Assembly (NCBI GenBank): GCA_919901855.1
Contig: CAKKQC010000007.1
Location: 1 to 64,000, forward strand
From: a bacterium
Lineage (GTDB): Bacteria; Oederibacteriota; CAKKQC01
Length of the DNA: 64,000 nt
Reading direction: 5' to 3'
Part shown: positions 1-64,000 of the stretch, piece by piece
Layout: every line of letters starts with the position of its first letter
How positions within the stretch are numbered: position 1 is the stretch's first letter
The notes under the pieces: model-generated
What the model saw: only the letters and a program-made list of their open reading frames with translations
Databases searched by the model: none
Told to the model about the DNA's origin: nothing
Program-made: the position numbers and the translations under genes

Positions 1-8
1 GCTTCTCC

Positions 9-120
9 TCAGACGAAACAGCGGGAGAGTCTCAGCGACTTCTCCAGCATGGTGCCGTTCTTGATCTCGCGGACGAACCGTTCGCGAGCCTGCTCGTTCA
101 GTCGCTGTGGGGTGTCCGAG
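9..120 (-). pseudogene. C-terminal fragment of an unknown protein, cut by the transposon
   Basis: Reading the minus strand from 120 toward 9 gives a 36-residue tail that contains QRLNEQARERF and ends KSLRLSRCFV before a TGA stop at 9-11. The reading frame runs straight into the left inverted repeat of the transposon and meets a TAA inside it, so the gene looks truncated by the insertion. The tail is charged and helical in composition. I do not recognise a family and no function is proposed. The missing N-terminal part is not visible on the other side of the transposon. Confidence 0.4.
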
Positions 121-132
121 AAGTCTTACCGC
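121..132 (+). repeat. Left terminal inverted repeat of the transposon
   Basis: AAGTCTTACCGC pairs, as reverse complement, with GCGGAAAGACTT at 3135-3146 (11 of 12). It sits 77 bp before the first transposase start codon. Confidence 0.55.
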
Positions 133-209
133 TTGAAGCCATCTTGGCTTGAGGCAGCCGTGAGCTGAGCTTACGCCTCCCCAAAGCCCCTCAGGGGCAA
201 GGAGGCACG

Positions 210-2069
210 ATGTCAGCAGAGCAGGTTCCAACGCAGGCAGTGGACAAAGGCACCCCGGCGAACCGCCGGAGGTACACGGTCGAGGAGAAACTGGCGCTGG
301 TCACGGCGTCCGAGGCCTGGACCGGGACGATGGAGGCGTTCTGCACGGCGAACCACGTGAGCGTGCCCTCGCTCTTCGAGTGGCGGCGCGCGTACCGGGC
401 GCTCGGACCCCAGGGCCTCCAGCCCCTCCAGGGCAGGTCACGGCGTCGACGCGGGCACCAAGGGCCGTACTCGCAGGAGACCCGACAGCAGGCCGTGGAA
501 GCCTTCCAGAAGTCCGGGCTCCCGATCAACGAGTTCGCCAAGGTGTGGAAGGTGACGCCCAAGATCCTCGAGGAGTGGGTCAAGCGGTACGAGGCCGAGG
601 GCTCGAAGGGGCTCCTGGGGTCCAAGAGCCGTGGCAAGCGAGGCCGGCCGCCCCTGCCGAAGTCGGTCACGGACCGGATCGTGGCCGTGAAGAAGGCGTT
701 CCCCGAGTTCGGGTTCAAGCGCGTGCGCGGGTTCCTGGGCCGATTCCGCGGCCTCCACGTCTCCGTCGGCACCGTGCGCAAGTCCGTGGCCGCTGCGGGC
801 CTCCCCGCGACGCCGGAACCCGCCAAGAGGCACAAGAAGCGGCCCCGGTTCTTCGAGCGCGCCTCACCGGGGTCCCTCTGGCAGAGCGACTGGACGAGCT
901 TCGTCATGCCCCGGAACCAGCAGCGGGTGTTCCTGATCGTCTTCCTCGACGACCACTCCCGGTACGTGGTCTCGTGGGGCCTGCACCTGGGCCAGCGCAG
1001 CGAACATGTCGTCGAAGCGCTCCGGGAAGGCATGAGCCGGTTCGGCAAGCCCACCGAAGTCCTTACGGACCAGGGCCCCCAGTACTTCGCGTGGAGGGGC
1101 ACTAGCGAGTTCCAGCAGTTCCTGAAGCGGGAAGGCATCCGGCACGTGGTCGCCCGGACCCACCATCCCCAGACCCTCGGCAAATGCGAACGCTTCTGGG
1201 GCACTGTGGCGGAGGAGTTCTGGCCCCGGATCCCGCCCGTGGAGCTGCCCGAGATCCGGGTCCGGTTCGCGCATTTCGTGGCCCACTACAACCACTTCCG
1301 GCCGCATCAGGGCATCGAGAACCTGGTCCCTGCGGACAAGTTCTTCGGCGCGAGCTCGTCGGTCCGGCAGACGCTCGAATCCGCTTTTACAACAAATGAA
1401 TTGCACCTCGCCGTCGACGAGGCGCCCCGCTCGCCCGTGTACCTCACGGGGCAGATCGGGGACACGCCGGTGTCTCTCGTCGGGGAAAAAGGCAAGCTGG
1501 TCTTTCACTCTGCAGACGGCCACAGCCATGAACTGACGTATGATGCGTTGGGGATGGCCCCAGGGGCCGGGAAGGATGGACACGATGGAGGCAATGGAGG
1601 ATCCGAAGGGACCGCAGCCACCGGGGCCGGACACGCCGGCAACGGAGCCGATACCGCGGGGCCCGCGGGCGAAGCGCAAGTACACGTTCAAGATGCCGCA
1701 ACCGGCGGTGCCGGTGAAGAGCCTGCTGCAGAACGCGAGCCCGGAGGAGCAGCAGCGGGCGCACCGGATCGCGACCGAGATCCTGGCGACGTGGCTGGGG
1801 CACAAGACCCGGAGCGAGGTGGCCAAATCGCTGGGGTTGCCGGTGGTGCGCATGAAGCAGCTCTCGGAAGCGGCGCTGTCGGGGATGGTGGCGGGACTGC
1901 TCAAACAGCCCCCGCCGAGGGCGAAAGGCCCGACGCCGCCGGAAGAGAGCCCGCACAAGCTCCGGCAACAGGTGGAGGAGCTGCAGAAGGAAACCCGGAC
2001 ACTCAAGGAGTTGGTGACGCTCCTCCGGGACCTGCCAGCGAACAAGGCGCTGGCGAAGCCACCACGTGA
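210..2069 (+). CDS. DDE transposase, IS481/IS3-like (rve integrase fold)
   Basis: Predicted transposase that would catalyse strand transfer of the element. AAGGAGG at 199-205 is correctly spaced from ATG 210. Residues 20-135 hold two helix-turn-helix-like segments (VPSLFEWRR, PKILEEWVKRY), followed by a basic RGKRGRPP stretch. The RNase-H-like core shows the DDE residues D227 (QSDWT), D287 (LTDQG) and E327 (KCERFW), then AHYNHFRPHQG, typical of IS481/IS3 transposases. The recognisable protein ends near residue 447. Beyond that the frame stays open to 2069 only as Gly/Ala-rich low-complexity sequence that lies over the next gene in another frame, so the natural C-terminus may be translated but is probably not functional. 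Confidence 0.8.
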   Translation: MSAEQVPTQAVDKGTPANRRRYTVEEKLALVTASEAWTGTMEAFCTANHVSVPSLFEWRRAYRALGPQGLQPLQGRSRRRRGHQGPYSQETRQQAVEAFQKSGLPINEFAKVWKVTPKILEEWVKRYEAEGSKGLLGSKSRGKRGRPPLPKSVTDRIVAVKKAFPEFGFKRVRGFLGRFRGLHVSVGTVRKSVAAAGLPATPEPAKRHKKRPRFFERASPGSLWQSDWTSFVMPRNQQRVFLIVFLDDHSRYVVSWGLHLGQRSEHVVEALREGMSRFGKPTEVLTDQGPQYFAWRGTSEFQQFLKREGIRHVVARTHHPQTLGKCERFWGTVAEEFWPRIPPVELPEIRVRFAHFVAHYNHFRPHQGIENLVPADKFFGASSSVRQTLESAFTTNELHLAVDEAPRSPVYLTGQIGDTPVSLVGEKGKLVFHSADGHSHELTYDALGMAPGAGKDGHDGGNGGSEGTAATGAGHAGNGADTAGPAGEAQVHVQDAATGGAGEEPAAEREPGGAAAGAPDRDRDPGDVAGAQDPERGGQIAGVAGGAHEAALGSGAVGDGGGTAQTAPAEGERPDAAGREPAQAPATGGGAAEGNPDTQGVGDAPPGPASEQGAGEATT

Positions 2070-2136
2070 GGAGCGACCGCGCGACCCAAAAGCACGAGCA
2101 GCCACCGGCTCGGTCAAACCACCCGGCACGCCCTGA
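1576..2136 (+). CDS. Small transposon-encoded HTH/coiled-coil protein
   Basis: About 186 residues if ATG 1576 is used; ATG 1540 upstream in the same frame would give 198. The N-terminus is proline-rich and basic. The middle (RSEVAKSLGLPVVRMKQL) reads like a helix-turn-helix, and a heptad-like stretch (KLRQQVEELQKETRTLKEL) looks like a coiled coil. It overlaps the open tail of the upstream transposase in a different frame and is followed after 8 nt by the second integrase gene, so the three are probably co-expressed. A DNA-binding or oligomerising helper role is inferred from context only. Confidence 0.55.
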   Translation: MDTMEAMEDPKGPQPPGPDTPATEPIPRGPRAKRKYTFKMPQPAVPVKSLLQNASPEEQQRAHRIATEILATWLGHKTRSEVAKSLGLPVVRMKQLSEAALSGMVAGLLKQPPPRAKGPTPPEESPHKLRQQVEELQKETRTLKELVTLLRDLPANKALAKPPREERPRDPKARAATGSVKPPGTP

Positions 2137-2144
2137 GCGTCCTG

Positions 2145-3152
2145 TTGAGGACGCCGGGCGCGCTGGCGAGGGGCGACCGGCAGCGGCTGGCACAGGCGTT
2201 GGGCGTGAGTGACCGTCTCCTCCGCTACCTGGCCCAGCAGAAGGAATCCCCGAGACTGGGACGTCCCCCGCACAGCCCGAAGGTGCGGTTCCGGACGATG
2301 ATGGCGGCAGGACGGGAGCTGAAGAAGCAGGGGTGGACGACGGGCTGGCGGAGCGTGTCCGAAGCCCGTCCCACCCTCCCGGAATGCCTTCTCAAGACCT
2401 GTGTTCCCGCGCTCAAGAAGCGGCACCGGGGCTGGCTCGCACGACAGCGGGCCAAGCGGCGCCGGACGCTCCTGGTCCAGCATCCGGGCGTGATGGTGAC
2501 GCAGGACGGGTTCCAGGCCGCAGGGACGAAGTCCTCACCCACGTACGCCGAAGTGCTCCGGGACGCGGCGACGATGCAGTACCTGGGCGGGACCGTGGGA
2601 GGCGCGACGACGGACGAGGACGTGGTGGCCGGGCTCGAGGCGCTGGGGGCCACGAGCGGTCATCCGCTCGTGTTGGGCACCGACAACGGCCCTTACGCTT
2701 CCCCGACCGTGCAGGCGTACCTGAACAAACACGGGATCATCTGGTTCCCCTCGCGGCCGTACACGCCGCAGGACAACGGGGCGCAGGAACGGGCGATCCG
2801 GGAGATCCGCAACGAGGCGGGAGCGCTGGAGGAGCTCACGCCGAGCCAGATCGCGGAGGAGTTGTGCCGGACCACGGCACGCCTGAACCAACACCGTCGG
2901 CGCCTGAGCCGTGGAGGCTTGAGCGCGGACGCGTTGACAGCGAGCCTGCCCCTGTGCGACCCTGACCTGCGCCCTCGTTTCCACGCGGCCGCGTCCAACG
3001 CGATCGCGCGGGCGGTGGCGGAGGCAGCGCCGGGACAGAATCGGGTTGCCTGGCGGGAAGCCGTGCTACAAACGCTCGAGGAGTTCGGACTGGCGAGACG
3101 CACCGGAGGCGAAGCGGCCCCGGCACCTCACTATGCGGAAAGACTTACGTGA
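2145..3152 (+). CDS. Second DDE integrase-like transposase
   Basis: A 335-residue protein starting at TTG 2145, the first start codon after the upstream stop. An N-terminal HTH-like region (LAQALGVSDRLLRYLAQ) precedes an rve-type catalytic core with D121 (VTQDGF), D180 (LGTDNGPYAS) and E215 (NGAQERAIREI). The D180-E215 spacing fits a D,D-35-E arrangement, and RPYTPQDNGAQER is the usual motif around the glutamate. The last codons are formed by the right inverted repeat. It is distinct in sequence from the first transposase, so the element carries two non-identical DDE proteins. Confidence 0.75.
   Translation: MRTPGALARGDRQRLAQALGVSDRLLRYLAQQKESPRLGRPPHSPKVRFRTMMAAGRELKKQGWTTGWRSVSEARPTLPECLLKTCVPALKKRHRGWLARQRAKRRRTLLVQHPGVMVTQDGFQAAGTKSSPTYAEVLRDAATMQYLGGTVGGATTDEDVVAGLEALGATSGHPLVLGTDNGPYASPTVQAYLNKHGIIWFPSRPYTPQDNGAQERAIREIRNEAGALEELTPSQIAEELCRTTARLNQHRRRLSRGGLSADALTASLPLCDPDLRPRFHAAASNAIARAVAEAAPGQNRVAWREAVLQTLEEFGLARRTGGEAAPAPHYAERLT
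3135..3146 (+). repeat. Right terminal inverted repeat of the transposon
   Basis: GCGGAAAGACTT, the partner of the repeat at 121-132. It lies inside the last codons of the second integrase-like gene, whose stop at 3150-3152 falls just outside it. Confidence 0.55.
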
Positions 3153-3355
3153 CCCCCACATGGGACGCAGTCAGGCTGCTGGGACATTCGAGTCCCACGA
3201 TGACGGCGAACCACTACCGCGGAGCGTGGATGGAGTCGCGCACCCGGGCAGTCAACGCCCTCGAGAAGGCCCTGGGCAGTGAAGCCGAGGGGACCTTGGC
3301 GGAAAAGTGGGCAGTTGCCCCGGCGGGCAATGTCTCGACCGGGCAGGGCAAGTAA
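3149..3355 (+). pseudogene. C-terminal stub of a tyrosine recombinase/phage integrase
   Basis: The reading frame contains AVRLLGHSSPTMTANHY, matching the end of the tyrosine-recombinase catalytic domain: the LLGHS histidine and, in ANHY, the tyrosine nucleophile. About 40 further residues follow to the stop at 3353-3355. The whole N-terminal part, including the catalytic Arg-Lys-His segment, is missing upstream where the transposon begins, so this is a remnant. The tRNA-like 3' half about 40 bp downstream fits the usual integrase/att arrangement of an integrated element. Confidence 0.7.
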
Positions 3356-3396
3356 GAAAGCATGACTAACACAGCTCGATGCAATCATTCTGATCT

Positions 3397-3457
3397 GTGC
3401 GGGCAGACGCGGCCGTCAACCCCAAAGGTTGGTGGTTCAAGTCCACCCCCCGCACCC
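3397..3457 (+). other. tRNA 3'-half remnant / possible attachment site
   Basis: A T-arm is clear: stem GGTGG (3431-3435), loop TTCAAGT, stem CCACC (3443-3447), followed by acceptor strand CCCCGCA and C (3448-3455). A short GTGCGGG at 3397-3403 can pair with CCCGCAC. The total span (~60 nt) is too short for a tRNA and no standard D-arm or anticodon stem can be drawn, so this is a 3' half or chimera rather than a working gene. Its position after an integrase stub suggests an att site where an element entered a tRNA gene. Confidence 0.45.
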
Positions 3458-3467
3458 GCTTGATACA

Positions 3468-3498
3468 GAAGGCCGCAGGCACGACGCCTGCGGCCTTC
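3468..3498. terminator. Perfect 13-bp hairpin, likely bidirectional terminator
   Basis: GAAGGCCGCAGGC (3468-3480), loop ACGAC, then its exact reverse complement (3486-3498). It lies between the tRNA remnant and the 3' end of the minus-strand hydrolase gene that stops at 3503. No T-run follows on the plus strand. Confidence 0.6.
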
Positions 3499-3502
3499 GC
3501 TG

Positions 3503-5572
3503 TCAGAGGCCCCCGGCGGTCTCGAGCACGATCACGTCGAAGTCATGGAGCTCAGGCAGTCTGACCGTCGTCCGCCCGCCGGACGTGGCGCAGGGGAGCC
3601 GCGTTCCGAGACGCAGTGACCGGGCGCCGGTGGCGGGCCGGTCCATGACGACGGAGAGCTCGATCTCGCGGACCGGCAACGGGGGATGGTGGGCGGTGCC
3701 GAGCTGTCCCGGATGGTTGACGAGCCCGATCCACTGCCACCGGCCTTCGAGCTCCCCGTGCCATGCCACCTCGACGCACGGCGGCGCGTTCGTGGCGAGC
3801 CGCCGGTCCAGCCCGAGGAGATCTTCCAGCGCGGCCACCACGATCCGGGCGAGGCCGGGGTGGGCGAACTTGGCGTACTGGGCGCCCGGTCGCCAGGGCA
3901 GGAAGACCGTGCGTCCCCTCCCCGACCCGTGGAAGACCATTCCCGGCTCGTCCGTGGCGTTGCCGTAGTAGCACTTCTCGGGCGGGCCGAACATGGCGGG
4001 CGGAATCCTGCGAAGGAATGCTTCCGCCCCGGTCACGGGGGTCACCGCCAGGAACCGGTCGTCAAGATGGAGCAGGTCGAGGCCGGCGAATCCGGACAGC
4101 CGGCGCTTGTCCTCATGGCGTATGCGCAGGTAGGAACCGGGCCGGCGTGGGTGGGATTCGCCTGAGGCGGCGACGCCCAGGCTCCGGAGCGCAAGCCCGG
4201 GCCGGGGGTCGCCCGCGGCATCGAGCGTCCCCGTGAGACCCGTGACGAGGAGTCGGCCGCCGCCCTCCGTGTATGCGTCGAGCGCCGCCGCGGCGGGGTC
4301 GGAAAGCCTGCGCGCATCGGGCACGATGACCGCGCGGTACCCCGCGAGCCGGTCCGCGGCGTCGGGCCGGTCCAGGGCGAGGTCCTGGATGACGTCGAAG
4401 AGCACGTGGGCCTCGGTCAGGATGCGGAAGATGCCGCGGTACTCGGCCAGCGCGCCGAGGTCCCCGCTCGCGGCCGGCTTGACGAGGACCGCGTCGGATA
4501 GGGGGGAAGTGCCGGTCAGCCACCGCTCGTGCGCGGCATGGAACGAGAACACCTCGCGCGCGTCCCCGAACGCCAGCCGGTCCTCCTGGCCTTCCAGCGT
4601 GCCGATGACGTACCAGTCCACCCACCCGCCCGCGATGAGGTCGCCGGCGAGCCGCGCGCGCGTGAGGGCGGGCGACACCCCGACGTGCCGGTAGGGGAAG
4701 TCGATGAAATGCACGGCCGTGTTCGACGCGGCGGTGCCGGGCCAGGTCCCGACCGCGGTGCGGCTGTTGTCCGTGGACGCGTAGGTCCATTCCGGCGGGG
4801 ACCGGTCGATGCCCGAGTTCGACTCGGACCGGTACACGTCCACGCCCGCGTCGGCCCAGGTCATGACGGGGAGCCCCTCGTCCCGCTTCCTGATCGCCGC
4901 CCGGATGCGCTGGAAGAGCTCCCGGGTCGTCTCGCGGCGGAACGCGTCGTACCGGCGGAAGACGGGATCGGCGGGGTCTTCCCGCGCGGGGAGTTCGGCG
5001 CCCGCGAACGCCCTGAACCGTCCACGGCAGTTCTCGCACCGGCACAGCCCGTGGTCGACCCCGCTGTAGTCCCAGGCGTGGTATCCGAACATGTTGAAGA
5101 AGACGCCGTCGACCGCGTACCTGGTCAGCGCCTCGTCCAGGATCTCGAGCGACCGCTCCTGCTGGTATGCGCCGTTCAGGCAGACATGGACCTGGCCGTT
5201 GTAGTTGATCTCGCCGCCATCGCCGAGGTAGCGCCACTCCGGGTGCCGCGCCGCGAGCGACTCGTGGACCTTGCTGAAGTCGAACCGGGCGACGAACCGG
5301 ATTCCCTCCCGCCTGGCGCGCGCGAGCACCTTGGCCGTCAGGTCGTCCTTAAGGTGTGGGTTCCGGAAGTGGAACGGGAGGTCCGAGGGGTAGTGCGCGA
5401 CGATGCCGCCGACGTTGAACAGCACGACCTCGGCGTGGAACGATCTGAGTTGCGAGAAATACTCGTCCACGTCCAGCCCGGCGTCGATCTCGCGGAGATT
5501 GGTCTGGATCATGCGGTACGGCTTCGCGAGCCACCACCGCTCTCCGGGCACCGCGCGCCCAATTCCCGCCAT
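3503..5572 (-). CDS. Putative glycoside hydrolase, GHL6-like with beta-galactosidase trimerisation-like region
   Basis: A 689-residue protein. Start ATG 5572 (MAGIGRAVPG) is preferred because the upstream extension of the frame is compositionally odd and overlaps a small plus-strand gene. The N-terminal TIM-barrel-like half has features of hypothetical glycosyl hydrolase 6 proteins (VLFNVGGIVAHYPSDLPF, GVFFNMFGYHAWDY) and a CRCENCRGRF cysteine pair common in this group. The middle (RILTEAHVLFDVI, VIVPDARRLSDPAAAALDAY) resembles the GH42 trimerisation domain, and the rest is beta-rich. No signal peptide is seen, so it is probably cytosolic. The substrate cannot be read from sequence. Confidence 0.65.
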   Translation of the reverse strand: MAGIGRAVPGERWWLAKPYRMIQTNLREIDAGLDVDEYFSQLRSFHAEVVLFNVGGIVAHYPSDLPFHFRNPHLKDDLTAKVLARARREGIRFVARFDFSKVHESLAARHPEWRYLGDGGEINYNGQVHVCLNGAYQQERSLEILDEALTRYAVDGVFFNMFGYHAWDYSGVDHGLCRCENCRGRFRAFAGAELPAREDPADPVFRRYDAFRRETTRELFQRIRAAIRKRDEGLPVMTWADAGVDVYRSESNSGIDRSPPEWTYASTDNSRTAVGTWPGTAASNTAVHFIDFPYRHVGVSPALTRARLAGDLIAGGWVDWYVIGTLEGQEDRLAFGDAREVFSFHAAHERWLTGTSPLSDAVLVKPAASGDLGALAEYRGIFRILTEAHVLFDVIQDLALDRPDAADRLAGYRAVIVPDARRLSDPAAAALDAYTEGGGRLLVTGLTGTLDAAGDPRPGLALRSLGVAASGESHPRRPGSYLRIRHEDKRRLSGFAGLDLLHLDDRFLAVTPVTGAEAFLRRIPPAMFGPPEKCYYGNATDEPGMVFHGSGRGRTVFLPWRPGAQYAKFAHPGLARIVVAALEDLLGLDRRLATNAPPCVEVAWHGELEGRWQWIGLVNHPGQLGTAHHPPLPVREIELSVVMDRPATGARSLRLGTRLPCATSGGRTTVRLPELHDFDVIVLETAGGL

Positions 5573-5635
5573 GTGGGCACGATACCAGCGGGCCCGGGAG
5601 GACCACAAGTGGCGCCGCCCGCCGCCCCAATCCGG

Positions 5636-5641
5636 TACGAT
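5636..5641 (+). promoter_or_regulatory. -10 box of a leaderless promoter
   Basis: TACGAT lies 7 nt before ATG 5649, so transcription would start at or next to the start codon. No ribosome-binding site is present. Confidence 0.5.
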
Positions 5642-5648
5642 AACCCGG

Positions 5649-5810
5649 ATGATGAAACTGAACGCCCGTTGGCACCGCGCGCACCGGATGCCCAAGAACC
5701 CCACCGAGGCGCAACGGCTGGCCTGGCACGTCGCCCACGCCAAGGCGTGCGCCTGCCGGCCGATGTCGCCCGCCTTGCGCGCGCTGTTGCGGCGCCGCGG
5801 TCGGGCCTGA
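5649..5810 (+). CDS. Small basic protein of 53 residues
   Basis: Starts MMKLNARWHRAHRM; ATG 5652 is an alternative. The content is Arg/His/Ala-rich with HRMPKNPT and two cysteines (CACRP). I have an impression of similar short proteins in other soil bacteria but cannot name a family. The -10 box directly before it and the following dehydrogenase start only 4 nt after its stop suggest a leaderless two-gene operon. Function unknown. Confidence 0.6.
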   Translation: MMKLNARWHRAHRMPKNPTEAQRLAWHVAHAKACACRPMSPALRALLRRRGRA

Positions 5811-5814
5811 CCCG

Positions 5815-6840
5815 ATGCGCATCCGGGAGGTCGTGGTCACGGGTCAGCGGCAGGTCGAGCTCCAGGAGCGCGAGGTGGACCTCTCTCCGGGGCCGGGCCA
5901 GGTCCTGATCGAGACGGAGAAGACGTTCATCAGCGCCGGGACCGAACTCGCGAACTACATGGCCCGGGACGCCGGGGTCTTTCGCCCCGGGAACTGGTGC
6001 GCGTACCCGTGGCGGTCCGGTTACGGAAACGTCGGGATCGTGCGCGAAGCCGGAGCAGGCGTGAAGCGGGCGAAGGTCGGCCAGCGGGTCCTCTCCTACG
6101 GCAACCATGCCTCGTTCGTCCGGTACGACGCCGAGAGCAATCTCGTGTTCCCGGTCCCGGAGGGATTGGATTCCGGGGTCGCGGCGTCGTCGCGGATGGC
6201 GGGGGTGGCGATGACGTCGATCATCCTCGCCGAGATCAAGGGCGCGCCCTGGGTCGTCGTCTTTGGCCTTGGTGCCGTGGGTAATCTCGCGGCGCAGGGA
6301 TTCGCCCTGCGCGGGTGCCGCGTGATCGGCGTGGACCCGGTCCCGGAGCGGCGGGCGCTGGCGGAGCGGTGCGGACTCTCGCACACGGCCGGCGGGACGG
6401 CGGACGAAGTCCGCGCCCGCGTAAAGGAGATCACGGGCGGGGCGATGGCGGGTATCACGGTGGATGCGGTGGGGCACAGCGACGTCATCCGGGAGGCGCT
6501 CGCGGTGACTGCCCCGTTCGGTCAGCACGTGATCCTGGGCTCGCCGCGCGTGCCGGTCGAGGGCAATCTCACGGCCGCTTTCGCGGACATCCACGTCCGG
6601 TTCCTGACCGTTCGCGGGGCGCTCGAGTGGTGCCTGCCCATCTACCCCGGCCCCACGCCGGGGATGTCGCAGTTCGAGAAGCAGGACATGATCTTTGAGT
6701 GGCTGGCCCGCGGTTCCCTCAAGCTCAATCCGCTCATCTCTCACCGGCTCAGGCCGGAGAAGATCAAGGATGCCTACGAAGGGCTCGAGTGCGACAAGGC
6801 CACCTTCACCGGCGTCGTCCTCGACTGGCCCGGCGGCTAG
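5815..6840 (+). CDS. MDR-family dehydrogenase, sugar/alcohol dehydrogenase-like
   Basis: A 341-residue medium-chain dehydrogenase/reductase expected to oxidise or reduce a polyol or sugar with NAD(P). The GroES-like N-terminal domain has VLIETEKTFISAGTEL. The Rossmann dinucleotide motif is VVFGLGAVGNLAAQ near residues 143-156, followed by the acidic VDPVPERR turn. The four-cysteine structural zinc lobe is absent, as in several sugar-linked MDR proteins of glycan-degrading bacteria. It starts 4 nt after the small upstream gene and should be co-transcribed with it. The substrate is not deducible. Confidence 0.75.
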   Translation: MRIREVVVTGQRQVELQEREVDLSPGPGQVLIETEKTFISAGTELANYMARDAGVFRPGNWCAYPWRSGYGNVGIVREAGAGVKRAKVGQRVLSYGNHASFVRYDAESNLVFPVPEGLDSGVAASSRMAGVAMTSIILAEIKGAPWVVVFGLGAVGNLAAQGFALRGCRVIGVDPVPERRALAERCGLSHTAGGTADEVRARVKEITGGAMAGITVDAVGHSDVIREALAVTAPFGQHVILGSPRVPVEGNLTAAFADIHVRFLTVRGALEWCLPIYPGPTPGMSQFEKQDMIFEWLARGSLKLNPLISHRLRPEKIKDAYEGLECDKATFTGVVLDWPGG

Positions 6841-6858
6841 AGACGCCTGGGCCTGAGG

Positions 6859-6864
6859 TAAGAT
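6859..6864 (+). promoter_or_regulatory. -10 box upstream of the DUF3841 gene
   Basis: TAAGAT ends 11 nt before ATG 6876, leaving at most a few nucleotides of leader. No ribosome site is seen. Confidence 0.4.
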
Positions 6865-6875
6865 CGGTTCGAGCC

Positions 6876-7457
6876 ATGACGCTCTGGACGGTTCAGACAC
6901 ACGCGGCTTGGAGGGGACTCCGCCGCACCGGGCGGCTGAGAGGGGACGGGCGGCGCTGCTGGCGATTCAACCGGCCAGCTTACAGATGGATGGCCGAACA
7001 GATGGTTCGGCGCGGGTTTCTCCGGCCGGGACGGCTTCCGATATGGGCGTGGCGAACGCCGAAGCCGGACCTGCGGCACCGGGCGCTTCTCTCGTCAGGA
7101 ACGAAGGGAGTTCGGATCGAGCTCGACGTCTCTCCCGCGCGGGTGCTTCTCTCCGAGTTCGACGCCTGGCACTGCGTTCTGAATCGTGGCTTCCTTCCGC
7201 TCTCCGATCGGGAGGACGATGCTTTCGACCGGCGGTGCAAGCGGAGGACCGCAAAGTCGCATCCGCGCTGGGAGGACCTTCCCGACGACTTGAGGGCAGC
7301 TACACGGCAAAGCTGGGAGCGGATCTTCGACTTGGAGCGGCTCCAGACTTCAGCGATCTGGAAGACTGGCAGGCATTGGCGATACGTGCAGGCCACGATT
7401 GCCGAAATCCGGCTTGCTGACGTCGTTGAAGCGGTTGCTTTCGTGAGCAGGGCGTGA
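6876..7457 (+). CDS. DUF3841-family protein
   Basis: A 193-residue cytosolic protein starting MTLWTVQTHAAWRGL, the usual opening of DUF3841 proteins (initial L-W-T-x-Q, then W near residue 12). Other family-like segments are PIWAW, ELDVSPARVLLSEFDAWH, VLNRGFLPLSDREDD and a C-terminal SWERIFDLERL. The earlier in-frame region overlaps the dehydrogenase gene and is not homologous, so ATG 6876 is the start. The family's biochemical role is unknown. Base composition is slightly less GC-rich than its neighbours, as in small accessory genes. The next gene is an antitoxin-like protein 37 nt downstream. Confidence 0.7.
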   Translation: MTLWTVQTHAAWRGLRRTGRLRGDGRRCWRFNRPAYRWMAEQMVRRGFLRPGRLPIWAWRTPKPDLRHRALLSSGTKGVRIELDVSPARVLLSEFDAWHCVLNRGFLPLSDREDDAFDRRCKRRTAKSHPRWEDLPDDLRAATRQSWERIFDLERLQTSAIWKTGRHWRYVQATIAEIRLADVVEAVAFVSRA

Positions 7458-7482
7458 GGTTGACCAGACTTGCCATCACCGG

Positions 7483-7488
7483 TACGTT
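7483..7488 (+). promoter_or_regulatory. -10 box of a leaderless promoter
   Basis: TACGTT sits 6 nt before GTG 7495. No ribosome-binding sequence precedes the start. Confidence 0.5.
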
Positions 7489-7494
7489 GGGCTC

Positions 7495-7746
7495 GTGAGG
7501 ATCACCGTGGAGATTCCGGACGCGCTCTTTCGCCAGGCCAAGTCGGTCGCGGCGGCGCGCGGTCAGTCGTTGAAGCGCTTCCTCACCGAGGCGATGGCCG
7601 AGAAGCTCTCTGGGCACTCAAGGGGACAGACCGCTGTCGCGGGATGGATGAAGCTTGCCGGTTCGGTGTCGAAGGCGCAGGCGAAGAAGATCGACGCCGT
7701 CATCCAGAAGGAGCTCGAGCGGGTCGATCCCGTCGACTGGCGGTAG
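7495..7746 (+). CDS. Orphan ribbon-helix-helix antitoxin-like protein
   Basis: An 83-residue protein starting GTG 7495 with MRITVEIPDALFRQAKSVAA, the beta-strand plus helix of a CopG/VapB-type ribbon-helix-helix DNA-binding fold, followed by GQSLKRFLTEAMAEKL. The C-terminus (AKKIDAVIQKELERVDPVDWR) resembles the toxin-binding tails of such antitoxins. No toxin gene follows: the next gene is a convergent aminotransferase. It is either a solitary regulator or an antitoxin that has lost its partner. Confidence 0.65.
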   Translation: MRITVEIPDALFRQAKSVAAARGQSLKRFLTEAMAEKLSGHSRGQTAVAGWMKLAGSVSKAQAKKIDAVIQKELERVDPVDWR

Positions 7747-7769
7747 CCCCGGACGTGGGAGATGAGGTC

Positions 7770-8993
7770 TCAGCGGCTCTGGCGGCTGCGTGAACCCGGT
7801 CGCCGGAGTTCGTGCAGGTTCGCGACGACTTTTTCGGCCGCGTAAACGATCCGGTGCATGGCGGCGGCCGGGGCGAGCAGGTTCTGGTGGTTGATCCAGC
7901 ACGTGTTCTTCGCCGCCCGCTGCGCTTCCGGACAGGATGCGCCCCGCGCCGGGATGCCGGCCCCGCCGTCGCGGCCCGTGAATAGCGGGTTCTCGTCGAT
8001 CGTGATGCCGTACGCGGGCATGCACGGAACGCCCTCCGCGCTTAGCGCGGACAGGAACGACGCCCGGTCGATACCCAGCACGTCGAGGTCGAGCCTGAAG
8101 CAGTACATGTGGTAGGCCCGGCGAGTAACGCGCGGGTCGGTCACCTGCGGGAGGATGCCCGGTAGCCGGCCGAGGCCGCGGTCGAGAATCCGGGCGTTGG
8201 CCTGGCGCCGCCGGGTCTGGGCTCCCAGCCGCTTCAACTGCTGGAGGAGGATGGCGGCCTGCCACTCGGTCATGCGCGAGTTCGTCGCCGGGGTGTAGTG
8301 CATGTACCAGGCCGCGCCCGCGCGCCGGCCGCAGTGGGTGAAGGCGAAGACCTTCTCCGCCACTTTGGCATCATCGGCGAGCACGATCCCGCCCTCGCCC
8401 GCGGTCATGTTCTTGCTGATCTGGAAGCTGAACGCGCCGCAGGTGCCCAGCGCCCCGGCCCCCTTGCTCCGCCACCGGCTGCCCCAGGCGTGGCAGGCAT
8501 CTTCGATGATGAGGAGCCGCTTGCGGCGGGTGATCGCGTTGAGCCGGTCCATGTCCGCGATGTTGCCGCAGAAGTGTACGGGGATGATGGCGCGTGTCCT
8601 CGGACCGAGCTTCCGCTCCACGTCGTCGGGATCGAGACAGAGGTTGTCGGCCCGGACGTCGGCGAAGACGACCTTGGCGCCGCAGCGCACGACGGCTGAC
8701 GCGGTGGCAATGAACGTGAAGGCGGGCACGATCACTTCGTCGCCAGGCCCCACGCCGAGCCCGCCGAGCGCGGCTTCGAGGCCCGCGGTTCCGCTGTTGC
8801 ACGTGACGCCGTGCCGGGCCCCCTGGAACGCCGCGAACGCACGCTCGAACGCGAGGACGTTCTTTCCGTGCCACCATTTCCCGGATTCCAGGACTCCGAG
8901 CAGGGCCCGGCGTTCGGGTGGCCCCCAGATTGGCCACGCCGGCCACTTGACCCGGCACGCCTTTGGTCCGCCCTTCACCGCCAGCTTCGCCAT
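7770..8993 (-). CDS. DegT/DnrJ/EryC1/StrS-family PLP aminotransferase
   Basis: A 407-residue protein; GAGGAGG is well placed before ATG 8993. This fold-type-I PLP family usually transfers an amino group to keto-sugars or related cyclic ketones. The expected features are in order: TCNSGTAGLEAAL (residues 64-76), PAFTFIATASAVV, EDACHAWG with D165 contacting the pyridine ring, and the Schiff-base lysine K194 in SFQISKNMTAGEGG. The tail is typical of the family (NHQNLLAP). The gene converges with the antitoxin-like gene and is divergent from the SDR gene. The product sugar or metabolite is not identifiable. Confidence 0.85.
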   Translation of the reverse strand: MAKLAVKGGPKACRVKWPAWPIWGPPERRALLGVLESGKWWHGKNVLAFERAFAAFQGARHGVTCNSGTAGLEAALGGLGVGPGDEVIVPAFTFIATASAVVRCGAKVVFADVRADNLCLDPDDVERKLGPRTRAIIPVHFCGNIADMDRLNAITRRKRLLIIEDACHAWGSRWRSKGAGALGTCGAFSFQISKNMTAGEGGIVLADDAKVAEKVFAFTHCGRRAGAAWYMHYTPATNSRMTEWQAAILLQQLKRLGAQTRRRQANARILDRGLGRLPGILPQVTDPRVTRRAYHMYCFRLDLDVLGIDRASFLSALSAEGVPCMPAYGITIDENPLFTGRDGGAGIPARGASCPEAQRAAKNTCWINHQNLLAPAAAMHRIVYAAEKVVANLHELRRPGSRSRQSR

Positions 8994-9099
8994 TCCCCGC
9001 CTCCTCGCGTCAACCGCTCGTGGATGGTTGTACCACCGGTCCGGTGCGCCGTCCAAGAGCGGGAGGGGGGGAGGCTGAGGCTTGTGGCACAATGGGGCG

Positions 9100-9849
9100 G
9101 TGACGAGCGAAACGGCGGGCCGACTGGTATCCAGGACGGCGTTCGTGACCGGGGCCGGAAGCGGGATCGGCCGGGGGATCGCGGAGGCCTTCGTCCGCGA
9201 GGGCGCGCGGGTGGCGGTTGCGGACAAGAGCGGCGAGGCCGCCCGCCGGGTGGCCGCCGGGCTGGGGGTATCCGCCGTGGCCGTCGAACTCGACGTCACG
9301 GATTCCGGTTCCGTGCGGCGCGCGATCGACGGGTTCACGGAATCCGCGGGCGGGCTCGACATCCTCGTCAACAACGCCGGGATTGCCTGGGATGCTGCCC
9401 TGACGGAGATGTCCGATGCGCAGTGGGAAGCGGTCCTGCGCGTGAACCTTGACGGCGCGTTCTACTGCACGCGCGCGGCCCTGCGTCACATGGTCGGCCA
9501 GCGCCGGGGCCGGATCGTCAACATGTCCTCGATCGTCGGCACGTACGGCGAGCCGAACCAGGCGAACTACGCGGCGTCGAAGGGCGCCTTGGTCGCGTTC
9601 ACGAAGACGGTCGCGAAGGAGGTGGCGTCTCGGGGCATCACGGCCAACGCGATCGCCCCGGGGTTCATCGTCACGCCGCTCACGGACCAGATGCCGGTTG
9701 CCGTCCGGAAGCACATCGTGGAGCTCGTCCCCCTCGGCCGGGCCGGCCTGCCGGAGGACATCGCGAACGCCGCCGTCTTCCTCGCCTCGGACGCGGCCGG
9801 CTACATCACCGGCCAGGTCCTTCACGTCAACGGGGGGCTCTTGATCTAG
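9100..9849 (+). CDS. Short-chain dehydrogenase/reductase, 3-oxoacyl-ACP reductase-like
   Basis: A 249-residue classical SDR. GTG 9100 (MTSETAGRLV) is chosen because a CACAAT box lies 6 nt before it; an upstream TTG at 9082 would put that box inside the gene. Motifs: TGAGSGIG cofactor loop (17-24), NNAG (91-94), N116, S144, Y157 and K161, giving a complete catalytic tetrad. The end reads NGGLLI as in FabG-like proteins. It probably acts on a sugar or acyl alcohol in the cytosol. Its TAG stop lies inside the first copy of the 71-nt structured element. Confidence 0.85.
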   Translation: MTSETAGRLVSRTAFVTGAGSGIGRGIAEAFVREGARVAVADKSGEAARRVAAGLGVSAVAVELDVTDSGSVRRAIDGFTESAGGLDILVNNAGIAWDAALTEMSDAQWEAVLRVNLDGAFYCTRAALRHMVGQRRGRIVNMSSIVGTYGEPNQANYAASKGALVAFTKTVAKEVASRGITANAIAPGFIVTPLTDQMPVAVRKHIVELVPLGRAGLPEDIANAAVFLASDAAGYITGQVLHVNGGLLI

Positions 9850-9918
9850 AGCCCGTTCCGAAACCCGAACGGGCTCTGGAAGCAGCGGATGGATTGTTGG
9901 TCATTAAATGGCTTCTAG
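9848..9918 (+). repeat. 71-nt structured element, copy 1
   Basis: Layout: hairpin arm AGAGCCCGTTCCG, loop AAAC, arm CCGAACGGGCTCT (one C-C mismatch), then GGAAGC, AGCGGATGGAT, ten variable bases, TAAATG, GCTTCT, AG. GGAAGC can pair with GCTTCT. The element fills the gap between two convergent genes: its first bases overlap the TAG of the SDR gene and its last bases supply the TAG (read on the minus strand) of the quinone-reductase gene. The same layout recurs at 13501-13571 and 30899-30969. Confidence 0.8.
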
Positions 9919-10877
9919 GGGATCAGGACGATCTTGCCCAGGTGGCCCGGGGCCATGACGGCCTCGTGCGCGGCGGGGGCCTGGGCGAGGGGAATCTCGC
10001 GCCCGATCACGGGGACAAGGGTGCCATTCTCCAGACCGATCGCGAGGGCGGCCTGGATCGCGGCCCGGTCCTCGTCGCCGGTCATCCCGAGCATGACCCC
10101 GTGGATCGAAGCCTCGCGCGCCATGAGATCCCGGGGATTCACCTCGACGCACCCGCGGCTGCCGATCACGGCTACCCGGCCCCGGGGCGCGAGGAGTTCC
10201 AGGTCCTTCCCCAGGTTCACGTTGGCCAGCATCTCGAGGATCAGGTCCACGCCGCGGCCATTCGTCGCCGCCATGACGGCTTCACGGAACCCCGCCGCTC
10301 CATGATCGAGAACCTGGTGCGCGCCCTGCGCGGTGGCGAGCTTTCGTCCCGCCTCGGTGCCCGCGGTGCCGAGCACCGTACACCCGGCGCCCTTCGCGAG
10401 CTGTATCGAAGCAATTCCGACACCGCCGCTGGCTCCGTGCACGAGCACGGTCTCGCCCTTCCGGGCCCGCCCGACCTGGAGGAGGGCGTGGTACGCGGTC
10501 ATGAACGGCACGCCGAGGGCGGCGCCCTGCGCGAACGAGACGCGCGCGGGCAGGGGATGGACGTCCGCCTCCCGGCACAGGGCGCGCTCCGCGTAGGTGC
10601 CCGAAAGGCTGCCCGACGTCCAGACCCGGTCGCCGGGCTTAACGCCCGTGACCCCGGCGCCGACGGCCTCCACCACGCCCCCGGCGTCCCCGCCCGGCGT
10701 GTACGGCAGGGCGGGCTTGCGGGCGTACGAGCCGGATCGGATGTAGGTCTCGACCGGGTTCACCCCCACGGCCTTGACCGCGACGACGACCTGGCCGGCA
10801 CCGGCGACCGGGTCGGCGGCGTCCTCGATCTTAAGCACCTCGGGCGCGCCAAAAGCCCGCACGACGACGGCCTTCAT
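9915..10877 (-). CDS. NADPH:quinone reductase-like MDR oxidoreductase
   Basis: A 320-residue zinc-free medium-chain reductase of the quinone oxidoreductase (zeta-crystallin) group. The N-terminal part has NPVETYIRSGSYA and LPYTPGGDAGGVVEAVG; the cofactor segment is VLVHGASGGVGIASIQLAK with the AxxGxxG-type turn; QVLDH follows. GGAGGT precedes ATG 10877 with good spacing. It would transfer hydride from NADPH to quinones or enals in the cytosol. Its stop codon is provided by the end of the 71-nt element. Confidence 0.85.
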   Translation of the reverse strand: MKAVVVRAFGAPEVLKIEDAADPVAGAGQVVVAVKAVGVNPVETYIRSGSYARKPALPYTPGGDAGGVVEAVGAGVTGVKPGDRVWTSGSLSGTYAERALCREADVHPLPARVSFAQGAALGVPFMTAYHALLQVGRARKGETVLVHGASGGVGIASIQLAKGAGCTVLGTAGTEAGRKLATAQGAHQVLDHGAAGFREAVMAATNGRGVDLILEMLANVNLGKDLELLAPRGRVAVIGSRGCVEVNPRDLMAREASIHGVMLGMTGDEDRAAIQAALAIGLENGTLVPVIGREIPLAQAPAAHEAVMAPGHLGKIVLIP

Positions 10878-10971
10878 CTTGGTCGACCTCCATGGCGGGC
10901 TTGAGGAACCCGTCCGCCAATCCTAACGTGCCAGGGCGGCCGGTTCATGGCTCCGGAAGGCGGCGCTCCGG

Positions 10972-13434
10972 TCATGCGTACGACGCGTACAGGTGGGCGA
11001 GCCGGAGCCCCGCCTTCACCTTCGCGGCCGTGTGGCCCGAGCGACGCGGGCACGTGACCGTCCGGGACTCCCCGGCGGGGAGATCGAACCAGTTGTCGGA
11101 CCAGACGACATCCCGCTCCGCGAGCGAGAGGCGCACGAACCGCGCGAGCGACTTCGCCTTCACCGTCACGGCCCACTGGTCGCCGGCGGGCCGGACCTTC
11201 GCCGTGAGCCCGGGGTCGGACAGCTTCAGATGCTTGATGGGCACGAACCCGACGACACCGGACGAGAGCCGCCGGCCGTTCGCCCGGAGCTCGTAGACGC
11301 AGACGAGGTCGCGCCGGTCCCGGCCGCCCATGACCTTCGCGAAGTCGAGATCCACCACACGGGTGTCCGCCAGGGGGCGCGCGGACACCCTCCGGCTTCC
11401 CCGGGCCAGCCGCCGGCCCGCGACCGTCTCGAGCCGCCACCGGACCTCGCCGCGGAACGGCGCTATGCCGTCGTTCGTGACGTGGAGCCCGACCCTGACG
11501 CCCGATTCCTCCGCCGACAGCAGGACCGGCTCGAAGAACCGCTTCTCGGAGTAGTGCAGGGCCTTCCAGCGCCCGTAATAGTCGAGGCTCGCCCACGAGA
11601 CCACGGGCCAGCAGTCGTTCAACTGCCAGACGATCGCCCCGTTGCACCGGCCCCGGTGCCGGCGCCAGTGCTCGACGCCGTACCGCATGGCCTCGGCCTG
11701 GAGAAGCTGGGAGGTGTAGACCAGCGAGGGGAAGTCCTTCGGAATCCGGAAGGTCTCGCAGAGGTAGTGCATGATGATCTGGTTGCCCGACCAGTTCTTC
11801 TGGTGGCTCTCCATGAGCCACGAGGTCATGTTCCACTCAGGCCTGGGGGCGAACGACGCGACCGTCTTGAGGTCCGGCAGGGACTGGAACCCGAACTCGC
11901 TCATGAACCGGTGGAAGTGCTGCCGGTACTCGGTGAACGGCCGGCGCCCGTGCCAAACGGACCAGTCGTGGCCGTCGCCCTTCGCCTGTCCGCCCGGGTC
12001 CTTGAAGCCGCCGCCCGACGAGGGCGAGCTGGGCCAGTACGTCGTGTCCGGGTCCTCGGCCTTGACCCACGCCGGGAGCAGATGATGGAACATGCGGTCG
12101 TAGACGCGCATGGCGGCCGCGGGCGCGCGCTTCTTCCAGCCCCACTCGGCCCAACCGGATTCCATCTCGTTGTTGCCGCACCAGAGCGCGAGGCACGCGC
12201 GGTGGCGCAGCCGCCGGATCGCCTCGACGGCCTCCCCGTGGAAGTTGTCCACGAACTCGGCGTGGCCGGGGTAGCGCATGCACGCGAACATGAAGTCCTG
12301 CCACACGAGCAGGCCCAGCTCGTCGCAGAGGTCGTAGAAGTCCTCGTGCTCATAGAACCCGCCGCCCCAGACCCGGACCATGTTCATGTTGGCGGCCGCC
12401 GCGCTTCCCAGCAGGCCGGCGTACCGTTCCCGGGTCATCCGGGTGGGGAAGGAGTCCGCCGGGATCCAGTCCGCGCCCTTGGCGAAAATGGGCACGCCGT
12501 TCACGACGAACGTGAACGACTCGCCCCACCGATCGCGCTTGCGCTCGAGCTCGATGGTTCTCAGTCCGAGCTTCTTGGCGTCGAGGTCCAGGACTTCCCC
12601 GTGCGCGCCCAGGAGCTCGACGCACAGCGAGTACAGGGGCTGGGCGCCGAGGCCATTGGGCCACCACAGCGAAGGGCGGTCGACGACGAGGGCCACCGAA
12701 GCTTCGTCGCCGCGCTCCAGGGGCACGACGCGGGTCACGGAGTACTCGCCGGGCCCATTCAACGAGATCCTGGCGCGAAGCGCGCCTGGCCGCCACCGCT
12801 CGGCGGTGACGCGGACGCTGACCGTGGCCCTCGCCTTCGTCGTGGACTGCCGTAGGTGCACATCGGCCAGCCGGGCCGTGTCCCGGCCCGCGAGCCGGAT
12901 GCTCCGCCAGATGCCGGTCGGCGGGAGCTGGGGTCCCCAGTCCCACCCGTAGTGGCATCCGGCCTTGCGGATCAGGGAGCCGCCCGGCACGGAGTGCGGG
13001 TCCCCGCCCGCGAGCTTCTCCGCCGCGTTCCGGGGCTTCTCGATGACGGGCGAGGTGAAGGCCACCCGGATCGTGTTGCGGCCCGGCCGAAGCAGGCGCT
13101 TGACCTCGAACCGGTGCGGCCGGAGCATGTTCGCGGACCGGCCGGCGAGGCGGCCGTTGACGGTCACGACGGCGAGCGTGTCCAGCCCCGCGCACTCGAG
13201 CCAGACGGTGTCGCGGGCGAGCAGCGCCGAGGCCACGTCGAAGCCGCGCTCGTATTCCCAGCCCGCGCGGAACACCCAGGTCACCTGGCGCTCGTGGTCG
13301 AGCGTGAAGGGGTCCGGGATCTTCCCCAGCGCGAGCAGGTCGGTGAAGTTGGAGCCCGGAACGCGGGCCGGAAGCCAGCCGCGGTCCTTGGCCTTGCGGA
13401 AGCGCCAGGCGCCGTCGAGGGTGATGGTCGTCAT
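10972..13434 (-). CDS. Beta-mannosidase, GH2 family
   Basis: An 820-residue enzyme that should release terminal beta-mannose from manno-oligosaccharides. ATG 13434 (MTTITLDGAWRF) is chosen because GATAAT lies 7 nt before it. The domains follow beta-mannosidases: sugar-binding jelly roll (VARVPGSNFTDLLALG, TVWLECAGLDTLA), Ig-like sandwich (CHYGWDWGPQLPPTGIWR), then a TIM barrel with VRVWGGGFYE and acid/base E423 in CGNNEMESG. The nucleophile is E513 in MSEFGFQS, with C-terminal beta domains after it. No signal peptide is visible, so it likely acts on imported oligomers. The second 71-nt element lies upstream. Confidence 0.9.
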   Translation of the reverse strand: MTTITLDGAWRFRKAKDRGWLPARVPGSNFTDLLALGKIPDPFTLDHERQVTWVFRAGWEYERGFDVASALLARDTVWLECAGLDTLAVVTVNGRLAGRSANMLRPHRFEVKRLLRPGRNTIRVAFTSPVIEKPRNAAEKLAGGDPHSVPGGSLIRKAGCHYGWDWGPQLPPTGIWRSIRLAGRDTARLADVHLRQSTTKARATVSVRVTAERWRPGALRARISLNGPGEYSVTRVVPLERGDEASVALVVDRPSLWWPNGLGAQPLYSLCVELLGAHGEVLDLDAKKLGLRTIELERKRDRWGESFTFVVNGVPIFAKGADWIPADSFPTRMTRERYAGLLGSAAAANMNMVRVWGGGFYEHEDFYDLCDELGLLVWQDFMFACMRYPGHAEFVDNFHGEAVEAIRRLRHRACLALWCGNNEMESGWAEWGWKKRAPAAAMRVYDRMFHHLLPAWVKAEDPDTTYWPSSPSSGGGFKDPGGQAKGDGHDWSVWHGRRPFTEYRQHFHRFMSEFGFQSLPDLKTVASFAPRPEWNMTSWLMESHQKNWSGNQIIMHYLCETFRIPKDFPSLVYTSQLLQAEAMRYGVEHWRRHRGRCNGAIVWQLNDCWPVVSWASLDYYGRWKALHYSEKRFFEPVLLSAEESGVRVGLHVTNDGIAPFRGEVRWRLETVAGRRLARGSRRVSARPLADTRVVDLDFAKVMGGRDRRDLVCVYELRANGRRLSSGVVGFVPIKHLKLSDPGLTAKVRPAGDQWAVTVKAKSLARFVRLSLAERDVVWSDNWFDLPAGESRTVTCPRRSGHTAAKVKAGLRLAHLYASYA

Positions 13435-13441
13435 GGCGGGC

Positions 13442-13447
13442 ATTATC
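13442..13447 (-). promoter_or_regulatory. Extended -10 box of the beta-mannosidase gene
   Basis: Read on the minus strand: TGC then GATAAT, 7 nt before ATG 13434. This gives a leaderless transcript and decides the start codon. Confidence 0.5.
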
Positions 13448-13500
13448 GCACGGCCCGCCGGGGGTCGTGCCCGGCGGTCAGGGACGGCGCCGAGTCTGCC

Positions 13501-13571
13501 AGAGGTCGTTGCGGAACCGCAACGACCTCTGCAGGCAGTGGATGGATTTCAGGATATACAATGGCCTGTAG
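13501..13571 (+). repeat. 71-nt structured element, copy 2
   Basis: Arm AGAGGTCGTTGCG (13501-13513), loop GAAC, perfect opposite arm to 13530, then GCAGGC, AGTGGATGGAT, ten variable bases, ACAATG, GCCTGT, AG. Compared with copies 1 and 3, the GGAAGC/GCTTCT pairing has become GCAGGC/GCCTGT, with both sides changed so that pairing is kept. It lies between the divergent beta-mannosidase and beta-galactosidase-like genes. Confidence 0.85.
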
Positions 13572-13603
13572 ACTCCATGATCAGCGGGCCCCGAGGAGGC
13601 ACC

Positions 13604-16375
13604 ATGACGGAAGCTCCGAGAGTAGTCGAGGCGTTCGATCGCGATTGGCGGTTCCTGCGCGGGGACGAGCCCGAGGCGTGGAAGGCGGAGTTCGACCACA
13701 GCGGATGGTGCGTGGTCGAGCTGCCCCACGACTGGAGCCGCGAGGATCTTCCGCCGCTGGGCGCGGTGGAGCCCGTCCTCGACGTCGTCAACGGCGCATG
13801 GCGGTTCAAGCCGGGGGACGATGCCGCGTGGAAGGAGCCCGGCGTGTACGACGCCGACTGGCAGGAAGTGCGCCTGCCCGCTACCTGGGAGGACCACTCC
13901 GGGTACACGGCCGACAACGTCTACGGCTGGTTCCGCCGCCGGTTCGACGTGCCCGCGGAGCTGCGCGGCCGGGACCTCGTGCTCGACGTCGGCAAGATCG
14001 ACGACGTGGACGAGACCTTCGTGAACGGCGTGCGCGTCGGCGGGATGGGCCGGTTCCCGCCGAAGTTCCGGACCGCCTACGCCTCGCCGCGCCAGTACCG
14101 GGTCGCGGCCGGAATCCTCAAGGCCGACGGCACCGACGTGGTAGCGGTGAGGTGCTTCGACGCCTTGGGGGCAGGGGGAATCTACGCCGCGGGCGGGCCG
14201 CACGTCCGCGTCGGGCCCTTCGATTCCGTGCTGAGCGCGGGCGGGGGGAGCACGGGCCACGTGGTCGGCGGCACCGGGTGGTACCGGAAACGGTTCACGA
14301 CCCCGGCCGGCCGGCGGGTCCGCGTCGTCTTCGACGGCGTCTACATGGACAGCGAGGTCTGGTGCAACGGCGTGTCGCTGGGGACGCATCCCTACGGCTA
14401 CACGGCCTTCGCGTTCGACCTGACGCCGCACCTCCGGTTCGGCGAAGCGCCGAACACGCTGGCGGTCCGCGTGCGCAACGAGGGTCCGAACAGCCGCTGG
14501 TACTCGGGTTCCGGGATTTACCGCCGCGTCCGGCTCGAGCACACGGGCGACCTCGCGATCGCCCACGAGGGCGTCTTCGTAAGCACGCCGGCGGTGACGA
14601 ACAAGGCCGCGACCGTGCGGGTGGCCGCGACGGTCGAGAACCACCTAAAGGGGGGAGTCCCCGTGACCGTCCGGGTCGCAATCAAGGGCCCCGGAGGGAA
14701 GCGCGGCGAAGCAAAGGGCTCGGTGCCCGGTGGCGGGCGAAAGGAGATCGTCGTCACGGCGGAGGTCGCCGGTCCGAAGCGCTGGTCGCCCGACACGCCG
14801 CACCTGTACCGCGCCGAGATCGAGGTCGTCGCGACCGGCCGCGTCGTCGACCGCATCGAGGTCCCGTTCGGCATCCGGTCGGTCGAGTTCGACCCGGACC
14901 GCGGCATGCTCCTGAACGGGAAGGTTGTCAAGCTCAAGGGCGGGTGCTGCCACCACGACAACGGCCCGCTCGGGGCGGCCACGATCGGGCGCGCGGAGGA
15001 GCGCCGCGTGGAAATCCTCAAGGCGGCCGGGTACAACGCGATCCGGACCAGCCACAACCCGCCGTCCGCGGCGTTCCTCGACGCCTGCGACCGGTTGGGG
15101 ATGTTCGTCATGGACGAGTCGTTCGACTGCTGGCAGGACGGGAAGAACCCCATGGACTACGGCCGGTTCTTCAACGAGTGGTGGAAGGCCGACATCGACA
15201 GCATGGTACTCCGCGACCGCAATCACCCCTGCGTGTTCATGTGGTCGATCGGGAACGAGATTCCCGAGCGCTACGAGGAGCGCGGGGCGAAGTCCGCGAA
15301 GATGCTCGCGGACCGCATCCGCGAACTCGACCCGACCCGGCCCGTGACGACGGCGTTCAACGGCGTGAACGACCAGGCCGATCCGGTGCTCGCGTCGCTC
15401 GAGGTGGCCGGGTACAACTACAACCCCGACAAGTACGTGCCGGACCGCGCCCGGCACCCGAAGCGGCTCATGGTCATGACCGAGTCGTTCGGCGTGAACT
15501 CGTTCGACTACTGGGCCCCCGTCGAGACCTGCCCGTGGGTGCTCGGGGACTTCATCTGGACCGCGATCGATTACCTGGGCGAGTCGGGCATCGGCGCGGC
15601 CTGGCTCAAGGGCGACCATTCGGGGTTCCTCCAGCCGTGGCCGTGGTTCGTCTCGAACTGCTCGGACTTCGACTACTGCGGGTTCGTGAAGCCGCAGGGG
15701 CTGTACCGCCGGGTGATGTGGGGGACGAGCCCGCTGGCGATGACCGTCCACCGGCCCATCCCCGAGGGGCGCGAGGAGACGGTGAGCGCGTGGGGCTGGC
15801 CGGACGTCGAGGCGCACTGGAACTGGCCGGGGGCCGAGGGGAAGGAGCTCGAGGTCCATGTTTACGCGGACTGCGAGACCGTCCGCCTGTGGCTCAACGG
15901 CAAGGTCGTGGGGACGAAGCCCGGCGGCCGGTCGGCGCGCTACCTCGCGACGTTCAAGGTGCCGTACGCGCCGGGCGAGCTCAAGGCCGAGGCCCGGACC
16001 GGGAACCGGAAGATCGCCGAGACCGTGCTCCGGACCGCCGGTGCGCCGGCCAGGATCAGGCTTTCGGCGGACCGGGCCGCGATCCGGAACGACCGCGACG
16101 ACCTCGCCTACGTGACGGTCGAGGTGCTGGACGCGAAAGGCACCGTCGTTCCGAACGCCCCGGGTCCAATCGGGTTCTCGGTCTCGGGCTCCGGGGAGCT
16201 CGTCGCCGTCGGCGACGGAAGTCCGAACCGGATGGCCAGCTTTACGGTCCCCGAGCGGCGCCCCTTCCTGGGCCGGTGCCTCGCGATCCTGCGTCCGCTG
16301 GAGAAGGGCGCGATCGTCCTGCGGGCGCAGTCTGAGGGGCTCGCGTCGGCGGAGGTGAAGGTTGCCGTCCGGTAG
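13604..16375 (+). CDS. GH2 beta-galactosidase-like enzyme with an inserted jelly-roll domain
   Basis: A 923-residue GH2 hydrolase; GAGGAGG precedes ATG 13604. The usual N-terminal sugar-binding domain begins normally (FDRDWRFLRGDEPEAW, PHDWSRED) but is interrupted at about residue 52. It resumes near 216 with VVGGTGWYRKRF. The intervening ~160 residues (NGAWRF, VRLPATWEDH, GWFRRRFDVP, ETFVNG) form a second galactose-binding-like domain. The barrel has RTSHNPPS, acid/base E552 in WSIGNEIPERY and nucleophile E627 in VMTESFG. C-terminal DUF4982-like and Ig-like domains follow. No signal peptide. The next gene overlaps its end, indicating an operon with the URO-D-like genes. Confidence 0.88.
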   Translation: MTEAPRVVEAFDRDWRFLRGDEPEAWKAEFDHSGWCVVELPHDWSREDLPPLGAVEPVLDVVNGAWRFKPGDDAAWKEPGVYDADWQEVRLPATWEDHSGYTADNVYGWFRRRFDVPAELRGRDLVLDVGKIDDVDETFVNGVRVGGMGRFPPKFRTAYASPRQYRVAAGILKADGTDVVAVRCFDALGAGGIYAAGGPHVRVGPFDSVLSAGGGSTGHVVGGTGWYRKRFTTPAGRRVRVVFDGVYMDSEVWCNGVSLGTHPYGYTAFAFDLTPHLRFGEAPNTLAVRVRNEGPNSRWYSGSGIYRRVRLEHTGDLAIAHEGVFVSTPAVTNKAATVRVAATVENHLKGGVPVTVRVAIKGPGGKRGEAKGSVPGGGRKEIVVTAEVAGPKRWSPDTPHLYRAEIEVVATGRVVDRIEVPFGIRSVEFDPDRGMLLNGKVVKLKGGCCHHDNGPLGAATIGRAEERRVEILKAAGYNAIRTSHNPPSAAFLDACDRLGMFVMDESFDCWQDGKNPMDYGRFFNEWWKADIDSMVLRDRNHPCVFMWSIGNEIPERYEERGAKSAKMLADRIRELDPTRPVTTAFNGVNDQADPVLASLEVAGYNYNPDKYVPDRARHPKRLMVMTESFGVNSFDYWAPVETCPWVLGDFIWTAIDYLGESGIGAAWLKGDHSGFLQPWPWFVSNCSDFDYCGFVKPQGLYRRVMWGTSPLAMTVHRPIPEGREETVSAWGWPDVEAHWNWPGAEGKELEVHVYADCETVRLWLNGKVVGTKPGGRSARYLATFKVPYAPGELKAEARTGNRKIAETVLRTAGAPARIRLSADRAAIRNDRDDLAYVTVEVLDAKGTVVPNAPGPIGFSVSGSGELVAVGDGSPNRMASFTVPERRPFLGRCLAILRPLEKGAIVLRAQSEGLASAEVKVAVR

Positions 16376-17456
16376 CGGAGTGGCCACCGACCTCGAGATA
16401 TTCCGGGACACGGTCGCCCACCGGCGGCCGTCCCGGGTGCTCTACCACTTCGACTGCACGCCGGACCTCAACCGGCGGATGAAGGACCACGTCGGCGGCG
16501 ACGGGGACTGGTTCACGCACTACGGCTGCTTCGGCTACCGGTCCCTGTGGCCCAAGCGTCCTGCGGCCCTCGCGCCCCTCGACTTCGCGCCCTACTGGAA
16601 GGACGAGCCGCTCCCGCCCGGGTCCTGGGTCAACCACCTCGGCGTGCTCGAGGTGCCCGGGAGCCAGTACCACTTCACCGCGTACGTCTCGCCCCTGCGG
16701 CGCGCGTCCACGCTCGCCGAGATCGACTCGTACCCCATCGATAACGTGAGCACGTTCGACACGAGCTGGTGGGCGGACGAGGTGAAGAGGGCCCACGCGG
16801 CGGGGCGTCCCGCCGGGCTCTTCGTCGGCCACATGTACGAGAACTCCTGGCAGATCCGCGGGTACGAGCCGTTCCTCGAGGACATGATCGAGCGGCCGGC
16901 CTGGGCGCACTCGCTCCTCGAGCGGTTCTTCCGCAACAACCTGCACCAGGCGGTCGAGGCGGCGAAGGCGGGCGCGGACCTGATCCAGTGCGGCGACGAC
17001 GTGGCCAACCAGCGGAACATGATGTTCAGTGTTCCCATGTGGCGCGACTTCATCCTGTCCCGCTGGGCCCAGGTGTGGAAGGCGGCGAAGGCCGTCAAGC
17101 CCGACGTCGCGATCCATTACCACAGCGACGGGAACGTCATGGCGATCATCCCCGAGATGGTCGATGCCGGGCTGAATATTCTCAACCCGGTCCAGCCCGA
17201 GTGCGTGGACACGGACGAGATCCACCGTATGTGGGGGACGCGCCTCTCCTTCGACGGGTGCCTGGGCACCCAGACAACGATGCCGTTCGGGACGCCCGCC
17301 GACGTGCGGACGCGGGTCAGGGAGTGCGTCGACAAGTACGGGCGGAACGGCGGGCTCATTCTCAGCCCCACGCACGTGCTCGAGCCCGAGGTGCCCATCG
17401 CCAACATCGAGGCGTTCGTGCAGGCGTGCCGGGACTTCGGGCCCCCGGGGAAGTGA
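16362..17456 (+). CDS. Uroporphyrinogen decarboxylase-like (URO-D/MtaA superfamily) protein
   Basis: A 364-residue protein from TTG 16362, supported by GGAGGTG just upstream; GTG 16380 is an alternative. It overlaps the end of the GH2 gene by 14 nt. The URO-D barrel is indicated by RVLYHFDCTPDLNRRM, LIQCGDDVANQRNMMFS, IHYHSDGNVMAIIPEMVDAG, LNPVQPECVD and the ending LSPTHVLEPEVPIANIEAFV. These proteins are common in glycan loci of PVC-type bacteria but do not act in haem synthesis there; some superfamily members move methyl groups. Being last-to-first overlapped with a hydrolase gene argues for a role in sugar or methoxyl metabolism. The reaction is unknown. Confidence 0.75.
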   Translation: MPSGSGVATDLEIFRDTVAHRRPSRVLYHFDCTPDLNRRMKDHVGGDGDWFTHYGCFGYRSLWPKRPAALAPLDFAPYWKDEPLPPGSWVNHLGVLEVPGSQYHFTAYVSPLRRASTLAEIDSYPIDNVSTFDTSWWADEVKRAHAAGRPAGLFVGHMYENSWQIRGYEPFLEDMIERPAWAHSLLERFFRNNLHQAVEAAKAGADLIQCGDDVANQRNMMFSVPMWRDFILSRWAQVWKAAKAVKPDVAIHYHSDGNVMAIIPEMVDAGLNILNPVQPECVDTDEIHRMWGTRLSFDGCLGTQTTMPFGTPADVRTRVRECVDKYGRNGGLILSPTHVLEPEVPIANIEAFVQACRDFGPPGK

Positions 17457-17466
17457 CCGCCGGAGG

Positions 17467-18483
17467 GTGAGCTACCGGATCGGGATCGATGCCCTGCACC
17501 TGAAACCCACCCCGCGACTGGCGCACACCGAGTACTGCTCCAACCACGCCCTCATGCAGGCCGTCGAGCGGGAGACGGGGAAGCCGTTCAACGAGGCGTG
17601 GGAGCTCGACTATTTCTGGTACACGAACGACGGCCCGGTGGAGTGGGCGACGCGGGGCCGCACTACCGACATGGGCCACGGCGAGTTCGAGGACGGTGGC
17701 CGCGACCGGCGCGACCCCAAGCCGAGCCCATTCCGGGACGTGGAGGAGGTCTGGGCGTTCGACGCTGTGGCCGAGTACGGGCTGCCGGATCTGGACGAGC
17801 TCGTCGCGTACTACGAGCGGGAATACGCGGCGCTGAAGAAGGCGGGCGACTGGGTTGCCCCCGGCGGCTACTACAAGACCCTGGTCTCGGGCGCGATCGA
17901 GGCGTTCGGCTGGGACCGGATCCTCGAGGCCGCCGTGGACCAGCAGAAATTCGACAAGGTCCTGGACTCGTTCTTCCGGCTGTCCATGCACCACGCCCGC
18001 GCGTGGGCGAAGACGTCGATCGAGGTCTTCAACTGCCACGACGACTTCGTCTGGGCCGGGGGCTCCTGGATCAACCCGGACTTCACCCGCGGCGCGATCA
18101 TCCCCCGATACCGGGAGCTCTGGAAGATTCTCCACGATGCGGGGAAGCTCGTGGTCTTCACCTCCGACGGCGACTACACGAAGTTCGTGGACGACGTCGT
18201 CGCCGCGGGGGCGCAGGGGCTCACGTTCGAGCCGCTGACGTCGTTCGACGAGGTGGTGAAGCGGCACGCCGGGAGCATCGCGATCATGGGATCCAAGGTC
18301 GACACCCAGGCGCTCACGATGGGGCCCATCTCCAGGATCGAGGCGCAGGTGGACGCCACGCTCGCGCTGGTGCGGGGCCGCCCCGGGGTCTTTGTCGCCG
18401 TCGGGAGCCACATTCCCAGCAACGTCCCCGTCGAAAACGCCCTCGCCTACTTCGCCCGCCTCCGGGCGGGGTGGTTCCGCTAG
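17467..18483 (+). CDS. Second uroporphyrinogen decarboxylase-like protein
   Basis: A 338-residue protein, GTG 17467, starting 10 nt after the previous gene. It shares the general URO-D layout with its neighbour (VFNCHDDFVWAGGSWINPD, YRELWKILHDAGKLVVFTSDGDYTKFVDDVVAAGAQGL is the equivalent of the substrate-side loop) but is divergent in sequence, so it is not a recent duplicate. The end AVGSHIPSNVPVENALAY matches the family's final helix. The two may form a heteromer or act in sequence. The ribosome site is weak, which suggests translational coupling. Confidence 0.65.
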   Translation: MSYRIGIDALHLKPTPRLAHTEYCSNHALMQAVERETGKPFNEAWELDYFWYTNDGPVEWATRGRTTDMGHGEFEDGGRDRRDPKPSPFRDVEEVWAFDAVAEYGLPDLDELVAYYEREYAALKKAGDWVAPGGYYKTLVSGAIEAFGWDRILEAAVDQQKFDKVLDSFFRLSMHHARAWAKTSIEVFNCHDDFVWAGGSWINPDFTRGAIIPRYRELWKILHDAGKLVVFTSDGDYTKFVDDVVAAGAQGLTFEPLTSFDEVVKRHAGSIAIMGSKVDTQALTMGPISRIEAQVDATLALVRGRPGVFVAVGSHIPSNVPVENALAYFARLRAGWFR

Positions 18484-18486
18484 CGC

Positions 18487-18570
18487 TCAGCTGGTCTTAG
18501 TGCGGGTGTATCGAGCGAAGGAGCCCAGCGAGTGCACCCGTCCGGCCGCCGCGTCGGCCAAGCCCACAAC
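18487..18570 (-). pseudogene. Remnant of an antitoxin 3' end
   Basis: On the minus strand the last codons read GLADAAAGRVHSLGSFARY, nearly the same as GLADAAAGRVRSLGSFARY at the end of the intact antitoxin at 22595-22888. At DNA level about 60 bp are close to 90% alike by eye. Upstream of this the similarity stops, so only the C-terminal quarter survives. Confidence 0.7.
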
Positions 18571-18588
18571 CACATGACGCAACGGGTG

Positions 18589-18594
18589 TATAGT
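18589..18594 (+). promoter_or_regulatory. -10 box of the GNAT gene
   Basis: TATAGT, 9 nt before ATG 18604; the transcript would be leaderless or nearly so. Confidence 0.5.
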
Positions 18595-18603
18595 CGAGCC
18601 GCG

Positions 18604-19134
18604 ATGAAGATACTGACTCCTATCCGCACCGGAAGACTCGTGATCCGCGAGTTCCGGGAGGACGACTGGGGGCCTTTTCACGCCCTCATCAGCGATCCGT
18701 CGCTGGTGGAGCGAAGAGAAGAACTGTCCGCCGAGGATGCCGCCCGGAAGCGTATCCAGGAGGTCGTTTCGGCGCAGGAGAGCCCATCGAGGTGCAGCTA
18801 CGAGCTGGCGATCTGCATGGCGGAGTCGGGGGAGTTCATCGGCGAGGCCGACCTTGGCTTCATGCCCGGCGGTAATGAGGCCGAAATCGGGATCGTCCTG
18901 TCCCGTACGGTTCGCGGCGCAGGTTTGGGCACCGAGACCTGCCGGGCGCTCATCGATCTGGCATGGGGAACGTTCGGGATCCGGCGGGTGGTCGGGTATT
19001 GCGATCGGGTGAATGCGCCGTCACGCCGGATGATGGAGAAGGCGGGGATGCACCTCGAGGACGAGCGCAAGGTCTATGACGAGCGACAGCAACGCTGGCG
19101 TGATGCGTGCATCTATGCGTTCGAACGAGGATAG
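18604..19134 (+). CDS. GNAT N-acetyltransferase, RimJ/RimL-like
   Basis: A 176-residue acetyl-CoA-dependent N-acetyltransferase. The opening TPIRTGRLVIREFREDDW is the family's standard N-terminus. Strand beta-4 (EAEIGIVLSRTVRGAGLGTETCRALI) holds the pyrophosphate-binding R/Q-x-x-G-x-G/A loop as RGAGLG, and RVVGYCDRVNAPSRRMMEKAGM is the usual C-terminal motif. The acceptor amine is not predictable. The gene sits between two remnants: an antitoxin tail on one side and a GH30 fragment on the other. This suggests that it replaced DNA that once joined them. Confidence 0.85.
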   Translation: MKILTPIRTGRLVIREFREDDWGPFHALISDPSLVERREELSAEDAARKRIQEVVSAQESPSRCSYELAICMAESGEFIGEADLGFMPGGNEAEIGIVLSRTVRGAGLGTETCRALIDLAWGTFGIRRVVGYCDRVNAPSRRMMEKAGMHLEDERKVYDERQQRWRDACIYAFERG

Positions 19135-19140
19135 ACCAGC

Positions 19141-19195
19141 CGACCGCGTTGCCGCACCAAGGGCCGGCGAGGCCGAGCCGCAACGCGCCCCGCAA
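19141..19195 (-). pseudogene. Short remnant of a GH30 gene
   Basis: Minus-strand reading gives LRLGLAGPWCGNAVG, matching VRLGLTGHWCGNAVA of the intact GH30 enzyme (coding DNA near 23125-23180). The DNA alignment has 19 identical bases followed by about 60-70% identity over the next 30. No surrounding GH30 sequence remains. Confidence 0.5.
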
Positions 19196-19206
19196 CCGCC
19201 GGGCGC

Positions 19207-19488
19207 CTACCTCAATCCCCTGAAGACCTTGCGCTGGGCGGACTTGGGGAACACGGCGATGACCTCCACCTTCGTGTGTTGCCAGCGAAAGAGGATCCGA
19301 AACCTTCCGGCATCGGCTTGCAGGGGCCGGCCAGGAAGGGTCGCGATCGGCTTGATCTCGCCGGGGAACGTTCTCAGGGCGATGCGCCCGGCGTCCTCCA
19401 GAACCCGCAGGGCATCCGCGTCGGACAGGTCATCGAGGTCCCGCTCGGCCCGGCGGGAGAGGACGAGGTTGGCGGGGAGGGAGTCCAC
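19207..19488 (-). CDS. RelE/ParE-family toxin
   Basis: A 93-residue toxin of the RelE/ParE superfamily: SRRAERDLDDLSDADALRVLED (first helices), ATLPGRPLQADAGRFRILFRWQ (central sheet with the basic/aromatic residues) and VIAVFPKSAQRKVFRG at the end. Members either cut mRNA on the ribosome or poison gyrase; the sequence alone does not decide. It lies 12 nt downstream of its antitoxin on the same strand, the normal order for this class. Confidence 0.8.
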   Translation of the reverse strand: MDSLPANLVLSRRAERDLDDLSDADALRVLEDAGRIALRTFPGEIKPIATLPGRPLQADAGRFRILFRWQHTKVEVIAVFPKSAQRKVFRGLR

Positions 19489-19500
19489 GGGGACGGGGCG

Positions 19501-19788
19501 TTAGGCGCGCTTCGGGCGCGGGCCGCGCTTCGTGCCGAACCGCCGGGCCGCGTAGTCGCGTGCCGAGATCGTCCGTCCGGCCGCCAGGTCACGCAGGCCC
19601 TCCAGGACCGCTTCACGCACCACGGTGCTCCGTTCGAAGAGCATCCGGTCGAGCTGTTCCTCGTCGGTGGACAGCAAGGTGGCCGCCGGCTTACCGTGGC
19701 GGGTGACGACGACGGCCTCGCCGCGGCCGACCTCGGCGAGAACGGCGTTCAGCTTGTTCTTCAGTTCGACCGTGTTGACGAAGCGCAT
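19501..19788 (-). CDS. Phd/YefM-family antitoxin
   Basis: A 95-residue antitoxin from ATG 19788 (MRFVNTVELKNKLNAVLAEV), chosen because GGGAGGTC lies 7 nt upstream; an in-frame ATG at 19806 lacks such a site. The N-terminal half is the Phd/YefM DNA-binding fold (GRGEAVVVTRHGKPAATLLS). The C-terminal part (LLFERST-like helix, ending RRFGTKRGPRPKRA) would bind and neutralise the toxin. The pair should repress its own promoter at 19836-19865. Confidence 0.82.
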   Translation of the reverse strand: MRFVNTVELKNKLNAVLAEVGRGEAVVVTRHGKPAATLLSTDEEQLDRMLFERSTVVREAVLEGLRDLAAGRTISARDYAARRFGTKRGPRPKRA

Positions 19789-19812
19789 GTCAGACCTCCC
19801 GGCCATGCCGTT

Positions 19813-19865
19813 ACAGGGGGCTTTTCACCCCCCTGATTGTAGCTCTGATGGTCGAGGCAGGTCAA
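19813..19865 (-). promoter_or_regulatory. Promoter and probable operator of the Phd/RelE-like module
   Basis: On the minus strand: TTGACC (19865-19860), 18-nt spacer, TACAAT (19841-19836). Just downstream is a near-palindrome CAGGGGGNNNNNNACCCCCCTG-type repeat (about 19813-19834), well placed as the operator for autorepression. Confidence 0.55.
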
Positions 19866-19920
19866 CCGCCGCGCACGCCCAGGCGTACTTGGCCCGCCTC
19901 CGCCCGGGATGGGGAGTGAG

Positions 19921-22248
19921 CTAGCGGACGAGGAGGCCTGCCCGGTCGATGTAGATCGACCCAAAGACGGGCTGGTTCGCCTCGAGCAGGATCAAGATGG
20001 TGCCCGTGTCCGAGACCGCCTTCACATGCTCGGGCTTGGTCAACGGGACTGTGACGGTCTTCCACTTGCCGGCGTCCGTCAGGGGCGCGGAGCCGAGCAC
20101 CATCCACCAGTTCTTCGGGCTCTGCATGACGACCGTGACGCGCACCTTGGGGTCGGTGCACCGGAAAACGTCGCCGGTCCTGATGTCGAAGAACGCGCCC
20201 CGGATGTTCTCCTTCTTGAGCTTCTCGCGGCCAGGGAACCGGTCGATGACCACGAGCTCCCGCTTCTTGCTGGCCGACGGGTTGTCGCCTTCGAGTTCTA
20301 CCCGGAGCACGCGCTGGTTCGGCCGGATGCCGGGGTCGCTGGTCAGCTTCCACTGGCTCCGCACGCCCGTGGGCGTCTCGTCCTCGAACTCCCAGAAGAC
20401 CACGGGGCGGGGGACCGAGGCGACGAAGTCGAGCGTGGCCCGCGCGACTTGGCCCGCCGCCCGGACTTCGACCCCGACCGTTCCGGGCCGGGAGGCCGTG
20501 ATCAGGAACCGCCCCGCGCTCTCGGCCAGCCGGACGGTCCGGCGGTCGGCTTTCGCCGGCCCCGTGATCTTCAGCGTGGCGTCCGCCAGCGCGCCCGGCC
20601 AGGGGGTCCGGGCGGCGCCGTTGTACGCCAGGACCCAGCCTTCCACCGGCGTGTCGGCGTACGTCGTGGCCGACGGCACCCAGATCTCGAGCCGGGGCGC
20701 CGGGGCCGCCGGTTCGACGAGGGAGGGCGTACCGAGCGCGGCCAGCGTGCCCTTGGTCCGGGGCAGGCGCAGGACCGCGAGCGACGCCGGCGGAAGGGCC
20801 ACGGTCACGGACCGGCCGCCCACTACGACCTTCCGGATCCCGAACCCCGTACTCCACTCGACGGTCCTCGGCTTCTCCCACCCCGGCGCATCGTGGTTCC
20901 GGTCGAGCCACAGGTACTCGCGACGGCTGAAGGTCAGGATTTCGCCTTCGGCCCCGGCCTCGAATCCCTTGAGGGATACCGTGACCCGGGTCGGCTTCTC
21001 GTCGTCGCGGTTCGCCAGCATCACGGCCAGTCCCTCGTCCGTCCTCGTCGCGTAGGCGGTGACCGCCCCCGAGTTCCCGACGCGGCTCTCGACGAGCGTG
21101 TCGCCCATCGCGTGGCGCCAGAGCCAGAACGCGAACCAGGCGGGTGTCCGGATCGTCGGCGCGCCCTGGAGGATGGTGTCGAAGAGCTGGAAATGGGTCG
21201 AGAAGGCGACCCCGTTCCGGAACATCTCGCCGAGCCAGAGGGCGTGCATGAGCGCGCCCCGGGTGTCCGGGAAGTGCAGGTTCCACTCCGAGTACCCGAT
21301 CTCGATCTTGCCGGCGCGGTCCGGCTGGTACTTCCGGATAAGTTCCCTCACCGGCGATACCTCGCGCTCGACCGTCGCCGTCTTGGCGAAGAGCTCCTCC
21401 GTCGTCTCGGCCCCGTTCACGGGGTAGGTGTGGATCGAGAGGAAGTCCACGAGTGGCCCGCACCGCTTGAGGACGTCCTCCATCCAGTCCATGCACCCGA
21501 CCTTGATGGCGGGGTCGACGGCCTTCATCGCGGTCGCGAACTCCTCGTACCGGCGGGAGTAGATTTCGCCGTTCAACCGCGAGCCGTCCGGGAGCTGGTT
21601 GCCGCTCTCCCAGCTTCCCCCCAGCTCGTTGCCGATCTCCCAGTACCGGACTTTGTATCCCGACTTGGCGGCCCACCGTACCCACTCGGCCGCGTCCCGG
21701 GGCGTGCCCTGTCCGGCGTTCACGATCACGAACGCCTCGGACCCGACCCCGGCGGTCCAGTCGTGCAGATACTTGACGTCCGTGTGGCCGTGCCACTTGT
21801 CGAACTTGTTTCCATGCGAGGCCTTGAAGCCGGGAGCGTAGGCGGAGTAATCCACCTTCCAGACGCCGAACGGGGCGGACCACGAGGACCAGGGGGTGGA
21901 CGAGAACCTGGACATATCCAACTCGTTCCCGGGGGTCTTCCGGACCCCGTTCCCGTTCCACCAGAGCTCGTCGCCCCAGCTTCCGCCCGGGAGCCGGATC
22001 AGGGTTGGACCCAGCTCCCGGGTCCACGCCCTCACGTCCTTGTCTTCGTACCGTTCGGGTCCCCACCACGCCGCGATGTTGTCCCCGACCAGCAGCCGCC
22101 GGTCCATGGTCCGGATATCGCGGTCGGCGAACACCTCGACGATCGCGGTGCCAGACGCCTTCTTCACGTCGCCCGCGAGGGCAGGGGTTGGTGAGAGCGC
22201 GCCGGCCACGACTGCGGCCATGCAAAAGGAGAGGGACATCCTACTCAT
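19921..22248 (-). CDS. Secreted GH39/GH51-like hydrolase (clan GH-A)
   Basis: A 775-residue exported enzyme. ATG 22248 is supported by TATATT 9 nt upstream. Signal peptide: MSRMSLSFCMAAVVAG then a probable cleavage after ALA at residues 23-25. The barrel has LIRLPGGSWGDELWW, acid/base E208 in YWEIGNELGGSW, VDFLSIHTYPV and nucleophile E321 in IGYSEWNLHF. This is the pattern of arabinofuranosidases and xylosidases. The second half is beta-rich (VALPPASLAVLRLP, then a C-terminal jelly roll ending SIYIDRAGLLVR), likely carbohydrate-binding. It probably acts outside the cytoplasm on hemicellulose side chains. GH39 versus GH51 cannot be settled here. Confidence 0.75.
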   Translation of the reverse strand: MSRMSLSFCMAAVVAGALSPTPALAGDVKKASGTAIVEVFADRDIRTMDRRLLVGDNIAAWWGPERYEDKDVRAWTRELGPTLIRLPGGSWGDELWWNGNGVRKTPGNELDMSRFSSTPWSSWSAPFGVWKVDYSAYAPGFKASHGNKFDKWHGHTDVKYLHDWTAGVGSEAFVIVNAGQGTPRDAAEWVRWAAKSGYKVRYWEIGNELGGSWESGNQLPDGSRLNGEIYSRRYEEFATAMKAVDPAIKVGCMDWMEDVLKRCGPLVDFLSIHTYPVNGAETTEELFAKTATVEREVSPVRELIRKYQPDRAGKIEIGYSEWNLHFPDTRGALMHALWLGEMFRNGVAFSTHFQLFDTILQGAPTIRTPAWFAFWLWRHAMGDTLVESRVGNSGAVTAYATRTDEGLAVMLANRDDEKPTRVTVSLKGFEAGAEGEILTFSRREYLWLDRNHDAPGWEKPRTVEWSTGFGIRKVVVGGRSVTVALPPASLAVLRLPRTKGTLAALGTPSLVEPAAPAPRLEIWVPSATTYADTPVEGWVLAYNGAARTPWPGALADATLKITGPAKADRRTVRLAESAGRFLITASRPGTVGVEVRAAGQVARATLDFVASVPRPVVFWEFEDETPTGVRSQWKLTSDPGIRPNQRVLRVELEGDNPSASKKRELVVIDRFPGREKLKKENIRGAFFDIRTGDVFRCTDPKVRVTVVMQSPKNWWMVLGSAPLTDAGKWKTVTVPLTKPEHVKAVSDTGTILILLEANQPVFGSIYIDRAGLLVR

Positions 22249-22257
22249 CGATTCCCC

Positions 22258-22263
22258 AATATA
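22258..22263 (-). promoter_or_regulatory. -10 box of a leaderless promoter
   Basis: TATATT on the minus strand, 9 nt before ATG 22248. Confidence 0.45.
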
Positions 22264-22297
22264 CCTCTCCTGGACCACCAGGAAAGGCATTGCTGAC

Positions 22298-22594
22298 TCA
22301 GGGGTGCGGTGTGATCGCCACGATCGTGATCTCGCCCTTGCGGGGGCCGTAATACCAGAAGATGCGATAGGCCGCGGGAGTGCGGTGCTCGGCGTAGGCC
22401 TCGAAGACTTCCTCTCCTGCAGGTCCTGAGAGACTTCCGAACTTGTGGGTCTGAAGGCCGGGATGTCGCGGGTTCGACTCGAGGAGTCCCAGGGTCTTGC
22501 GGACCGCGGCGAGGCGCTTGGCGAGTCCCTTGTCACGATCGAGCTCCCGGAGATGGCCGGCCGCGTCCTCGGTGAAGAGGAGTCGAAAGGTCAA
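22298..22594 (-). CDS. RelE-superfamily toxin
   Basis: A 98-residue toxin-like protein: LLFTEDAAGHLRELDRD, a helical middle with KLGS-type KFGSLSGP, and a C-terminal sheet EVFEAYAEHRTPAAYRIFWYYGP then ITIVAITPHP. The Arg-Ile-x-Trp segment and the final histidine fit the RelE/HigB-like fold. It directly abuts the antitoxin gene (stop and start are adjacent), so the two are translated from one message. Target unknown. Confidence 0.75.
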   Translation of the reverse strand: MTFRLLFTEDAAGHLRELDRDKGLAKRLAAVRKTLGLLESNPRHPGLQTHKFGSLSGPAGEEVFEAYAEHRTPAAYRIFWYYGPRKGEITIVAITPHP

Positions 22595-22888
22595 TCAGTC
22601 CTCGATAGACGAGTTGGCGTACCTCGCGAAGGAGCCCAGCGAGCGCACTCGTCCGGCCGCCGCGTCGGCCAGGCCCCGGAGCACCCGGCCATGGGCTTCC
22701 TTGTTGTTGAACAGCCAACGCTCGCGCGCTGGGATCTCGGCAAAGGGCTCCAGCACCAGCCGCCCTTCGGCGTCGGCACGCACGATGTAGCTGCTGACGC
22801 CTTCCGCGAGCTTGCCGAGCGTGATCCGGCCCTTGCTGTCGGGCCTGACGCGGCCGAGGTTCCGGTATGGCTTCACGGCTGATGGCAT
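22595..22888 (-). CDS. Antitoxin partner of the RelE-like toxin
   Basis: A 97-residue protein starting MPSAVKPYRNLGRVRPDSKGRITLGKLAEG. The PDSKGRITLG segment resembles the AbrB/SpoVT beta-hairpin DNA-binding motif. The central part (YIVRADAEGRLVLEPFAEIPARERWL) is a sheet-helix region and the C-terminal helix (GRVLRGLADAAAGRVRSLGSF) should bind the toxin. A degenerate copy of this C-terminus lies at 18487-18570. A promoter and operator-like repeats lie just upstream. Confidence 0.75.
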   Translation of the reverse strand: MPSAVKPYRNLGRVRPDSKGRITLGKLAEGVSSYIVRADAEGRLVLEPFAEIPARERWLFNNKEAHGRVLRGLADAAAGRVRSLGSFARYANSSIED

Positions 22889-22914
22889 GGTGTTCTTCCT
22901 TCCTCGTGCTCAGA

Positions 22915-22955
22915 ATATCCTGGAAGTGGGATATACGTCAAGTGGGATATCCCAC
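22915..22955 (-). promoter_or_regulatory. Promoter and operator repeats of the second toxin-antitoxin module
   Basis: Plus-strand AAGTGGGATAT occurs twice, at 22924-22934 and 22940-22950 (16 bp apart, about one and a half helical turns). The second copy is part of a perfect palindrome GTGGGATATCCCAC (22942-22955). On the minus strand TTGACG (22941-22936) and GATATT (22920-22915) form the -35/-10 with a slightly short spacer. The repeats overlap the promoter as expected for antitoxin autorepression. Confidence 0.6.
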
Positions 22956-22978
22956 CAACTCGACGTTCCGGCCCCCCG

Positions 22979-24283
22979 CTACCTCTCAATGCTGAGCGTG
23001 TGGACGGAACGCGGGGGAAGAGAAAGCTCCCAGCGAGCGCCGGGCAGGGCCACGGTCACGGTACGCTTATCCCACAACGGATTCGCGACCATGACGACCG
23101 TGGAGCCGTCGGGGTTCTCGAACGCGACCGCGTTGCCGCACCAGTGGCCGGTCAGTCCGAGCCGGACGGCGCCCGGCTGGACGAAGTGCGAGAAGTGCTT
23201 CATGACGAAGAACTCGGGGTTGAGCGTCGCCTTGCCCGTCTTGAGGTTCACGCACACCATCGAGTTCTGCTTCCATCCCCACGTCGACTCCCCGCCGTCC
23301 TGGAGGATCATGTTCCAGTACGTGTAGGCGGCGACGCCGTTCGAGAAGTAGTGCTGCATCAGGTTGAAGACGTAGAGGCCGTAGTCCCAGGTGTTCTTTC
23401 CTTCGCCGCACTCGTTCTCGGACTGGATCAGCTTGACCTCCGGCCAGGCTGCGTGCGTGCGCTGGATGATGGCCTTGCCCCACCACTGGAGCGCGACGCC
23501 GCGGATGTGCGTGAGCGCCCGGGGGTCGGTCAGGACGCCGAGGATGTATTGGTCGTAGTCGTCGACGTTCAGCGTGCCCAGCCAGACCTCGGTCTCGGGC
23601 GAGCGCTTCGCGAACAGGGGACCGAGGTAGTCGCGGATGAACTCCCGGAGCTCGTTCCCCGTCCAGAGGCACGAAGGGAACTTCTGGTCGGCCACGGGCT
23701 CGTTCTGGGGATGGATGGCGTGGATCGTGACGCCTTCCTTCCTGTATGCTTCCACGAACTTCAGGAAGTAGAGGGCATAGGCGTCGAGCACGCGCTTCTC
23801 CCACCGCACTTTCCCATAGTTGTACGCCTTCGGGAACTTGAGCCACGTGGGCGGGCTCCAGGGCGAGGCGAAGAGCTTGAGGTCGGGACGGCGGCGGACG
23901 GCCTCCTTGATGAAGGGCAGGATGACCTTCCGGTCGCGGTCGATCGAGAAGTGCTTCATCGCGTAGTCGCCGTCGTGCTCGTTGTGGCTGTACCACTGCG
24001 CGCCGAAGTCGGAGGAGCCGATCGGCATCCGGCAGTAGTTGAACGAGCACCCGCGCCCGGGCGTGAAGAGCTCGTCCAGGAGCCGCTTCCGCGCCGCCAG
24101 CTTCATGGCCTGGAGCGCGATGGCACCCAGTTCGTTGAAACACCCGCCGATCCCCTCGACGGTCTGGTGGCGGGTGCCCGAGAGGGAGATGTCCGAGTCG
24201 CCGCGTGCCGCCGCCGGGGTCCTCCGAACCCATCGCCGCTTCTCGTCCGACGAGATCCAGACCGCCTTGCGCGCTTCAGCCAT
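22979..24283 (-). CDS. GH30-family glycosidase
   Basis: A 434-residue clan GH-A enzyme of the GH30 (glucosylceramidase/beta-xylosidase/fucosidase) family. It contains VEGIGGCFNELGA near the start, FNYCRMPIGSSDF, ASPWSPPTWLK, acid/base E195 in HPQNEPVADQ, ALQWWGK, and nucleophile E289 in IQSENECGEG. The terminal beta-sandwich is short (VVMVANPLWDKRTVTVAL). There is no signal peptide, so it likely cuts imported oligosaccharides. GGAGG precedes ATG 24283. The exact substrate within GH30 cannot be told. Confidence 0.88.
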   Translation of the reverse strand: MAEARKAVWISSDEKRRWVRRTPAAARGDSDISLSGTRHQTVEGIGGCFNELGAIALQAMKLAARKRLLDELFTPGRGCSFNYCRMPIGSSDFGAQWYSHNEHDGDYAMKHFSIDRDRKVILPFIKEAVRRRPDLKLFASPWSPPTWLKFPKAYNYGKVRWEKRVLDAYALYFLKFVEAYRKEGVTIHAIHPQNEPVADQKFPSCLWTGNELREFIRDYLGPLFAKRSPETEVWLGTLNVDDYDQYILGVLTDPRALTHIRGVALQWWGKAIIQRTHAAWPEVKLIQSENECGEGKNTWDYGLYVFNLMQHYFSNGVAAYTYWNMILQDGGESTWGWKQNSMVCVNLKTGKATLNPEFFVMKHFSHFVQPGAVRLGLTGHWCGNAVAFENPDGSTVVMVANPLWDKRTVTVALPGARWELSLPPRSVHTLSIER

Positions 24284-24307
24284 GACGTTCGCCTCCTTGA
24301 TTCGTGG

Positions 24308-24718
24308 TCAGAACTTGATCTTGAGCACCGCGAGCACTTCCCGGACCTGGACATCTTCCCTCATATCGGAGAGGGCGAACCAGCGGACTTCCCGCAGCAT
24401 CCGTTGCGCGGGTGCGAGATGCGCCTCCTCGGGGTCGCTCCCCAGGGCGGCCGTCTGGCCGGGATCGACGAGCTCCATGAGCAGGCAGCTTTCCCGCCCC
24501 TCGACCGTGCGCCGTTCCCGCTCGTACAGGATCCGGCCGGCCTTCGTCTCGAGCCCCGTCTCCTCCCGGACCTCGCGCACGGCCGCGGCCTCGAAGCTCT
24601 CGCCGGGGTCGACGTGGCCGCCGGGGAGGGTCCAGTACTCGTATCCGTCGGGGTGCCAGTGGCGGACCATGAGGATCTCGCCATTCCGGATGACGGCGCC
24701 GCATGCGCGATCCGGCAT
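24308..24718 (-). CDS. Nudix hydrolase
   Basis: A 136-residue Nudix enzyme with a complete box at residues 33-55 (G-x5-E-x7-R-E-V-x-E-E-x-G; visible as GGHVDPGES then REVREETG). It hydrolyses a nucleoside diphosphate linked to another group, using Mg held by the glutamates; NDP-sugars would fit the region but this is inference. Its ATG overlaps the TGA of the upstream hydrolase gene (TGATG), so translation is coupled. Confidence 0.88.
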   Translation of the reverse strand: MPDRACGAVIRNGEILMVRHWHPDGYEYWTLPGGHVDPGESFEAAAVREVREETGLETKAGRILYERERRTVEGRESCLLMELVDPGQTAALGSDPEEAHLAPAQRMLREVRWFALSDMREDVQVREVLAVLKIKF

Positions 24719-26778
24719 CAGCGACGCAACTCGTAGAGCCGGTCGCCGATCTCGCGGACGGCGGCGATGGTCTCGGGGTAGGGGGTGTCCGTGATGTCGA
24801 CGAACCCGATCTGGTAGTTCTCGCCGTCGTCGCGGCCGGTCGTGGCCTGGTCCATGTACTGGAACCAGGCCGCGCCGACGAAGACCGGATTGCGCAGGGC
24901 GCTGGTGACGTAGTTACGGTAGAAGTCGGCGCGCTCCGCCTGGTTCGCGGCGCCCTGGAGCCCGGTGTGGAAGAGCCCCCGGTCCAGGGCCCCGCAGTGG
25001 AACTCGCCGATGATGACGGGCTTGTCCGCGCAGCCGGCCGGGAGCTGGAACTCCGCGACGCTCCGCCGGTAGAGGTTGTAGCTGACGACGTCGCAGGACT
25101 TCGCCGCCGCGCGCGCGGCGTAGTCCGGGGCCCAGCCCGCGAACCGGCAGCCGAGGTAGAGCTGGTGCGGGGCTACGGCCTTGACGGCGTCCCGGCACTC
25201 GCGGAAGTACCGGTCGGCGAAGGATTGCGTGAACGCCTCGAGGTCCTTCCTCGCGGCGGCCCCGGGCGGGGTGCGCGACAGGGCCAGGGCGTCCCACGAC
25301 GCGTGCGCCGTGCCCCAGGTCTTGTTGAGCTTCGCGATTGACGAGTACTTCTTCCGGAGGTCGGCGATGAACGCCTTCTTGGCCGGCTGCGTCATGGGGG
25401 ACGCAAGCGTCGCCTCGGCGAGTCCGGTCCCGCCCGGCCACGACAACTCGTTGTCCACGAAGAACCCGAGGCACCATGGATCCCCGGCGGCCTTGCCCTT
25501 CTCATCGGCCAGCCGCGCCCGGATGCTCTTCCGGCACTCGGGCGAGAAGACGTCGTAGAACCTCGCCCGGTGCGCCTCGGAGCCCTCGATCTCGGGCGCC
25601 CACCAGTGGATGGTGCCCACGTACGGGGTGCGGCGCAGGGAGGTGAACCCCTCGCCGGACCACATCCCGATCGTGTTGAGGCCCCAGCTCCGGAGCCGGC
25701 GATGGGCGAGTGCGGTCGTGAGGTCCCGGACCTTCTCCCCGTACTTGCGCCGGGCGTTCGCGGCGCCGAAGTCGAAGTGCCAGGCCTTTTCCCCCTTCCA
25801 GTGGCTGTTTCCCTTGGTCTTGCTCTCCCACCAGTTGTCGCCGAACACGGGATCGTCGTGGGGCGGGAGCCCGCTGAACCACCGCTCGCGTCCGTCCACG
25901 ATCGTGGCGCCCCATGTCCCGACGCAGTCCACGCCGTGCGACCAGAAGAGCCGGCCGTCGGGGTCCACGAGCCACCACGTGGCCCCGACTCTCAGAACCC
26001 GGAAGAAGCCGGTGCCCCTGAGCTTCTGGCTCCTGGTCCAGCCGCCCCACCTGTCGCGGTCCTTTGGACCGCCGTGGGCGGCGAGGTCCCGGTCCTCGGC
26101 CGCGATCCGGTCGGCGAACTCGGTCGCGGAGTGCAGCTTGCCCGGCCACTCGCGATGAACATACTGGCCGAACTCGTCGATGAACGGGAAGAAGGTCGCG
26201 GGGCTGGGGAGCGGCGGGATATCCCCGGTCGTCCGGATCCGCGCGATCTCGAAGACGTGATCCTCTTTCGGAGTCGGCACGAAGATGATGAGCTGGCTGA
26301 CATTGGCGGGATCGAGGGCCTGGTCACCGCCGGTGTAGAACCCGAAGGCGTCCGGGTACCCGTTCATTCCGAACAGGCCATAGCTGTCCGGGAGTTTCAG
26401 CTTGAACTTCGTCGCGACCGTCGTCCGCTGGCCCGGCTCGATCGTGAAGACCTCCTGCACGCAGTTGCGGCCCGGGTAACCGCCGGGGTTGTCGATTCGC
26501 AGCCCCACCTCGACGGGTGTCGCGCCCGGGTTGAAGACGTCCATCGAGAGCGCGCCGGTTCCGGAGAATGTCCAGTGCCCGCCGGGCGCCTTGATCGTGA
26601 TGCCCGGCCAGTCGATGGCGTGGCCGCTCTCAACTCGAAGGGTACCGCCGGTCGTCAGCGTGAGCCTGACGTCGTTCTGCTCGATTCCCGCGAGGTCGTA
26701 CCCGGGCGTGAAGTCGAGGATGGTGCGTCCCGCCATCGCGGGGGCGGTGAGCAGCAGGGCAAACGCGAGGGCTTTCAT
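24718..26778 (-). CDS. Secreted GH50 (agarase-like) hydrolase
   Basis: A 686-residue exported protein; AGGAGG precedes ATG 26778, and the first 16 residues (MKALAFALLLTAPAMA) are a short signal peptide. Residues 20-185 form a beta-sandwich. The catalytic half carries DPDGRLFWSHGVDCVG, found in beta-agarase-type GH50 proteins, RSWGLNTIGMWS, acid/base E444 in GFFVDNELSW and probable nucleophile E592 in VIIGEFHCGALDRG. The end (GFVDITDTPYPETIAAV) is also family-like. True agarase activity is not implied; other beta-galactan or related substrates are possible. Confidence 0.7.
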   Translation of the reverse strand: MKALAFALLLTAPAMAGRTILDFTPGYDLAGIEQNDVRLTLTTGGTLRVESGHAIDWPGITIKAPGGHWTFSGTGALSMDVFNPGATPVEVGLRIDNPGGYPGRNCVQEVFTIEPGQRTTVATKFKLKLPDSYGLFGMNGYPDAFGFYTGGDQALDPANVSQLIIFVPTPKEDHVFEIARIRTTGDIPPLPSPATFFPFIDEFGQYVHREWPGKLHSATEFADRIAAEDRDLAAHGGPKDRDRWGGWTRSQKLRGTGFFRVLRVGATWWLVDPDGRLFWSHGVDCVGTWGATIVDGRERWFSGLPPHDDPVFGDNWWESKTKGNSHWKGEKAWHFDFGAANARRKYGEKVRDLTTALAHRRLRSWGLNTIGMWSGEGFTSLRRTPYVGTIHWWAPEIEGSEAHRARFYDVFSPECRKSIRARLADEKGKAAGDPWCLGFFVDNELSWPGGTGLAEATLASPMTQPAKKAFIADLRKKYSSIAKLNKTWGTAHASWDALALSRTPPGAAARKDLEAFTQSFADRYFRECRDAVKAVAPHQLYLGCRFAGWAPDYAARAAAKSCDVVSYNLYRRSVAEFQLPAGCADKPVIIGEFHCGALDRGLFHTGLQGAANQAERADFYRNYVTSALRNPVFVGAAWFQYMDQATTGRDDGENYQIGFVDITDTPYPETIAAVREIGDRLYELRR

Positions 26779-26800
26779 CGGGGGCCTCCTGTGTCTTGGT

Positions 26801-28264
26801 TCATGGGCGAAGCAGCCGGATGTGGCGGCCGAGATGGCGGACGAGGACGGATTCGTGCGTGTCCTCGTGGAGCGCGAGGAGCCGGTGGACCCGGTCGCGG
26901 AAGATCCAGCCGTCCTTCGATCTCGCGCCCAGAATCGCTCCGAACGCGACGTGCAAGACCTGCCGGGCAGCGGGCCGGTCGAGGTAGACGGATTCGAGCC
27001 GGCGGGCGGGAATCCCGCGCGGTGCCGGGACATCGCGCAGGCGCGCCGAGATCGAGTACGACCGCCGTGCGACCGGGAACGCCCGGCGGGCATGATCCAC
27101 GATCTCCCGGAAGAGCCCGGGGTCGACGCGCGCTATCGTCCGCAGTGATTCCAGCCAGCTCGTCCCGGCGGTCTTGACGTGGAACCGGCCGCGCGTGATC
27201 CGGGCCACCGTCCGGTAGACCCGGAACTTGTCGCTCCCGCTGTGGATGGAGATCTTGTACCCGCCCAGTCGGCGCGCGACGGCCGCGTGGGCGGCGAGCG
27301 CGCGCGCGAAGGCGGGGAGGCTGCCCCGGAAGTCCACGCCCTTCTCGAACGAGCCCGGGAACCGGGGGGCGACGGCGGCGACGCGGATCCCGCGCCGGGC
27401 CAGCTCGCGGACGACGTACTCGTGGTCCGCGGGGGTGGTGACGACCGGCAGCTCGTCGAGCGAGACCTCGAGCTCGTAGGGCCGGCCGCGCATGGCGCGG
27501 TGCACCCGGCGGGCGAGCGCTGCGAGGAACGGCACGGCGGGGCCGAACCGGACGGCCGGATCGGCGGAGCGTTCCGCTCCCGGCCGCAGGGCCGGCGAGG
27601 CGTCGAGGGTGAAGAGCACGAATCCCGCTTTGGCCATCCGGTCGATGTCCGCGACATCCTTGAGGTGGTCGGCGTCGGCGCTCCAGCCGCCCCGCCAGCC
27701 CGCGGCCAGCACGCCGAACGTGGCGTCGTCGAGCACCTGCTCGGGCGTCCGGTCCGTCCGGGTCATCTCCCGGACCGACTGCTGGGCGAAGACGGGGAAG
27801 AGCCGGCTCCGCCCGAGGGCGATCGCCTGACTCCGCGTCGCGTACCCGGTCCGGTCGCCCAGCCCGATGGACGGCCGGCGGCCAATGGGCACCGGCGAGA
27901 GCCAAGGGACGGCGGCCCGCAGGGCGGCGAGGACGGCGTGATCGCCCGGCAGGAGCGCGACCGCCAGTCCGGACCGCACGTCGTTCCGTCCGCGGGGCAG
28001 GGACCGCATCCAGGCGGGGCGGTGCCCACGGCACCCGATCACGATGCCGCGCGATCGGCCGCGGCGGCCCGCGATCAACCACGCCCCTGAGTCGCCGGAG
28101 CGGCGCCTTCGGTCGGCATCGCCGACCGTGCCGCCGAGCGCGCTCGCCGGGTACGAGCGGGTCCAGCCGCCGAATCCGGCCGCGGCGCCGGCCAGCTCAA
28201 CCTGGAGTTGCGGAGATAGTGGGCGCAGGGGTCCGGGCTGGCAGGCGGCGCTGAAGATGCTCAT
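26801..28264 (-). CDS. uxaE: Tagaturonate epimerase family protein
   Basis: A 487-residue protein from ATG 28264 (MSIFSAACQPG). Highly characteristic blocks are IGLGDRTGYATRS (133-145), FPVFAQQSVREMTRTDRTPEQV (about 156-177) and WSADADHLKDV (194-204), all typical of UxaE. That enzyme interconverts D-tagaturonate and D-fructuronate, letting galacturonate catabolism enter the fructuronate route. Conserved Asp/His residues such as D197-D199 and H200 are candidate metal ligands. The first ~120 residues are less conserved. It is divergently transcribed from the epimerase gene at 28316 over a shared palindromic promoter. Confidence 0.75.
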   Translation of the reverse strand: MSIFSAACQPGPLRPLSPQLQVELAGAAAGFGGWTRSYPASALGGTVGDADRRRRSGDSGAWLIAGRRGRSRGIVIGCRGHRPAWMRSLPRGRNDVRSGLAVALLPGDHAVLAALRAAVPWLSPVPIGRRPSIGLGDRTGYATRSQAIALGRSRLFPVFAQQSVREMTRTDRTPEQVLDDATFGVLAAGWRGGWSADADHLKDVADIDRMAKAGFVLFTLDASPALRPGAERSADPAVRFGPAVPFLAALARRVHRAMRGRPYELEVSLDELPVVTTPADHEYVVRELARRGIRVAAVAPRFPGSFEKGVDFRGSLPAFARALAAHAAVARRLGGYKISIHSGSDKFRVYRTVARITRGRFHVKTAGTSWLESLRTIARVDPGLFREIVDHARRAFPVARRSYSISARLRDVPAPRGIPARRLESVYLDRPAARQVLHVAFGAILGARSKDGWIFRDRVHRLLALHEDTHESVLVRHLGRHIRLLRP

Positions 28265-28272
28265 CGGTTCTC

Positions 28273-28285
28273 GGGTATGATACCC
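28273..28285. promoter_or_regulatory. Shared palindromic divergent promoter
   Basis: GGGTATGATACCC is a near-perfect palindrome with a central G. Read on the plus strand it contains TATGAT (28276-28281), the -10 for the epimerase gene at 28316. Read on the minus strand it contains TATCAT (28282-28277), the -10 for the uxaE-like gene. The two -10 boxes overlap, so polymerase can serve only one side at a time. Confidence 0.55.
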
Positions 28286-28315
28286 GGGATTGACACGCAA
28301 AGAGGAGCGACACCC

Positions 28316-29353
28316 ATGGCGGAGACGAAGCTGGCCGGCAACATGCTGAAGAAAGACGATCTCATTGTCATCGCGGGCGCGGGGGGATTCATCGCCGGAG
28401 CCCTGACCAAGCGTTTCCACGACCAGGGCTTCACCCGCATCCGGGCCGTCGACCGCAAGCCCCTCCCCGAATGGTACCGCCGCACGCCGGGCGTCGAGTG
28501 CCTGAGCATGAACCTTGCCGAGCCCGCCAACTGCGTCCGGGCGTGCGAGGGCGCAGCCGAGGTCTACTGCCTTGCGGCCGACATGGGGGGCATGGGGTTC
28601 ATCGAGCGCTTCCGGGTCGAGTGCCTGCGGAGCGTTCTCGTCAACACGCACATGGTCGAGGCCGCGTGGCGCGCGGGCGCCCGGAGGTACTTCTTCTCGT
28701 CATCCGCGTGCGCGTACAACACCAGGCTCCAGCAGGCGACCGACAGCCGGCCGCTGAAGGAGTCCGACGCGTACCCGGCGTTCGCCGAGCGCGGGTACGG
28801 CTGGGAGAAGCTGTTCTCGGAGATGGTCTGCCAGGAGTACTGGGCGGAGCGGGGCCTCCGGACCCAGATCGCGCGGTTTCATAACGTATACGGCCCGTGG
28901 GGCACCTGGGATGGCGGCCGCGAGAAGGCGCCCGCGGCGCTCAGCCGGAAAGTGATCGAGGCGAAGGACCAGGGACGGAAGTGGATCGAGGTCTGGGGCG
29001 ACGGGTCGCAGGCCCGGAGCTACATGTACGTCGAGGACGTGATCGAGGGCATCGACCGGATCATGCACTGCGACGAGCTCACGGCCACGCCGATCAACCT
29101 CGGAAGCGCCCAGCTCCTCTCCGTCAACGAACTCCTGGACCACGTCGAGGCGGTCGCGGGGACGAAGCTCGAGCGCCGGTACAAGCTGGACGCGCCCAAG
29201 GGCGTCGTCGGACGGAACAGCGACAACACCATGATAAAGAAGGTCCTCGGATGGGAGCCGTCGATTCCGTTCAAGCAGGGCATCAAGCCCACCTACAAGT
29301 GGATCGAGCAGCAGTTCAACTCGCGCAAAGCGGGCGCCCGGACCGCGGCCTGA
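28316..29353 (+). CDS. NAD-dependent epimerase, GDP-mannose 3,5-epimerase-like
   Basis: A 345-residue extended SDR. ATG 28316 is preferred over the in-frame ATG at 28277 because AGAGGAG is well placed and the earlier codon is inside the promoter. Motifs: GAGGFIAG (21-28), ADMGGMGFIE (88-97), SSSACAY with C132, Y161-x3-K165, and ARFHNVYGPWGTWDGGREKAPAA, all matching GDP-mannose 3,5-epimerase. That enzyme converts GDP-D-mannose to GDP-L-galactose/gulose. It begins a run of sugar-activation genes (GHMP kinase, cytidylyltransferase), so it may make an activated sugar for surface glycans. Confidence 0.8.
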   Translation: MAETKLAGNMLKKDDLIVIAGAGGFIAGALTKRFHDQGFTRIRAVDRKPLPEWYRRTPGVECLSMNLAEPANCVRACEGAAEVYCLAADMGGMGFIERFRVECLRSVLVNTHMVEAAWRAGARRYFFSSSACAYNTRLQQATDSRPLKESDAYPAFAERGYGWEKLFSEMVCQEYWAERGLRTQIARFHNVYGPWGTWDGGREKAPAALSRKVIEAKDQGRKWIEVWGDGSQARSYMYVEDVIEGIDRIMHCDELTATPINLGSAQLLSVNELLDHVEAVAGTKLERRYKLDAPKGVVGRNSDNTMIKKVLGWEPSIPFKQGIKPTYKWIEQQFNSRKAGARTAA

Positions 29354-29369
29354 CGTAGCAGGCGGGGAG

Positions 29370-30179
29370 ATGTCCATGGACGCCGCCCGCGACATCAGCG
29401 AGATCATCGGCTGGATACCCCAGCGGCTCGCGCTCGCGGGCGGGTGGATCGACCAGCCGTTCATGTCGCGTCACGACCCCCAGCCGCCGGGTTCCATGGT
29501 CGTCGTCGGCGTCGAGCCCACGATGCCGTTCATGGATCGGTGCGGGCTCGCGTCGAGCACGCGGAAGGTGGCGCTCCGGATCTGGAACGGGCGGCTGCCC
29601 GAGGGCGAGCGCGCGAGGGACCGGATGGCGCTCGTCCGCGAGCTGTACTGGGCGGAGAACACGGGGAAACCCGAACCGTCCGGGTCGCAGGACATGATCG
29701 GACTCATCTATCCGGGCGTCTGCCGGCTCGACTACGACTACGCCCATGAGGGCGGCGTCTTCCCGCGCCATGTCGAGTGCCACACGGACCCGGCTACCGC
29801 CCGCTGGCTGGAGCAGGTCATCCACATCGTCGCCATCGTCTCCCGGCCCGAGGGCTACAGCCCGCTCGGCGAGAAGCACCTCGAGCCGGCCTGGGTCCGG
29901 CGGCTGGGCCACGCCGGCAAGGCGTGCTTCGACGCGATCGTCGCGCACGATGCCCGGGGCCTGGGGGAGTCGCTGAATGAGAACATGCGGTGCTGGGGCG
30001 CGCTCGTCCCGCACGCGCTGTACCATCCGACGATGGAGAAGGACATGCCCGCGATCCTCGACTACTACCAGGGGCGCTACCTCGGGGCGATGTGGTCCGG
30101 GTGCGGCGGCGGCTACCTGTACGTCGTCTCCGAGGAGCCCGTGCCCGGGGGGTTCCACGTCACCGTCCGCACGGCGTGA
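29370..30179 (+). CDS. Compact GHMP-family sugar kinase-like protein
   Basis: A 269-residue protein; ATG 29376, 6 nt after GGGGAG, may be the real start. GHMP-kinase marks are visible but shortened. RLALAGGWIDQP matches motif 1 (R-x-D-L-A-G-G-W-T-D). CGLASSTRKVAL stands where the glycine-rich phosphate loop is expected. SGSQDMIGLIYPGVCRLDYD matches the G-x-Q-D substrate motif. SGCGGGYLYVV is motif 3. Only about 35 residues separate motifs 1 and 2, where 70-80 are usual, and the loop lacks one glycine. It lies 16 nt after the epimerase gene. It is probably a sugar-1-kinase or an inactive relative. Confidence 0.55.
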   Translation: MSMDAARDISEIIGWIPQRLALAGGWIDQPFMSRHDPQPPGSMVVVGVEPTMPFMDRCGLASSTRKVALRIWNGRLPEGERARDRMALVRELYWAENTGKPEPSGSQDMIGLIYPGVCRLDYDYAHEGGVFPRHVECHTDPATARWLEQVIHIVAIVSRPEGYSPLGEKHLEPAWVRRLGHAGKACFDAIVAHDARGLGESLNENMRCWGALVPHALYHPTMEKDMPAILDYYQGRYLGAMWSGCGGGYLYVVSEEPVPGGFHVTVRTA

Positions 30180-30189
30180 GGCGGCGGTG

Positions 30190-30900
30190 GTGAACGCCGT
30201 CGTCGTCTCCGGCGCCTTCGACGACATGCGGTCCCGGCACATCCGGCTCCTCCATGAGGCCTCCAAGCGGGGGCCGGTGCACGTCCACCTGTGGTCCGAC
30301 GCGGCCGTACGCGAGGCCGCGGGCGCCGAGCCCCGGTTCCCCCAGCCGGAGCGCGAATACCTTGTTTCGGCCATCCGGTACGTGGACCGGGTGACGGTCA
30401 CGGACCGTCCCGAGCCGGACGCGACGGGGATCGGGGATGCCGCCCTCGCGGGGTTCGAGCTCCCGGATCTCCCCGCGGCCCCCGCGTCGCGGAAGACGGT
30501 CGTGGTCACCGGCTGTTACGACTGGTTCCACTCCGGCCACGTCGCGTTCTTCGAGGAAGTCTCGCGGATCGGGGAGCTCACGGTCGTCGTCGGTCACGAC
30601 GCCACGATCACGCTCCTGAAAGGGCCGGGCCACCCCATGTTCCCGCAGGCCGAGCGCGCGTACATGGTCGCCGCGATCCGGTTCGTGTCCCGGGTCCTGA
30701 TCTCGTCGGGGATGGGCTGGCTGGACGCGGCGCCCGAGATCGAGAGGATCAAGCCGGAAATCTACGCCGTCAACGAGGACGGCGACCGTCCCGAGAAGCG
30801 CGAGTTCTGCGCGACGCGCGGGATCGAGTACCGGGTCCTGAAGCGCGTGCCCCACGCGGGCCTGCCGAGGCGCGAATCCACCCGGCTCAGGGGTTTCTAG
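30190..30900 (+). CDS. Tandem cytidylyltransferase-like protein
   Basis: A 236-residue protein (GTG 30190; GTG 30187 is also possible) made of two repeats of the nucleotidyltransferase fold. The second (residues ~102-225) has a proper HSGH motif (114-117) in TGCYDWFHSGHVAFFEEV. The first (residues 1-75) aligns as SGAFDDMRSRHIRLLHEA, so its histidine signature is degenerate. PQPEREYLVSAIRYVDRV and PQAERAYMVAAIRFVSRV are the matching second motifs. It probably joins CTP (or ATP) to a sugar or polyol phosphate, with one active and one structural half. It starts 10 nt after the kinase-like gene. Confidence 0.75.
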   Translation: MNAVVVSGAFDDMRSRHIRLLHEASKRGPVHVHLWSDAAVREAAGAEPRFPQPEREYLVSAIRYVDRVTVTDRPEPDATGIGDAALAGFELPDLPAAPASRKTVVVTGCYDWFHSGHVAFFEEVSRIGELTVVVGHDATITLLKGPGHPMFPQAERAYMVAAIRFVSRVLISSGMGWLDAAPEIERIKPEIYAVNEDGDRPEKREFCATRGIEYRVLKRVPHAGLPRRESTRLRGF

Positions 30901-30969
30901 AGGCCGTTGCGCAACCGCAACGGCCTCTGGAAGCAGCGGATGGATCTTGGGTTCTGCAATGGCTTCTAG
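30899..30969 (+). repeat. 71-nt structured element, copy 3
   Basis: Arm AGAGGCCGTTGCG (30899-30911), loop CAAC, perfect opposite arm to 30928, then GGAAGC, AGCGGATGGAT, ten variable bases, GCAATG, GCTTCT, AG. Its first two bases are part of the TAG stop of the cytidylyltransferase gene, as in copy 1. It lies between two convergent transcription units. Confidence 0.85.
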
Positions 30970-30985
30970 GGCCGCACCGTCGCCG

Positions 30986-31006
30986 CGTCGAAGGAGGCCT
31001 TCGACG
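30986..31006. terminator. Hairpin downstream of the NTP transferase gene
   Basis: CGTCGAAGG, loop AGG, CCTTCGACG: a 9-bp perfect stem between the 71-nt element and the 3' end of the minus-strand gene that stops at 31031. Confidence 0.4.
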
Positions 31007-31030
31007 TGCCTCCGGGGGTTCTGACCGGGC

Positions 31031-31789
31031 CTACCGTCCTCCGAGGGTCGCGAGCAGTTTGTGGTAGCCGCGCAGATCGTTGACGGGGATCCAGGCCTTC
31101 GTCGGGATCATGGTGATGCCGAGCCGGCGGCGCCGGGCGAGGTACGGGAACACGACCTTCTCGAAATCCGTCTTCTTCTCCAGCGAGATCAGCTTCCGGA
31201 AGAGCGGGATGGCGGCCGGTTCGAAGACCGTGAGCCCGACGTGCGCCGGCAGCCGGACCTTCGGATACATCCCCGCCGTCCGGGCGAACCCGCGGCGGAT
31301 CGCGAAGGAGCTGTACGCGTACTCGGTCCACGGCACGCATACCGCGGTGGCGAGGGCGCCCCGGCGGGCGGCGGCCCGGTGCCGGCGCAGGATCGAGGAG
31401 GCGAAGTCGCGGTCCAGCCCCACGATCTGGTCGTCGGGGTTGTGGACGACGACGGTGTCCCCGGGCGGCACGAGGCCGCGCTCGACGGCGAGCAGGATCG
31501 CGCCGCCGCGGCCGACCGGCCGTCCGGGGTCGGCCGAGTACCTGACCGACACCCCGAGGCGGCGGCCGTCGCCGAGGATGGCCCGGACCGACCCCGGGTG
31601 GGTGAAGACCAGGACGACGAACCGTTTCACGCCCGCGCGGGCCCACAGCCGGACCGTGCGCTCGATCAGGCTCATCCGGCCGGCGCGGATCGCGACCTTG
31701 GAGCGGTGGCGCGCGCCGGCCAGCCCGGCCAGCCGCTCGCCCTTCCCGCCCGCGGGCAGGATGACCGTCGCCCGCGACCCCGCCGTCAC
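31031..31789 (-). CDS. Sugar nucleotidyltransferase (NTP_transferase family)
   Basis: A 252-residue protein from GTG 31789, whose first bases overlap the TGA of the upstream gene (GTGA). The opening [15 protein letters not shown] is the nucleotide-binding G-G-x-G-x-R-L loop of GlmU/RmlA/HddC-type enzymes (here GGKGERL). [16 protein letters not shown] contains the metal-binding aspartates. [19 protein letters not shown] is the usual C-terminal segment. It would activate a sugar-1-phosphate with an NTP. It is co-transcribed with the FucU/RbsD-like gene and convergent with the epimerase-kinase-cytidylyltransferase operon. Confidence 0.8.
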
Positions 31790-32223
31790 CTCCCGCACGG
31801 GGTCACGCCCTTCTTGAGGATCAGGTTCCCGTACTTGGCGGTGTCGCCGGTCATGACGATGGCGAACGCGCGCTTTGCCTGCCGGTAGAACGCGAACCGC
31901 TCGACCTTGGCGATCCGCGGCCCGGGGCCGGCGTGCCGGGCGAGCACCCGGCGGTACGCGGCTTCCACCTTCGGGTCGGCGCGGTCGCCCCGGACCGGGG
32001 CCATCATGAACGCGGGCGCCTTCACGTATCCGTCCAGCTCGAACAGCGGCAGGATGGCGTCCAGCAGGGGCGCGATCAGGAGTCCGTCGGCGCGGATCAC
32101 GCGGGGACCGAGGGATTCCCCGGGGAAGTGGGCATCGGCCAGCACGATCTCGTCCCCGTGGCCCATGCGGCAGAGGGCGGCGAGCAGGTCCGGACTCAGC
32201 AGCGGCGAGACGCCTTTCAGCAT
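31786..32223 (-). CDS. RbsD/FucU-family sugar mutarotase
   Basis: A 145-residue protein from ATG 32223 ([14 protein letters not shown]). The family motif [14 protein letters not shown] is present, with H22, D30 and H32 as the expected catalytic/sugar-contact residues, and [23 protein letters not shown] closes the protein. These enzymes speed the alpha/beta interconversion of free sugars such as L-fucose or ribose. With a fucosidase and a GH95 enzyme nearby, L-fucose is the likeliest substrate, but the sequence does not prove it. The TGA overlaps the next start (GTGA). Confidence 0.82.
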
Positions 32224-32314
32224 ATGTACACGGTTCCTTGTCCGGGCGGCGGCGCCGCCCCGTATACGGATACTTCCATTGTAGGTCCTGTTCCCCCTCC
32301 CACGCGCCGCCGTG

Positions 32315-32320
32315 TAATAT
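32315..32320 (+). promoter_or_regulatory. -10 box of the GH2/GH29 operon
   Basis: TAATAT, 10 nt before ATG 32331; a nearly leaderless start. Confidence 0.45.
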
Positions 32321-32330
32321 TGGACCCACC

Positions 32331-34133
32331 ATGGCGACAACACCAACCGACGTGCCCCGGTCCCAGTACCCCCGCCCCCAGTTCGTCCGCGCCGACTGGC
32401 TGTGCCTGAACGGGGAATGGGGGTTCGAGATCGACCAGGGGGACACCGGACGCGAGCGGGGGCTCGTGGACCGGAAGCTCGCCGGCCGGATCACGGTCCC
32501 GTTCTGCCCGGAATCCGCGCTGTCGGGCGTCGGCAACCCGGACTTCATGGCCGCGGTCTGGTACCGGCGGGAGGTCGCCATCCCCGGGGCGTGGGGTCAC
32601 CGGCACGTGCTGCTCCATTTCCAGGCCGTGGACTACGACGCGACCGTGTGGGTGAACGGCCGGGAGACGGCGCGGCACCGCGGCGGGTTCACCCCGTTCA
32701 CGGTGGACCTGACCGGGCTGGCCGAGCCCGGGACGACCGCGACGATCGTGGTCCGGGCCCGGGACTACCGGGATGCGCCCCAGCCGCGCGGCAAGCAGTC
32801 GCCGAAGTACGAGAACTTCAGCTGCCTCTACACGCGCACCACCGGGATCTGGCAGACGGTGTGGATGGAGCCGGTGCCGGACCGCCGCCTCCTGCGCCCG
32901 CGGATCACGCCCGACGCCGGGAACGGCATGATCAGGATCGAAGCGCCCATCGCCGGCGACCGCGCCGGGCTGGCGCTCTTCGCGGAGCTGAGCGACCGCG
33001 GGGGCGTCGTGTGCTCGGCCACGTGCCCGGTCGGGGACTTCTCCCCGCGGCTCGACCTGGCCATCCCGGAGGACCGGCGCCGGCTGTGGGCGCCGGGCGA
33101 TCCGCACCTCTACGACCTCGCGATCGAGCTCCGGGACGGGAAGGGCGCGACCGTGGACCGGGCGACCGGGTACGCGGGCCTGCGGTCGATCACGATCGAC
33201 GGCCCGGCGGTCAGGATCAACGGGAAGCCGGTCTTCCAGCGGCTGGTCCTGGACCAGGGCTACTACCCCGACGGCATCCTGACGGCGCCGACCGACGCCG
33301 CGCTCGTCCGCGACATCGAGCTGTCCCTCGAGGCCGGGTTCAACGGCGCGCGGCTGCACCAGAAGGTCTTCGAGGAACGCTTCCTGTTCCACGCCGACCG
33401 GCTCGGGTACCTCGTGTGGGGCGAGTTCCCGGACTGGGGCTGTTCGGGCCAGGGCCCGGGCCACGACCACCAGCGTCCGGGCCCGGACTACATCACCCAG
33501 TGGCTGGAGGTCCTGGAGCGCGATTACTCGCATCCCGCGATCATCGGGTGGTGCCCGCTCAACGAGACGTGGCAGGCCTACGGCGACCGCATCCGCGCGC
33601 TGGACGACGTGACGCGGGGGATGTTCCTCGCGACCAAAGCCATGGACCTGACCCGGCCGGTGCTGGACACGTCCGGCTACGCCCACCGCGTGCCCGAGTC
33701 GGACGTCTACGACAGTCACGACTACGAGCAGGACCCGGCCAGGTTCAAGGCCACGCACGAGCCCCTGCGGGAGGGGAAGCCGTTCGTGAACGGCGACCCG
33801 AAGGATCCCCAGTCGGTCCCGTGGCGGGGACAGCCGTACTTCGTAAGCGAGTTCGGGGGCATCTGGTGGAACCCGGACGCGAAGCCGGGCGAGGATTCCT
33901 GGGGGTACGGCGGCCGGCCGACCTCGGTCGAGGAGTTCCACGCGCGGTTCGCGGGGCTCGTGGACGCCCTGCTCGACAACCCGAAGATGTTCGCCTACTG
34001 CTACACCCAGTTGACGGACGTGTACCAGGAGCAGAACGGCATCTTCCGGTTCGACCGGGCGCCGAAGTTCGACCTGGAGCGGATCCGGAAGGTCCAGCAA
34101 CGGGCGGCCGCTATCGAGCGGGAAGGAGCTTAA
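32331..34133 (+). CDS. GH2 family glycosidase (beta-galactosidase/glucuronidase type)
   Basis: A 600-residue GH2 enzyme: sugar-binding jelly roll ([31 protein letters not shown]), Ig-like domain ([14 protein letters not shown]), and barrel with [38 protein letters not shown], acid/base E412 in [13 protein letters not shown] and nucleophile E507 in [10 protein letters not shown]. It is short, stopping soon after the barrel. The QGYYPDG loop is seen in a subgroup of GH2 proteins of unclear substrate. No signal peptide. It heads an operon with the alpha-L-fucosidase, starting 3 nt after its stop. Confidence 0.87.
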
Positions 34134-34136
34134 GCC

Positions 34137-35582
34137 ATGAGCGGATTCCTGCCGAAGTATCCGATCGAGCCGGGGCCGTTCGAGCCGACGTGGGAGTCCC
34201 TGCGCACGTACCGGGTGCCGGAGTGGTACCGGGACGCGAAGCTGGGCATCTGGGCGCACTGGGGGCCGCAGAGCGTGCCCATGTTCGGGGACTGGTACGC
34301 CCGGCACATGTATATCGAAGGGGAGCGCCAGTACCGGCACCACTGGCGCGTGTACGGCCATCCCTCGAAACACGGGTGGAAGGACGTCGTCAAGCTCTGG
34401 AAGGCGGAGAAGTTCGACCCCGAGGGGCTCATGAAGCTCTACGCGGCGGCGGGGGCGAAGTACTTCACGGCGCAGGCGGTGCACCACGACAACTTCGACA
34501 ACTGGGACTCGGCGCACAATCCGTGGAACGCGACGAAGGTGGGGCCGATGCGCGACATCGTCGGCGCGTGGGCGGCGGCGGCGCGGAAGGAGGGGCTCCG
34601 GTTCGGGGTGACCGAGCACCTGGGCGCGTCGTTCAGCTGGTGGCGGGTCAACAAGGGCGCGGACAAGACCGGGCCATATGCCGGCGTGCCCTACGACGGC
34701 AACGACCCCGCCTTCCGGGACCTCTACCACGACAACCAGGGCGAGAAGGATGCGTGGCTCACGGACAACCCGGCCTGGCACGAGCACTGGTTCAAGCGGA
34801 TCAAGGACCTCGTGGACAAGTACCAGCCCGACCTCCTCTACTCCGATTCCGACCTGCCCTGGGACCGGGTCGGGCTCTCGATGGTGGCCCACCTCTACAA
34901 CCTCAGCGCGAAGCGGCACGGGGGCAGGCCCGAGGCCGTCTACACCCAGAAGGGCCGGGATCCCGGCATGTTCTCGATCGGCGTCCTCGACATCGAGCGG
35001 GGACAGGAGAACGAGGCGAAGCCGTACGTGTGGCAGACCGACACCTCGGTCGGCGACTGGTTCCACGACGTTGGGTACGCGTACAAGACCCCGTCGCACG
35101 TGATCGAGATGTTCGTCGACATGGTCAGCAAGAACGGCTGCCTGCTCCTGAACTTCTCCCAGCATCCGGACGGCACCCTCGACGAGGAGCAGTTGCATCT
35201 CCTCAAGGTCATGGCCGGCTGGATCGGGGTCAACGGCGAGGGGATCTACGGGACCCGGCCGTGGACCGTGGCCGGCGAGGGGGCGTCGTCGATCGAAGCC
35301 GGTTCGTTCAAGGAGAAACAGGTCGCGTGGACGACCGCGGACTTCCGGTTCACGGCGAAGGGGAAGACCGTGTACGCCTTCCAGATGCGCTACCCCGGGA
35401 ACCGGGAGGCGTTCATCCGGAGCCTGGCGTCCGCGAAGGCGGCCAGGGTGGCCGGCGTCTCCGTCCTGGGCCACGCGGGGAAGGTCGTCTGGCGCCAGCT
35501 CGAGGACGGGCTGCTCGTCAATCTTCCGGAGAAGCAGGTCTGCGATCTCGTGCCGTGCATCAAGGTCGAGCTCGCCGGCTGA
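34137..35582 (+). CDS. Alpha-L-fucosidase, GH29
   Basis: A 481-residue enzyme that should release alpha-linked L-fucose. GGAAGGAG precedes ATG 34137. GH29 marks: VPEWYRDAKLGIWAHWGPQSVP (here split: EWYRDAKLGIW, HWGPQSVPMFGDWY), AKYFTAQAVHHDNFDNWDS, VTEHLGASFSWW, and the nucleophile region PDLLYSDSDLPWDR with D237 (or D239). The end has MVSKNGCLLLNFSQHPDG and a C-terminal beta-sandwich. No signal peptide. It lies between a GH2 enzyme and a zinc dehydrogenase that could oxidise the freed sugar. Confidence 0.92.
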   Translation: MSGFLPKYPIEPGPFEPTWESLRTYRVPEWYRDAKLGIWAHWGPQSVPMFGDWYARHMYIEGERQYRHHWRVYGHPSKHGWKDVVKLWKAEKFDPEGLMKLYAAAGAKYFTAQAVHHDNFDNWDSAHNPWNATKVGPMRDIVGAWAAAARKEGLRFGVTEHLGASFSWWRVNKGADKTGPYAGVPYDGNDPAFRDLYHDNQGEKDAWLTDNPAWHEHWFKRIKDLVDKYQPDLLYSDSDLPWDRVGLSMVAHLYNLSAKRHGGRPEAVYTQKGRDPGMFSIGVLDIERGQENEAKPYVWQTDTSVGDWFHDVGYAYKTPSHVIEMFVDMVSKNGCLLLNFSQHPDGTLDEEQLHLLKVMAGWIGVNGEGIYGTRPWTVAGEGASSIEAGSFKEKQVAWTTADFRFTAKGKTVYAFQMRYPGNREAFIRSLASAKAARVAGVSVLGHAGKVVWRQLEDGLLVNLPEKQVCDLVPCIKVELAG

Positions 35583-35610
35583 GCGCGCGGCCGGAAGGCG
35601 GGAGGTCTTC

Positions 35611-36630
35611 ATGAAAGTCGCGGCGATGTTCGGCGGCGGCAAGGCGGGGCTGGTCGAGAAGCCCGATCCCGTCGCGAAGGAGGACTTCGTCCTCGTCAAG
35701 GTGCGGGCCGTGCCCATGTGCACGGAATACAAGCTGTTCAAGGAAGGCAAGCAGGGGGACTTGTTCGGTCACGAGGCGGCCGGCGAGGTGGCGGCCATCG
35801 CGCAGCCCGGCAAGGTGAAGGTCGGCGACCGGGTGGTCGTGATGCCCCAGTACCCGTGCGGCAAGTGCCCGCTATGCCTGGCCGGCGACTACATCTACTG
35901 CGAGCACGGCGTGGACGTGCACCGGGTCACGGGGTTCCCGACGGGCTCGGCGACCTACTCGCAGTACGTGCTCAAGCAGGACTGGCTCCTGGTCCCGGTC
36001 CCCGACGGCGTTTCGATCGAGCACGCTTCCATGGCCTGCTGCGGGCTGGGCCCGACTTTCGGGGCGATGGAGCGGATGGCCGTGGACTCCTTCGACACCG
36101 TCCTGGTCACGGGAATGGGCCCGGTCGGGCTGGGCGGGGTGATCAACGGCACCCATCGCGGCGCCCGGGTGATCGCGGTCGAGGGCCAGCCCTGGCGCGC
36201 CGCGCTCGCGAGGAAGCTCGGGGCCGCCGAGGTGGTCGATCCGGCCGACGCGGGCGCGCTGAAGCGCATCCGGGACCTAACCGGGGGCCGCGGGGTGGAC
36301 GCGGCCGTGGACTGCTCCGGCGCGCCGCAGGCCCAGCGGCTCATGATCGACGCGGTCCGGCGGCGCGGCCGGGCCGCCTTCGTGGGGGAGTCCTGGGACC
36401 CCCTGCCGGTCCGGGTCAGCGACGACATGATCCGGAAAGGGCTCGTCCTCCACGGAAGCTGGCACTACAACCTGGCCCTCACCCCGAAACTCATGGAGGT
36501 CATCCGCGGGGAGCGGGCCCGGCTGGACCTGCTCATCACCCACCGGTTCCCGATGTCGAGGGTGCAGGAGGCGTGGGAGCTCCAGGCGACCGGGAACTGC
36601 GGGAAGGTGATCCTGGATCCGTGGACGTAG
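35611..36630 (+). CDS. Zinc-dependent sugar/polyol dehydrogenase (MDR)
   Basis: A 339-residue zinc MDR. Catalytic zinc ligands are C37 (PMCTEY) and the His-Glu of FGHEAAGEV; the structural zinc lobe CGKCPLCLAGDYIYC is complete. The Rossmann loop is TGMGPVGLGG, then AVEGQPWR. Such enzymes oxidise sorbitol, threonine, galactitol or L-fucose-like substrates with NAD(P). Its place 28 nt after the fucosidase suggests it may use L-fucose or a related sugar, which is inference from context. GGAGGTC is a suitable ribosome site. Confidence 0.82.
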   Translation: MKVAAMFGGGKAGLVEKPDPVAKEDFVLVKVRAVPMCTEYKLFKEGKQGDLFGHEAAGEVAAIAQPGKVKVGDRVVVMPQYPCGKCPLCLAGDYIYCEHGVDVHRVTGFPTGSATYSQYVLKQDWLLVPVPDGVSIEHASMACCGLGPTFGAMERMAVDSFDTVLVTGMGPVGLGGVINGTHRGARVIAVEGQPWRAALARKLGAAEVVDPADAGALKRIRDLTGGRGVDAAVDCSGAPQAQRLMIDAVRRRGRAAFVGESWDPLPVRVSDDMIRKGLVLHGSWHYNLALTPKLMEVIRGERARLDLLITHRFPMSRVQEAWELQATGNCGKVILDPWT

Positions 36631-36723
36631 GACGGCGGGGGCGCGCAATCGGTCGGGGCCGGGCCGTTCATGGGGAGGCAGGTGTCGTGTGCGCATGCGG
36701 GATACCGGGCCGGTGATCTGCGA

Positions 36724-36984
36724 ATGACGGCGGCACGAATCGTTCTCGACGCGGGCACGAAGGGCTCCCGGATCGACCCCGACATCTACGGACATTTCGC
36801 CGAGCACCTGGGCCGGTGCGTCCACGAGGGGGTGTGGGTGGGCGAGAAGTCGAGGATTCCCAACGTGCGCGGGATACGGAAGGGCGTGATCGCCGTCCGG
36901 GTCTATGACGGAAAGCGGGGCGGCGGGATGAAGTCCGGGCTGGGCACCATCGAGTTCGACTACTGGCCGCCGGTGGGGCGGTAG
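36724..36984 (+). pseudogene. Truncated GH51 5' duplicate fused to unrelated sequence
   Basis: An 86-residue frame from ATG 36724. The first ~55 residues ([42 protein letters not shown]) closely copy the N-terminus of the intact GH51 enzyme at 40994. The rest ([19 protein letters not shown], ending YWPPVGR) has no match there. All catalytic residues are missing, so it cannot be an enzyme. It probably arose by partial duplication or deletion. The LamG-GH95 gene begins 1 nt after its stop. Confidence 0.7.
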
Positions 36985-36985
36985 G

Positions 36986-39960
<2,975 letters not shown>

Positions 39961-39964
<4 letters not shown>

Positions 39965-40983
39965 CCTCGCGCGAGCGGCTCAAGCTGATCATCGCGCGGA
40001 AGGGCGCGCAGGCGGATCGTTGCGGGTTCTGGCTGGGGAATCCGCACGGGGACGCATGGCCTCTTCTGAACGCGCACTTCGGGACGAAGGACGGTGAGGA
40101 GCTGCGGGCGAAACTGCACGATGACTTTCGCTGGATCGCACCGTGGGAATACCGGGATCCCTCGGGGCGGCCCCAGTTCCCCCGAAAGCAGAAGGCATCG
40201 TTCGGCGAGGGCGGGGTCTTCGCCGACTGCGAGGATCCCAAGGAGGTGGACCGGCACCAGTGGGGGCGGCCCGAGTACATGGTGATCGACGGGACGATCG
40301 AGGCGCTCCGGGGAGCGGGTGACTGCTACCGCGCAAGCGGGGCGTGGACCTGCTTCTACCACGATGTCATGGACCTGTTCGGGATGGAGAACTACATGGA
40401 GAAGATGTACACCGCCCCCGAGGTCGTCCGGGCGGTCACGGACCGCGTCTGCGAGTTCTACTACGGGGTCAACGAGCGGCTCTTCCCGGCGGCCAAGGGT
40501 CACGTGGACGCCTTCTTCCTCGGCAACGACTTCGGGACCCAGCTCGATGTGATCTGCGGACCCGCTCAATTCGACGAGTTCATCCTCCCATGGTTCCGGA
40601 AGTTCACGGACCAGGGACACCGGCATGGACTCCAGGTCATCCTGCACTCGTGCGGCTCCGTCCACCGTGTGATCGACCGGCTGATCGACGCCGGTGTGGA
40701 TTGCCTGCATCCGCTCCAGGCTCGGGCACGGGGCATGGAGGCGGAACGGCTGGCCCGCGATTTCGGGGGGCGGATCGCGTTCATGGGCGGGATCGATACA
40801 CAGGAACTGCTCGTGCGGGGAACACCGGAGGAGGTCCGCGAGGACGTCCGTCGCGTGAAGTCCGTGTTGGGTCCCAACCTCATCGTCTCGCCCAGCCACG
40901 AGGCGATCCTGCCCGATGTGCCTCCCGCGAACATCGAAGCCATGGCCAAGGAGGCGATCCAACCGCTGCAGGCGGGATGGTAA
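39961..40983 (+). CDS. Third uroporphyrinogen decarboxylase-like protein
   Basis: A 340-residue URO-D-superfamily protein. ATG 39961 overlaps the GH95 stop by ATGA, so translation is coupled. It contains [29 protein letters not shown] and [28 protein letters not shown]. The H-S-C-G element is the zinc-binding-type motif of the methyltransferase-like branch (MtaA/CmuA) rather than true Hem[20 protein letters not shown] ends the barrel. Coupling to a fucosidase gene again places a URO-D-like protein in glycan breakdown. Substrate unknown. Confidence 0.78.
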
Positions 40984-40986
40984 GAT
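40981..40986 (+). promoter_or_regulatory. -10 box formed by the upstream stop codon
   Basis: TAAGAT begins with the TAA stop of the URO-D-like gene and lies 7 nt before ATG 40994, giving the GH51 gene its own leaderless promoter inside the operon. Confidence 0.5.
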
Positions 40987-40993
40987 GGCGCCC

Positions 40994-42475
40994 ATGACGA
41001 CGGCACGGATCGTTATCGATGCGGGCGCGAAGGGCCCCGTGATCTCCCCCAACATCTACGGCCACTTCGCCGAGCACCTGGGCCGGTGCGTTTACGAGGG
41101 GCTGTGGGTGGGGGAGAAGTCGAGGATTCCGAATGTCCGCGGGATCCGCAAGGATGTCGTGGCCGCGCTCCGGAAGATGAAGCTTCCCGTCCTGCGCTGG
41201 CCCGGCGGCTGTTTCGCCGACGAGTACCACTGGATGGACGGGATCGGACCTCGCGCGAAGCGGCCGACAATCGTGAACACGCACTGGGGCGGGGTCACGG
41301 AGAACAACCACTTCGGGACGCACGAATTCATGGATCTCTGCGATCAGGCTGGGTGCGCGCCGTACGTCTGTGGCAACGTTGGCAGCGGGACCGTGCGCGA
41401 GATGCAACAGTGGGTCGAGTACGTCACCTTCGGGGGGAAGTCTCCAATGGCCGACCTGCGGCGCAAGCACGGGCGGAAGGAGCCCTGGAAGCTTCCGTAC
41501 TTCGGCGTTGGGAACGAGAACTGGGGCTGCGGCGGAAACATGCGGCCCGAGTACTACGCCGACGAGTACCGCCGGTACCAGACGTACGTCCGCAACTTCG
41601 GGGATAACCGGATATTCAAGATCGCGTGCGGTCCCAACGACGACGACCGGTACTGGACCGAGGTCCTCATGCGCGAGGCCAGGGGACAGATGCAGGGGCT
41701 CTCGCTCCACATGTACTCGCTGGTGGGAGGCTGGGAGGACAAGGGGTCGGCGACGGCGTTCGACGAGTCCGGCTGGTTCAAGCTGCTGGCCAGGGGCCTC
41801 CGGATGGGGGAGCTCGTGGCGGCGCATGCCGCGATCATGGACCGGTTCGACCCCCAGAAGAAGGTGGCGCTCGTCGTCGACGAGTGGGGCTCGTGGTACA
41901 ACGTCGAGAAGGGCACCAACCCGGGGTTCCTCTACCAGCAGAACACGGTCCGGGACGCCCTGCTGGCCGGGGTCACGCTCAACATCTTCAACAACCACGC
42001 CGACCGGGTGAGGATGGCGAACATCGCCCAGCTCGTGAACGTCCTCCAGGCCGTGGTCCTGACCGACGGGGCGAAGATGCTCCTGACCCCGACGTACCAC
42101 GTGTTCGAGATGTACGCCGTCCACCAGGGCGCGACCCAGCTCCCCGTCGCCGTCGAGGCCCCCGGGATCGGGCCCGAGGGGGCTAAGGTGCCGGCCGTGA
42201 CCGCGTCCGCTTCCGTGGACGCGGGCGGGAGGATCCACCTGAGTCTCTGCCATCTGGACCCCGGGGCGGCTGCCGACGTCGAGGTCCGGATCCAGGGGGC
42301 GGGACCGGCGACCGTGTCGGGGCGCGTGCTCACGGCCCCGGCGATACAGGCGCACAATACCTTCGCGAAACCCTCCACCGTGAAGCCGGCGGCGTTCACG
42401 GGGGCCACGGTGGCGGCGGGCGTCCTGCGCGCGTCCCTGCCGCCACGGAGCGTGGTGGTCCTGGAACTTTTCTGA
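40994..42475 (+). CDS. Alpha-L-arabinofuranosidase, GH51
   Basis: A 493-residue retaining arabinofuranosidase. ATG 40994 ([11 protein letters not shown]) is preferred over ATG 40985 because of the adjacent -10 box. Key parts: [35 protein letters not shown], acid/base E175 in [14 protein letters not shown] and nucleophile E297 in [10 protein letters not shown], then the C-terminal beta domain ending [11 protein letters not shown]. No signal peptide, so it acts on imported arabinose-containing oligomers. A broken copy of its 5' end lies at 36724. Confidence 0.92.
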
Positions 42476-42486
42476 CGCCGGCGCGG

Positions 42487-42500
42487 TATACTATAAGAAT
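42487..42500 (+). promoter_or_regulatory. typA promoter (-10 region)
   Basis: TATACT (42487-42492) runs into TATAAGAAT. The start codon is about 80 nt further, so unlike its neighbours typA has a real leader, without a clear ribosome site. Confidence 0.45.
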
Positions 42501-42539
42501 CCAGATGTTCCTTCGCGCGTCCCCCCCGTTTTACGTCAC

Positions 42540-42565
42540 GTCCGGGCTCTCCGCCTAACCCGGAC
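42540..42565 (+). promoter_or_regulatory. Hairpin in the typA leader
   Basis: GTCCGGG (42540-42546), 12-nt loop, CCCGGAC (42559-42565), ending 14 nt before the start codon. It could influence translation; no known riboregulator is recognised. Confidence 0.35.
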
Positions 42566-42579
42566 CGGTACCCCCACGC

Positions 42580-44391
42580 ATGCCGCAGATTCGTAACGTC
42601 GCCATCATTGCCCACGTGGACCACGGGAAAACCACGCTCGTGGACGCCCTCCTGCGCCAGTCGAGGACCCACCTGTCGAAGGACCAGGCCGGCCCCGAGC
42701 TGATCATGGACAGCAACGAGCTTGAGCGCGAGCGCGGGATCACGATCTTCTCCAAGAACGCCTCCGTGGTCTGGGAGGGGGTCAAGATCAACATCATCGA
42801 CACGCCGGGCCACGCGGACTTCGGCGGCGAGGTCGAGCGCGTGCTGTCGATGGCGGACGGCTGCCTCCTGCTCGTGGACGCGAAGGAGGGGCCGATGCCG
42901 CAGACGCGGTTCGTCCTCCGCCGCGCGCTCGAGATCGGGCTCAAGGTCGTGGTCGTGATCAACAAGATCGACATGCCCGGCGTTCGCGTCCACGACGTCC
43001 ACCACCGCACCCTCGACCTCTTCCTCGAGCTCGGGGCCGAGGACCACGCGGCCGATTTCCCCGTGGTCTACGCGTCCGCCCGCGAGGGGAAGGCCGGACA
43101 CGAGCCGGAGCTGGAGGCCATGGAAGGTGTCGCACCGGTGTTCGAGGCGATCCTGAAACACATCCCGCCGCCCCCGACCGACACGGCGGCGCCGCTTCAG
43201 ATGCGCGTGACCTCGATCGCCGGGGACTCGTTCAAGGGCCGCATCGGGACGGGCCGCGTCTACCGCGGCGTCCTGCGCGCCGGGGCCACCGTGGCCCACA
43301 TCAACCGCGAGGGCAAGGTCGAGCTGTGCAAGGTGACCTCGCTCATGACGTACGTCGGGCTGGGCCGCGTCGAGGTCGACGAGGTGGCGGCCGGGGACAT
43401 CGCCGCCGTGGCCGGAATCCCCGAGATCACGATCGGCGAGACGCTCGCGGACCCCGAGCACCCGGAGGCCCTGCCGCTGCTCGAGATCGAGCAGCCGACC
43501 GTCAAGATGACGTTCTGCGTCAACGATTCCCCGTTCGCGGGGCGCGAGGGGACCTACAGCACCTCCCGGCTCGTCCGCGAGCGCCTGTTCCGGGAACTCG
43601 AGACCGACGTGGCGCTCCGGGTCGAGGACGCGCCCGACGGCACGTGGACGGTGTCCGGCCGGGGCGAGTTCCACCTCGCGATCCTGATCGAGCGCATGCG
43701 CCGCGAGGGGTTCGAGTTCCAGGTCTCGCGCCCGCAGGTCATCACGAAGTCCGAGGGCGGGCGGACGCTCGTGCCCTGGGAGCGCCTCTCGGTCGAGGTG
43801 CCCGAGCCCTACTACGGCAACGTCATGCAGGAGATGCTCAAGCGCCACGGCGAGGTGATCAAGATGCATTCGGCCAACGGCACGGTCGCCCTCGAGTTCT
43901 CGGTGCCCACCCGCGGCCTCTTCGGCTACCGGGGCGAGTTCCTGACGGCGACGCGCGGGCTCGGGATCATGAACACGATCTTCGACGGCTACCGGCCCGA
44001 CACGGAGGAGTGGCGCGAGCGCGAGCAGGGCTCGCTGGTCGCGTTCGAGAGCGGCGTCACCGCGCTCTACGGCCTCGTCCACGTCCAGGACCGCGGCACG
44101 CTCTTCTACGGCCCCGGCGTCGAGGTTTACAAGGGCGAGGTCGTGGGCCAGAACTCGCGCGGCGAGGACATCAGCCTGAACGTCTGCAAGGAGAAGAAGC
44201 AGACGAACATGCGCTCCAAGGGCGACGGGGTCATGGACCACTTCGACACGCCGCGGACGATGAGCCTCGAGGCGGCGCTCGAATACATCGGCAATGACGA
44301 GCTGGTCGAGGTCACCCCGGCGGCGATCCGGATCCGGAAGAAGATCCTGGACGAGAACCTCGCCCGCCGCGCCGCGAAGCTGGGTTTCTAA
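42580..44391 (+). CDS. typA: Translational GTPase TypA/BipA
   Basis: A 603-residue ribosome-associated GTPase of the EF-G/LepA group that assists 50S assembly and stress adaptation. G1 is AHVDHGKTT (11-19), switch II is DTPGHADFGGEVER, and G4 is NKIDMPG. The protein continues through domain II (MTYVGLGRVEVDEVAAGDI), an EF-G-like III/V core (SGRGEFHLAILIE, RGLFGYRGEF) and the BipA-specific C-terminal domain (NVCKEKKQTNMRSK). Length is normal. It is a housekeeping gene standing alone in this accessory-rich window. Confidence 0.95.
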   Translation: MPQIRNVAIIAHVDHGKTTLVDALLRQSRTHLSKDQAGPELIMDSNELERERGITIFSKNASVVWEGVKINIIDTPGHADFGGEVERVLSMADGCLLLVDAKEGPMPQTRFVLRRALEIGLKVVVVINKIDMPGVRVHDVHHRTLDLFLELGAEDHAADFPVVYASAREGKAGHEPELEAMEGVAPVFEAILKHIPPPPTDTAAPLQMRVTSIAGDSFKGRIGTGRVYRGVLRAGATVAHINREGKVELCKVTSLMTYVGLGRVEVDEVAAGDIAAVAGIPEITIGETLADPEHPEALPLLEIEQPTVKMTFCVNDSPFAGREGTYSTSRLVRERLFRELETDVALRVEDAPDGTWTVSGRGEFHLAILIERMRREGFEFQVSRPQVITKSEGGRTLVPWERLSVEVPEPYYGNVMQEMLKRHGEVIKMHSANGTVALEFSVPTRGLFGYRGEFLTATRGLGIMNTIFDGYRPDTEEWREREQGSLVAFESGVTALYGLVHVQDRGTLFYGPGVEVYKGEVVGQNSRGEDISLNVCKEKKQTNMRSKGDGVMDHFDTPRTMSLEAALEYIGNDELVEVTPAAIRIRKKILDENLARRAAKLGF

Positions 44392-44392
44392 C

Positions 44393-45346
44393 TCAGCCCC
44401 AGGATTTCTCCCAGGCCGGGCCATCCCCGGTCTCCCGGTGCCGGTCGATGGCCGCCCGCGCGCGGGCGTAGTAGTCGCGGCAGGGCTGTAGCCCGTATTC
44501 CTTGAGGATGTCGCGGAGCTCGGGTCCCTCCCCGGTCCGGACGATCCGGTACCAGCCGATCGCGTCGTGCGCCTCGATCGAGAGCGTCTTCCCGTACTTC
44601 GTACGGATCTCCCCGATCACGAGATTGGCGTAGTCCATGTGCACGTACGCCTCGTCGAGGTCGATCGTCGCCTCGAGCGCCTTCTCGCGATAGGACGCGA
44701 CCGCGAGGTCGCGGCCCAGGGGGTCGATCACGCGCATCCCGGGGTCGTGCGAGGCGGTGACCACGTAGTAGCCGTGCAGGACGGCGTAGCCGTTGAGGAC
44801 GGCGCCGCCCGGATACGCGCTGGGCCAGATGACGAGGCGCGCGCCCTGCCGGGCATAGCTGTCCCAGATCTCGGGGAACCCGATGTCGAAGCAGATGGCG
44901 ATGCCAACCGGCCCGAACTCGGAGGGGAACACGGGCTGGTCCTTCGGTCCCGGGATGACGCCGCCCGTGTACTCGCTCCCCGTGGGGTAGGTCTTGCGGT
45001 AGGTCCCGATGCACTTCCCCTCGCGGTCGATGAGCGAGGCCGCGTTGAAGGTCGCGCCGCGCTTGCCGGCCTCGGTGCCTCCCTCGCGGTAGTGGCCGCC
45101 GACGACCCAGGCCCGGAACTCCTTCGCTACCGACCGGTAGAAGGTCATGCTCGGGCCGTCCTCGGACTCGGCCAGCTCCTTCACGGGCTCTCTAGAGCCC
45201 GCCGACGTCGCGGTCTCGGGGAAGACGATGAGGTCCGGGCGGAAGCCCCGGTGCCGGGCGAGCCGGTCTCCGTATCGGGCGATGTTCTCCGGGATGCCCC
45301 CGCCCCCCTCGACGCTCAGCGACAGGATCCGGACCGGGCGGGACAC
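44393..45346 (-). CDS. Carbon-nitrogen hydrolase (nitrilase superfamily)
   Basis: A 317-residue amidase/nitrilase-fold enzyme with the Glu-Lys-Cys triad: E44 (LIVFPETATSAG), K118 (IGTYRKTYPTG) and C152 (VGIAICFDIGFPE). It would hydrolyse a small amide or N-carbamoyl compound in the cytosol. Its ATG 45346 lies 5 nt after the stop of the Gfo/Idh gene, so the two form an operon. The genes converge with typA: the two stop codons are nearly adjacent and leave no room for a separate terminator. Confidence 0.87.
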   Translation of the reverse strand: MSRPVRILSLSVEGGGGIPENIARYGDRLARHRGFRPDLIVFPETATSAGSREPVKELAESEDGPSMTFYRSVAKEFRAWVVGGHYREGGTEAGKRGATFNAASLIDREGKCIGTYRKTYPTGSEYTGGVIPGPKDQPVFPSEFGPVGIAICFDIGFPEIWDSYARQGARLVIWPSAYPGGAVLNGYAVLHGYYVVTASHDPGMRVIDPLGRDLAVASYREKALEATIDLDEAYVHMDYANLVIGEIRTKYGKTLSIEAHDAIGWYRIVRTGEGPELRDILKEYGLQPCRDYYARARAAIDRHRETGDGPAWEKSWG

Positions 45347-45351
45347 GGTCC

Positions 45352-46392
45352 CTACCGGATGCGGACCGGGGCGTTACACTCCGCGCTGGCGTAGATCGCG
45401 TCCAGGATCTCCATCACCGTGGCGCCCTGCTCGCCGGTGGCGATGTGCGGCTGGCCCGTCGCCAGGCACTCGATGAAGTGGCCCATGGCGCCGCCGGGGA
45501 CGGCCTTCGCGGCCTTCGGTTTCACGGTCTCGACGCGGCCCTTGCGCTCGAGGTACAGCTCGCCCTCGAACTCGTAGGTGCCGTGCAGGTTGCGCTGGAC
45601 CAGTCCGCCCTTCGTACCCAGCAGGCGGGTCTCCATCAGCTCGGCTTCCGGCAGGTTCGCGGCCCAGGACGCCTCGATTTCGAGCATCGCCCCGTTCGTG
45701 AACTTGACCAGCCCCACGGCCAGGTCCTCGACGTCGAACCTCTTGCCGGTCCGCTTCGCGATCGGCCTCGCGATATGGTCGTACGTGCTGCCCATCACCC
45801 ACGCCGGCCGGGGATAGCCCATGAGCCAGAGCGCGAGGTCGAGCCGGTGGACGCCGAGGTCGATCAGCGGTCCGCCGCCAGACAGCGCCTTGATTCCGAA
45901 CCATCCGCCGAACCCCGGCATGCCGCGGCTCCGGTGCCAGACGGACCGGGCGAAGTAGACGTCGCCGAGCACGCCGGTGTCCACGTGGCGCTTCAGCGAC
46001 TGCGCGGCCTCGGTGAACCGGTATGAGAAGTTGATCATGATCCGGCGCCGGGCCTTCTTCGCCGCCGCCAGCATCTCGCGGGCCTCGCGGGCGTTCATGG
46101 CCATCGGCTTCTCGCAGAGGACATGGGCGCCGGCCTTGAGCGCGGCGATCGTCAGCGGCTTGTGGAACTTGTTGGGGGTGGCGATGGAGACGACGTCGAG
46201 CCGTTCGCGCGCCAGCATGGTCTCGGCCGATGTGTACCGGACGGGAACGTGGAACCGGTTCCCGATCTCCTCGAGCCGGTTGGGATCCGTGTCCGCGATG
46301 GCGACGACCTGCGCCCTGGGATGCGCCTGATACCCCTGGATGTGATGCCTGCCCATGCCCAGCCCGATGACGCCGACGCGGAACTGTTTCAT
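45352..46392 (-). CDS. Gfo/Idh/MocA-family oxidoreductase
   Basis: A 346-residue NAD(P)-dependent sugar or inositol dehydrogenase. The cofactor fold is VGVIGLGMGRHHIQGYQ with VVAIADTDP; the EKP motif is CEKPMAMNAREA; the substrate domain has YRFTEAAQSLKRHV and LIDLGVHRLDLALWLMG, whose D-x-x-x-H is catalytic in relatives. AAGGAGG precedes ATG 46392. It is probably used on a modified sugar released by the hydrolases; the exact sugar is not readable. Confidence 0.88.
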   Translation of the reverse strand: MKQFRVGVIGLGMGRHHIQGYQAHPRAQVVAIADTDPNRLEEIGNRFHVPVRYTSAETMLARERLDVVSIATPNKFHKPLTIAALKAGAHVLCEKPMAMNAREAREMLAAAKKARRRIMINFSYRFTEAAQSLKRHVDTGVLGDVYFARSVWHRSRGMPGFGGWFGIKALSGGGPLIDLGVHRLDLALWLMGYPRPAWVMGSTYDHIARPIAKRTGKRFDVEDLAVGLVKFTNGAMLEIEASWAANLPEAELMETRLLGTKGGLVQRNLHGTYEFEGELYLERKGRVETVKPKAAKAVPGGAMGHFIECLATGQPHIATGEQGATVMEILDAIYASAECNAPVRIR

Positions 46393-46426
46393 GTGCGGGA
46401 AGCCTCCTTGACCGTGTGGTGCCGAG

Positions 46427-46432
46427 TATCAT
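46427..46432 (+). promoter_or_regulatory. -10 box of a leaderless promoter
   Basis: TATCAT, 8 nt before ATG 46441. TTGACC lies at 46408-46413, rather close for a -35. Confidence 0.45.
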
Positions 46433-46440
46433 ACACGGCG

Positions 46441-48918
46441 ATGGATTCCGGCAAGACCGGTCGCAATCTGGGCCTCCTCTTTGCCGCCTCCGGGCTGACC
46501 GCGCTCGTCTATCAGCTCGTGTGGACGCGATGGGCCGGGCTGATCCTGGGGCATTTCGCGCCGGCCGCCGCGGTCGTGATCGCGACGTGGATGGGCGGGA
46601 TGGCGGCGGGCAACTGGATGTTCGGGCGCACGGCGGCCGGGCTCTCCGCCGCCGGGGCGCTGCGGCTCTATGCGATCCTCGAGGGCGCGCTGGCCGCGGC
46701 GGCCGCCGTCTCGCCCTGGATCTTCCGGGGGGCCGGAGCGCTCTACCCGGCGCTCGCGGGGGGGTGGCCGGCCCGCGCGGCCTGGTGCGCGGTCCTCGTC
46801 TTCCCGCCGACGGTACTCATGGGCGGGACCCTCCCCGCCATGGTGCAGGCCGCGGGCGCGTCCGGTCCCGCGTCGCTTGCCCGGCTCTACGCGCTCAACA
46901 CCGCCGGGGCGGCGGCGGGCGTGCTGCTGGCCGCGTTCGCGCTGATGCCCGTGGTCGGAATCCGGACGACACTGTGGCTGGCGTGCCTGCTGAACGCGGC
47001 CGTGGCCTGGTGCGCCTGGCGGCTGGCGGCTCGTGCCGGTGGGGCGGCGGCGCCCGGGTCCGGCCGGGATGAGGCCCGGCCGGCGGGAGTCCGCGGGCCG
47101 TACATGCTCGCCGCCTGCTCGGGCTTTCTCGCGCTCGGGTTCGAGGTGGCGCTCACGCGGCTCGTCACGCTCACGATCACGCTGACTTCCGTGTACGGGT
47201 TCGCCGTCGTCCTCGCCGCGTTCCTGCTGGGGCTGGCCGGGGGGGCCTGGCTGGTCCGGGTGCGTCCGCCGAAGCCGGCGGAAACCCCGGTCGCGTTCGC
47301 GGCCGCGCTGGCGGTCGCGTGGGGATGGGCGCTCGCGGCGTCGTGCTGGGACCTGCTGCCGCGCCTGCTCCTTGGGACATGGGAGGCGCACGGCGGGTTC
47401 GGGTCGCGCATGGTCTTGGACGCCGGCGTCACCCTCCTCGTGCTCCTGCCCCTGCCCGCCGCGTTCGGATACGCCCTGCCCGCGCTCGCGGCCGCCCCGG
47501 GGTTCGCGGGCGTGGCCGCCGTCGGCGCCCTGTTCGCGGCGAACACGGCCGGGGCGATCGGGGGAGCGCTCGTCGTGGGTTTCCTCGCGCTTCCGGGGAT
47601 TGGCCTCGCGCGGACGATCCAGGCGCTGGGCGTCCTTTCGCTCCTGGTCGCCGGTGCCGCGGTGTGGGCGGCCCGGCCGCGCGCGCGGACGTGGGTGCCG
47701 TTCGCCCTCGCCGGGCTACTGGCGCTCAACGGGGTCGTCCCCGAACCGGATCCCGTCACGATGGACGCCGGGCTCGCCCTGCGTCCCCGCCGGGACATCC
47801 TCGAGGAGGCGAAGGCCGGCCGGGCGGCCGTAGTTTACCAGCGGGACGGGTTCTCGGGCCGGGTGAGCGTTCTCACGGATGGACCGGGCTCCCTGGTCTT
47901 CTCGATCGACGGCGCGCCGAACGCATCGACCTCGCCCGAGGACATGCTGACGCAGATGGCGCTCGCGTACCTCCCCGCGGTCACCGTGGACGCGCCGCGC
48001 CGGGCCCTCGTCATCGGGCTGGGGGCGGGCATTACGGCCGGCAGCCTGTCGCTGTATCCGGGCGTCGGCGAGGTCCAGGTCGCCGAGATCGAGCCGGTGC
48101 AGGCCGGGGTGGCGGCCCTGTTCCGCGGGTTCAACCACGCCGTCCTGGAGCGCCCGAACGTCCGGGTCCGGTTCGACGACGCGCGGCACCTGCTCCTCAC
48201 GGAACGGGGGACCTTCGACGTCATCAGCAGCGATCCGGCGGACCTGTTCGTCGGCGGAATGGTCAACCTCTACACGCTCGAGTTCTACCGGCTCGTCCGG
48301 GCTCGGCTGGCGCCCGGCGGCGCTTTCGTCCAGTGGATCCACGCCTACCACCTGGACGGTGACGATCTGCGCGGGGCCCTGCGGACGGCGCTCGAGGTCT
48401 TCCCGCACGCGGGGCTTTGGGTGGAGCCGCACGGCGACCTGTTCCTGCTCGCGACCGACGGGCCGCTGCGGCTGGACCTCGAGGCCTGGGACCGCCGGCT
48501 CCGCGATCCGGCGGTCGCGGCCGACCTGGCGCGGGTGGGCGTCATCCCGGGGTCGAACCTCGCCGGCTACTTCCTCTGGGGCTCCGCCGACCTGGCCCGG
48601 TACGCGCGGGGGGGAAGGCTCTGCACTGACGCCGACCCGTTCCTCGAGTTCACGGCGCCGCGGCGGCCCTTCGCCCGCCGGGAGCAGAACCGGCTGGGAC
48701 GGGAGGTCGCGTGCTACGAGCCGCTCGATCCGGCGCCGCTCGTCCGGGAGACCGTGGCCGCCCGGGCCCGCCTCGCGCGGCTCGCGCTCAGCCATGGGTT
48801 CGTCGCCCGGGCGCGCGCCGAGTGCCGGCGGGCGCTCGAGCTGGCCCCGGGCCGCCGGGACCTCGTGGCGCAGATGGCGGCGATCGAGGCGGCGGCGCGC
48901 TCGTTCGGCGGTAACTAG
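46441..48918 (+). CDS. Membrane-anchored spermidine-synthase-like fusion protein
   Basis: An 825-residue protein. The first ~440 residues hold about a dozen hydrophobic segments (LLFAASGLTALVYQLVWTRW, VVIATWMGGMAAGNWMFG and so on) of the MFS-like membrane part seen in fused spermine/spermidine synthases. The C-terminal ~350 residues are a Rossmann aminopropyltransferase-like domain: DGFSGRVSVLTD, ALVIGLGAGITAGSLSLYP, FDVISSDPADLFVGGMVNLYTLEFYRLVRARLAPGG. Whether it makes polyamines is uncertain, since many such fusions lack demonstrated activity. The last residues form a helical, repeat-like tail. Located in the inner membrane. Confidence 0.82.
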   Translation: MDSGKTGRNLGLLFAASGLTALVYQLVWTRWAGLILGHFAPAAAVVIATWMGGMAAGNWMFGRTAAGLSAAGALRLYAILEGALAAAAAVSPWIFRGAGALYPALAGGWPARAAWCAVLVFPPTVLMGGTLPAMVQAAGASGPASLARLYALNTAGAAAGVLLAAFALMPVVGIRTTLWLACLLNAAVAWCAWRLAARAGGAAAPGSGRDEARPAGVRGPYMLAACSGFLALGFEVALTRLVTLTITLTSVYGFAVVLAAFLLGLAGGAWLVRVRPPKPAETPVAFAAALAVAWGWALAASCWDLLPRLLLGTWEAHGGFGSRMVLDAGVTLLVLLPLPAAFGYALPALAAAPGFAGVAAVGALFAANTAGAIGGALVVGFLALPGIGLARTIQALGVLSLLVAGAAVWAARPRARTWVPFALAGLLALNGVVPEPDPVTMDAGLALRPRRDILEEAKAGRAAVVYQRDGFSGRVSVLTDGPGSLVFSIDGAPNASTSPEDMLTQMALAYLPAVTVDAPRRALVIGLGAGITAGSLSLYPGVGEVQVAEIEPVQAGVAALFRGFNHAVLERPNVRVRFDDARHLLLTERGTFDVISSDPADLFVGGMVNLYTLEFYRLVRARLAPGGAFVQWIHAYHLDGDDLRGALRTALEVFPHAGLWVEPHGDLFLLATDGPLRLDLEAWDRRLRDPAVAADLARVGVIPGSNLAGYFLWGSADLARYARGGRLCTDADPFLEFTAPRRPFARREQNRLGREVACYEPLDPAPLVRETVAARARLARLALSHGFVARARAECRRALELAPGRRDLVAQMAAIEAAARSFGGN

Positions 48919-48946
48919 AGGGGCCGCCCGGCGGGCGGCTCCGGGG

Positions 48947-51196
48947 TCAGGGCAGGGTTCGGGATTCCGTCGCGGGAGTGTCGAGCGCCTCGCGGAGCAG
49001 GGCGATCGCGTCGAGCCCGGGGCCGAGGCGGACGCAGATCGCCGTGAATCCCGGCCGCCGGCCCGCGGCCAGCACGTGCGCCTCGCCGAGCGCCTTGACC
49101 GCCGCGTGCAGGGCCGCGGGACGCAGGGGCGTCAGCGCCGTGATCGGGGTCCCCCCCGGCCAGCCGCCGTACACGGCCGCGGTGCTGGCGTAGACGAACC
49201 GGCGGACGCCGGCCTGGCGGGCCGCCTCCAGCGCATGCCAGACGCCGGGGATGTCGTCGGCGAGGTACGCGTCGAAGCCCGCGTCCTCGGGCGCGCCGGC
49301 GAGATGGACGACGGCGTCGCAGCCGGCCGCCGCGCGGTCGAGGGCGGCGGAGTCGCCGGCGGGGGCCTCCACGATCTCCCAAAGCCCGGCGGCGCCCTCG
49401 ATGAACGCGCGGCCGAGGGGGGTCGTGCCGCCCGTCACGAGCACCCGGCGGATCGGGAGGACGATTCCGGACGGAATAGCCTTCGTCGTCCACTTCGCCT
49501 CGAGTTCCTCGAGCACCTGCACGGCCTCGGTCTCGTGCGACCAGCGGGCCCACTCCTTCGGGGTGGAGCCTTCCTCGGCGTCCGCGAGGTCCGGCCGGGC
49601 CCCCCCCGCCGCGAGGACGCGGATGACGTCGACCTTGCCGCGCCACGCGGCCATGTGCATCGCGGTCTGGCCGTCGGCATCGCAGCCGTTGGGATCGGCG
49701 CCGCGCTCGAGCAGGAGGCGGACCAGCCCCGCGTGGCCCCGCCGGGCCGCGATGTGCAGGGCCGGGTCGCCGCGGCCCACGGGCGAGTCCGTCGGGCTGA
49801 GCGCGCGGGCCCGCGCGGGGTCCTCGTCCAGGAGCCGGCGCGCGAGCGGCTCGTCCCCGAGCGCGGCCGCGAGGAAGATATCCAGCGGACCGAGGCGCTC
49901 GGCCAGGGCGCGGGCGGCGACGGGACGGTCGATGAGCCACGAGAGCACCGGACGCTGGCGCCAGGGGTCCTTCGCCCGGGGGTCGGCGCCGTGGTCGAGG
50001 AGGAGGGCAACGGCCCCGGCGGAGGCGGCGAAGTGCAGGGCCGTGAACCCGGCCGTGTCCGTGGCCTTCGCCAGCGCGGGGTCCCGGTCGAGCAGGGCCT
50101 TCAGCGCGGCGTCGTCGCCGACTCCGGCGGCGGCGAAGACATCGAGCTCGCCGCCGCGCTCGAGCAGGCGGCGGGCGAGGTCCGCGTGGTCGTTGAACGC
50201 CGCGGCGTGGACCGGCGTGCGTCCGGTCCGGCCGCCGCGGACCCGGGGATCCGCGCCCGCGTCGAGCAGGAGGTCGGCAACCTCCCTCCGTCCGCGCATG
50301 GCCGCGTAGTGGAGGGGCGTCATGTCGCGCCCCTCCCATCCCCGCAGCCCCCCGCGGGCGTTCACGAGCCCGGGATCTCCGGCCAGCATGTCCCTGACGG
50401 TCTCGAGGTCGCCCGCTTCGCAGGCCTTGAGCATCGTTCGCGTGCGCTTGACGGTCTCGTCCGCGTCCCGCCGCCGGTAGACGACGTTCGCGTCCTCCTG
50501 CGGCGTGTAGCCGAGGTGGCGCGTGAGCGGCTCGAGGTCCTTGATCTTCGCGGCGTTCAAGCTGTAGGCCGGTACGACGGCGTAGGGAAGGGCGGGCGCG
50601 TCGATCGCGTGCCGGATGGTCTCGCAGCAGTCGCGACCCGTGAGCGTGATCGGGTCGAACGTGCCTTCGTGGTCCTGCATCCACTCGCCGCGCTGGGGGG
50701 TGACGACGCCGCCGAACCTCAAGCAGATCACGGAGAGTCCGCGGTCGCGGGAGTAGAGGAACCCCAGGTGCTCGGCGAAGACCTTGCTCGCCCCGTAGTT
50801 GTTGGTCGGCCGCGCGGGCATTTCCACGCTGACCTTCGTCCCCTCGGGCCAGCCGAACTCGGTCTGGACGGTCGAGGCGAGCACGACCCGCTTCACGCCC
50901 GCGCGGACGGCGGCCTCCAGCGCGTTATGGACGCCCACGATGTTGTTCGGGATGATGTGGCCCGCGTAGTCCCGGTGGGCGTTCGGGCGGGCGCCGAGAT
51001 GGAGGATGGCGTCGCAGCCGCGCGCGGCGCTCGTGAGGGCCTCCAGGTCGGTGAGGTCGCCGACCACGGCGCCCTCTACGTGCGGCGTCGGCTTCCGGTC
51101 GAACCCGGCGAAGTCGTAGCGGTCCTTCGCCCAGTCGATGAACATCTGGCCGATGGCGCCGGCGGAGCCGGTGACGAGGACGCGCGTCCGGGCCAT
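48947..51196 (-). CDS. Epimerase-ankyrin-epimerase triple-domain protein
   Basis: A 749-residue protein, ATG 51196, 5 nt after the GH26 gene. Residues 1-245 are an NAD-dependent epimerase/uronate-dehydrogenase-like SDR: TGSAGAIG (9-16), LHLGARPNAHRDY, STVQTEFGWPEGT, catalytic Y134-x3-K138 (YGASK). Residues ~253-562 are ankyrin repeats (DMTPLHYAAMRGRREVADLLL, TAGFTALHFAAS, TAMHMAAWRGKVDVIRVLAA). Residues ~583-749 are a second epimerase fold: VTGGTTPLG (587-595), STAAVYGGWPGGT. There the tyrosine position is histidine (H697-x3-K701), so this half is probably inactive. The two SDR halves are homologous. Confidence 0.82.
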   Translation of the reverse strand: MARTRVLVTGSAGAIGQMFIDWAKDRYDFAGFDRKPTPHVEGAVVGDLTDLEALTSAARGCDAILHLGARPNAHRDYAGHIIPNNIVGVHNALEAAVRAGVKRVVLASTVQTEFGWPEGTKVSVEMPARPTNNYGASKVFAEHLGFLYSRDRGLSVICLRFGGVVTPQRGEWMQDHEGTFDPITLTGRDCCETIRHAIDAPALPYAVVPAYSLNAAKIKDLEPLTRHLGYTPQEDANVVYRRRDADETVKRTRTMLKACEAGDLETVRDMLAGDPGLVNARGGLRGWEGRDMTPLHYAAMRGRREVADLLLDAGADPRVRGGRTGRTPVHAAAFNDHADLARRLLERGGELDVFAAAGVGDDAALKALLDRDPALAKATDTAGFTALHFAASAGAVALLLDHGADPRAKDPWRQRPVLSWLIDRPVAARALAERLGPLDIFLAAALGDEPLARRLLDEDPARARALSPTDSPVGRGDPALHIAARRGHAGLVRLLLERGADPNGCDADGQTAMHMAAWRGKVDVIRVLAAGGARPDLADAEEGSTPKEWARWSHETEAVQVLEELEAKWTTKAIPSGIVLPIRRVLVTGGTTPLGRAFIEGAAGLWEIVEAPAGDSAALDRAAAGCDAVVHLAGAPEDAGFDAYLADDIPGVWHALEAARQAGVRRFVYASTAAVYGGWPGGTPITALTPLRPAALHAAVKALGEAHVLAAGRRPGFTAICVRLGPGLDAIALLREALDTPATESRTLP

Positions 51197-51201
51197 CGGC
51201 G

Positions 51202-52281
51202 TCAGGGCGCCGTGTACAGGCGGCGGGCTTCCTGGCTGTGGATGAACCGGGGGTCCGCGATCGTGCGGGCGTAGTATTCCTTGAGGCTGGCCCAGCGGTC
51301 GAACCGGACGTCCGGCAGTCCGCCGGGGATCTGCGAGAACTTGAGGTTCCACCGGCTCCAGTCCACGACGATGATGCTGAGCCCCTTGATCTGGGGATGG
51401 GCGGCCGTCAGCTTGAACAGCGCGTCGTACCAGCTCCGGGCCTCCTCGAGCGACTCCGGCCCCCGGACCGGGGCGGCCGTGTCCCCGTGGAACCACGGTG
51501 AGCACTCGGCGATGAGGGCGGGCTTGCGGCGAATCGCGGCGTCGTTCAGGAAGTCCATCGTCCGGGTGGCGGTCATGTGCTCCGTGAAGAAGAGGCTGAG
51601 GCCCCACCAGTCCACGTATTCGTCGCCGGGATCCCAGTCGTGGTAGTCGCGGTCGGCGAACCCCGCCGGCTCCGCGTGCCAGACCGTCGCAATGAGCCCT
51701 GGCGCGACCTCGCGCGCGAGCGTCGCGACCCGGCGGAAGGCCTGGACGTAGAGCTTCGGGTCGTACGGCGCCTCGTGCTGGTTGAACTCGTGTCCGATCC
51801 GAAGGAGGACGGGCCGGCCGGCCGCCTTCAACCCCTCGAAGAGCCGCCGCAGTTGGGCGTCCGCCTCCCCCGACGCGACCTGTCCCTGCAGGGGTTGGTC
51901 GAGGAAGTAGAGCCCGATCTGGGCGATGAAGAACGGACGTTCCTTCACGAAGGCCGCGTACTTCGGCAGGAATGCGGACACCTGGTTCTCGAGCGGCGCG
52001 AGATAGAAGGAGATGAGCGCCGGCTGGTTCGGCATGACCGCCGAGATGTAGGTGTCGAGGTCGGTGAGATCGTTCACCGCCGCGGGGTCGTCCTGGTTCC
52101 ACCAGCTCGAGAGCTGGCCCCACCCGTGCAGGACCCGCCCGAATGGCGGCTCGAGGAGGGGCGGGCGATAGGGCCCGGACCGGCCGGTCAAGGGGCCTTC
52201 CGCGCATCCGGCCAGGGTCACCGCGAGGACGAATGCGGGCCACCAGCAGGCGGACCGCGTCGGGGCCGGGATTGTGCGCAT
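51202..52281 (-). CDS. GH26-like endo-beta-mannanase lipoprotein
   Basis: A 359-residue exported lipoprotein. The N-terminal hydrophobic stretch ends in a lipobox LAGC with C26 as the lipidated residue. The barrel has PVLLRIGHEFNQHE with acid/base E165 and PALIAECSPWFHG with nucleophile E259, matching GH26 (mannanase or related). WWGLSLF and IIVVDWSRWN complete the site. It would cut beta-mannan backbones at the cell surface, complementing the GH2 beta-mannosidase. TAGAAT lies 6 nt before ATG 52281. The epimerase-ankyrin gene follows in the same operon. Confidence 0.78.
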   Translation of the reverse strand: MRTIPAPTRSACWWPAFVLAVTLAGCAEGPLTGRSGPYRPPLLEPPFGRVLHGWGQLSSWWNQDDPAAVNDLTDLDTYISAVMPNQPALISFYLAPLENQVSAFLPKYAAFVKERPFFIAQIGLYFLDQPLQGQVASGEADAQLRRLFEGLKAAGRPVLLRIGHEFNQHEAPYDPKLYVQAFRRVATLAREVAPGLIATVWHAEPAGFADRDYHDWDPGDEYVDWWGLSLFFTEHMTATRTMDFLNDAAIRRKPALIAECSPWFHGDTAAPVRGPESLEEARSWYDALFKLTAAHPQIKGLSIIVVDWSRWNLKFSQIPGGLPDVRFDRWASLKEYYARTIADPRFIHSQEARRLYTAP

Positions 52282-52287
52282 TGAAAG

Positions 52288-52293
52288 ATTCTA
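52288..52293 (-). promoter_or_regulatory. -10 box of the GH26 operon
   Basis: TAGAAT on the minus strand, 6 nt before ATG 52281; leaderless. It lies about 30 bp from the divergent -10 box at 52324. Confidence 0.5.
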
Positions 52294-52323
52294 CTCAGTC
52301 GCCGCCTGCCTTGCCTCCCGTGC

Positions 52324-52329
52324 TACTAT
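52324..52329 (+). promoter_or_regulatory. -10 box of a leaderless promoter
   Basis: TACTAT, 9 nt before ATG 52339. No ribosome-binding site is seen. Confidence 0.45.
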
Positions 52330-52338
52330 GCGGAAACC

Positions 52339-53088
52339 ATGCCAAACATACAGATCGGACTTCAGCTCTATACCGTCAGGGATCTACTTCAGAAGGACTA
52401 TGCCGGAACGATCCGCCAGGTGGCCAGGATCGGCTACGCCGGCGTCGAGGGCGGCTCCGGGCCGATGAGCCGTGAGGAGTTCGACAAACTCCTGAAGGAG
52501 CTCCACCTCCAGAACCCGTCCTCCGGCGGCGGAGTCGACGCGATCGAGAAGCAGGGCGACGCCCTGCTCAAGCCGCTGGCCGCGGCGGGGATCAAGTTCT
52601 TCATGGTCTCCTCCAAGCAGGAAAGCGCGGAGGCGTACAAGGCGTTCGCGAAGCGGCTGAACGGCGCGGGGAAGGCCTGCCAGGCCCATGGGATCACGTT
52701 CCAGTACCACAACCACGCGGCCGAGTTCATGGACTTCGGGGGCAAGACCGGGTACGACGTCCTGATCGAGGAGACCGACCCCAAGCTGGTCTGGTTCCAG
52801 GTCGACGTGGGGTGGGTGAGCTGGGCCGGCAAGAACGGTCCCGAGCTCCTGCGCCGGCTCAAGGGCCGGATCCGGACGATCCACGTCAAGGATCACACGC
52901 CCGCGCCCGAGCCCGACCGGAAGTTCACGGAGGTCGGCACCGGCGCGATGCCCCTGGCCGAGGTCGTCGTGGCGGCGAAGGAGATCGGGGTCGAGTGGGC
53001 CTTCGTCGAGCAGGACTGGTGCGCGCGCCCCTCGATCGAGGCCGCCGAGATCAGCTTCAACAACCTGAAGAAGGCGCTGGGCGGCTGA
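52339..53088 (+). CDS. Sugar phosphate isomerase/epimerase (xylose-isomerase-like TIM barrel)
   Basis: A 249-residue AP-endonuclease-2-type TIM barrel. It starts MPNIQIGLQLYTVRDLLQKD, the family's usual opening. Metal-binding segments are FQYHNHAAEFMDF, WFQVDVGWVSWAG and IRTIHVKDHTP, and VEWAFVEQDWC ends the barrel. Related proteins isomerise or epimerise sugars, inosose or 3-keto sugars. Divergent from the GH26 operon over a 57-nt gap, so the two may be used together. Cytosolic. Confidence 0.82.
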   Translation: MPNIQIGLQLYTVRDLLQKDYAGTIRQVARIGYAGVEGGSGPMSREEFDKLLKELHLQNPSSGGGVDAIEKQGDALLKPLAAAGIKFFMVSSKQESAEAYKAFAKRLNGAGKACQAHGITFQYHNHAAEFMDFGGKTGYDVLIEETDPKLVWFQVDVGWVSWAGKNGPELLRRLKGRIRTIHVKDHTPAPEPDRKFTEVGTGAMPLAEVVVAAKEIGVEWAFVEQDWCARPSIEAAEISFNNLKKALGG

Positions 53089-53156
53089 CCGGGAGGGATA
53101 GCTCACATCGCAGGCTTGGCGGCACTGCTGGTTCTCAAGTGGCGGAGAGTCGGTAG

Positions 53157-53441
53157 ATGTGCATCACATTCGAATGGGACGTGCGGAAGGCGGCGGGGAA
53201 CCTTCTCAAGCACGGCGTCGCATTCGAAGAGGCCGCGACCGTGTTCGGCGATCCATTGTCTCTGACGATTCCGGACCCGCGCCACTCGAGTCCCGGCGAA
53301 TCCCGGCATGTGATCATGGGAGAGTCCGGAATGGGCCGACTCCTCGTCGTGGTACATTGGGACCGTGGGGACAGGATCAGGATCATCAGCGCGCGGATCG
53401 CGGCATCGCGGGAACGGAGGCAGTATGAAGCGGGCCGTTGA
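53157..53441 (+). CDS. brnT: BrnT-family toxin
   Basis: A 94-residue DUF497/BrnT ribonuclease-type toxin. Signature residues: FEWDVRKAAGNLLKHGVAFEEAATVFGDP, shown here in two parts (FEWDVRKAAGNLLKHGV; FEEAATVFGDP), then LLVVVHWDRGDRIRIISAR and a final SRERRQYE. The RelE-like fold is conserved in length. It precedes its antitoxin and overlaps it by 17 nt, the normal toxin-first order of brnTA. No clear ribosome site; TAG at 53154 runs directly into ATG 53157. Confidence 0.9.
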   Translation: MCITFEWDVRKAAGNLLKHGVAFEEAATVFGDPLSLTIPDPRHSSPGESRHVIMGESGMGRLLVVVHWDRGDRIRIISARIAASRERRQYEAGR

Positions 53442-53622
53442 CCGGCGAACTGCCCGCGCTTACGATTTCACCGGCGGAGTCCGCGGCAAATACGCGGAGC
53501 GATACCGCCACGGAACCAATCTGGTGCGCCTGGATCCGGATGTCAGGAAGGCTTTTCCCACGGACCAAGCCGTGAACATGGCGCTTCGAGTTCTGGCGTC
53601 CACAGGGCGCAGGAATCCCTAG
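53425..53622 (+). CDS. brnA: BrnA-like antitoxin
   Basis: A 65-residue protein starting at ATG 53425 inside the end of brnT. It reads MKRAVDRRTARAYDF, then GVRGKYAERYRHGTNLVRLDPDVRKAFPT and ends MALRVLASTGRRNP. The NLVRLDPDVRKAFPTDQAVNMALRVL part is the ribbon-helix-helix DNA-binding domain expected for BrnA (strand, then two helices). It should bind BrnT and repress the operon. A hairpin with a long G-run follows the gene. Confidence 0.8.
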   Translation: MKRAVDRRTARAYDFTGGVRGKYAERYRHGTNLVRLDPDVRKAFPTDQAVNMALRVLASTGRRNP

Positions 53623-53640
53623 CGCACATCGAGTCAAGTG

Positions 53641-53676
53641 AGCCGGGGGGGGGGGGTGTGTCCCGCCGCCCCGGCT
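53641..53676 (+). terminator. Terminator-like hairpin containing a run of twelve G
   Basis: AGCCGGGG at 53641 can pair with CCCCGGCT at 53669-53676, and CTGTTTTC follows on the plus strand, fitting a terminator for brnTA. The left arm is part of an uninterrupted run of about 12 G, which could slip in replication or give assembly errors. The convergent repeat-protein gene ends at 53683. Confidence 0.5.
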
Positions 53677-53682
53677 CTGTTT

Positions 53683-55584
53683 TCAGAGGAACGCCTCGCA
53701 CCGGGCGACGAGCATCTCGTCGCTCTCGCCGTGGGCCATGCTGAGCGCCGCTTCCACGATAAGGTCCAGCCGCCGCGCGTACTTCACCGCCAGCGCCTTC
53801 GCCTTGAGTTCCATCGTGTGACGCACCCCGCCGCCGGGCCGGGTGGTCACGAACTGGGTCGCGGCCATCCGGACCAGTTCCTCGTCCGCGAACTCGACGG
53901 CCACGGTTTCGGCGGCCAGCGGGAAGAGGCTGATCGCGGCGAAGCCCCGGAACAGCGACTCGAGCTCGGCGAGATCCCTCTGGCTCGAGGGTTTCGCGCC
54001 CGCGACCCGAATGAACTCGGCCTTCGCCCACGCGGCCAGCTCCGCATGGCTCTTGAGCGTGAGCGGGGCCATCTCACCGGTCGCCGCCTCGCCGGGCCGG
54101 GCCAGCGCGCCGACGGCGTGGAGCCCGTTCGCAGTCTTCAGGAGAGCTTCAACCGCTGGGCCGGCATCGGCCCCGGGCATCTCCTCCAGCCACTCACGCA
54201 TGGAGTCGCGCCACCACGCGGGCAGGCTCGCCGCGAACCGCTCCCGGAGTTGCGGCGGTTCCATGCTCACGAGCGCGGCCGTCACACTGCCCCGGAGATA
54301 GCCGACCACGAGTTCCAGCCCCCCGTCCGCAAGCGCGGCCACGTCCGCGACGGTCCGGAACGGACCGCCGTCCCCGCCCGCCGCCTCGAGATGTTCCCTC
54401 AGCTCCGCCCGCCTCGTGAATCCGCAGTCCGAGGCGATCACGGCATCCTGCCGCTGGCCGAACCGCTCGAGGGCGGCGGCCCGCTCGGCGTCCAGATCCC
54501 TGCGGATCCGGCAGTCCGCGCCCTCGGGCGCCGCGAGGAGCCCGAGGCGAACGAGGGGCTCGTCCGCGAACTCCCGGGCCACCGCGTCCACGGCGAGCGG
54601 GAACTGCCCCAGGGCGTAGACCCCCTTGAACAGGGTCACGAGCTCGGCCATCGTCCGTCGGCTGGCAGGCGTGGTGCCCGCGATCCCGATGAACGCCTCC
54701 CGGCCCCACCGGATGACGTCCGCCCGACTCATGGCCGTGACCCGAGGCAGGATCCCTTTCCGGGTTTCGCCGGGCAGGTTGAACCCGCGGAACCGGCCAT
54801 GCAGGTCGTTGGCGACGTCGACGAGAAACTGCCTCGAGGCGTCCAGCGTTGGCTTGCCGCCCGACTCAGCCATCAGCCGACGGCAGTACTCGAGCCGGCC
54901 CGCGGGAATGCTCGCCGAGAACCTGGCGGTCATCGGGGCCGGCTCGCCGTCGAGAAGGACGGCGAGCGGCCCGTCATCCATGTGCCGGAGGATGAACTGG
55001 ACGGCGCCGTCGGGAAGCGCCATCACGTCCGCAACCGACTTGATCGGCCCAGGGACTTTGACGGGGCGGTTGCGCCACTCCTCCGTGTGGGCGCGCAGTT
55101 CGATCCACTCCTTGAACCCGTAGGCCATCGCGACCGCGAGTTGGGCGTCATTGAGATCCACCGCAGCGGCCAGGATGGCCGCATCCGATGCCGCCGCGAA
55201 CCGGTCGATCTTCCTGAAGATTGGGCAGGCCTGCGGGTCCTTGCGGCCGTGGGCTTCCAGCAGGTTCTTGACCTGCTGGCGGACGTAGTCGAGCTCGGGA
55301 TGTTCGGGTGTCTCCCCAAGAACAGACACGTTTGCGGGCCCCTCGACCCGGGCTTTCAACTCGCCCCAGCTCTTGAACCCGTATTCCATCGCAAGCGCGA
55401 ACTGGGCGTTGTGAAGGTCGAGCTCGGCGTCCAGGATCGCGGCATCGGCCGCGTCCTTGAACCGGTTGAGGTTGCGGAGAACGGCGCACACGGAAGCGTC
55501 CTTGCGTCCGTGGGCATGCAGGACGTCCTTGGCTTGTTTCTTGAGCTGTTCGAAACTGGCATTGGCAGGCAGGGACTTGGACAT
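53683..55584 (-). CDS. Large repeat protein with ankyrin-like and FliG-like internal duplications
   Basis: A 633-residue protein, ATG 55584, with AAAGGGGG upstream. Two ~68-residue units lie at 14-81 and 100-167. They share HGRKD, the R-F-x3-D-A-A-I-L helix and AMEYGFKSW/AMAYGFKEW, like proteins annotated as ankyrin-like. Two longer units follow, starting near 183 (SVADVMALPDGAVQFILRHM) and 411 (TVADVAALADGGLELVVGYL). They share RFSASIPA/RFAASLPA, W-x-R-E-A-F-type helices and LFPLAA-type motifs, and resemble FliG-type armadillo helices. No signal peptide or membrane segment. A scaffold or protein-binding role is inferred. Confidence 0.6.
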   Translation of the reverse strand: MSKSLPANASFEQLKKQAKDVLHAHGRKDASVCAVLRNLNRFKDAADAAILDAELDLHNAQFALAMEYGFKSWGELKARVEGPANVSVLGETPEHPELDYVRQQVKNLLEAHGRKDPQACPIFRKIDRFAAASDAAILAAAVDLNDAQLAVAMAYGFKEWIELRAHTEEWRNRPVKVPGPIKSVADVMALPDGAVQFILRHMDDGPLAVLLDGEPAPMTARFSASIPAGRLEYCRRLMAESGGKPTLDASRQFLVDVANDLHGRFRGFNLPGETRKGILPRVTAMSRADVIRWGREAFIGIAGTTPASRRTMAELVTLFKGVYALGQFPLAVDAVAREFADEPLVRLGLLAAPEGADCRIRRDLDAERAAALERFGQRQDAVIASDCGFTRRAELREHLEAAGGDGGPFRTVADVAALADGGLELVVGYLRGSVTAALVSMEPPQLRERFAASLPAWWRDSMREWLEEMPGADAGPAVEALLKTANGLHAVGALARPGEAATGEMAPLTLKSHAELAAWAKAEFIRVAGAKPSSQRDLAELESLFRGFAAISLFPLAAETVAVEFADEELVRMAATQFVTTRPGGGVRHTMELKAKALAVKYARRLDLIVEAALSMAHGESDEMLVARCEAFL

Positions 55585-55831
55585 GGCGGACCCCCTTTCG
55601 AGATCTGCCCGGTGTCCGCGCGCTCGGGCCGAAAGTGGGTCACGACTAGGTTTTGGGTCCCGGTCGGAGGTGGGCTCAGCCCTTTCCGCGGACAACGCGG
55701 CGCCCTCATGCGCCTTACCTTCACGATAGGCGTGTGTGGGGGGCGCCGTCAACCACCCGGACGCGATCGAAGAGGAGTACGGCTATCTGCCGTACACTAT
55801 CCACAGAGGCTAACCGTACAGGAGGATGCTG

Positions 55832-56101
55832 ATGGCGGGAAGGACCGAGAGGCTGGAGATAAGGATCTCTCCGGAGCAGAAGGGGATTCTGGAGCGTGCC
55901 GCGGCGGCCATGGGCAAGCCGCTTACGGGATTCGCGCTCTCTCACCTGCTCGAGCGAGCGCGGGAGATCGAGGAGCGTCCCCGGACGAGAGTCCTTTCCC
56001 ACCGGGATCACAAGCGATTCCTCGCGATCCTGGGATCCGGGGCCGCGCCCGTGCCGGCGCTGAAGGCCGCGGCGCGGAGGCACAGGGGCCGCATCGGCTG
56101 A
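55832..56101 (+). CDS. DUF1778/TacA-like antitoxin without partner
   Basis: An 89-residue ribbon-helix-helix protein. ATG 55832 is used because AGGAGG at 55820-55825 is 6 nt upstream; the earlier ATG 55826 directly abuts it. ERLEIRISPEQKGILERAAAAMGKPLTGFALSHLLERA is the DUF1778 fold (shown in its key parts: RLEIRISPEQK, MGKPLTGFALSHLLERA). In the TacAT class the antitoxin precedes a GNAT toxin, but here the next gene is a glycosidase, so the toxin is absent. TACACT at 55793-55798 is a likely -10. Confidence 0.75.
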   Translation: MAGRTERLEIRISPEQKGILERAAAAMGKPLTGFALSHLLERAREIEERPRTRVLSHRDHKRFLAILGSGAAPVPALKAAARRHRGRIG

Positions 56102-56240
56102 CGGGCCCGCGTGGACCATCGAGCGCATCCGGAAAGACCAGGCGCGGGATACATCTATAGCTGCGGAAACGGGGAGCTGAACGCGCCAATCAAGACTATC
56201 TCCCTGCTATTGAAGAGTTGAGTCGGGAGCCGAAGAGACA

Positions 56241-56246
56241 TACACT
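56241..56246 (+). promoter_or_regulatory. -10 box of a leaderless promoter
   Basis: TACACT, 7 nt before ATG 56254, which fixes that codon as the start. Confidence 0.5.
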
Positions 56247-56253
56247 GGCCCGG

Positions 56254-57963
56254 ATGGCTCCGGTGACGTTCGATCTCTCCCAGGTGCCCTACAGCCGGCG
56301 CGGGTCGTACCTGTGCGTCTCCCGGCTCGGCAACGGCGGGCTGTTCCTCCGGACCGTCCGGGGCGGGCTCGACCACCGCCAGGCCCTCTCGATCGCGCTC
56401 GTGCGCGACGGGAAGGTCGTGCCTGGCGAGGCTACGGCGACGCCGGACGGGATCACGCTGGCGGGCGGGGGCGTCAAGGCCGAGCTCGTCCTGTCCGGGC
56501 CCGCGCGGTTCCGGTTCCGGGTCGAGGGCGGCGGGCTCCGGCTCGCGGTACCCGAGGTGAAGGCGGGATGGAAGACCGTCTACGCCCTGCCCGACGCCGC
56601 CGGCCGCTGGCAGGTGAACGCCTCGCCGCTCGAGTCCCGGTACATGCTCGTGCCCCTGCGGGGGACGTTGGCCATGGACGCCCCCTGGGCCCGATCCGCT
56701 CCGGATCGAGTTGTCGCCGACTTCGTGCCGGTGGACGGCGTGGCCGAGGGCGCCGTCGACGAGTGGTTCTCGACGTGGGTGCCGGGGCCCGAGGGCGGCG
56801 TCCGGGACGCCCGCGCGTCGGTCGCGGCCGGGTTCTCGAAATGGCTGGACGGCACTCTCCCGGGCCCGCCGGACCTCGCGGATGCGCGCGCGCTCACGGC
56901 GTACGTGAACTGGTCCGCGATCGTGGGTCCGTCCGGGCACTTCCGGCGGGAAGCGATGCTCATGTCCAAGAACTGGATGACGAACGTCTGGTCGTGGGAC
57001 CACTGCTTCAATGCCATGGCGCTCGCGGCGCAGGACCCCGACCTCGCGTGGGACCAGTTCATGGTCATGTTCGACCAGCAGGACGCGCACGGGGCGATCC
57101 CCGACAGCCTGAACGACCGGACGATGGCGTGGACGTGGTGCAAGCCGCCGATCCACGGCTGGACGCTCCTCGAGTTGATGAAGCAGCCGGCGCTGGCCGA
57201 GCCCAAGCGGCTGCGGGAGGCGTACGGCCCGCTGGTCGCGTGGACCCGGTGGTGGCTCGAGCACCGGGACGCGGATGGCGACGGCGCGTGCGACTACCAT
57301 CACGGCAACGACTCGGGCTGGGACAACTCCACGGTATTCGACGGCGGGTGCCCGCTCGAGGGCGCGGACCTGACCGCGTTCCTGGTTATCCAGGCGAAGG
57401 CGCTGGCCGAGGTCGCCGGCCGGCTGGAGCTCGACGGGGAGGCGATCGAGTGGCGCCGCACGTCAGACCGGCTGATGAAGATTCTCCTCGCGCATCACTG
57501 GCGCGCCGACCGGTTCATCTCGCCGAAGTCCGGCGACCACGCGGTCGCCGACGGCGACAGCCTCATCGGGTTTCTCCCCCTGCTCCTGGGCCCTTCGCTC
57601 CCCGCGGAGGTCCGCCGGTCGCTCGTCGCCGGGGTGACCGAGCCCGGCCGGTTCCTGACCGACTGGGGGTGCGCGACGGAGAGCGTCCGGAGCCGGTTCT
57701 ACGAGTCCAACGGCTACTGGCGCGGGCCGATCTGGGCGCCGCCGATGATGATGCTCTGCGACGGGCTGGACCGGTCGGGGGAGAGGGCCACGGCGCGCGA
57801 CCTCGCGGCGCGGTTCTGCCGCACGGTGGCGAAGAGCGGGGCGGCCGAGAACTTCGACGCGAAGACCGGGGAGGGGCTCTGCGACCGTGCGTACACGTGG
57901 ACCGCGAGCGTCTTCCTCCTGCTGGCCAACCGCTTCCTCCTCCCCGGGCGTCAGGCGGTATAA
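56254..57963 (+). CDS. GH63-like (alpha/alpha)6 glycosidase
   Basis: A 569-residue protein starting MAPVTFDLSQVPYSRRGSYL. After an N-terminal beta-sandwich (to ~190), an (alpha/alpha)6 barrel shows WSWDHCFNAMALA (about residue 247), DQFMVMFDQQDAHGAIPDSLND, HHGNDSGWDNSTVFDGG and YWRGPIWAPPMMML, features of GH63/YgjK-like and trehalase-like enzymes. These cut alpha-glucosidic or alpha-mannosyl-glycerate type bonds by inversion. No signal peptide. The following kinase gene has its own -10 box overlapping this stop codon. Confidence 0.78.
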   Translation: MAPVTFDLSQVPYSRRGSYLCVSRLGNGGLFLRTVRGGLDHRQALSIALVRDGKVVPGEATATPDGITLAGGGVKAELVLSGPARFRFRVEGGGLRLAVPEVKAGWKTVYALPDAAGRWQVNASPLESRYMLVPLRGTLAMDAPWARSAPDRVVADFVPVDGVAEGAVDEWFSTWVPGPEGGVRDARASVAAGFSKWLDGTLPGPPDLADARALTAYVNWSAIVGPSGHFRREAMLMSKNWMTNVWSWDHCFNAMALAAQDPDLAWDQFMVMFDQQDAHGAIPDSLNDRTMAWTWCKPPIHGWTLLELMKQPALAEPKRLREAYGPLVAWTRWWLEHRDADGDGACDYHHGNDSGWDNSTVFDGGCPLEGADLTAFLVIQAKALAEVAGRLELDGEAIEWRRTSDRLMKILLAHHWRADRFISPKSGDHAVADGDSLIGFLPLLLGPSLPAEVRRSLVAGVTEPGRFLTDWGCATESVRSRFYESNGYWRGPIWAPPMMMLCDGLDRSGERATARDLAARFCRTVAKSGAAENFDAKTGEGLCDRAYTWTASVFLLLANRFLLPGRQAV

Positions 57964-57964
57964 T
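57959..57964 (+). promoter_or_regulatory. TATAAT box overlapping a stop codon
   Basis: A consensus TATAAT lies 8 nt before ATG 57973 and contains the TAA stop (57961-57963) of the GH63-like gene, giving a leaderless internal promoter. Confidence 0.6.
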
Positions 57965-57972
57965 CCGCCCAC

Positions 57973-58974
57973 ATGAGAGGGGCACGCGGGGCGCGGACGG
58001 GAGTCATCCTCGGGGTCGACGGGGGCAACTCGAAGACGGATGCCGTGATCGCGAACGCGCTCGGCCGCGTCGTCGCGATCGCGTCGACAGGCGGGAGCAA
58101 CCACGAGAACCTGGGCTTGAGGAAGTGCGTCCGCGTCCTTGACCGGCTCGTGACCGACGCCTGCCGGAAGGCGAAGGTGTCCCGCCGGGACATCCGGGGC
58201 GCGTGCTTCGGGCTGGCGGGGGTGGACATCCCCGCGGACTTCCCGCTCGTCGAGCGACAGGTGATCGCCAAGCTCGGTCTCCGCTGCCCGACGAAGCTCC
58301 ACAACGACGCCTTCCTGCCGCTCTTCAACGACCAGTACCGCAGCCGCGGCGTCGGCGTTACCGGCGGAGCCGGCCGCAAGTGGGTGGGCGTGAACGGGAA
58401 CCGGCTCTGGATGATCGAGGGCTACGGCCTGCCCGACCTGCGCATGGTCCTCGAGGCCGAACTGCTCCGGGCGGCCGAGGGCGTCAAGGTCCCGGACGGG
58501 TTCGACCGCCGGCTGCTCCGGTACCTCGGGTACCGGAGCTTCCGGCAGTACGTGGAGGAGCAGTTCTTCCGGACCGGCCGGCCGTACGTGAAGAACAGCG
58601 TCCCGGACTACTGGACGCGCCGGTTCCACCTCCCGAAATGGTTCGCCGGCGAGCTCCGGCGCGGGGGCGCGACCGCGCGCGCGGCCCTTCGCGAGTACGG
58701 CGGCTACGTGGCGGCCGGCGTCGAGGGCGTCCTCCGCAACACCGGCCTGCTCCGGGCGAAGGTGGACGTCGTCCTCTCGGGGAGCGTGCTCGCCAACGTG
58801 AAGCCCGTCCGCGACGAGGTCGTCCGGCGGCTGGCGAAAACGGCGCCGCGCGCCCGCGTCATCGGCGCGAAGTACAAGCCCGTCCGCGGCGCGCTCGCGT
58901 ACGCCGCCCAGCTTGCGTGGGGGGGCCTGCCCGACGGCGCCCTGCGCGAGCCCTGGCTGTTATACCGTCCCTAA
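57973..58974 (+). CDS. BadF/BadG-type ATPase, N-acetylglucosamine kinase-like
   Basis: A 333-residue protein of the ASKHA superfamily. ILGVDGGNSKTDAVI is phosphate-1, VGVTGGAGRKWVGVN corresponds to phosphate-2, and VVLSGSVLANVKP to the adenosine loop. Such proteins phosphorylate amino sugars or other hexoses with ATP in the cytosol. Placed between a GH63-like enzyme and a GH94 phosphorylase, it may phosphorylate the free sugar left after phosphorolysis. A 17-nt gap separates it from the phosphorylase gene. Confidence 0.8.
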   Translation: MRGARGARTGVILGVDGGNSKTDAVIANALGRVVAIASTGGSNHENLGLRKCVRVLDRLVTDACRKAKVSRRDIRGACFGLAGVDIPADFPLVERQVIAKLGLRCPTKLHNDAFLPLFNDQYRSRGVGVTGGAGRKWVGVNGNRLWMIEGYGLPDLRMVLEAELLRAAEGVKVPDGFDRRLLRYLGYRSFRQYVEEQFFRTGRPYVKNSVPDYWTRRFHLPKWFAGELRRGGATARAALREYGGYVAAGVEGVLRNTGLLRAKVDVVLSGSVLANVKPVRDEVVRRLAKTAPRARVIGAKYKPVRGALAYAAQLAWGGLPDGALREPWLLYRP

Positions 58975-58991
58975 CTGAAAGGAGTCCTGAC

Positions 58992-61385
58992 ATGCGCTAC
59001 GGACACTTCGACGACGCCGCCAAGGAATACGTCATCACCCGGCCCGACACCCCGCTCTCGTGGAGCAACTACCTCGGGACCACGGACTACGGGGCCGTCA
59101 TCACGAACAACGCCGGCGGCTACGGGTTCTACAAGTCCGGGGCGCAGGGGCGGTTCCTGCGGCTGCGGTTCAACGGCATCCCCATGGACCAGCCCGGCCG
59201 GTACTTCTACCTCCGGGACAAGGACTCCGCGGATTTCTGGTCCGTGTCGTGGCAGCCGGTGGGCAAGCCGCTGGACACGTTCAAGTCCACGTGCCGGCAC
59301 GGCACCGCCTATTCGATCCTCGGGTCCGAGTATTCGGGCATCAAGGCCGAGGCCACGTACTTCGTGCCGCTGGGCCAGATCTTCGAGTACTGGAAGCTCA
59401 AGGTCACGAACACGACTAAGAAGCCGCGGAAGCTCTCGGCGTTCACGTACTGCGAGTTCTCGAACGACTGGAACACGACCCAGGACCTCGTGAACCTCCA
59501 GTACACGCTCTTCATCGTGAAGGGGTCCCTGCGCGACGGCCTCCTCTCCGTCGCCCGCACCGACCACATGCCCATCAACCCCGAGGGCCGCGTCGAGCAC
59601 GACTGGAGCAAGCGCAACTGGATGGCGCTCGTGGGCGCCCCGCTCGCCGGGTACGACACGAGCCGCGAGGCGTTCCTGGGCGCCTACCGGTCCTACGACC
59701 GCCCCTCCGCGGTCGAGGCCGGCAAGTGCTCGAACAGCAATGCCTACGGCGACAACGCCTGCGGGTCGCTCCAGGCGGACCTCGACCTGGCGCCTGGCGA
59801 GACGAAGGAGATTCTCGTCATGCTCGGCATCGGCGACGCCGGGCTGGTGGGGAAGAAGACCGTGGCCGAGTTCGGCTCCGTGGCCCGCGCCGACGCCGAG
59901 CTCGTGAAGCTCAAGGAGAGCTGGCACGCGAAGCTCGGGAGCCTGATCGTCGAGACCCCGGACAAGGAGCTCAACTCCATGCTCAACGTCTGGGCCCTCT
60001 ACAACGGGCTAATCACGTTCGCCTGGTCGCGCGCCGCGAGCCTCGTCTACAACGGCGAGCGCGACGGCCTCGGGTTCCGCGACTCGGTCCAGGACGTGCT
60101 GGGCGTGACCGCCGCGATCCCGTCGGATTCCCGGGAGCGGCTCGAGCTCCTGCTGACGGGGCAGGTGTCCACGGGCGGCGCCATGTCGGTCGTCAAGCCG
60201 TTCGACCATCACCCGGGCAAGGAGCCGGAGCCGGCTCCCGACCACTACCGGTCCGACGACTGTCTCTGGTTCTTCAACGCGATCCCGGCTTATGTGGCCG
60301 AGACCGGGGACGACGCGTTCTACGACAAGGTGCTCCCGTACGCCGACAAGGGCGAGGCGACCGTGTTCGGCCACCTGCGCCGGGCGCTCGAGTTCAACCT
60401 CACGCGCACGGGCAAGCACGGCCTGCCGTGCGGACTCGAGGCCGACTGGAACGACTGCCTGCGGCTGGGCTACAACGGCGAGAGCCTGTTCGTCGCCTTC
60501 CAGGTCCGCCTTGGGCTCAACGTCTACGCCGAGATCGCGGACCGGCTGGGGAAGCCCGCGGAGGTCGCGTGGGCCAAGGCCGAAGGGGCGAAGATGGACG
60601 CCGCGATCCAGAAGACGTGCTGGGACGGGAGCTGGTTCATCTGGGCCATCGGCGAGGACGGCACCGTGTACGGCACCAAGGACTACGCCGAGGGCCAGGT
60701 CTACTTCAACACCCAGGTCTGGGCCGTGCTCTCCGGGGCGGCCAGCCCCGAGCAGGCGCGGAAGTGCATGCAGACGGTCAAGGAGAAACTCGCGACGCCG
60801 TACGGGCTCATGCTCTCGGCGCCGCCGTTCGAGAAGACGCCGATCGACGTCATGCGCGCCGTGCTCTTCAACAACGGGATCAAGGAGAATGCCGGGATCT
60901 TCAACCACACCCAGGGCTGGGGCGTCATGGCCGAGTGCATGCTCGGCAACGGCGACCGCGCGTACGAATACTACCGGGCGTTCATGCCCGCGGCGTACAA
61001 CGACCGGGCGGAACTCCGCCAGATCGAGCCGTACGTGCAGGGGCAGACGACCTACTCGACGTTCTCGCCGCGCGCGGGGAACGCGCGTACGTCGTGGCTG
61101 TCGGGGGCGGTGGCGTGGGCGTACTACAGCGCGACGCAGTACATGCTCGGCATCCGTCCGGAGCTCCAGGGGCTGCGGATCGATCCGTGCATCCCGAAGG
61201 AATGGAAGGGCTTCACGGCGACCCGGCGGTTCCGCGGCAAGACTGTGGAGATCACGGTCAAGAACCCGACCGGCGTGTCCAAGGGCGTGAAGTCGCTGAC
61301 GCTGAACGGCGAGACGCTGGCTGGCAACGTGATTCCGCCGGAGAAGCTCCAGGCGGTAAACAAGGTCGAGGCGACCCTAGGTTGA
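58992..61385 (+). CDS. GH94 disaccharide phosphorylase (cellobiose/chitobiose phosphorylase-like)
   Basis: A 797-residue cytosolic phosphorylase; AAAGGAG precedes ATG 58992. GH94 features: GYGFYKSGAQGRFLRLRFN in the N-terminal sandwich, SVQDVLGVTAAIP, then GLPCGLEADWNDCLRLG with the catalytic aspartate in the D485-W-N-D488 motif, FNHTQGWGVMAE and TWLSGAVAW-like TSWLSGAVAWAYY. It splits a beta-linked disaccharide with phosphate, giving a sugar-1-phosphate and saving ATP. Cellobiose, chitobiose and others are used by different members; the adjacent amino-sugar-kinase-like protein slightly favours a GlcNAc-containing substrate. Confidence 0.88.
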   Translation: MRYGHFDDAAKEYVITRPDTPLSWSNYLGTTDYGAVITNNAGGYGFYKSGAQGRFLRLRFNGIPMDQPGRYFYLRDKDSADFWSVSWQPVGKPLDTFKSTCRHGTAYSILGSEYSGIKAEATYFVPLGQIFEYWKLKVTNTTKKPRKLSAFTYCEFSNDWNTTQDLVNLQYTLFIVKGSLRDGLLSVARTDHMPINPEGRVEHDWSKRNWMALVGAPLAGYDTSREAFLGAYRSYDRPSAVEAGKCSNSNAYGDNACGSLQADLDLAPGETKEILVMLGIGDAGLVGKKTVAEFGSVARADAELVKLKESWHAKLGSLIVETPDKELNSMLNVWALYNGLITFAWSRAASLVYNGERDGLGFRDSVQDVLGVTAAIPSDSRERLELLLTGQVSTGGAMSVVKPFDHHPGKEPEPAPDHYRSDDCLWFFNAIPAYVAETGDDAFYDKVLPYADKGEATVFGHLRRALEFNLTRTGKHGLPCGLEADWNDCLRLGYNGESLFVAFQVRLGLNVYAEIADRLGKPAEVAWAKAEGAKMDAAIQKTCWDGSWFIWAIGEDGTVYGTKDYAEGQVYFNTQVWAVLSGAASPEQARKCMQTVKEKLATPYGLMLSAPPFEKTPIDVMRAVLFNNGIKENAGIFNHTQGWGVMAECMLGNGDRAYEYYRAFMPAAYNDRAELRQIEPYVQGQTTYSTFSPRAGNARTSWLSGAVAWAYYSATQYMLGIRPELQGLRIDPCIPKEWKGFTATRRFRGKTVEITVKNPTGVSKGVKSLTLNGETLAGNVIPPEKLQAVNKVEATLG

Positions 61386-61470
61386 GGCGGTGCTGGGGTA
61401 GCGCAGGCTGTGACCGGGGTGCGGTTGGGCTCGCGCGCTCGCTGCTGTTGGAGAGCAGCCGCTTCTGGCG

Positions 61471-61476
61471 TATCCT
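61471..61476 (+). promoter_or_regulatory. -10 box of hsdM
   Basis: TATCCT, 8 nt before ATG 61485; leaderless. Confidence 0.45.
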
Positions 61477-61484
61477 GAAAGACG

Positions 61485-63560
61485 ATGACCCCGAAGGAGA
61501 TCGAGAACTTCATCTGGGGGGTCGCGGACCTGATCCGGGACTCCTTCAAGCGGGGCAAGTATCAGGACGTCATCCTGCCCCTCACGGTCCTGCGCCGGAT
61601 CGATTGCGTTCTCGCACCGACCCGGGAGGAAGTCCGTAAAGCGCATGCCAGATTCAAGGCGACCGATCTCCGTAATGCCGATCCGCAATTGCGGAAGGCT
61701 TCCGGATTCGCCTTCTACAACACGTCGAAATACGACTTCGAGAGCCTCGCGGGAGACCACGCGAACATTGTCCGCAACCTGAGGGCCTACATTGCCGGGT
61801 TCAGCGTAAACATGCGGGAGGTGATTGAGAAGTTCGACTTCGACAACACGATAACGAAGTTGAACGAGGCAGGACTGCTCTTCATGGTTGTGGAACGGTT
61901 CAAAGGGATTCAGCTTCATCCAAAGGTGGTGGATAACCACCAAATGGGCACGATCTTCGAAGGGCTGATCCGTAGGTTCAACGAGGCTTTGGACGAGAAT
62001 CCCGGCGAGCACTTCACGCCGCGTGACGTCGTCGCTCTCATGGTCCGTCTCTTGATCCGAGGGGACGAAGAACGGCTCCGGCGGAAAGGGGCGGTCGTGA
62101 CGGCCTACGACCCCTGTTGCGGTAGCGGGGGCATGTTGAGCATTGCGAAGGAGCTCATTCGAGGAGACGGCAAGCCTGGTATCAATCCCAATGCAGACGT
62201 TCACTTGTTCGGCCAGGAGGTCAATCCCGAGACGTTCGCCGTCTGTAAGTCCGATCTGTTCCTGAAGGATCCGCCCGGTCATGATGCCGATAACATCGCG
62301 TTCGGCAGTACGCTTTCCGCCGACCGCCACGCCGGGCGGGGATTCGACTATCTCATCGCAAACCCACCGTACGGAAAAGATTGGAAACGGGACGAAGAAG
62401 CCGTGCGTCTCGAGCACTCGCGAGGGACCGGTGGCCGCTTCGGAGTGGGGTTACCGCGGATAAGCGATGGCCAGTTGCTATTCCTTCAGCACATGCTCTC
62501 GCATATGAACGCCCCGAAACAGGGCGGGTCGCGGGTGGCCATCATCATGAACGGCAGTCCGCTGTTCACTGGAGATGCGGGAAGCGGCGAGAGTGAGATC
62601 AGGCGTTGGGTCTTGGAGAACGACTGGCTGGAGGCTTTGATCGCCCTGCCAGAGGAGATGTTCTACAACACCGGCATCGCCACGTATGTGTGGGTGCTCA
62701 CGAACCGGAAGGCTGGCGAACGGCGGGGGAAGGTTCAGCTAATCGATGCCACTTCTGACGCGTTCTGGGAGAAGGAGGCTCCAAGCCTGGGCAAGAAGCG
62801 GCGCAAGATCTCGGTGGAGAAGGCGCAGATCATTATCGATCTTGTTCGCTCATTCAAGGAGGGAGAATACAGCAAGGTGTATCCGACCGCGACATTTGGG
62901 TTCCGGAAGATCGTGGTCGAGCGGCCCCTTCGGCTGAAGTTCGAGATCACGAAAGAGCGGCTGTCGAAACTGGAGGAGGAGCCGGCTTTCCGCGGGCTGG
63001 CGGAGAGCAAGAAGAAGGCGGGGAAGGCGCACGACGAGGAGATCGAAGAAGGTCGGGGCCGGCAGGCTGCGATTCGCAAGGTCCTCGGGTCACTGGAGGG
63101 CAGACGGTACACAAGTCGGGAGGCCTTCCTCAAGGATCTGACCGGGGCGGAGCATCCCAAGGACCTGAAATGGACCGACGCGCTCCAGAAGTCCCTCGTT
63201 CGTGCACTTGGCGAACCCGATGAACATGCCGATCTTTGCCGGGACAAGGATGGCCGGGTGGAGCCCGATTCCGAACTGCGGGACAACGAGAGCGTGCCGC
63301 TTGGAGAGTCCGTGGAGGAGTATTTCGTGAGGGAGGTCAAGCCCTTCGTGCCGGACGCCTGGATCAGCACCGAGAGCGATGCCAAGGATCCCAAGGATGG
63401 GCTGGTCGGGAAGGTCGGTTATGAGATCAACTTCAACCGGTACTTCTACAAGTATCAGCCGCCACGCCCTCTTGAGGAGATCGAGGCGGACATCAGGAAG
63501 ATCGAGGCAGATATTACAGGTTTGATGGCGAAGGGGGCTGCGGATCCGCCGAAGGGATAG
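61485..63560 (+). CDS. hsdM: Type I restriction-modification adenine methyltransferase subunit (HsdM)
   Basis: A 691-residue N6-adenine methyltransferase. HsdM N-terminal helices (MTPKEIENFIWGVADLIRD, LPLTVLRRID) are followed by ENPGEHFTPRDVV. SAM motif I is DPCCGSGG (209-216) and catalytic motif IV is NPPY (293-296). Later blocks are RVAIIMNGSPLFTGDAGSGE and IALPEEMFYNTGIATYVW. The C-terminal part (~430-691) is longer than in minimal HsdM and ends in a coiled-coil-like PLEEIEADIRKIEADITGL. Neither hsdS nor hsdR is seen on either side within the window. Composition is less GC-rich than its neighbours, suggesting transfer. Confidence 0.92.
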   Translation: MTPKEIENFIWGVADLIRDSFKRGKYQDVILPLTVLRRIDCVLAPTREEVRKAHARFKATDLRNADPQLRKASGFAFYNTSKYDFESLAGDHANIVRNLRAYIAGFSVNMREVIEKFDFDNTITKLNEAGLLFMVVERFKGIQLHPKVVDNHQMGTIFEGLIRRFNEALDENPGEHFTPRDVVALMVRLLIRGDEERLRRKGAVVTAYDPCCGSGGMLSIAKELIRGDGKPGINPNADVHLFGQEVNPETFAVCKSDLFLKDPPGHDADNIAFGSTLSADRHAGRGFDYLIANPPYGKDWKRDEEAVRLEHSRGTGGRFGVGLPRISDGQLLFLQHMLSHMNAPKQGGSRVAIIMNGSPLFTGDAGSGESEIRRWVLENDWLEALIALPEEMFYNTGIATYVWVLTNRKAGERRGKVQLIDATSDAFWEKEAPSLGKKRRKISVEKAQIIIDLVRSFKEGEYSKVYPTATFGFRKIVVERPLRLKFEITKERLSKLEEEPAFRGLAESKKKAGKAHDEEIEEGRGRQAAIRKVLGSLEGRRYTSREAFLKDLTGAEHPKDLKWTDALQKSLVRALGEPDEHADLCRDKDGRVEPDSELRDNESVPLGESVEEYFVREVKPFVPDAWISTESDAKDPKDGLVGKVGYEINFNRYFYKYQPPRPLEEIEADIRKIEADITGLMAKGAADPPKG

Positions 63561-63608
63561 TATAAAAGGTCGGCACATAGACAAATAAGCATCCCTTTGA
63601 TACTATCC
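63555..63608. repeat. AT-rich inverted repeat after hsdM
   Basis: GGATAGTAT (63555-63563, overlapping the hsdM stop) and ATACTATCC (63600-63608) are exact reverse complements separated by 36 bp of AT-rich sequence. AAGGGAT and ATCCCTT nearby can form an alternative pairing. It may be a terminator or regulatory site. Confidence 0.4.
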
Positions 63609-63712
63609 TGGTAAGGGTCATGCTTCCAGATGTGTTCCGCCCCAGCGACCTCGTCAAAGAGGGTCTTTCCGTCCGCCATCTTGCGACCATGCTCCGCCGC
63701 GGAGAAGGGAGC
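63609..63712. other. Intergenic sequence with no recognisable gene
   Basis: About 100 bp between the inverted repeat and the terminator hairpin. A minus-strand frame starts MADGKTLFDEV near 63690 and runs back toward the end of hsdM, but I find no family match, no ribosome site and no promoter. Confidence 0.3.
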
Positions 63713-63734
63713 GAAGCCGCCGCAAGGCGGCTTC
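63713..63734. terminator. GCAA-tetraloop hairpin, likely terminator
   Basis: GAAGCCGCC, tetraloop GCAA, GGCGGCTTC: a perfect 9-bp stem just beyond the 3' end of the minus-strand gene that stops at 63760. Confidence 0.6.
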
Positions 63735-63759
63735 TGCGTTATCAGGGATCTGCCGCCGG

Positions 63760-64000
63760 CTACCGGAGAGGGGTTATGACGATGCTCCGAAGATTCATGA
63801 CCGCGTAGCCGGGCATCTTGACCGGAGCGACCACGACCTTCCGGCGGCCGGCCTTGAGCGTGAACTCGCCGAGCGGTTCGGTCACGAACGACGTCCAGGA
63901 GCCTGTCGCGCCGGTGTCCTTCACGACAAGTTTCGTCCGGGTGCCGCCGATCTCGACCGTGCATTCGGCGCCCGCCGTATCCTTCTCGCACGCGTACGTG
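63760..64000 (-). CDS. C-terminal part of a carbohydrate-active protein (partial)
   Basis: About 79 residues are visible; the rest lies beyond the window edge. They read YACEKDTAGAECTVEIGGT, LVVKDTGATGSWTSFVTE, LGEFTLKAGRRKVVVAP and KMPGYAVMNLRSIVITPLR before TAG at 63760-63762. The Y-x-C, TG-x-W-x-x-F, LG-x-(F/V)-x-L-x-x-G and M-x-L-R-x-I-x-L-x-P pattern is the C-terminal jelly-roll (CBM-like) domain often attached to GH29 fucosidases and sulfatases. The catalytic part is not in view, so the enzyme class is a guess. Confidence 0.6.
   Translation of the reverse strand, partial: TYACEKDTAGAECTVEIGGTRTKLVVKDTGATGSWTSFVTEPLGEFTLKAGRRKVVVAPVKMPGYAVMNLRSIVITPLR

Follow-up and report, generated by a model that had tools for sequence, protein, structure and literature searches.

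The genome from which the 64,000-nt window (the whole stretch of DNA analysed here) is derived harbors a family of short, interspersed repeats, each composed of two consecutive hairpins that covary on a single strand. The repeats are insertions, three sites of which are also preserved in their empty form; they enter directly 3' of a TA and are strongly enriched at the stop codons of genes. The favoured reading, to which a probability of about 0.6 is assigned, is that of a REP-like, non-autonomous repeat whose movement, in the form of single-stranded DNA, would be carried out by a RAYT-type Y1/HUH enzyme. It is preferred because the ends of the repeat exhibit no inverted coupling, because neither an IS630-type enzyme nor an integron integrase scores above its cut-off in the genome, and because both hairpins covary on one strand. 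An earlier, sequence-only reading of the window saw neither the mobile insertion with its empty sites nor the location of most dispersed copies at stop codons.

Three copies of 71 nt in the same orientation had been described in the window, at 9848-9918, 13501-13571 and 30899-30969, and all three were recovered (Table 1). When aligned, they begin with N-T-A-R (CCAG, not NTAR, in copy 2) and finish with S-T-A-R; in between lie a hairpin of 13 pairs capped by an NAAC loop and a second stem of 6 pairs, together with the core AGYGGATGGAT and AATG. Pairing of the first stem is indeed retained despite its base changes, perfectly in copies 2 and 3 and with one mismatch among the 13 pairs of copy 1, and the second stem changes on both sides, from GGAAGC/GCTTCT in copies 1 and 3 to GCAGGC/GCCTGT in copy 2. 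Copy 1 lies between two convergent genes, both stop codons of which are formed at its ends, and the CTAG that holds it serves as the stop for both. The upstream SDR gene was overlooked by the simple gene caller and was added from a separate gene reading; its profile match reaches residue 255 of 255. Copy 2 is located in the gap between divergent genes, one at 10972-13443 on the reverse strand and a predicted one starting at 13577 on the forward strand. Another perfect 13-bp hairpin (GAAGGCCGCAGGC), at 3468-3503 of the window, is outside the double-hairpin family.

Table 1. Copies of the repeat in the window, adjoining genes that end at them, and Y1/RAYT-like transposase genes of the genome.
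Feature	Position	Strand	Description
Copy 1	9846..9917	+	bounded by CTA on the left (target side) and CTA on the right (element end)
Copy 1, hairpin 1	9848..9877	+	arms 9848-9860 / 9865-9877, loop AAAC, one C/C mismatch
Copy 1, hairpin 2	9878..9916	+	6-bp stem 9878-9883 / 9911-9916
Copy 1, hairpin 2 interior	9884-9894; 9908-9910		core AGCGGATGGAT (9884-9894); ATG (9908-9910)
Gene 5' of copy 1	9082..9849	+	FabG-like SDR; natural end meets TAG at the element's left end
Convergent gene of copy 1	9915..10877	-	zinc-type/quinone oxidoreductase-like; stop 9915-9917 formed by right CTA
Copy 2	13499..13570	+	left end degenerate NTAR type (CCAG), right end GTAG
Copy 2, hairpin 1	13501..13530	+	arms 13501-13513 / 13518-13530, loop GAAC
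Copy 2, hairpin 2	13531..13569	+	stem 13531-13536 / 13564-13569, core AGTGGATGGAT 13537-13547
Copy 3	30897..30968	+	left CTAG = stop codon of gene 30187-30900, right CTAG
Copy 3, hairpin 1	30899..30928	+	arms 30899-30911 / 30916-30928, loop CAAC
Copy 3, hairpin 2	30929..30967	+	stem 30929-30934 / 30962-30967, core AGCGGATGGAT 30935-30945
Gene 5' of copy 3	30187..30900	+	cytidylyltransferase-like domain; ends at the element's left TAG
Four Y1/RAYT-like transposase genes	L050, L051, L052, L075 (contigs C21, C23, C60, C6)		~340 aa

A search of the genome for the core pattern yielded five copies, from which a covariance model (R1) was built; this model detected about 35 copies in the 4.68-Mb genome (best E 7e-20), and a second model (R2), derived from 28 copies, returned essentially the same set. 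The copies are spread over many contigs in both orientations, and most are solitary, between housekeeping genes. Tandem copies occur in direct order only, with no inverted pairs: contig C40 carries two head-to-tail copies with a CTAA tag in common and a spacing of 69, and clustered copies, including a three-copy array, reside in toxin-antitoxin-like gene islands on contigs C71, C64 and C73. The fixed length and invariant core that had been proposed from the window are not general, as the spacing of the end tags ranges from 43 to 83 nt (mostly 66-72 nt), and both GGATGGAT and AATGG vary in other copies. The second stem and the segment from the core to RTG vary across the family as well. The former also occurs as GCAAGC/GCTTGT, GCGAGC/GCTCGT, GGCGGC/GCCGCT and GGACGC/GCGTCC, in addition to the two variants of the window, and the latter is of variable length, sometimes with a small internal hairpin. 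One copy (L025:1501-1589) has a longer apical part containing an extra hairpin (CTGCGGAGTTCCTCCGCAG).

None of the dinucleotide-shuffled sequences folds as well as the window copies (z -3.3, -5.2 and -4.8 for copies 1 to 3). In the 28-copy alignment, which was fitted to the covariance model and therefore leans to its structure, 95.2% of the pair cells are paired (shuffles, 83%; slid controls, 35-42%), double changes occur in 15 of the 19 pairs, and the covariation score is 0.34 compared to 0.02-0.10 with slid partners. The eight strongest background-corrected column couplings are all pairs of the two stems, and RNAalifold, unprompted, returns the same two helices. The same structural picture emerges from a five-copy MAFFT alignment that was not fitted to the model. 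The covariation first noted in three copies is strengthened by the larger set, in which the suggested constraint on a folded single strand persists. The arms of a hairpin can also be kept matched without selection, through quasipalindrome correction by template switching, yet this process would not easily explain the second stem, whose arms are usually ~27 nt apart.

The fold has no counterpart in Rfam at the gathering score, and a permissive scan of copy 1 gave chance matches only. A riboswitch or ribozyme was rejected on this ground and in view of the scattered single copies without a common gene context. An intrinsic terminator, consisting of a GC hairpin and a T-run, was likewise discarded, as no T-run is present at copies 1 and 3 and copy 2 lies between divergent genes, and so was a translational start module, in which GGATGGAT would be the ribosome site and the conserved NTG the start, since the NTG is in the frame of the next gene in 4 of 11 cases. 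The earlier failure to match the element to a named family is borne out with respect to Rfam, attC and terminators, but REP/BIME elements had been excluded too quickly, REP-type repeats being the closest kind.

The distribution of the family is narrow. The covariance search found its additional copies inside one genome only: among 45 genomes of the phylum, no copy was detected in the other 44, including the sole other member of the taxonomic family. The lack of relatives that the earlier reading had named as a refutation thus applies by half, related copies being confined to the one genome. A scan of 84,980 GTDB species genomes, in which the exact core was required, gave five matches, about the chance level, with scores not exceeding 14 bits (R1) and 17.5 bits (R2); one viral contig match attained 20.5 bits. 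Weak matches in two genomes (G002 and G047) were rejected, for the sequence around them appears to be coding, and a looser pattern turned up no further copy of their kind there. Given the absence of copies from the other phylum genomes and the chance level of the GTDB matches, the family is, within the sampled genomes, confined to one species or its close relatives.

The flanks of the clustered copies, compared with all of the genome stretches examined, reveal the insertions. On contig C73, a region at about 6047-6290 of L043 shows three of the insertion sites in their unoccupied state; the occupied versions are on contigs C71 and C64, where the element entered after GTA, TTA and GTA. At the first site, GTCAGACCGTA|CGCGCC is empty and GTCAGACCGTA-element-CTTCTAAT|CGCGCC is filled (L041:9240-9315). 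The second reads CATACTTA|ACAAAC when empty and CATACTTA, three tandem copies and GTAAT|ACAAAT when filled (L042). The third reads ACCTTGAACACAACG when empty and ACCTTGTA-element-TTTGTA|GACAACG when filled (L041:9421-9486); the empty copy has GA, so the TA of this site is read from the filled copies. From this comparison, the element starts with its purine right after a pre-existing TA and ends in STA, and TA is found at both ends of nearly all copies. In two of the three comparisons an extra AT is unexplained. Because the element itself ends in TA, a TA duplication and an insertion without duplication read alike at these sites and cannot be told apart. Excision would read the same as insertion, the unit being mobile either way, and it is almost certain that the repeat itself, which carries no gene, is mobile. 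At most of the dispersed sites, the form prior to insertion is deduced from the filled site.

In 14 of the 21 dispersed copies, the left TAR is the exact TAA or TAG stop of a co-oriented gene upstream, and a fifteenth such copy, on contig C27, is devoid of hairpin 1. In the window, stops of this kind account for 10% of non-coding TA, 24% of TA|R and 31% of STA|R sites, and the enrichment over these expectations (10-31%) is significant at P 5e-10 to 7e-4, according to the target model. The stops at the tested insertions are natural gene ends, with profile matches that stop no more than a few residues short of the C-terminus in FabG, KdsD, TatD, aldo/keto reductase and GFO/IDH proteins. In nearly every dispersed copy a purine follows the right STA, as would be the case were this the final base of the original stop, pushed aside by the insertion. 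Entry after TA by an element with a purine as its first base re-creates TAG or TAA, such that the protein is unchanged by the insertion.

The same location may suggest a functional RNA element of 3'-UTRs, of whatever origin, held in place by site-wise selection for a role in translation termination, mRNA stability or operon tuning. Hairpin 1 begins at the stop codon, in sense orientation, in two thirds of the dispersed copies, and pairing is retained in nearly all copies. The proximity of REPs to stop codons is well documented (PMC12306157), and ribosome stalling has been reported for E. coli REPs located <=15 nt from a stop codon, in work cited in the same article. Such a role is nevertheless quite unlikely to account for the family, as copies are also found between divergent genes and in toxin-antitoxin islands without a nearby gene end, profile matches of the upstream proteins reveal no common function, the two stop-codon copies of the window have no T-run terminator signal, the core NTG is in frame at the chance level (4/11), and the family is absent from relatives. 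Effects on translation or mRNA decay, like those reported for the E. coli REPs, may have been acquired later by the stop-codon copies.

The TA that flanks nearly all copies at both ends, together with a weak likeness of the ends themselves (GAGGCCGT versus GAAGCCAT), calls for consideration of a TA-target MITE, moved via terminal inverted repeats by a DDE transposase (IS630/Tc1-mariner or similar). MITEs of this type (Correia/NEMIS, RUP, ERIC and Nezha) are short, intergenic and folding, with TA at both ends, like the repeat; in contrast to them, the repeat has no inverted repeat that is conserved within copies, and the genome has no intact IS630-type enzyme. The ends, taken as inverted repeats, match at 4.58 of 8 within the same copy and at 4.59 across copies (permutation P 0.59); it is the pairing within the individual hairpins that persists. 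Since the likeness is no better within than between copies, a transposase that reads terminal inverted repeats is unlikely. In a search for the IS630 type, the sole DDE_3 trace of the genome was a broken fragment below the cut-off, and the strongly one-sided stop-codon position also argues against this origin.

Movement as RNA, by reverse transcription through a group II intron or another reverse transcriptase in trans, would agree with the sense orientation of the stop-codon insertions, and the genome codes for two reverse transcriptases. Neither gene has an adjoining repeat copy, and a DNA target would accord with NTAR as the entry site and with the way in which tandem copies join at the tag of the element itself, which makes this route very improbable. 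One of the two (L073, C6:191823-192464 and flanks) is an intact reverse transcriptase in a group II intron with Rfam matches to D1-D4 and domain V, situated 15 kb from one repeat copy; the second, divergent one (L074, C7:144925-145422, on the contig of the window) is an RVT_1 protein in an open frame of 705 aa.

The repeat is thus a lineage-specific, geneless unit of ~70 bp with two consecutive hairpins on one strand, which inserts right after TA, with a preference for NTA|R and above all for natural TAA/TAG stop codons, where the stop is restored because the first base of the repeat is a purine. Its right end offers a new STA|R, at which further copies can insert, whereby tandem arrays form. 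In the mechanism proposed for the favoured reading, the hairpins would be recognised as single-stranded DNA, in trans, by an IS200/RAYT-type Y1/HUH transposase, enzymes for which background is given in PMC6006769 and PMC2817692. Hairpins covarying on a single strand, an entry point just 3' of a short target and one-sidedness at stops are what such an enzyme would be expected to produce. All four Y1/RAYT-like genes of the genome score below the curated REP-transposase cut-off, and three have clear GGGGAC-type inverted ends of their own. The repeat was not found within ~1.5 kb of any of them (for the gene on C21, only ~100-170 contig bases are available upstream); since no RAYT-like gene is flanked by the repeat, the mobiliser is one that we only infer. 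Two of the Y1 elements start right after the stop of the neighbouring gene (CACTGA|GGGGACAC for L052 and TAGTAG|GGGGGACG for L075), which hints at a habit in common with the repeat. No autonomous parent copy was found, and solo hairpin-2 sites on C75 and C27 were dismissed as a lead to one, as no partner hairpin was detected upstream of them.

Among known systems, REPs are GTAG-tagged palindromes of 20-40 bp, often near gene 3' ends, which are spread in trans by RAYTs (PMC2817692, Nunvar 2010; PMC3733652, Di Nocera 2013). The repeat resembles them as a single-strand hairpin repeated through one genome, short, non-coding, interspersed, intergenic, near gene 3' ends and lineage-restricted, with RAYT-like genes in the same genome and, more loosely, a GTAG/NTAR tag at the hairpin foot. 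It differs from them in its ~70-bp unit (mostly 62-72 nt) of two different hairpins in direct order, where REPs form one palindrome or an inverted pair, in its ~35 copies rather than hundreds, and in a tag that varies (GTAG, CTAG, TTAG, GTAA) and is present at both ends; the first base of the tag is most commonly G (16/37), with C and T also common, and the NTA is already in the empty target. Two features of GTAG REPs, the flanked RAYT and the unit of a single palindrome or inverted pair, are thus lacking, and the tag agrees loosely. The ends of IS200/IS605 elements share with the repeat two non-identical hairpins, which in the repeat covary on one strand, entry just 3' of a short target and no clear target duplication; in the repeat, by contrast, the hairpins do not enclose a transposase, a guide 5' of the hairpin foot could not be identified, and a full-length parent did not come to light. 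TIRYT/TIRtron elements have GGGGWSAS ends (PMC3733652), and the Y1 genes of the present genome are of the same type, including the two whose elements start after stops, but their ends have no sequence in common with the repeat. The repeat is accordingly classed among short non-autonomous hairpin repeats, as a new lineage-restricted variant and not as a GTAG REP. Targeted literature searches gave, among their top results, no matching description of mobile repeats with the stop codon itself as their target. A more tentative view, and a rather doubtful one, is that the repeat represents a new class of mobile element, minimal and single-stranded, in which the two dissimilar hairpins would be the whole transposon and the stop codon the target that it cuts and regenerates, with an orphan Y1/HUH enzyme that reads foreign hairpins as its possible mover.

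The spread of REP-type repeats is still poorly understood, and the family offers exact empty and filled sites within one genome, as well as a two-hairpin unit with base-paired ends. It also provides a rule for harmless insertion, namely to enter a stop codon after TA and to supply the purine that restores it, and a ready set of substrates on which orphan RAYT-like enzymes could be tried as movers of repeats in trans. Furthermore, covariation in the style of RNA within one genome can flag a mobile DNA hairpin rather than a functional RNA.

Clusters of copies in the same orientation in the toxin-antitoxin-rich islands of C71 and C73 could suggest an integron or cassette system with attC-like recombination sites. 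This origin is extremely improbable, as all tyrosine recombinases fall short of the integron-integrase cut-off (265 bits; the best, at 134, is a XerD protein), the RYYYAAC...GTTRRRY order is absent as read from the sequence, and the copies are mostly single, among housekeeping genes. The islands (L041 on C71, L042 on C64 and L043 on C73) contain, by eye, genes for DUF4143-like ATPases and HEPN/MNT-like, PIN-like and HicB-like proteins, and also carry several solo repeat families (AATCTTAAAATCTGAAGCGCGTCCCC, GGGCCATACTTAACAAATTAACATTC and GGGGAGCTACGCAACTACGCAA). Three of their copies (L043 at 10829 and 13123, L041 at 9240) have the left flank of one insertion site and the right flank of another, as if recombination between copies had deleted the intervening DNA.
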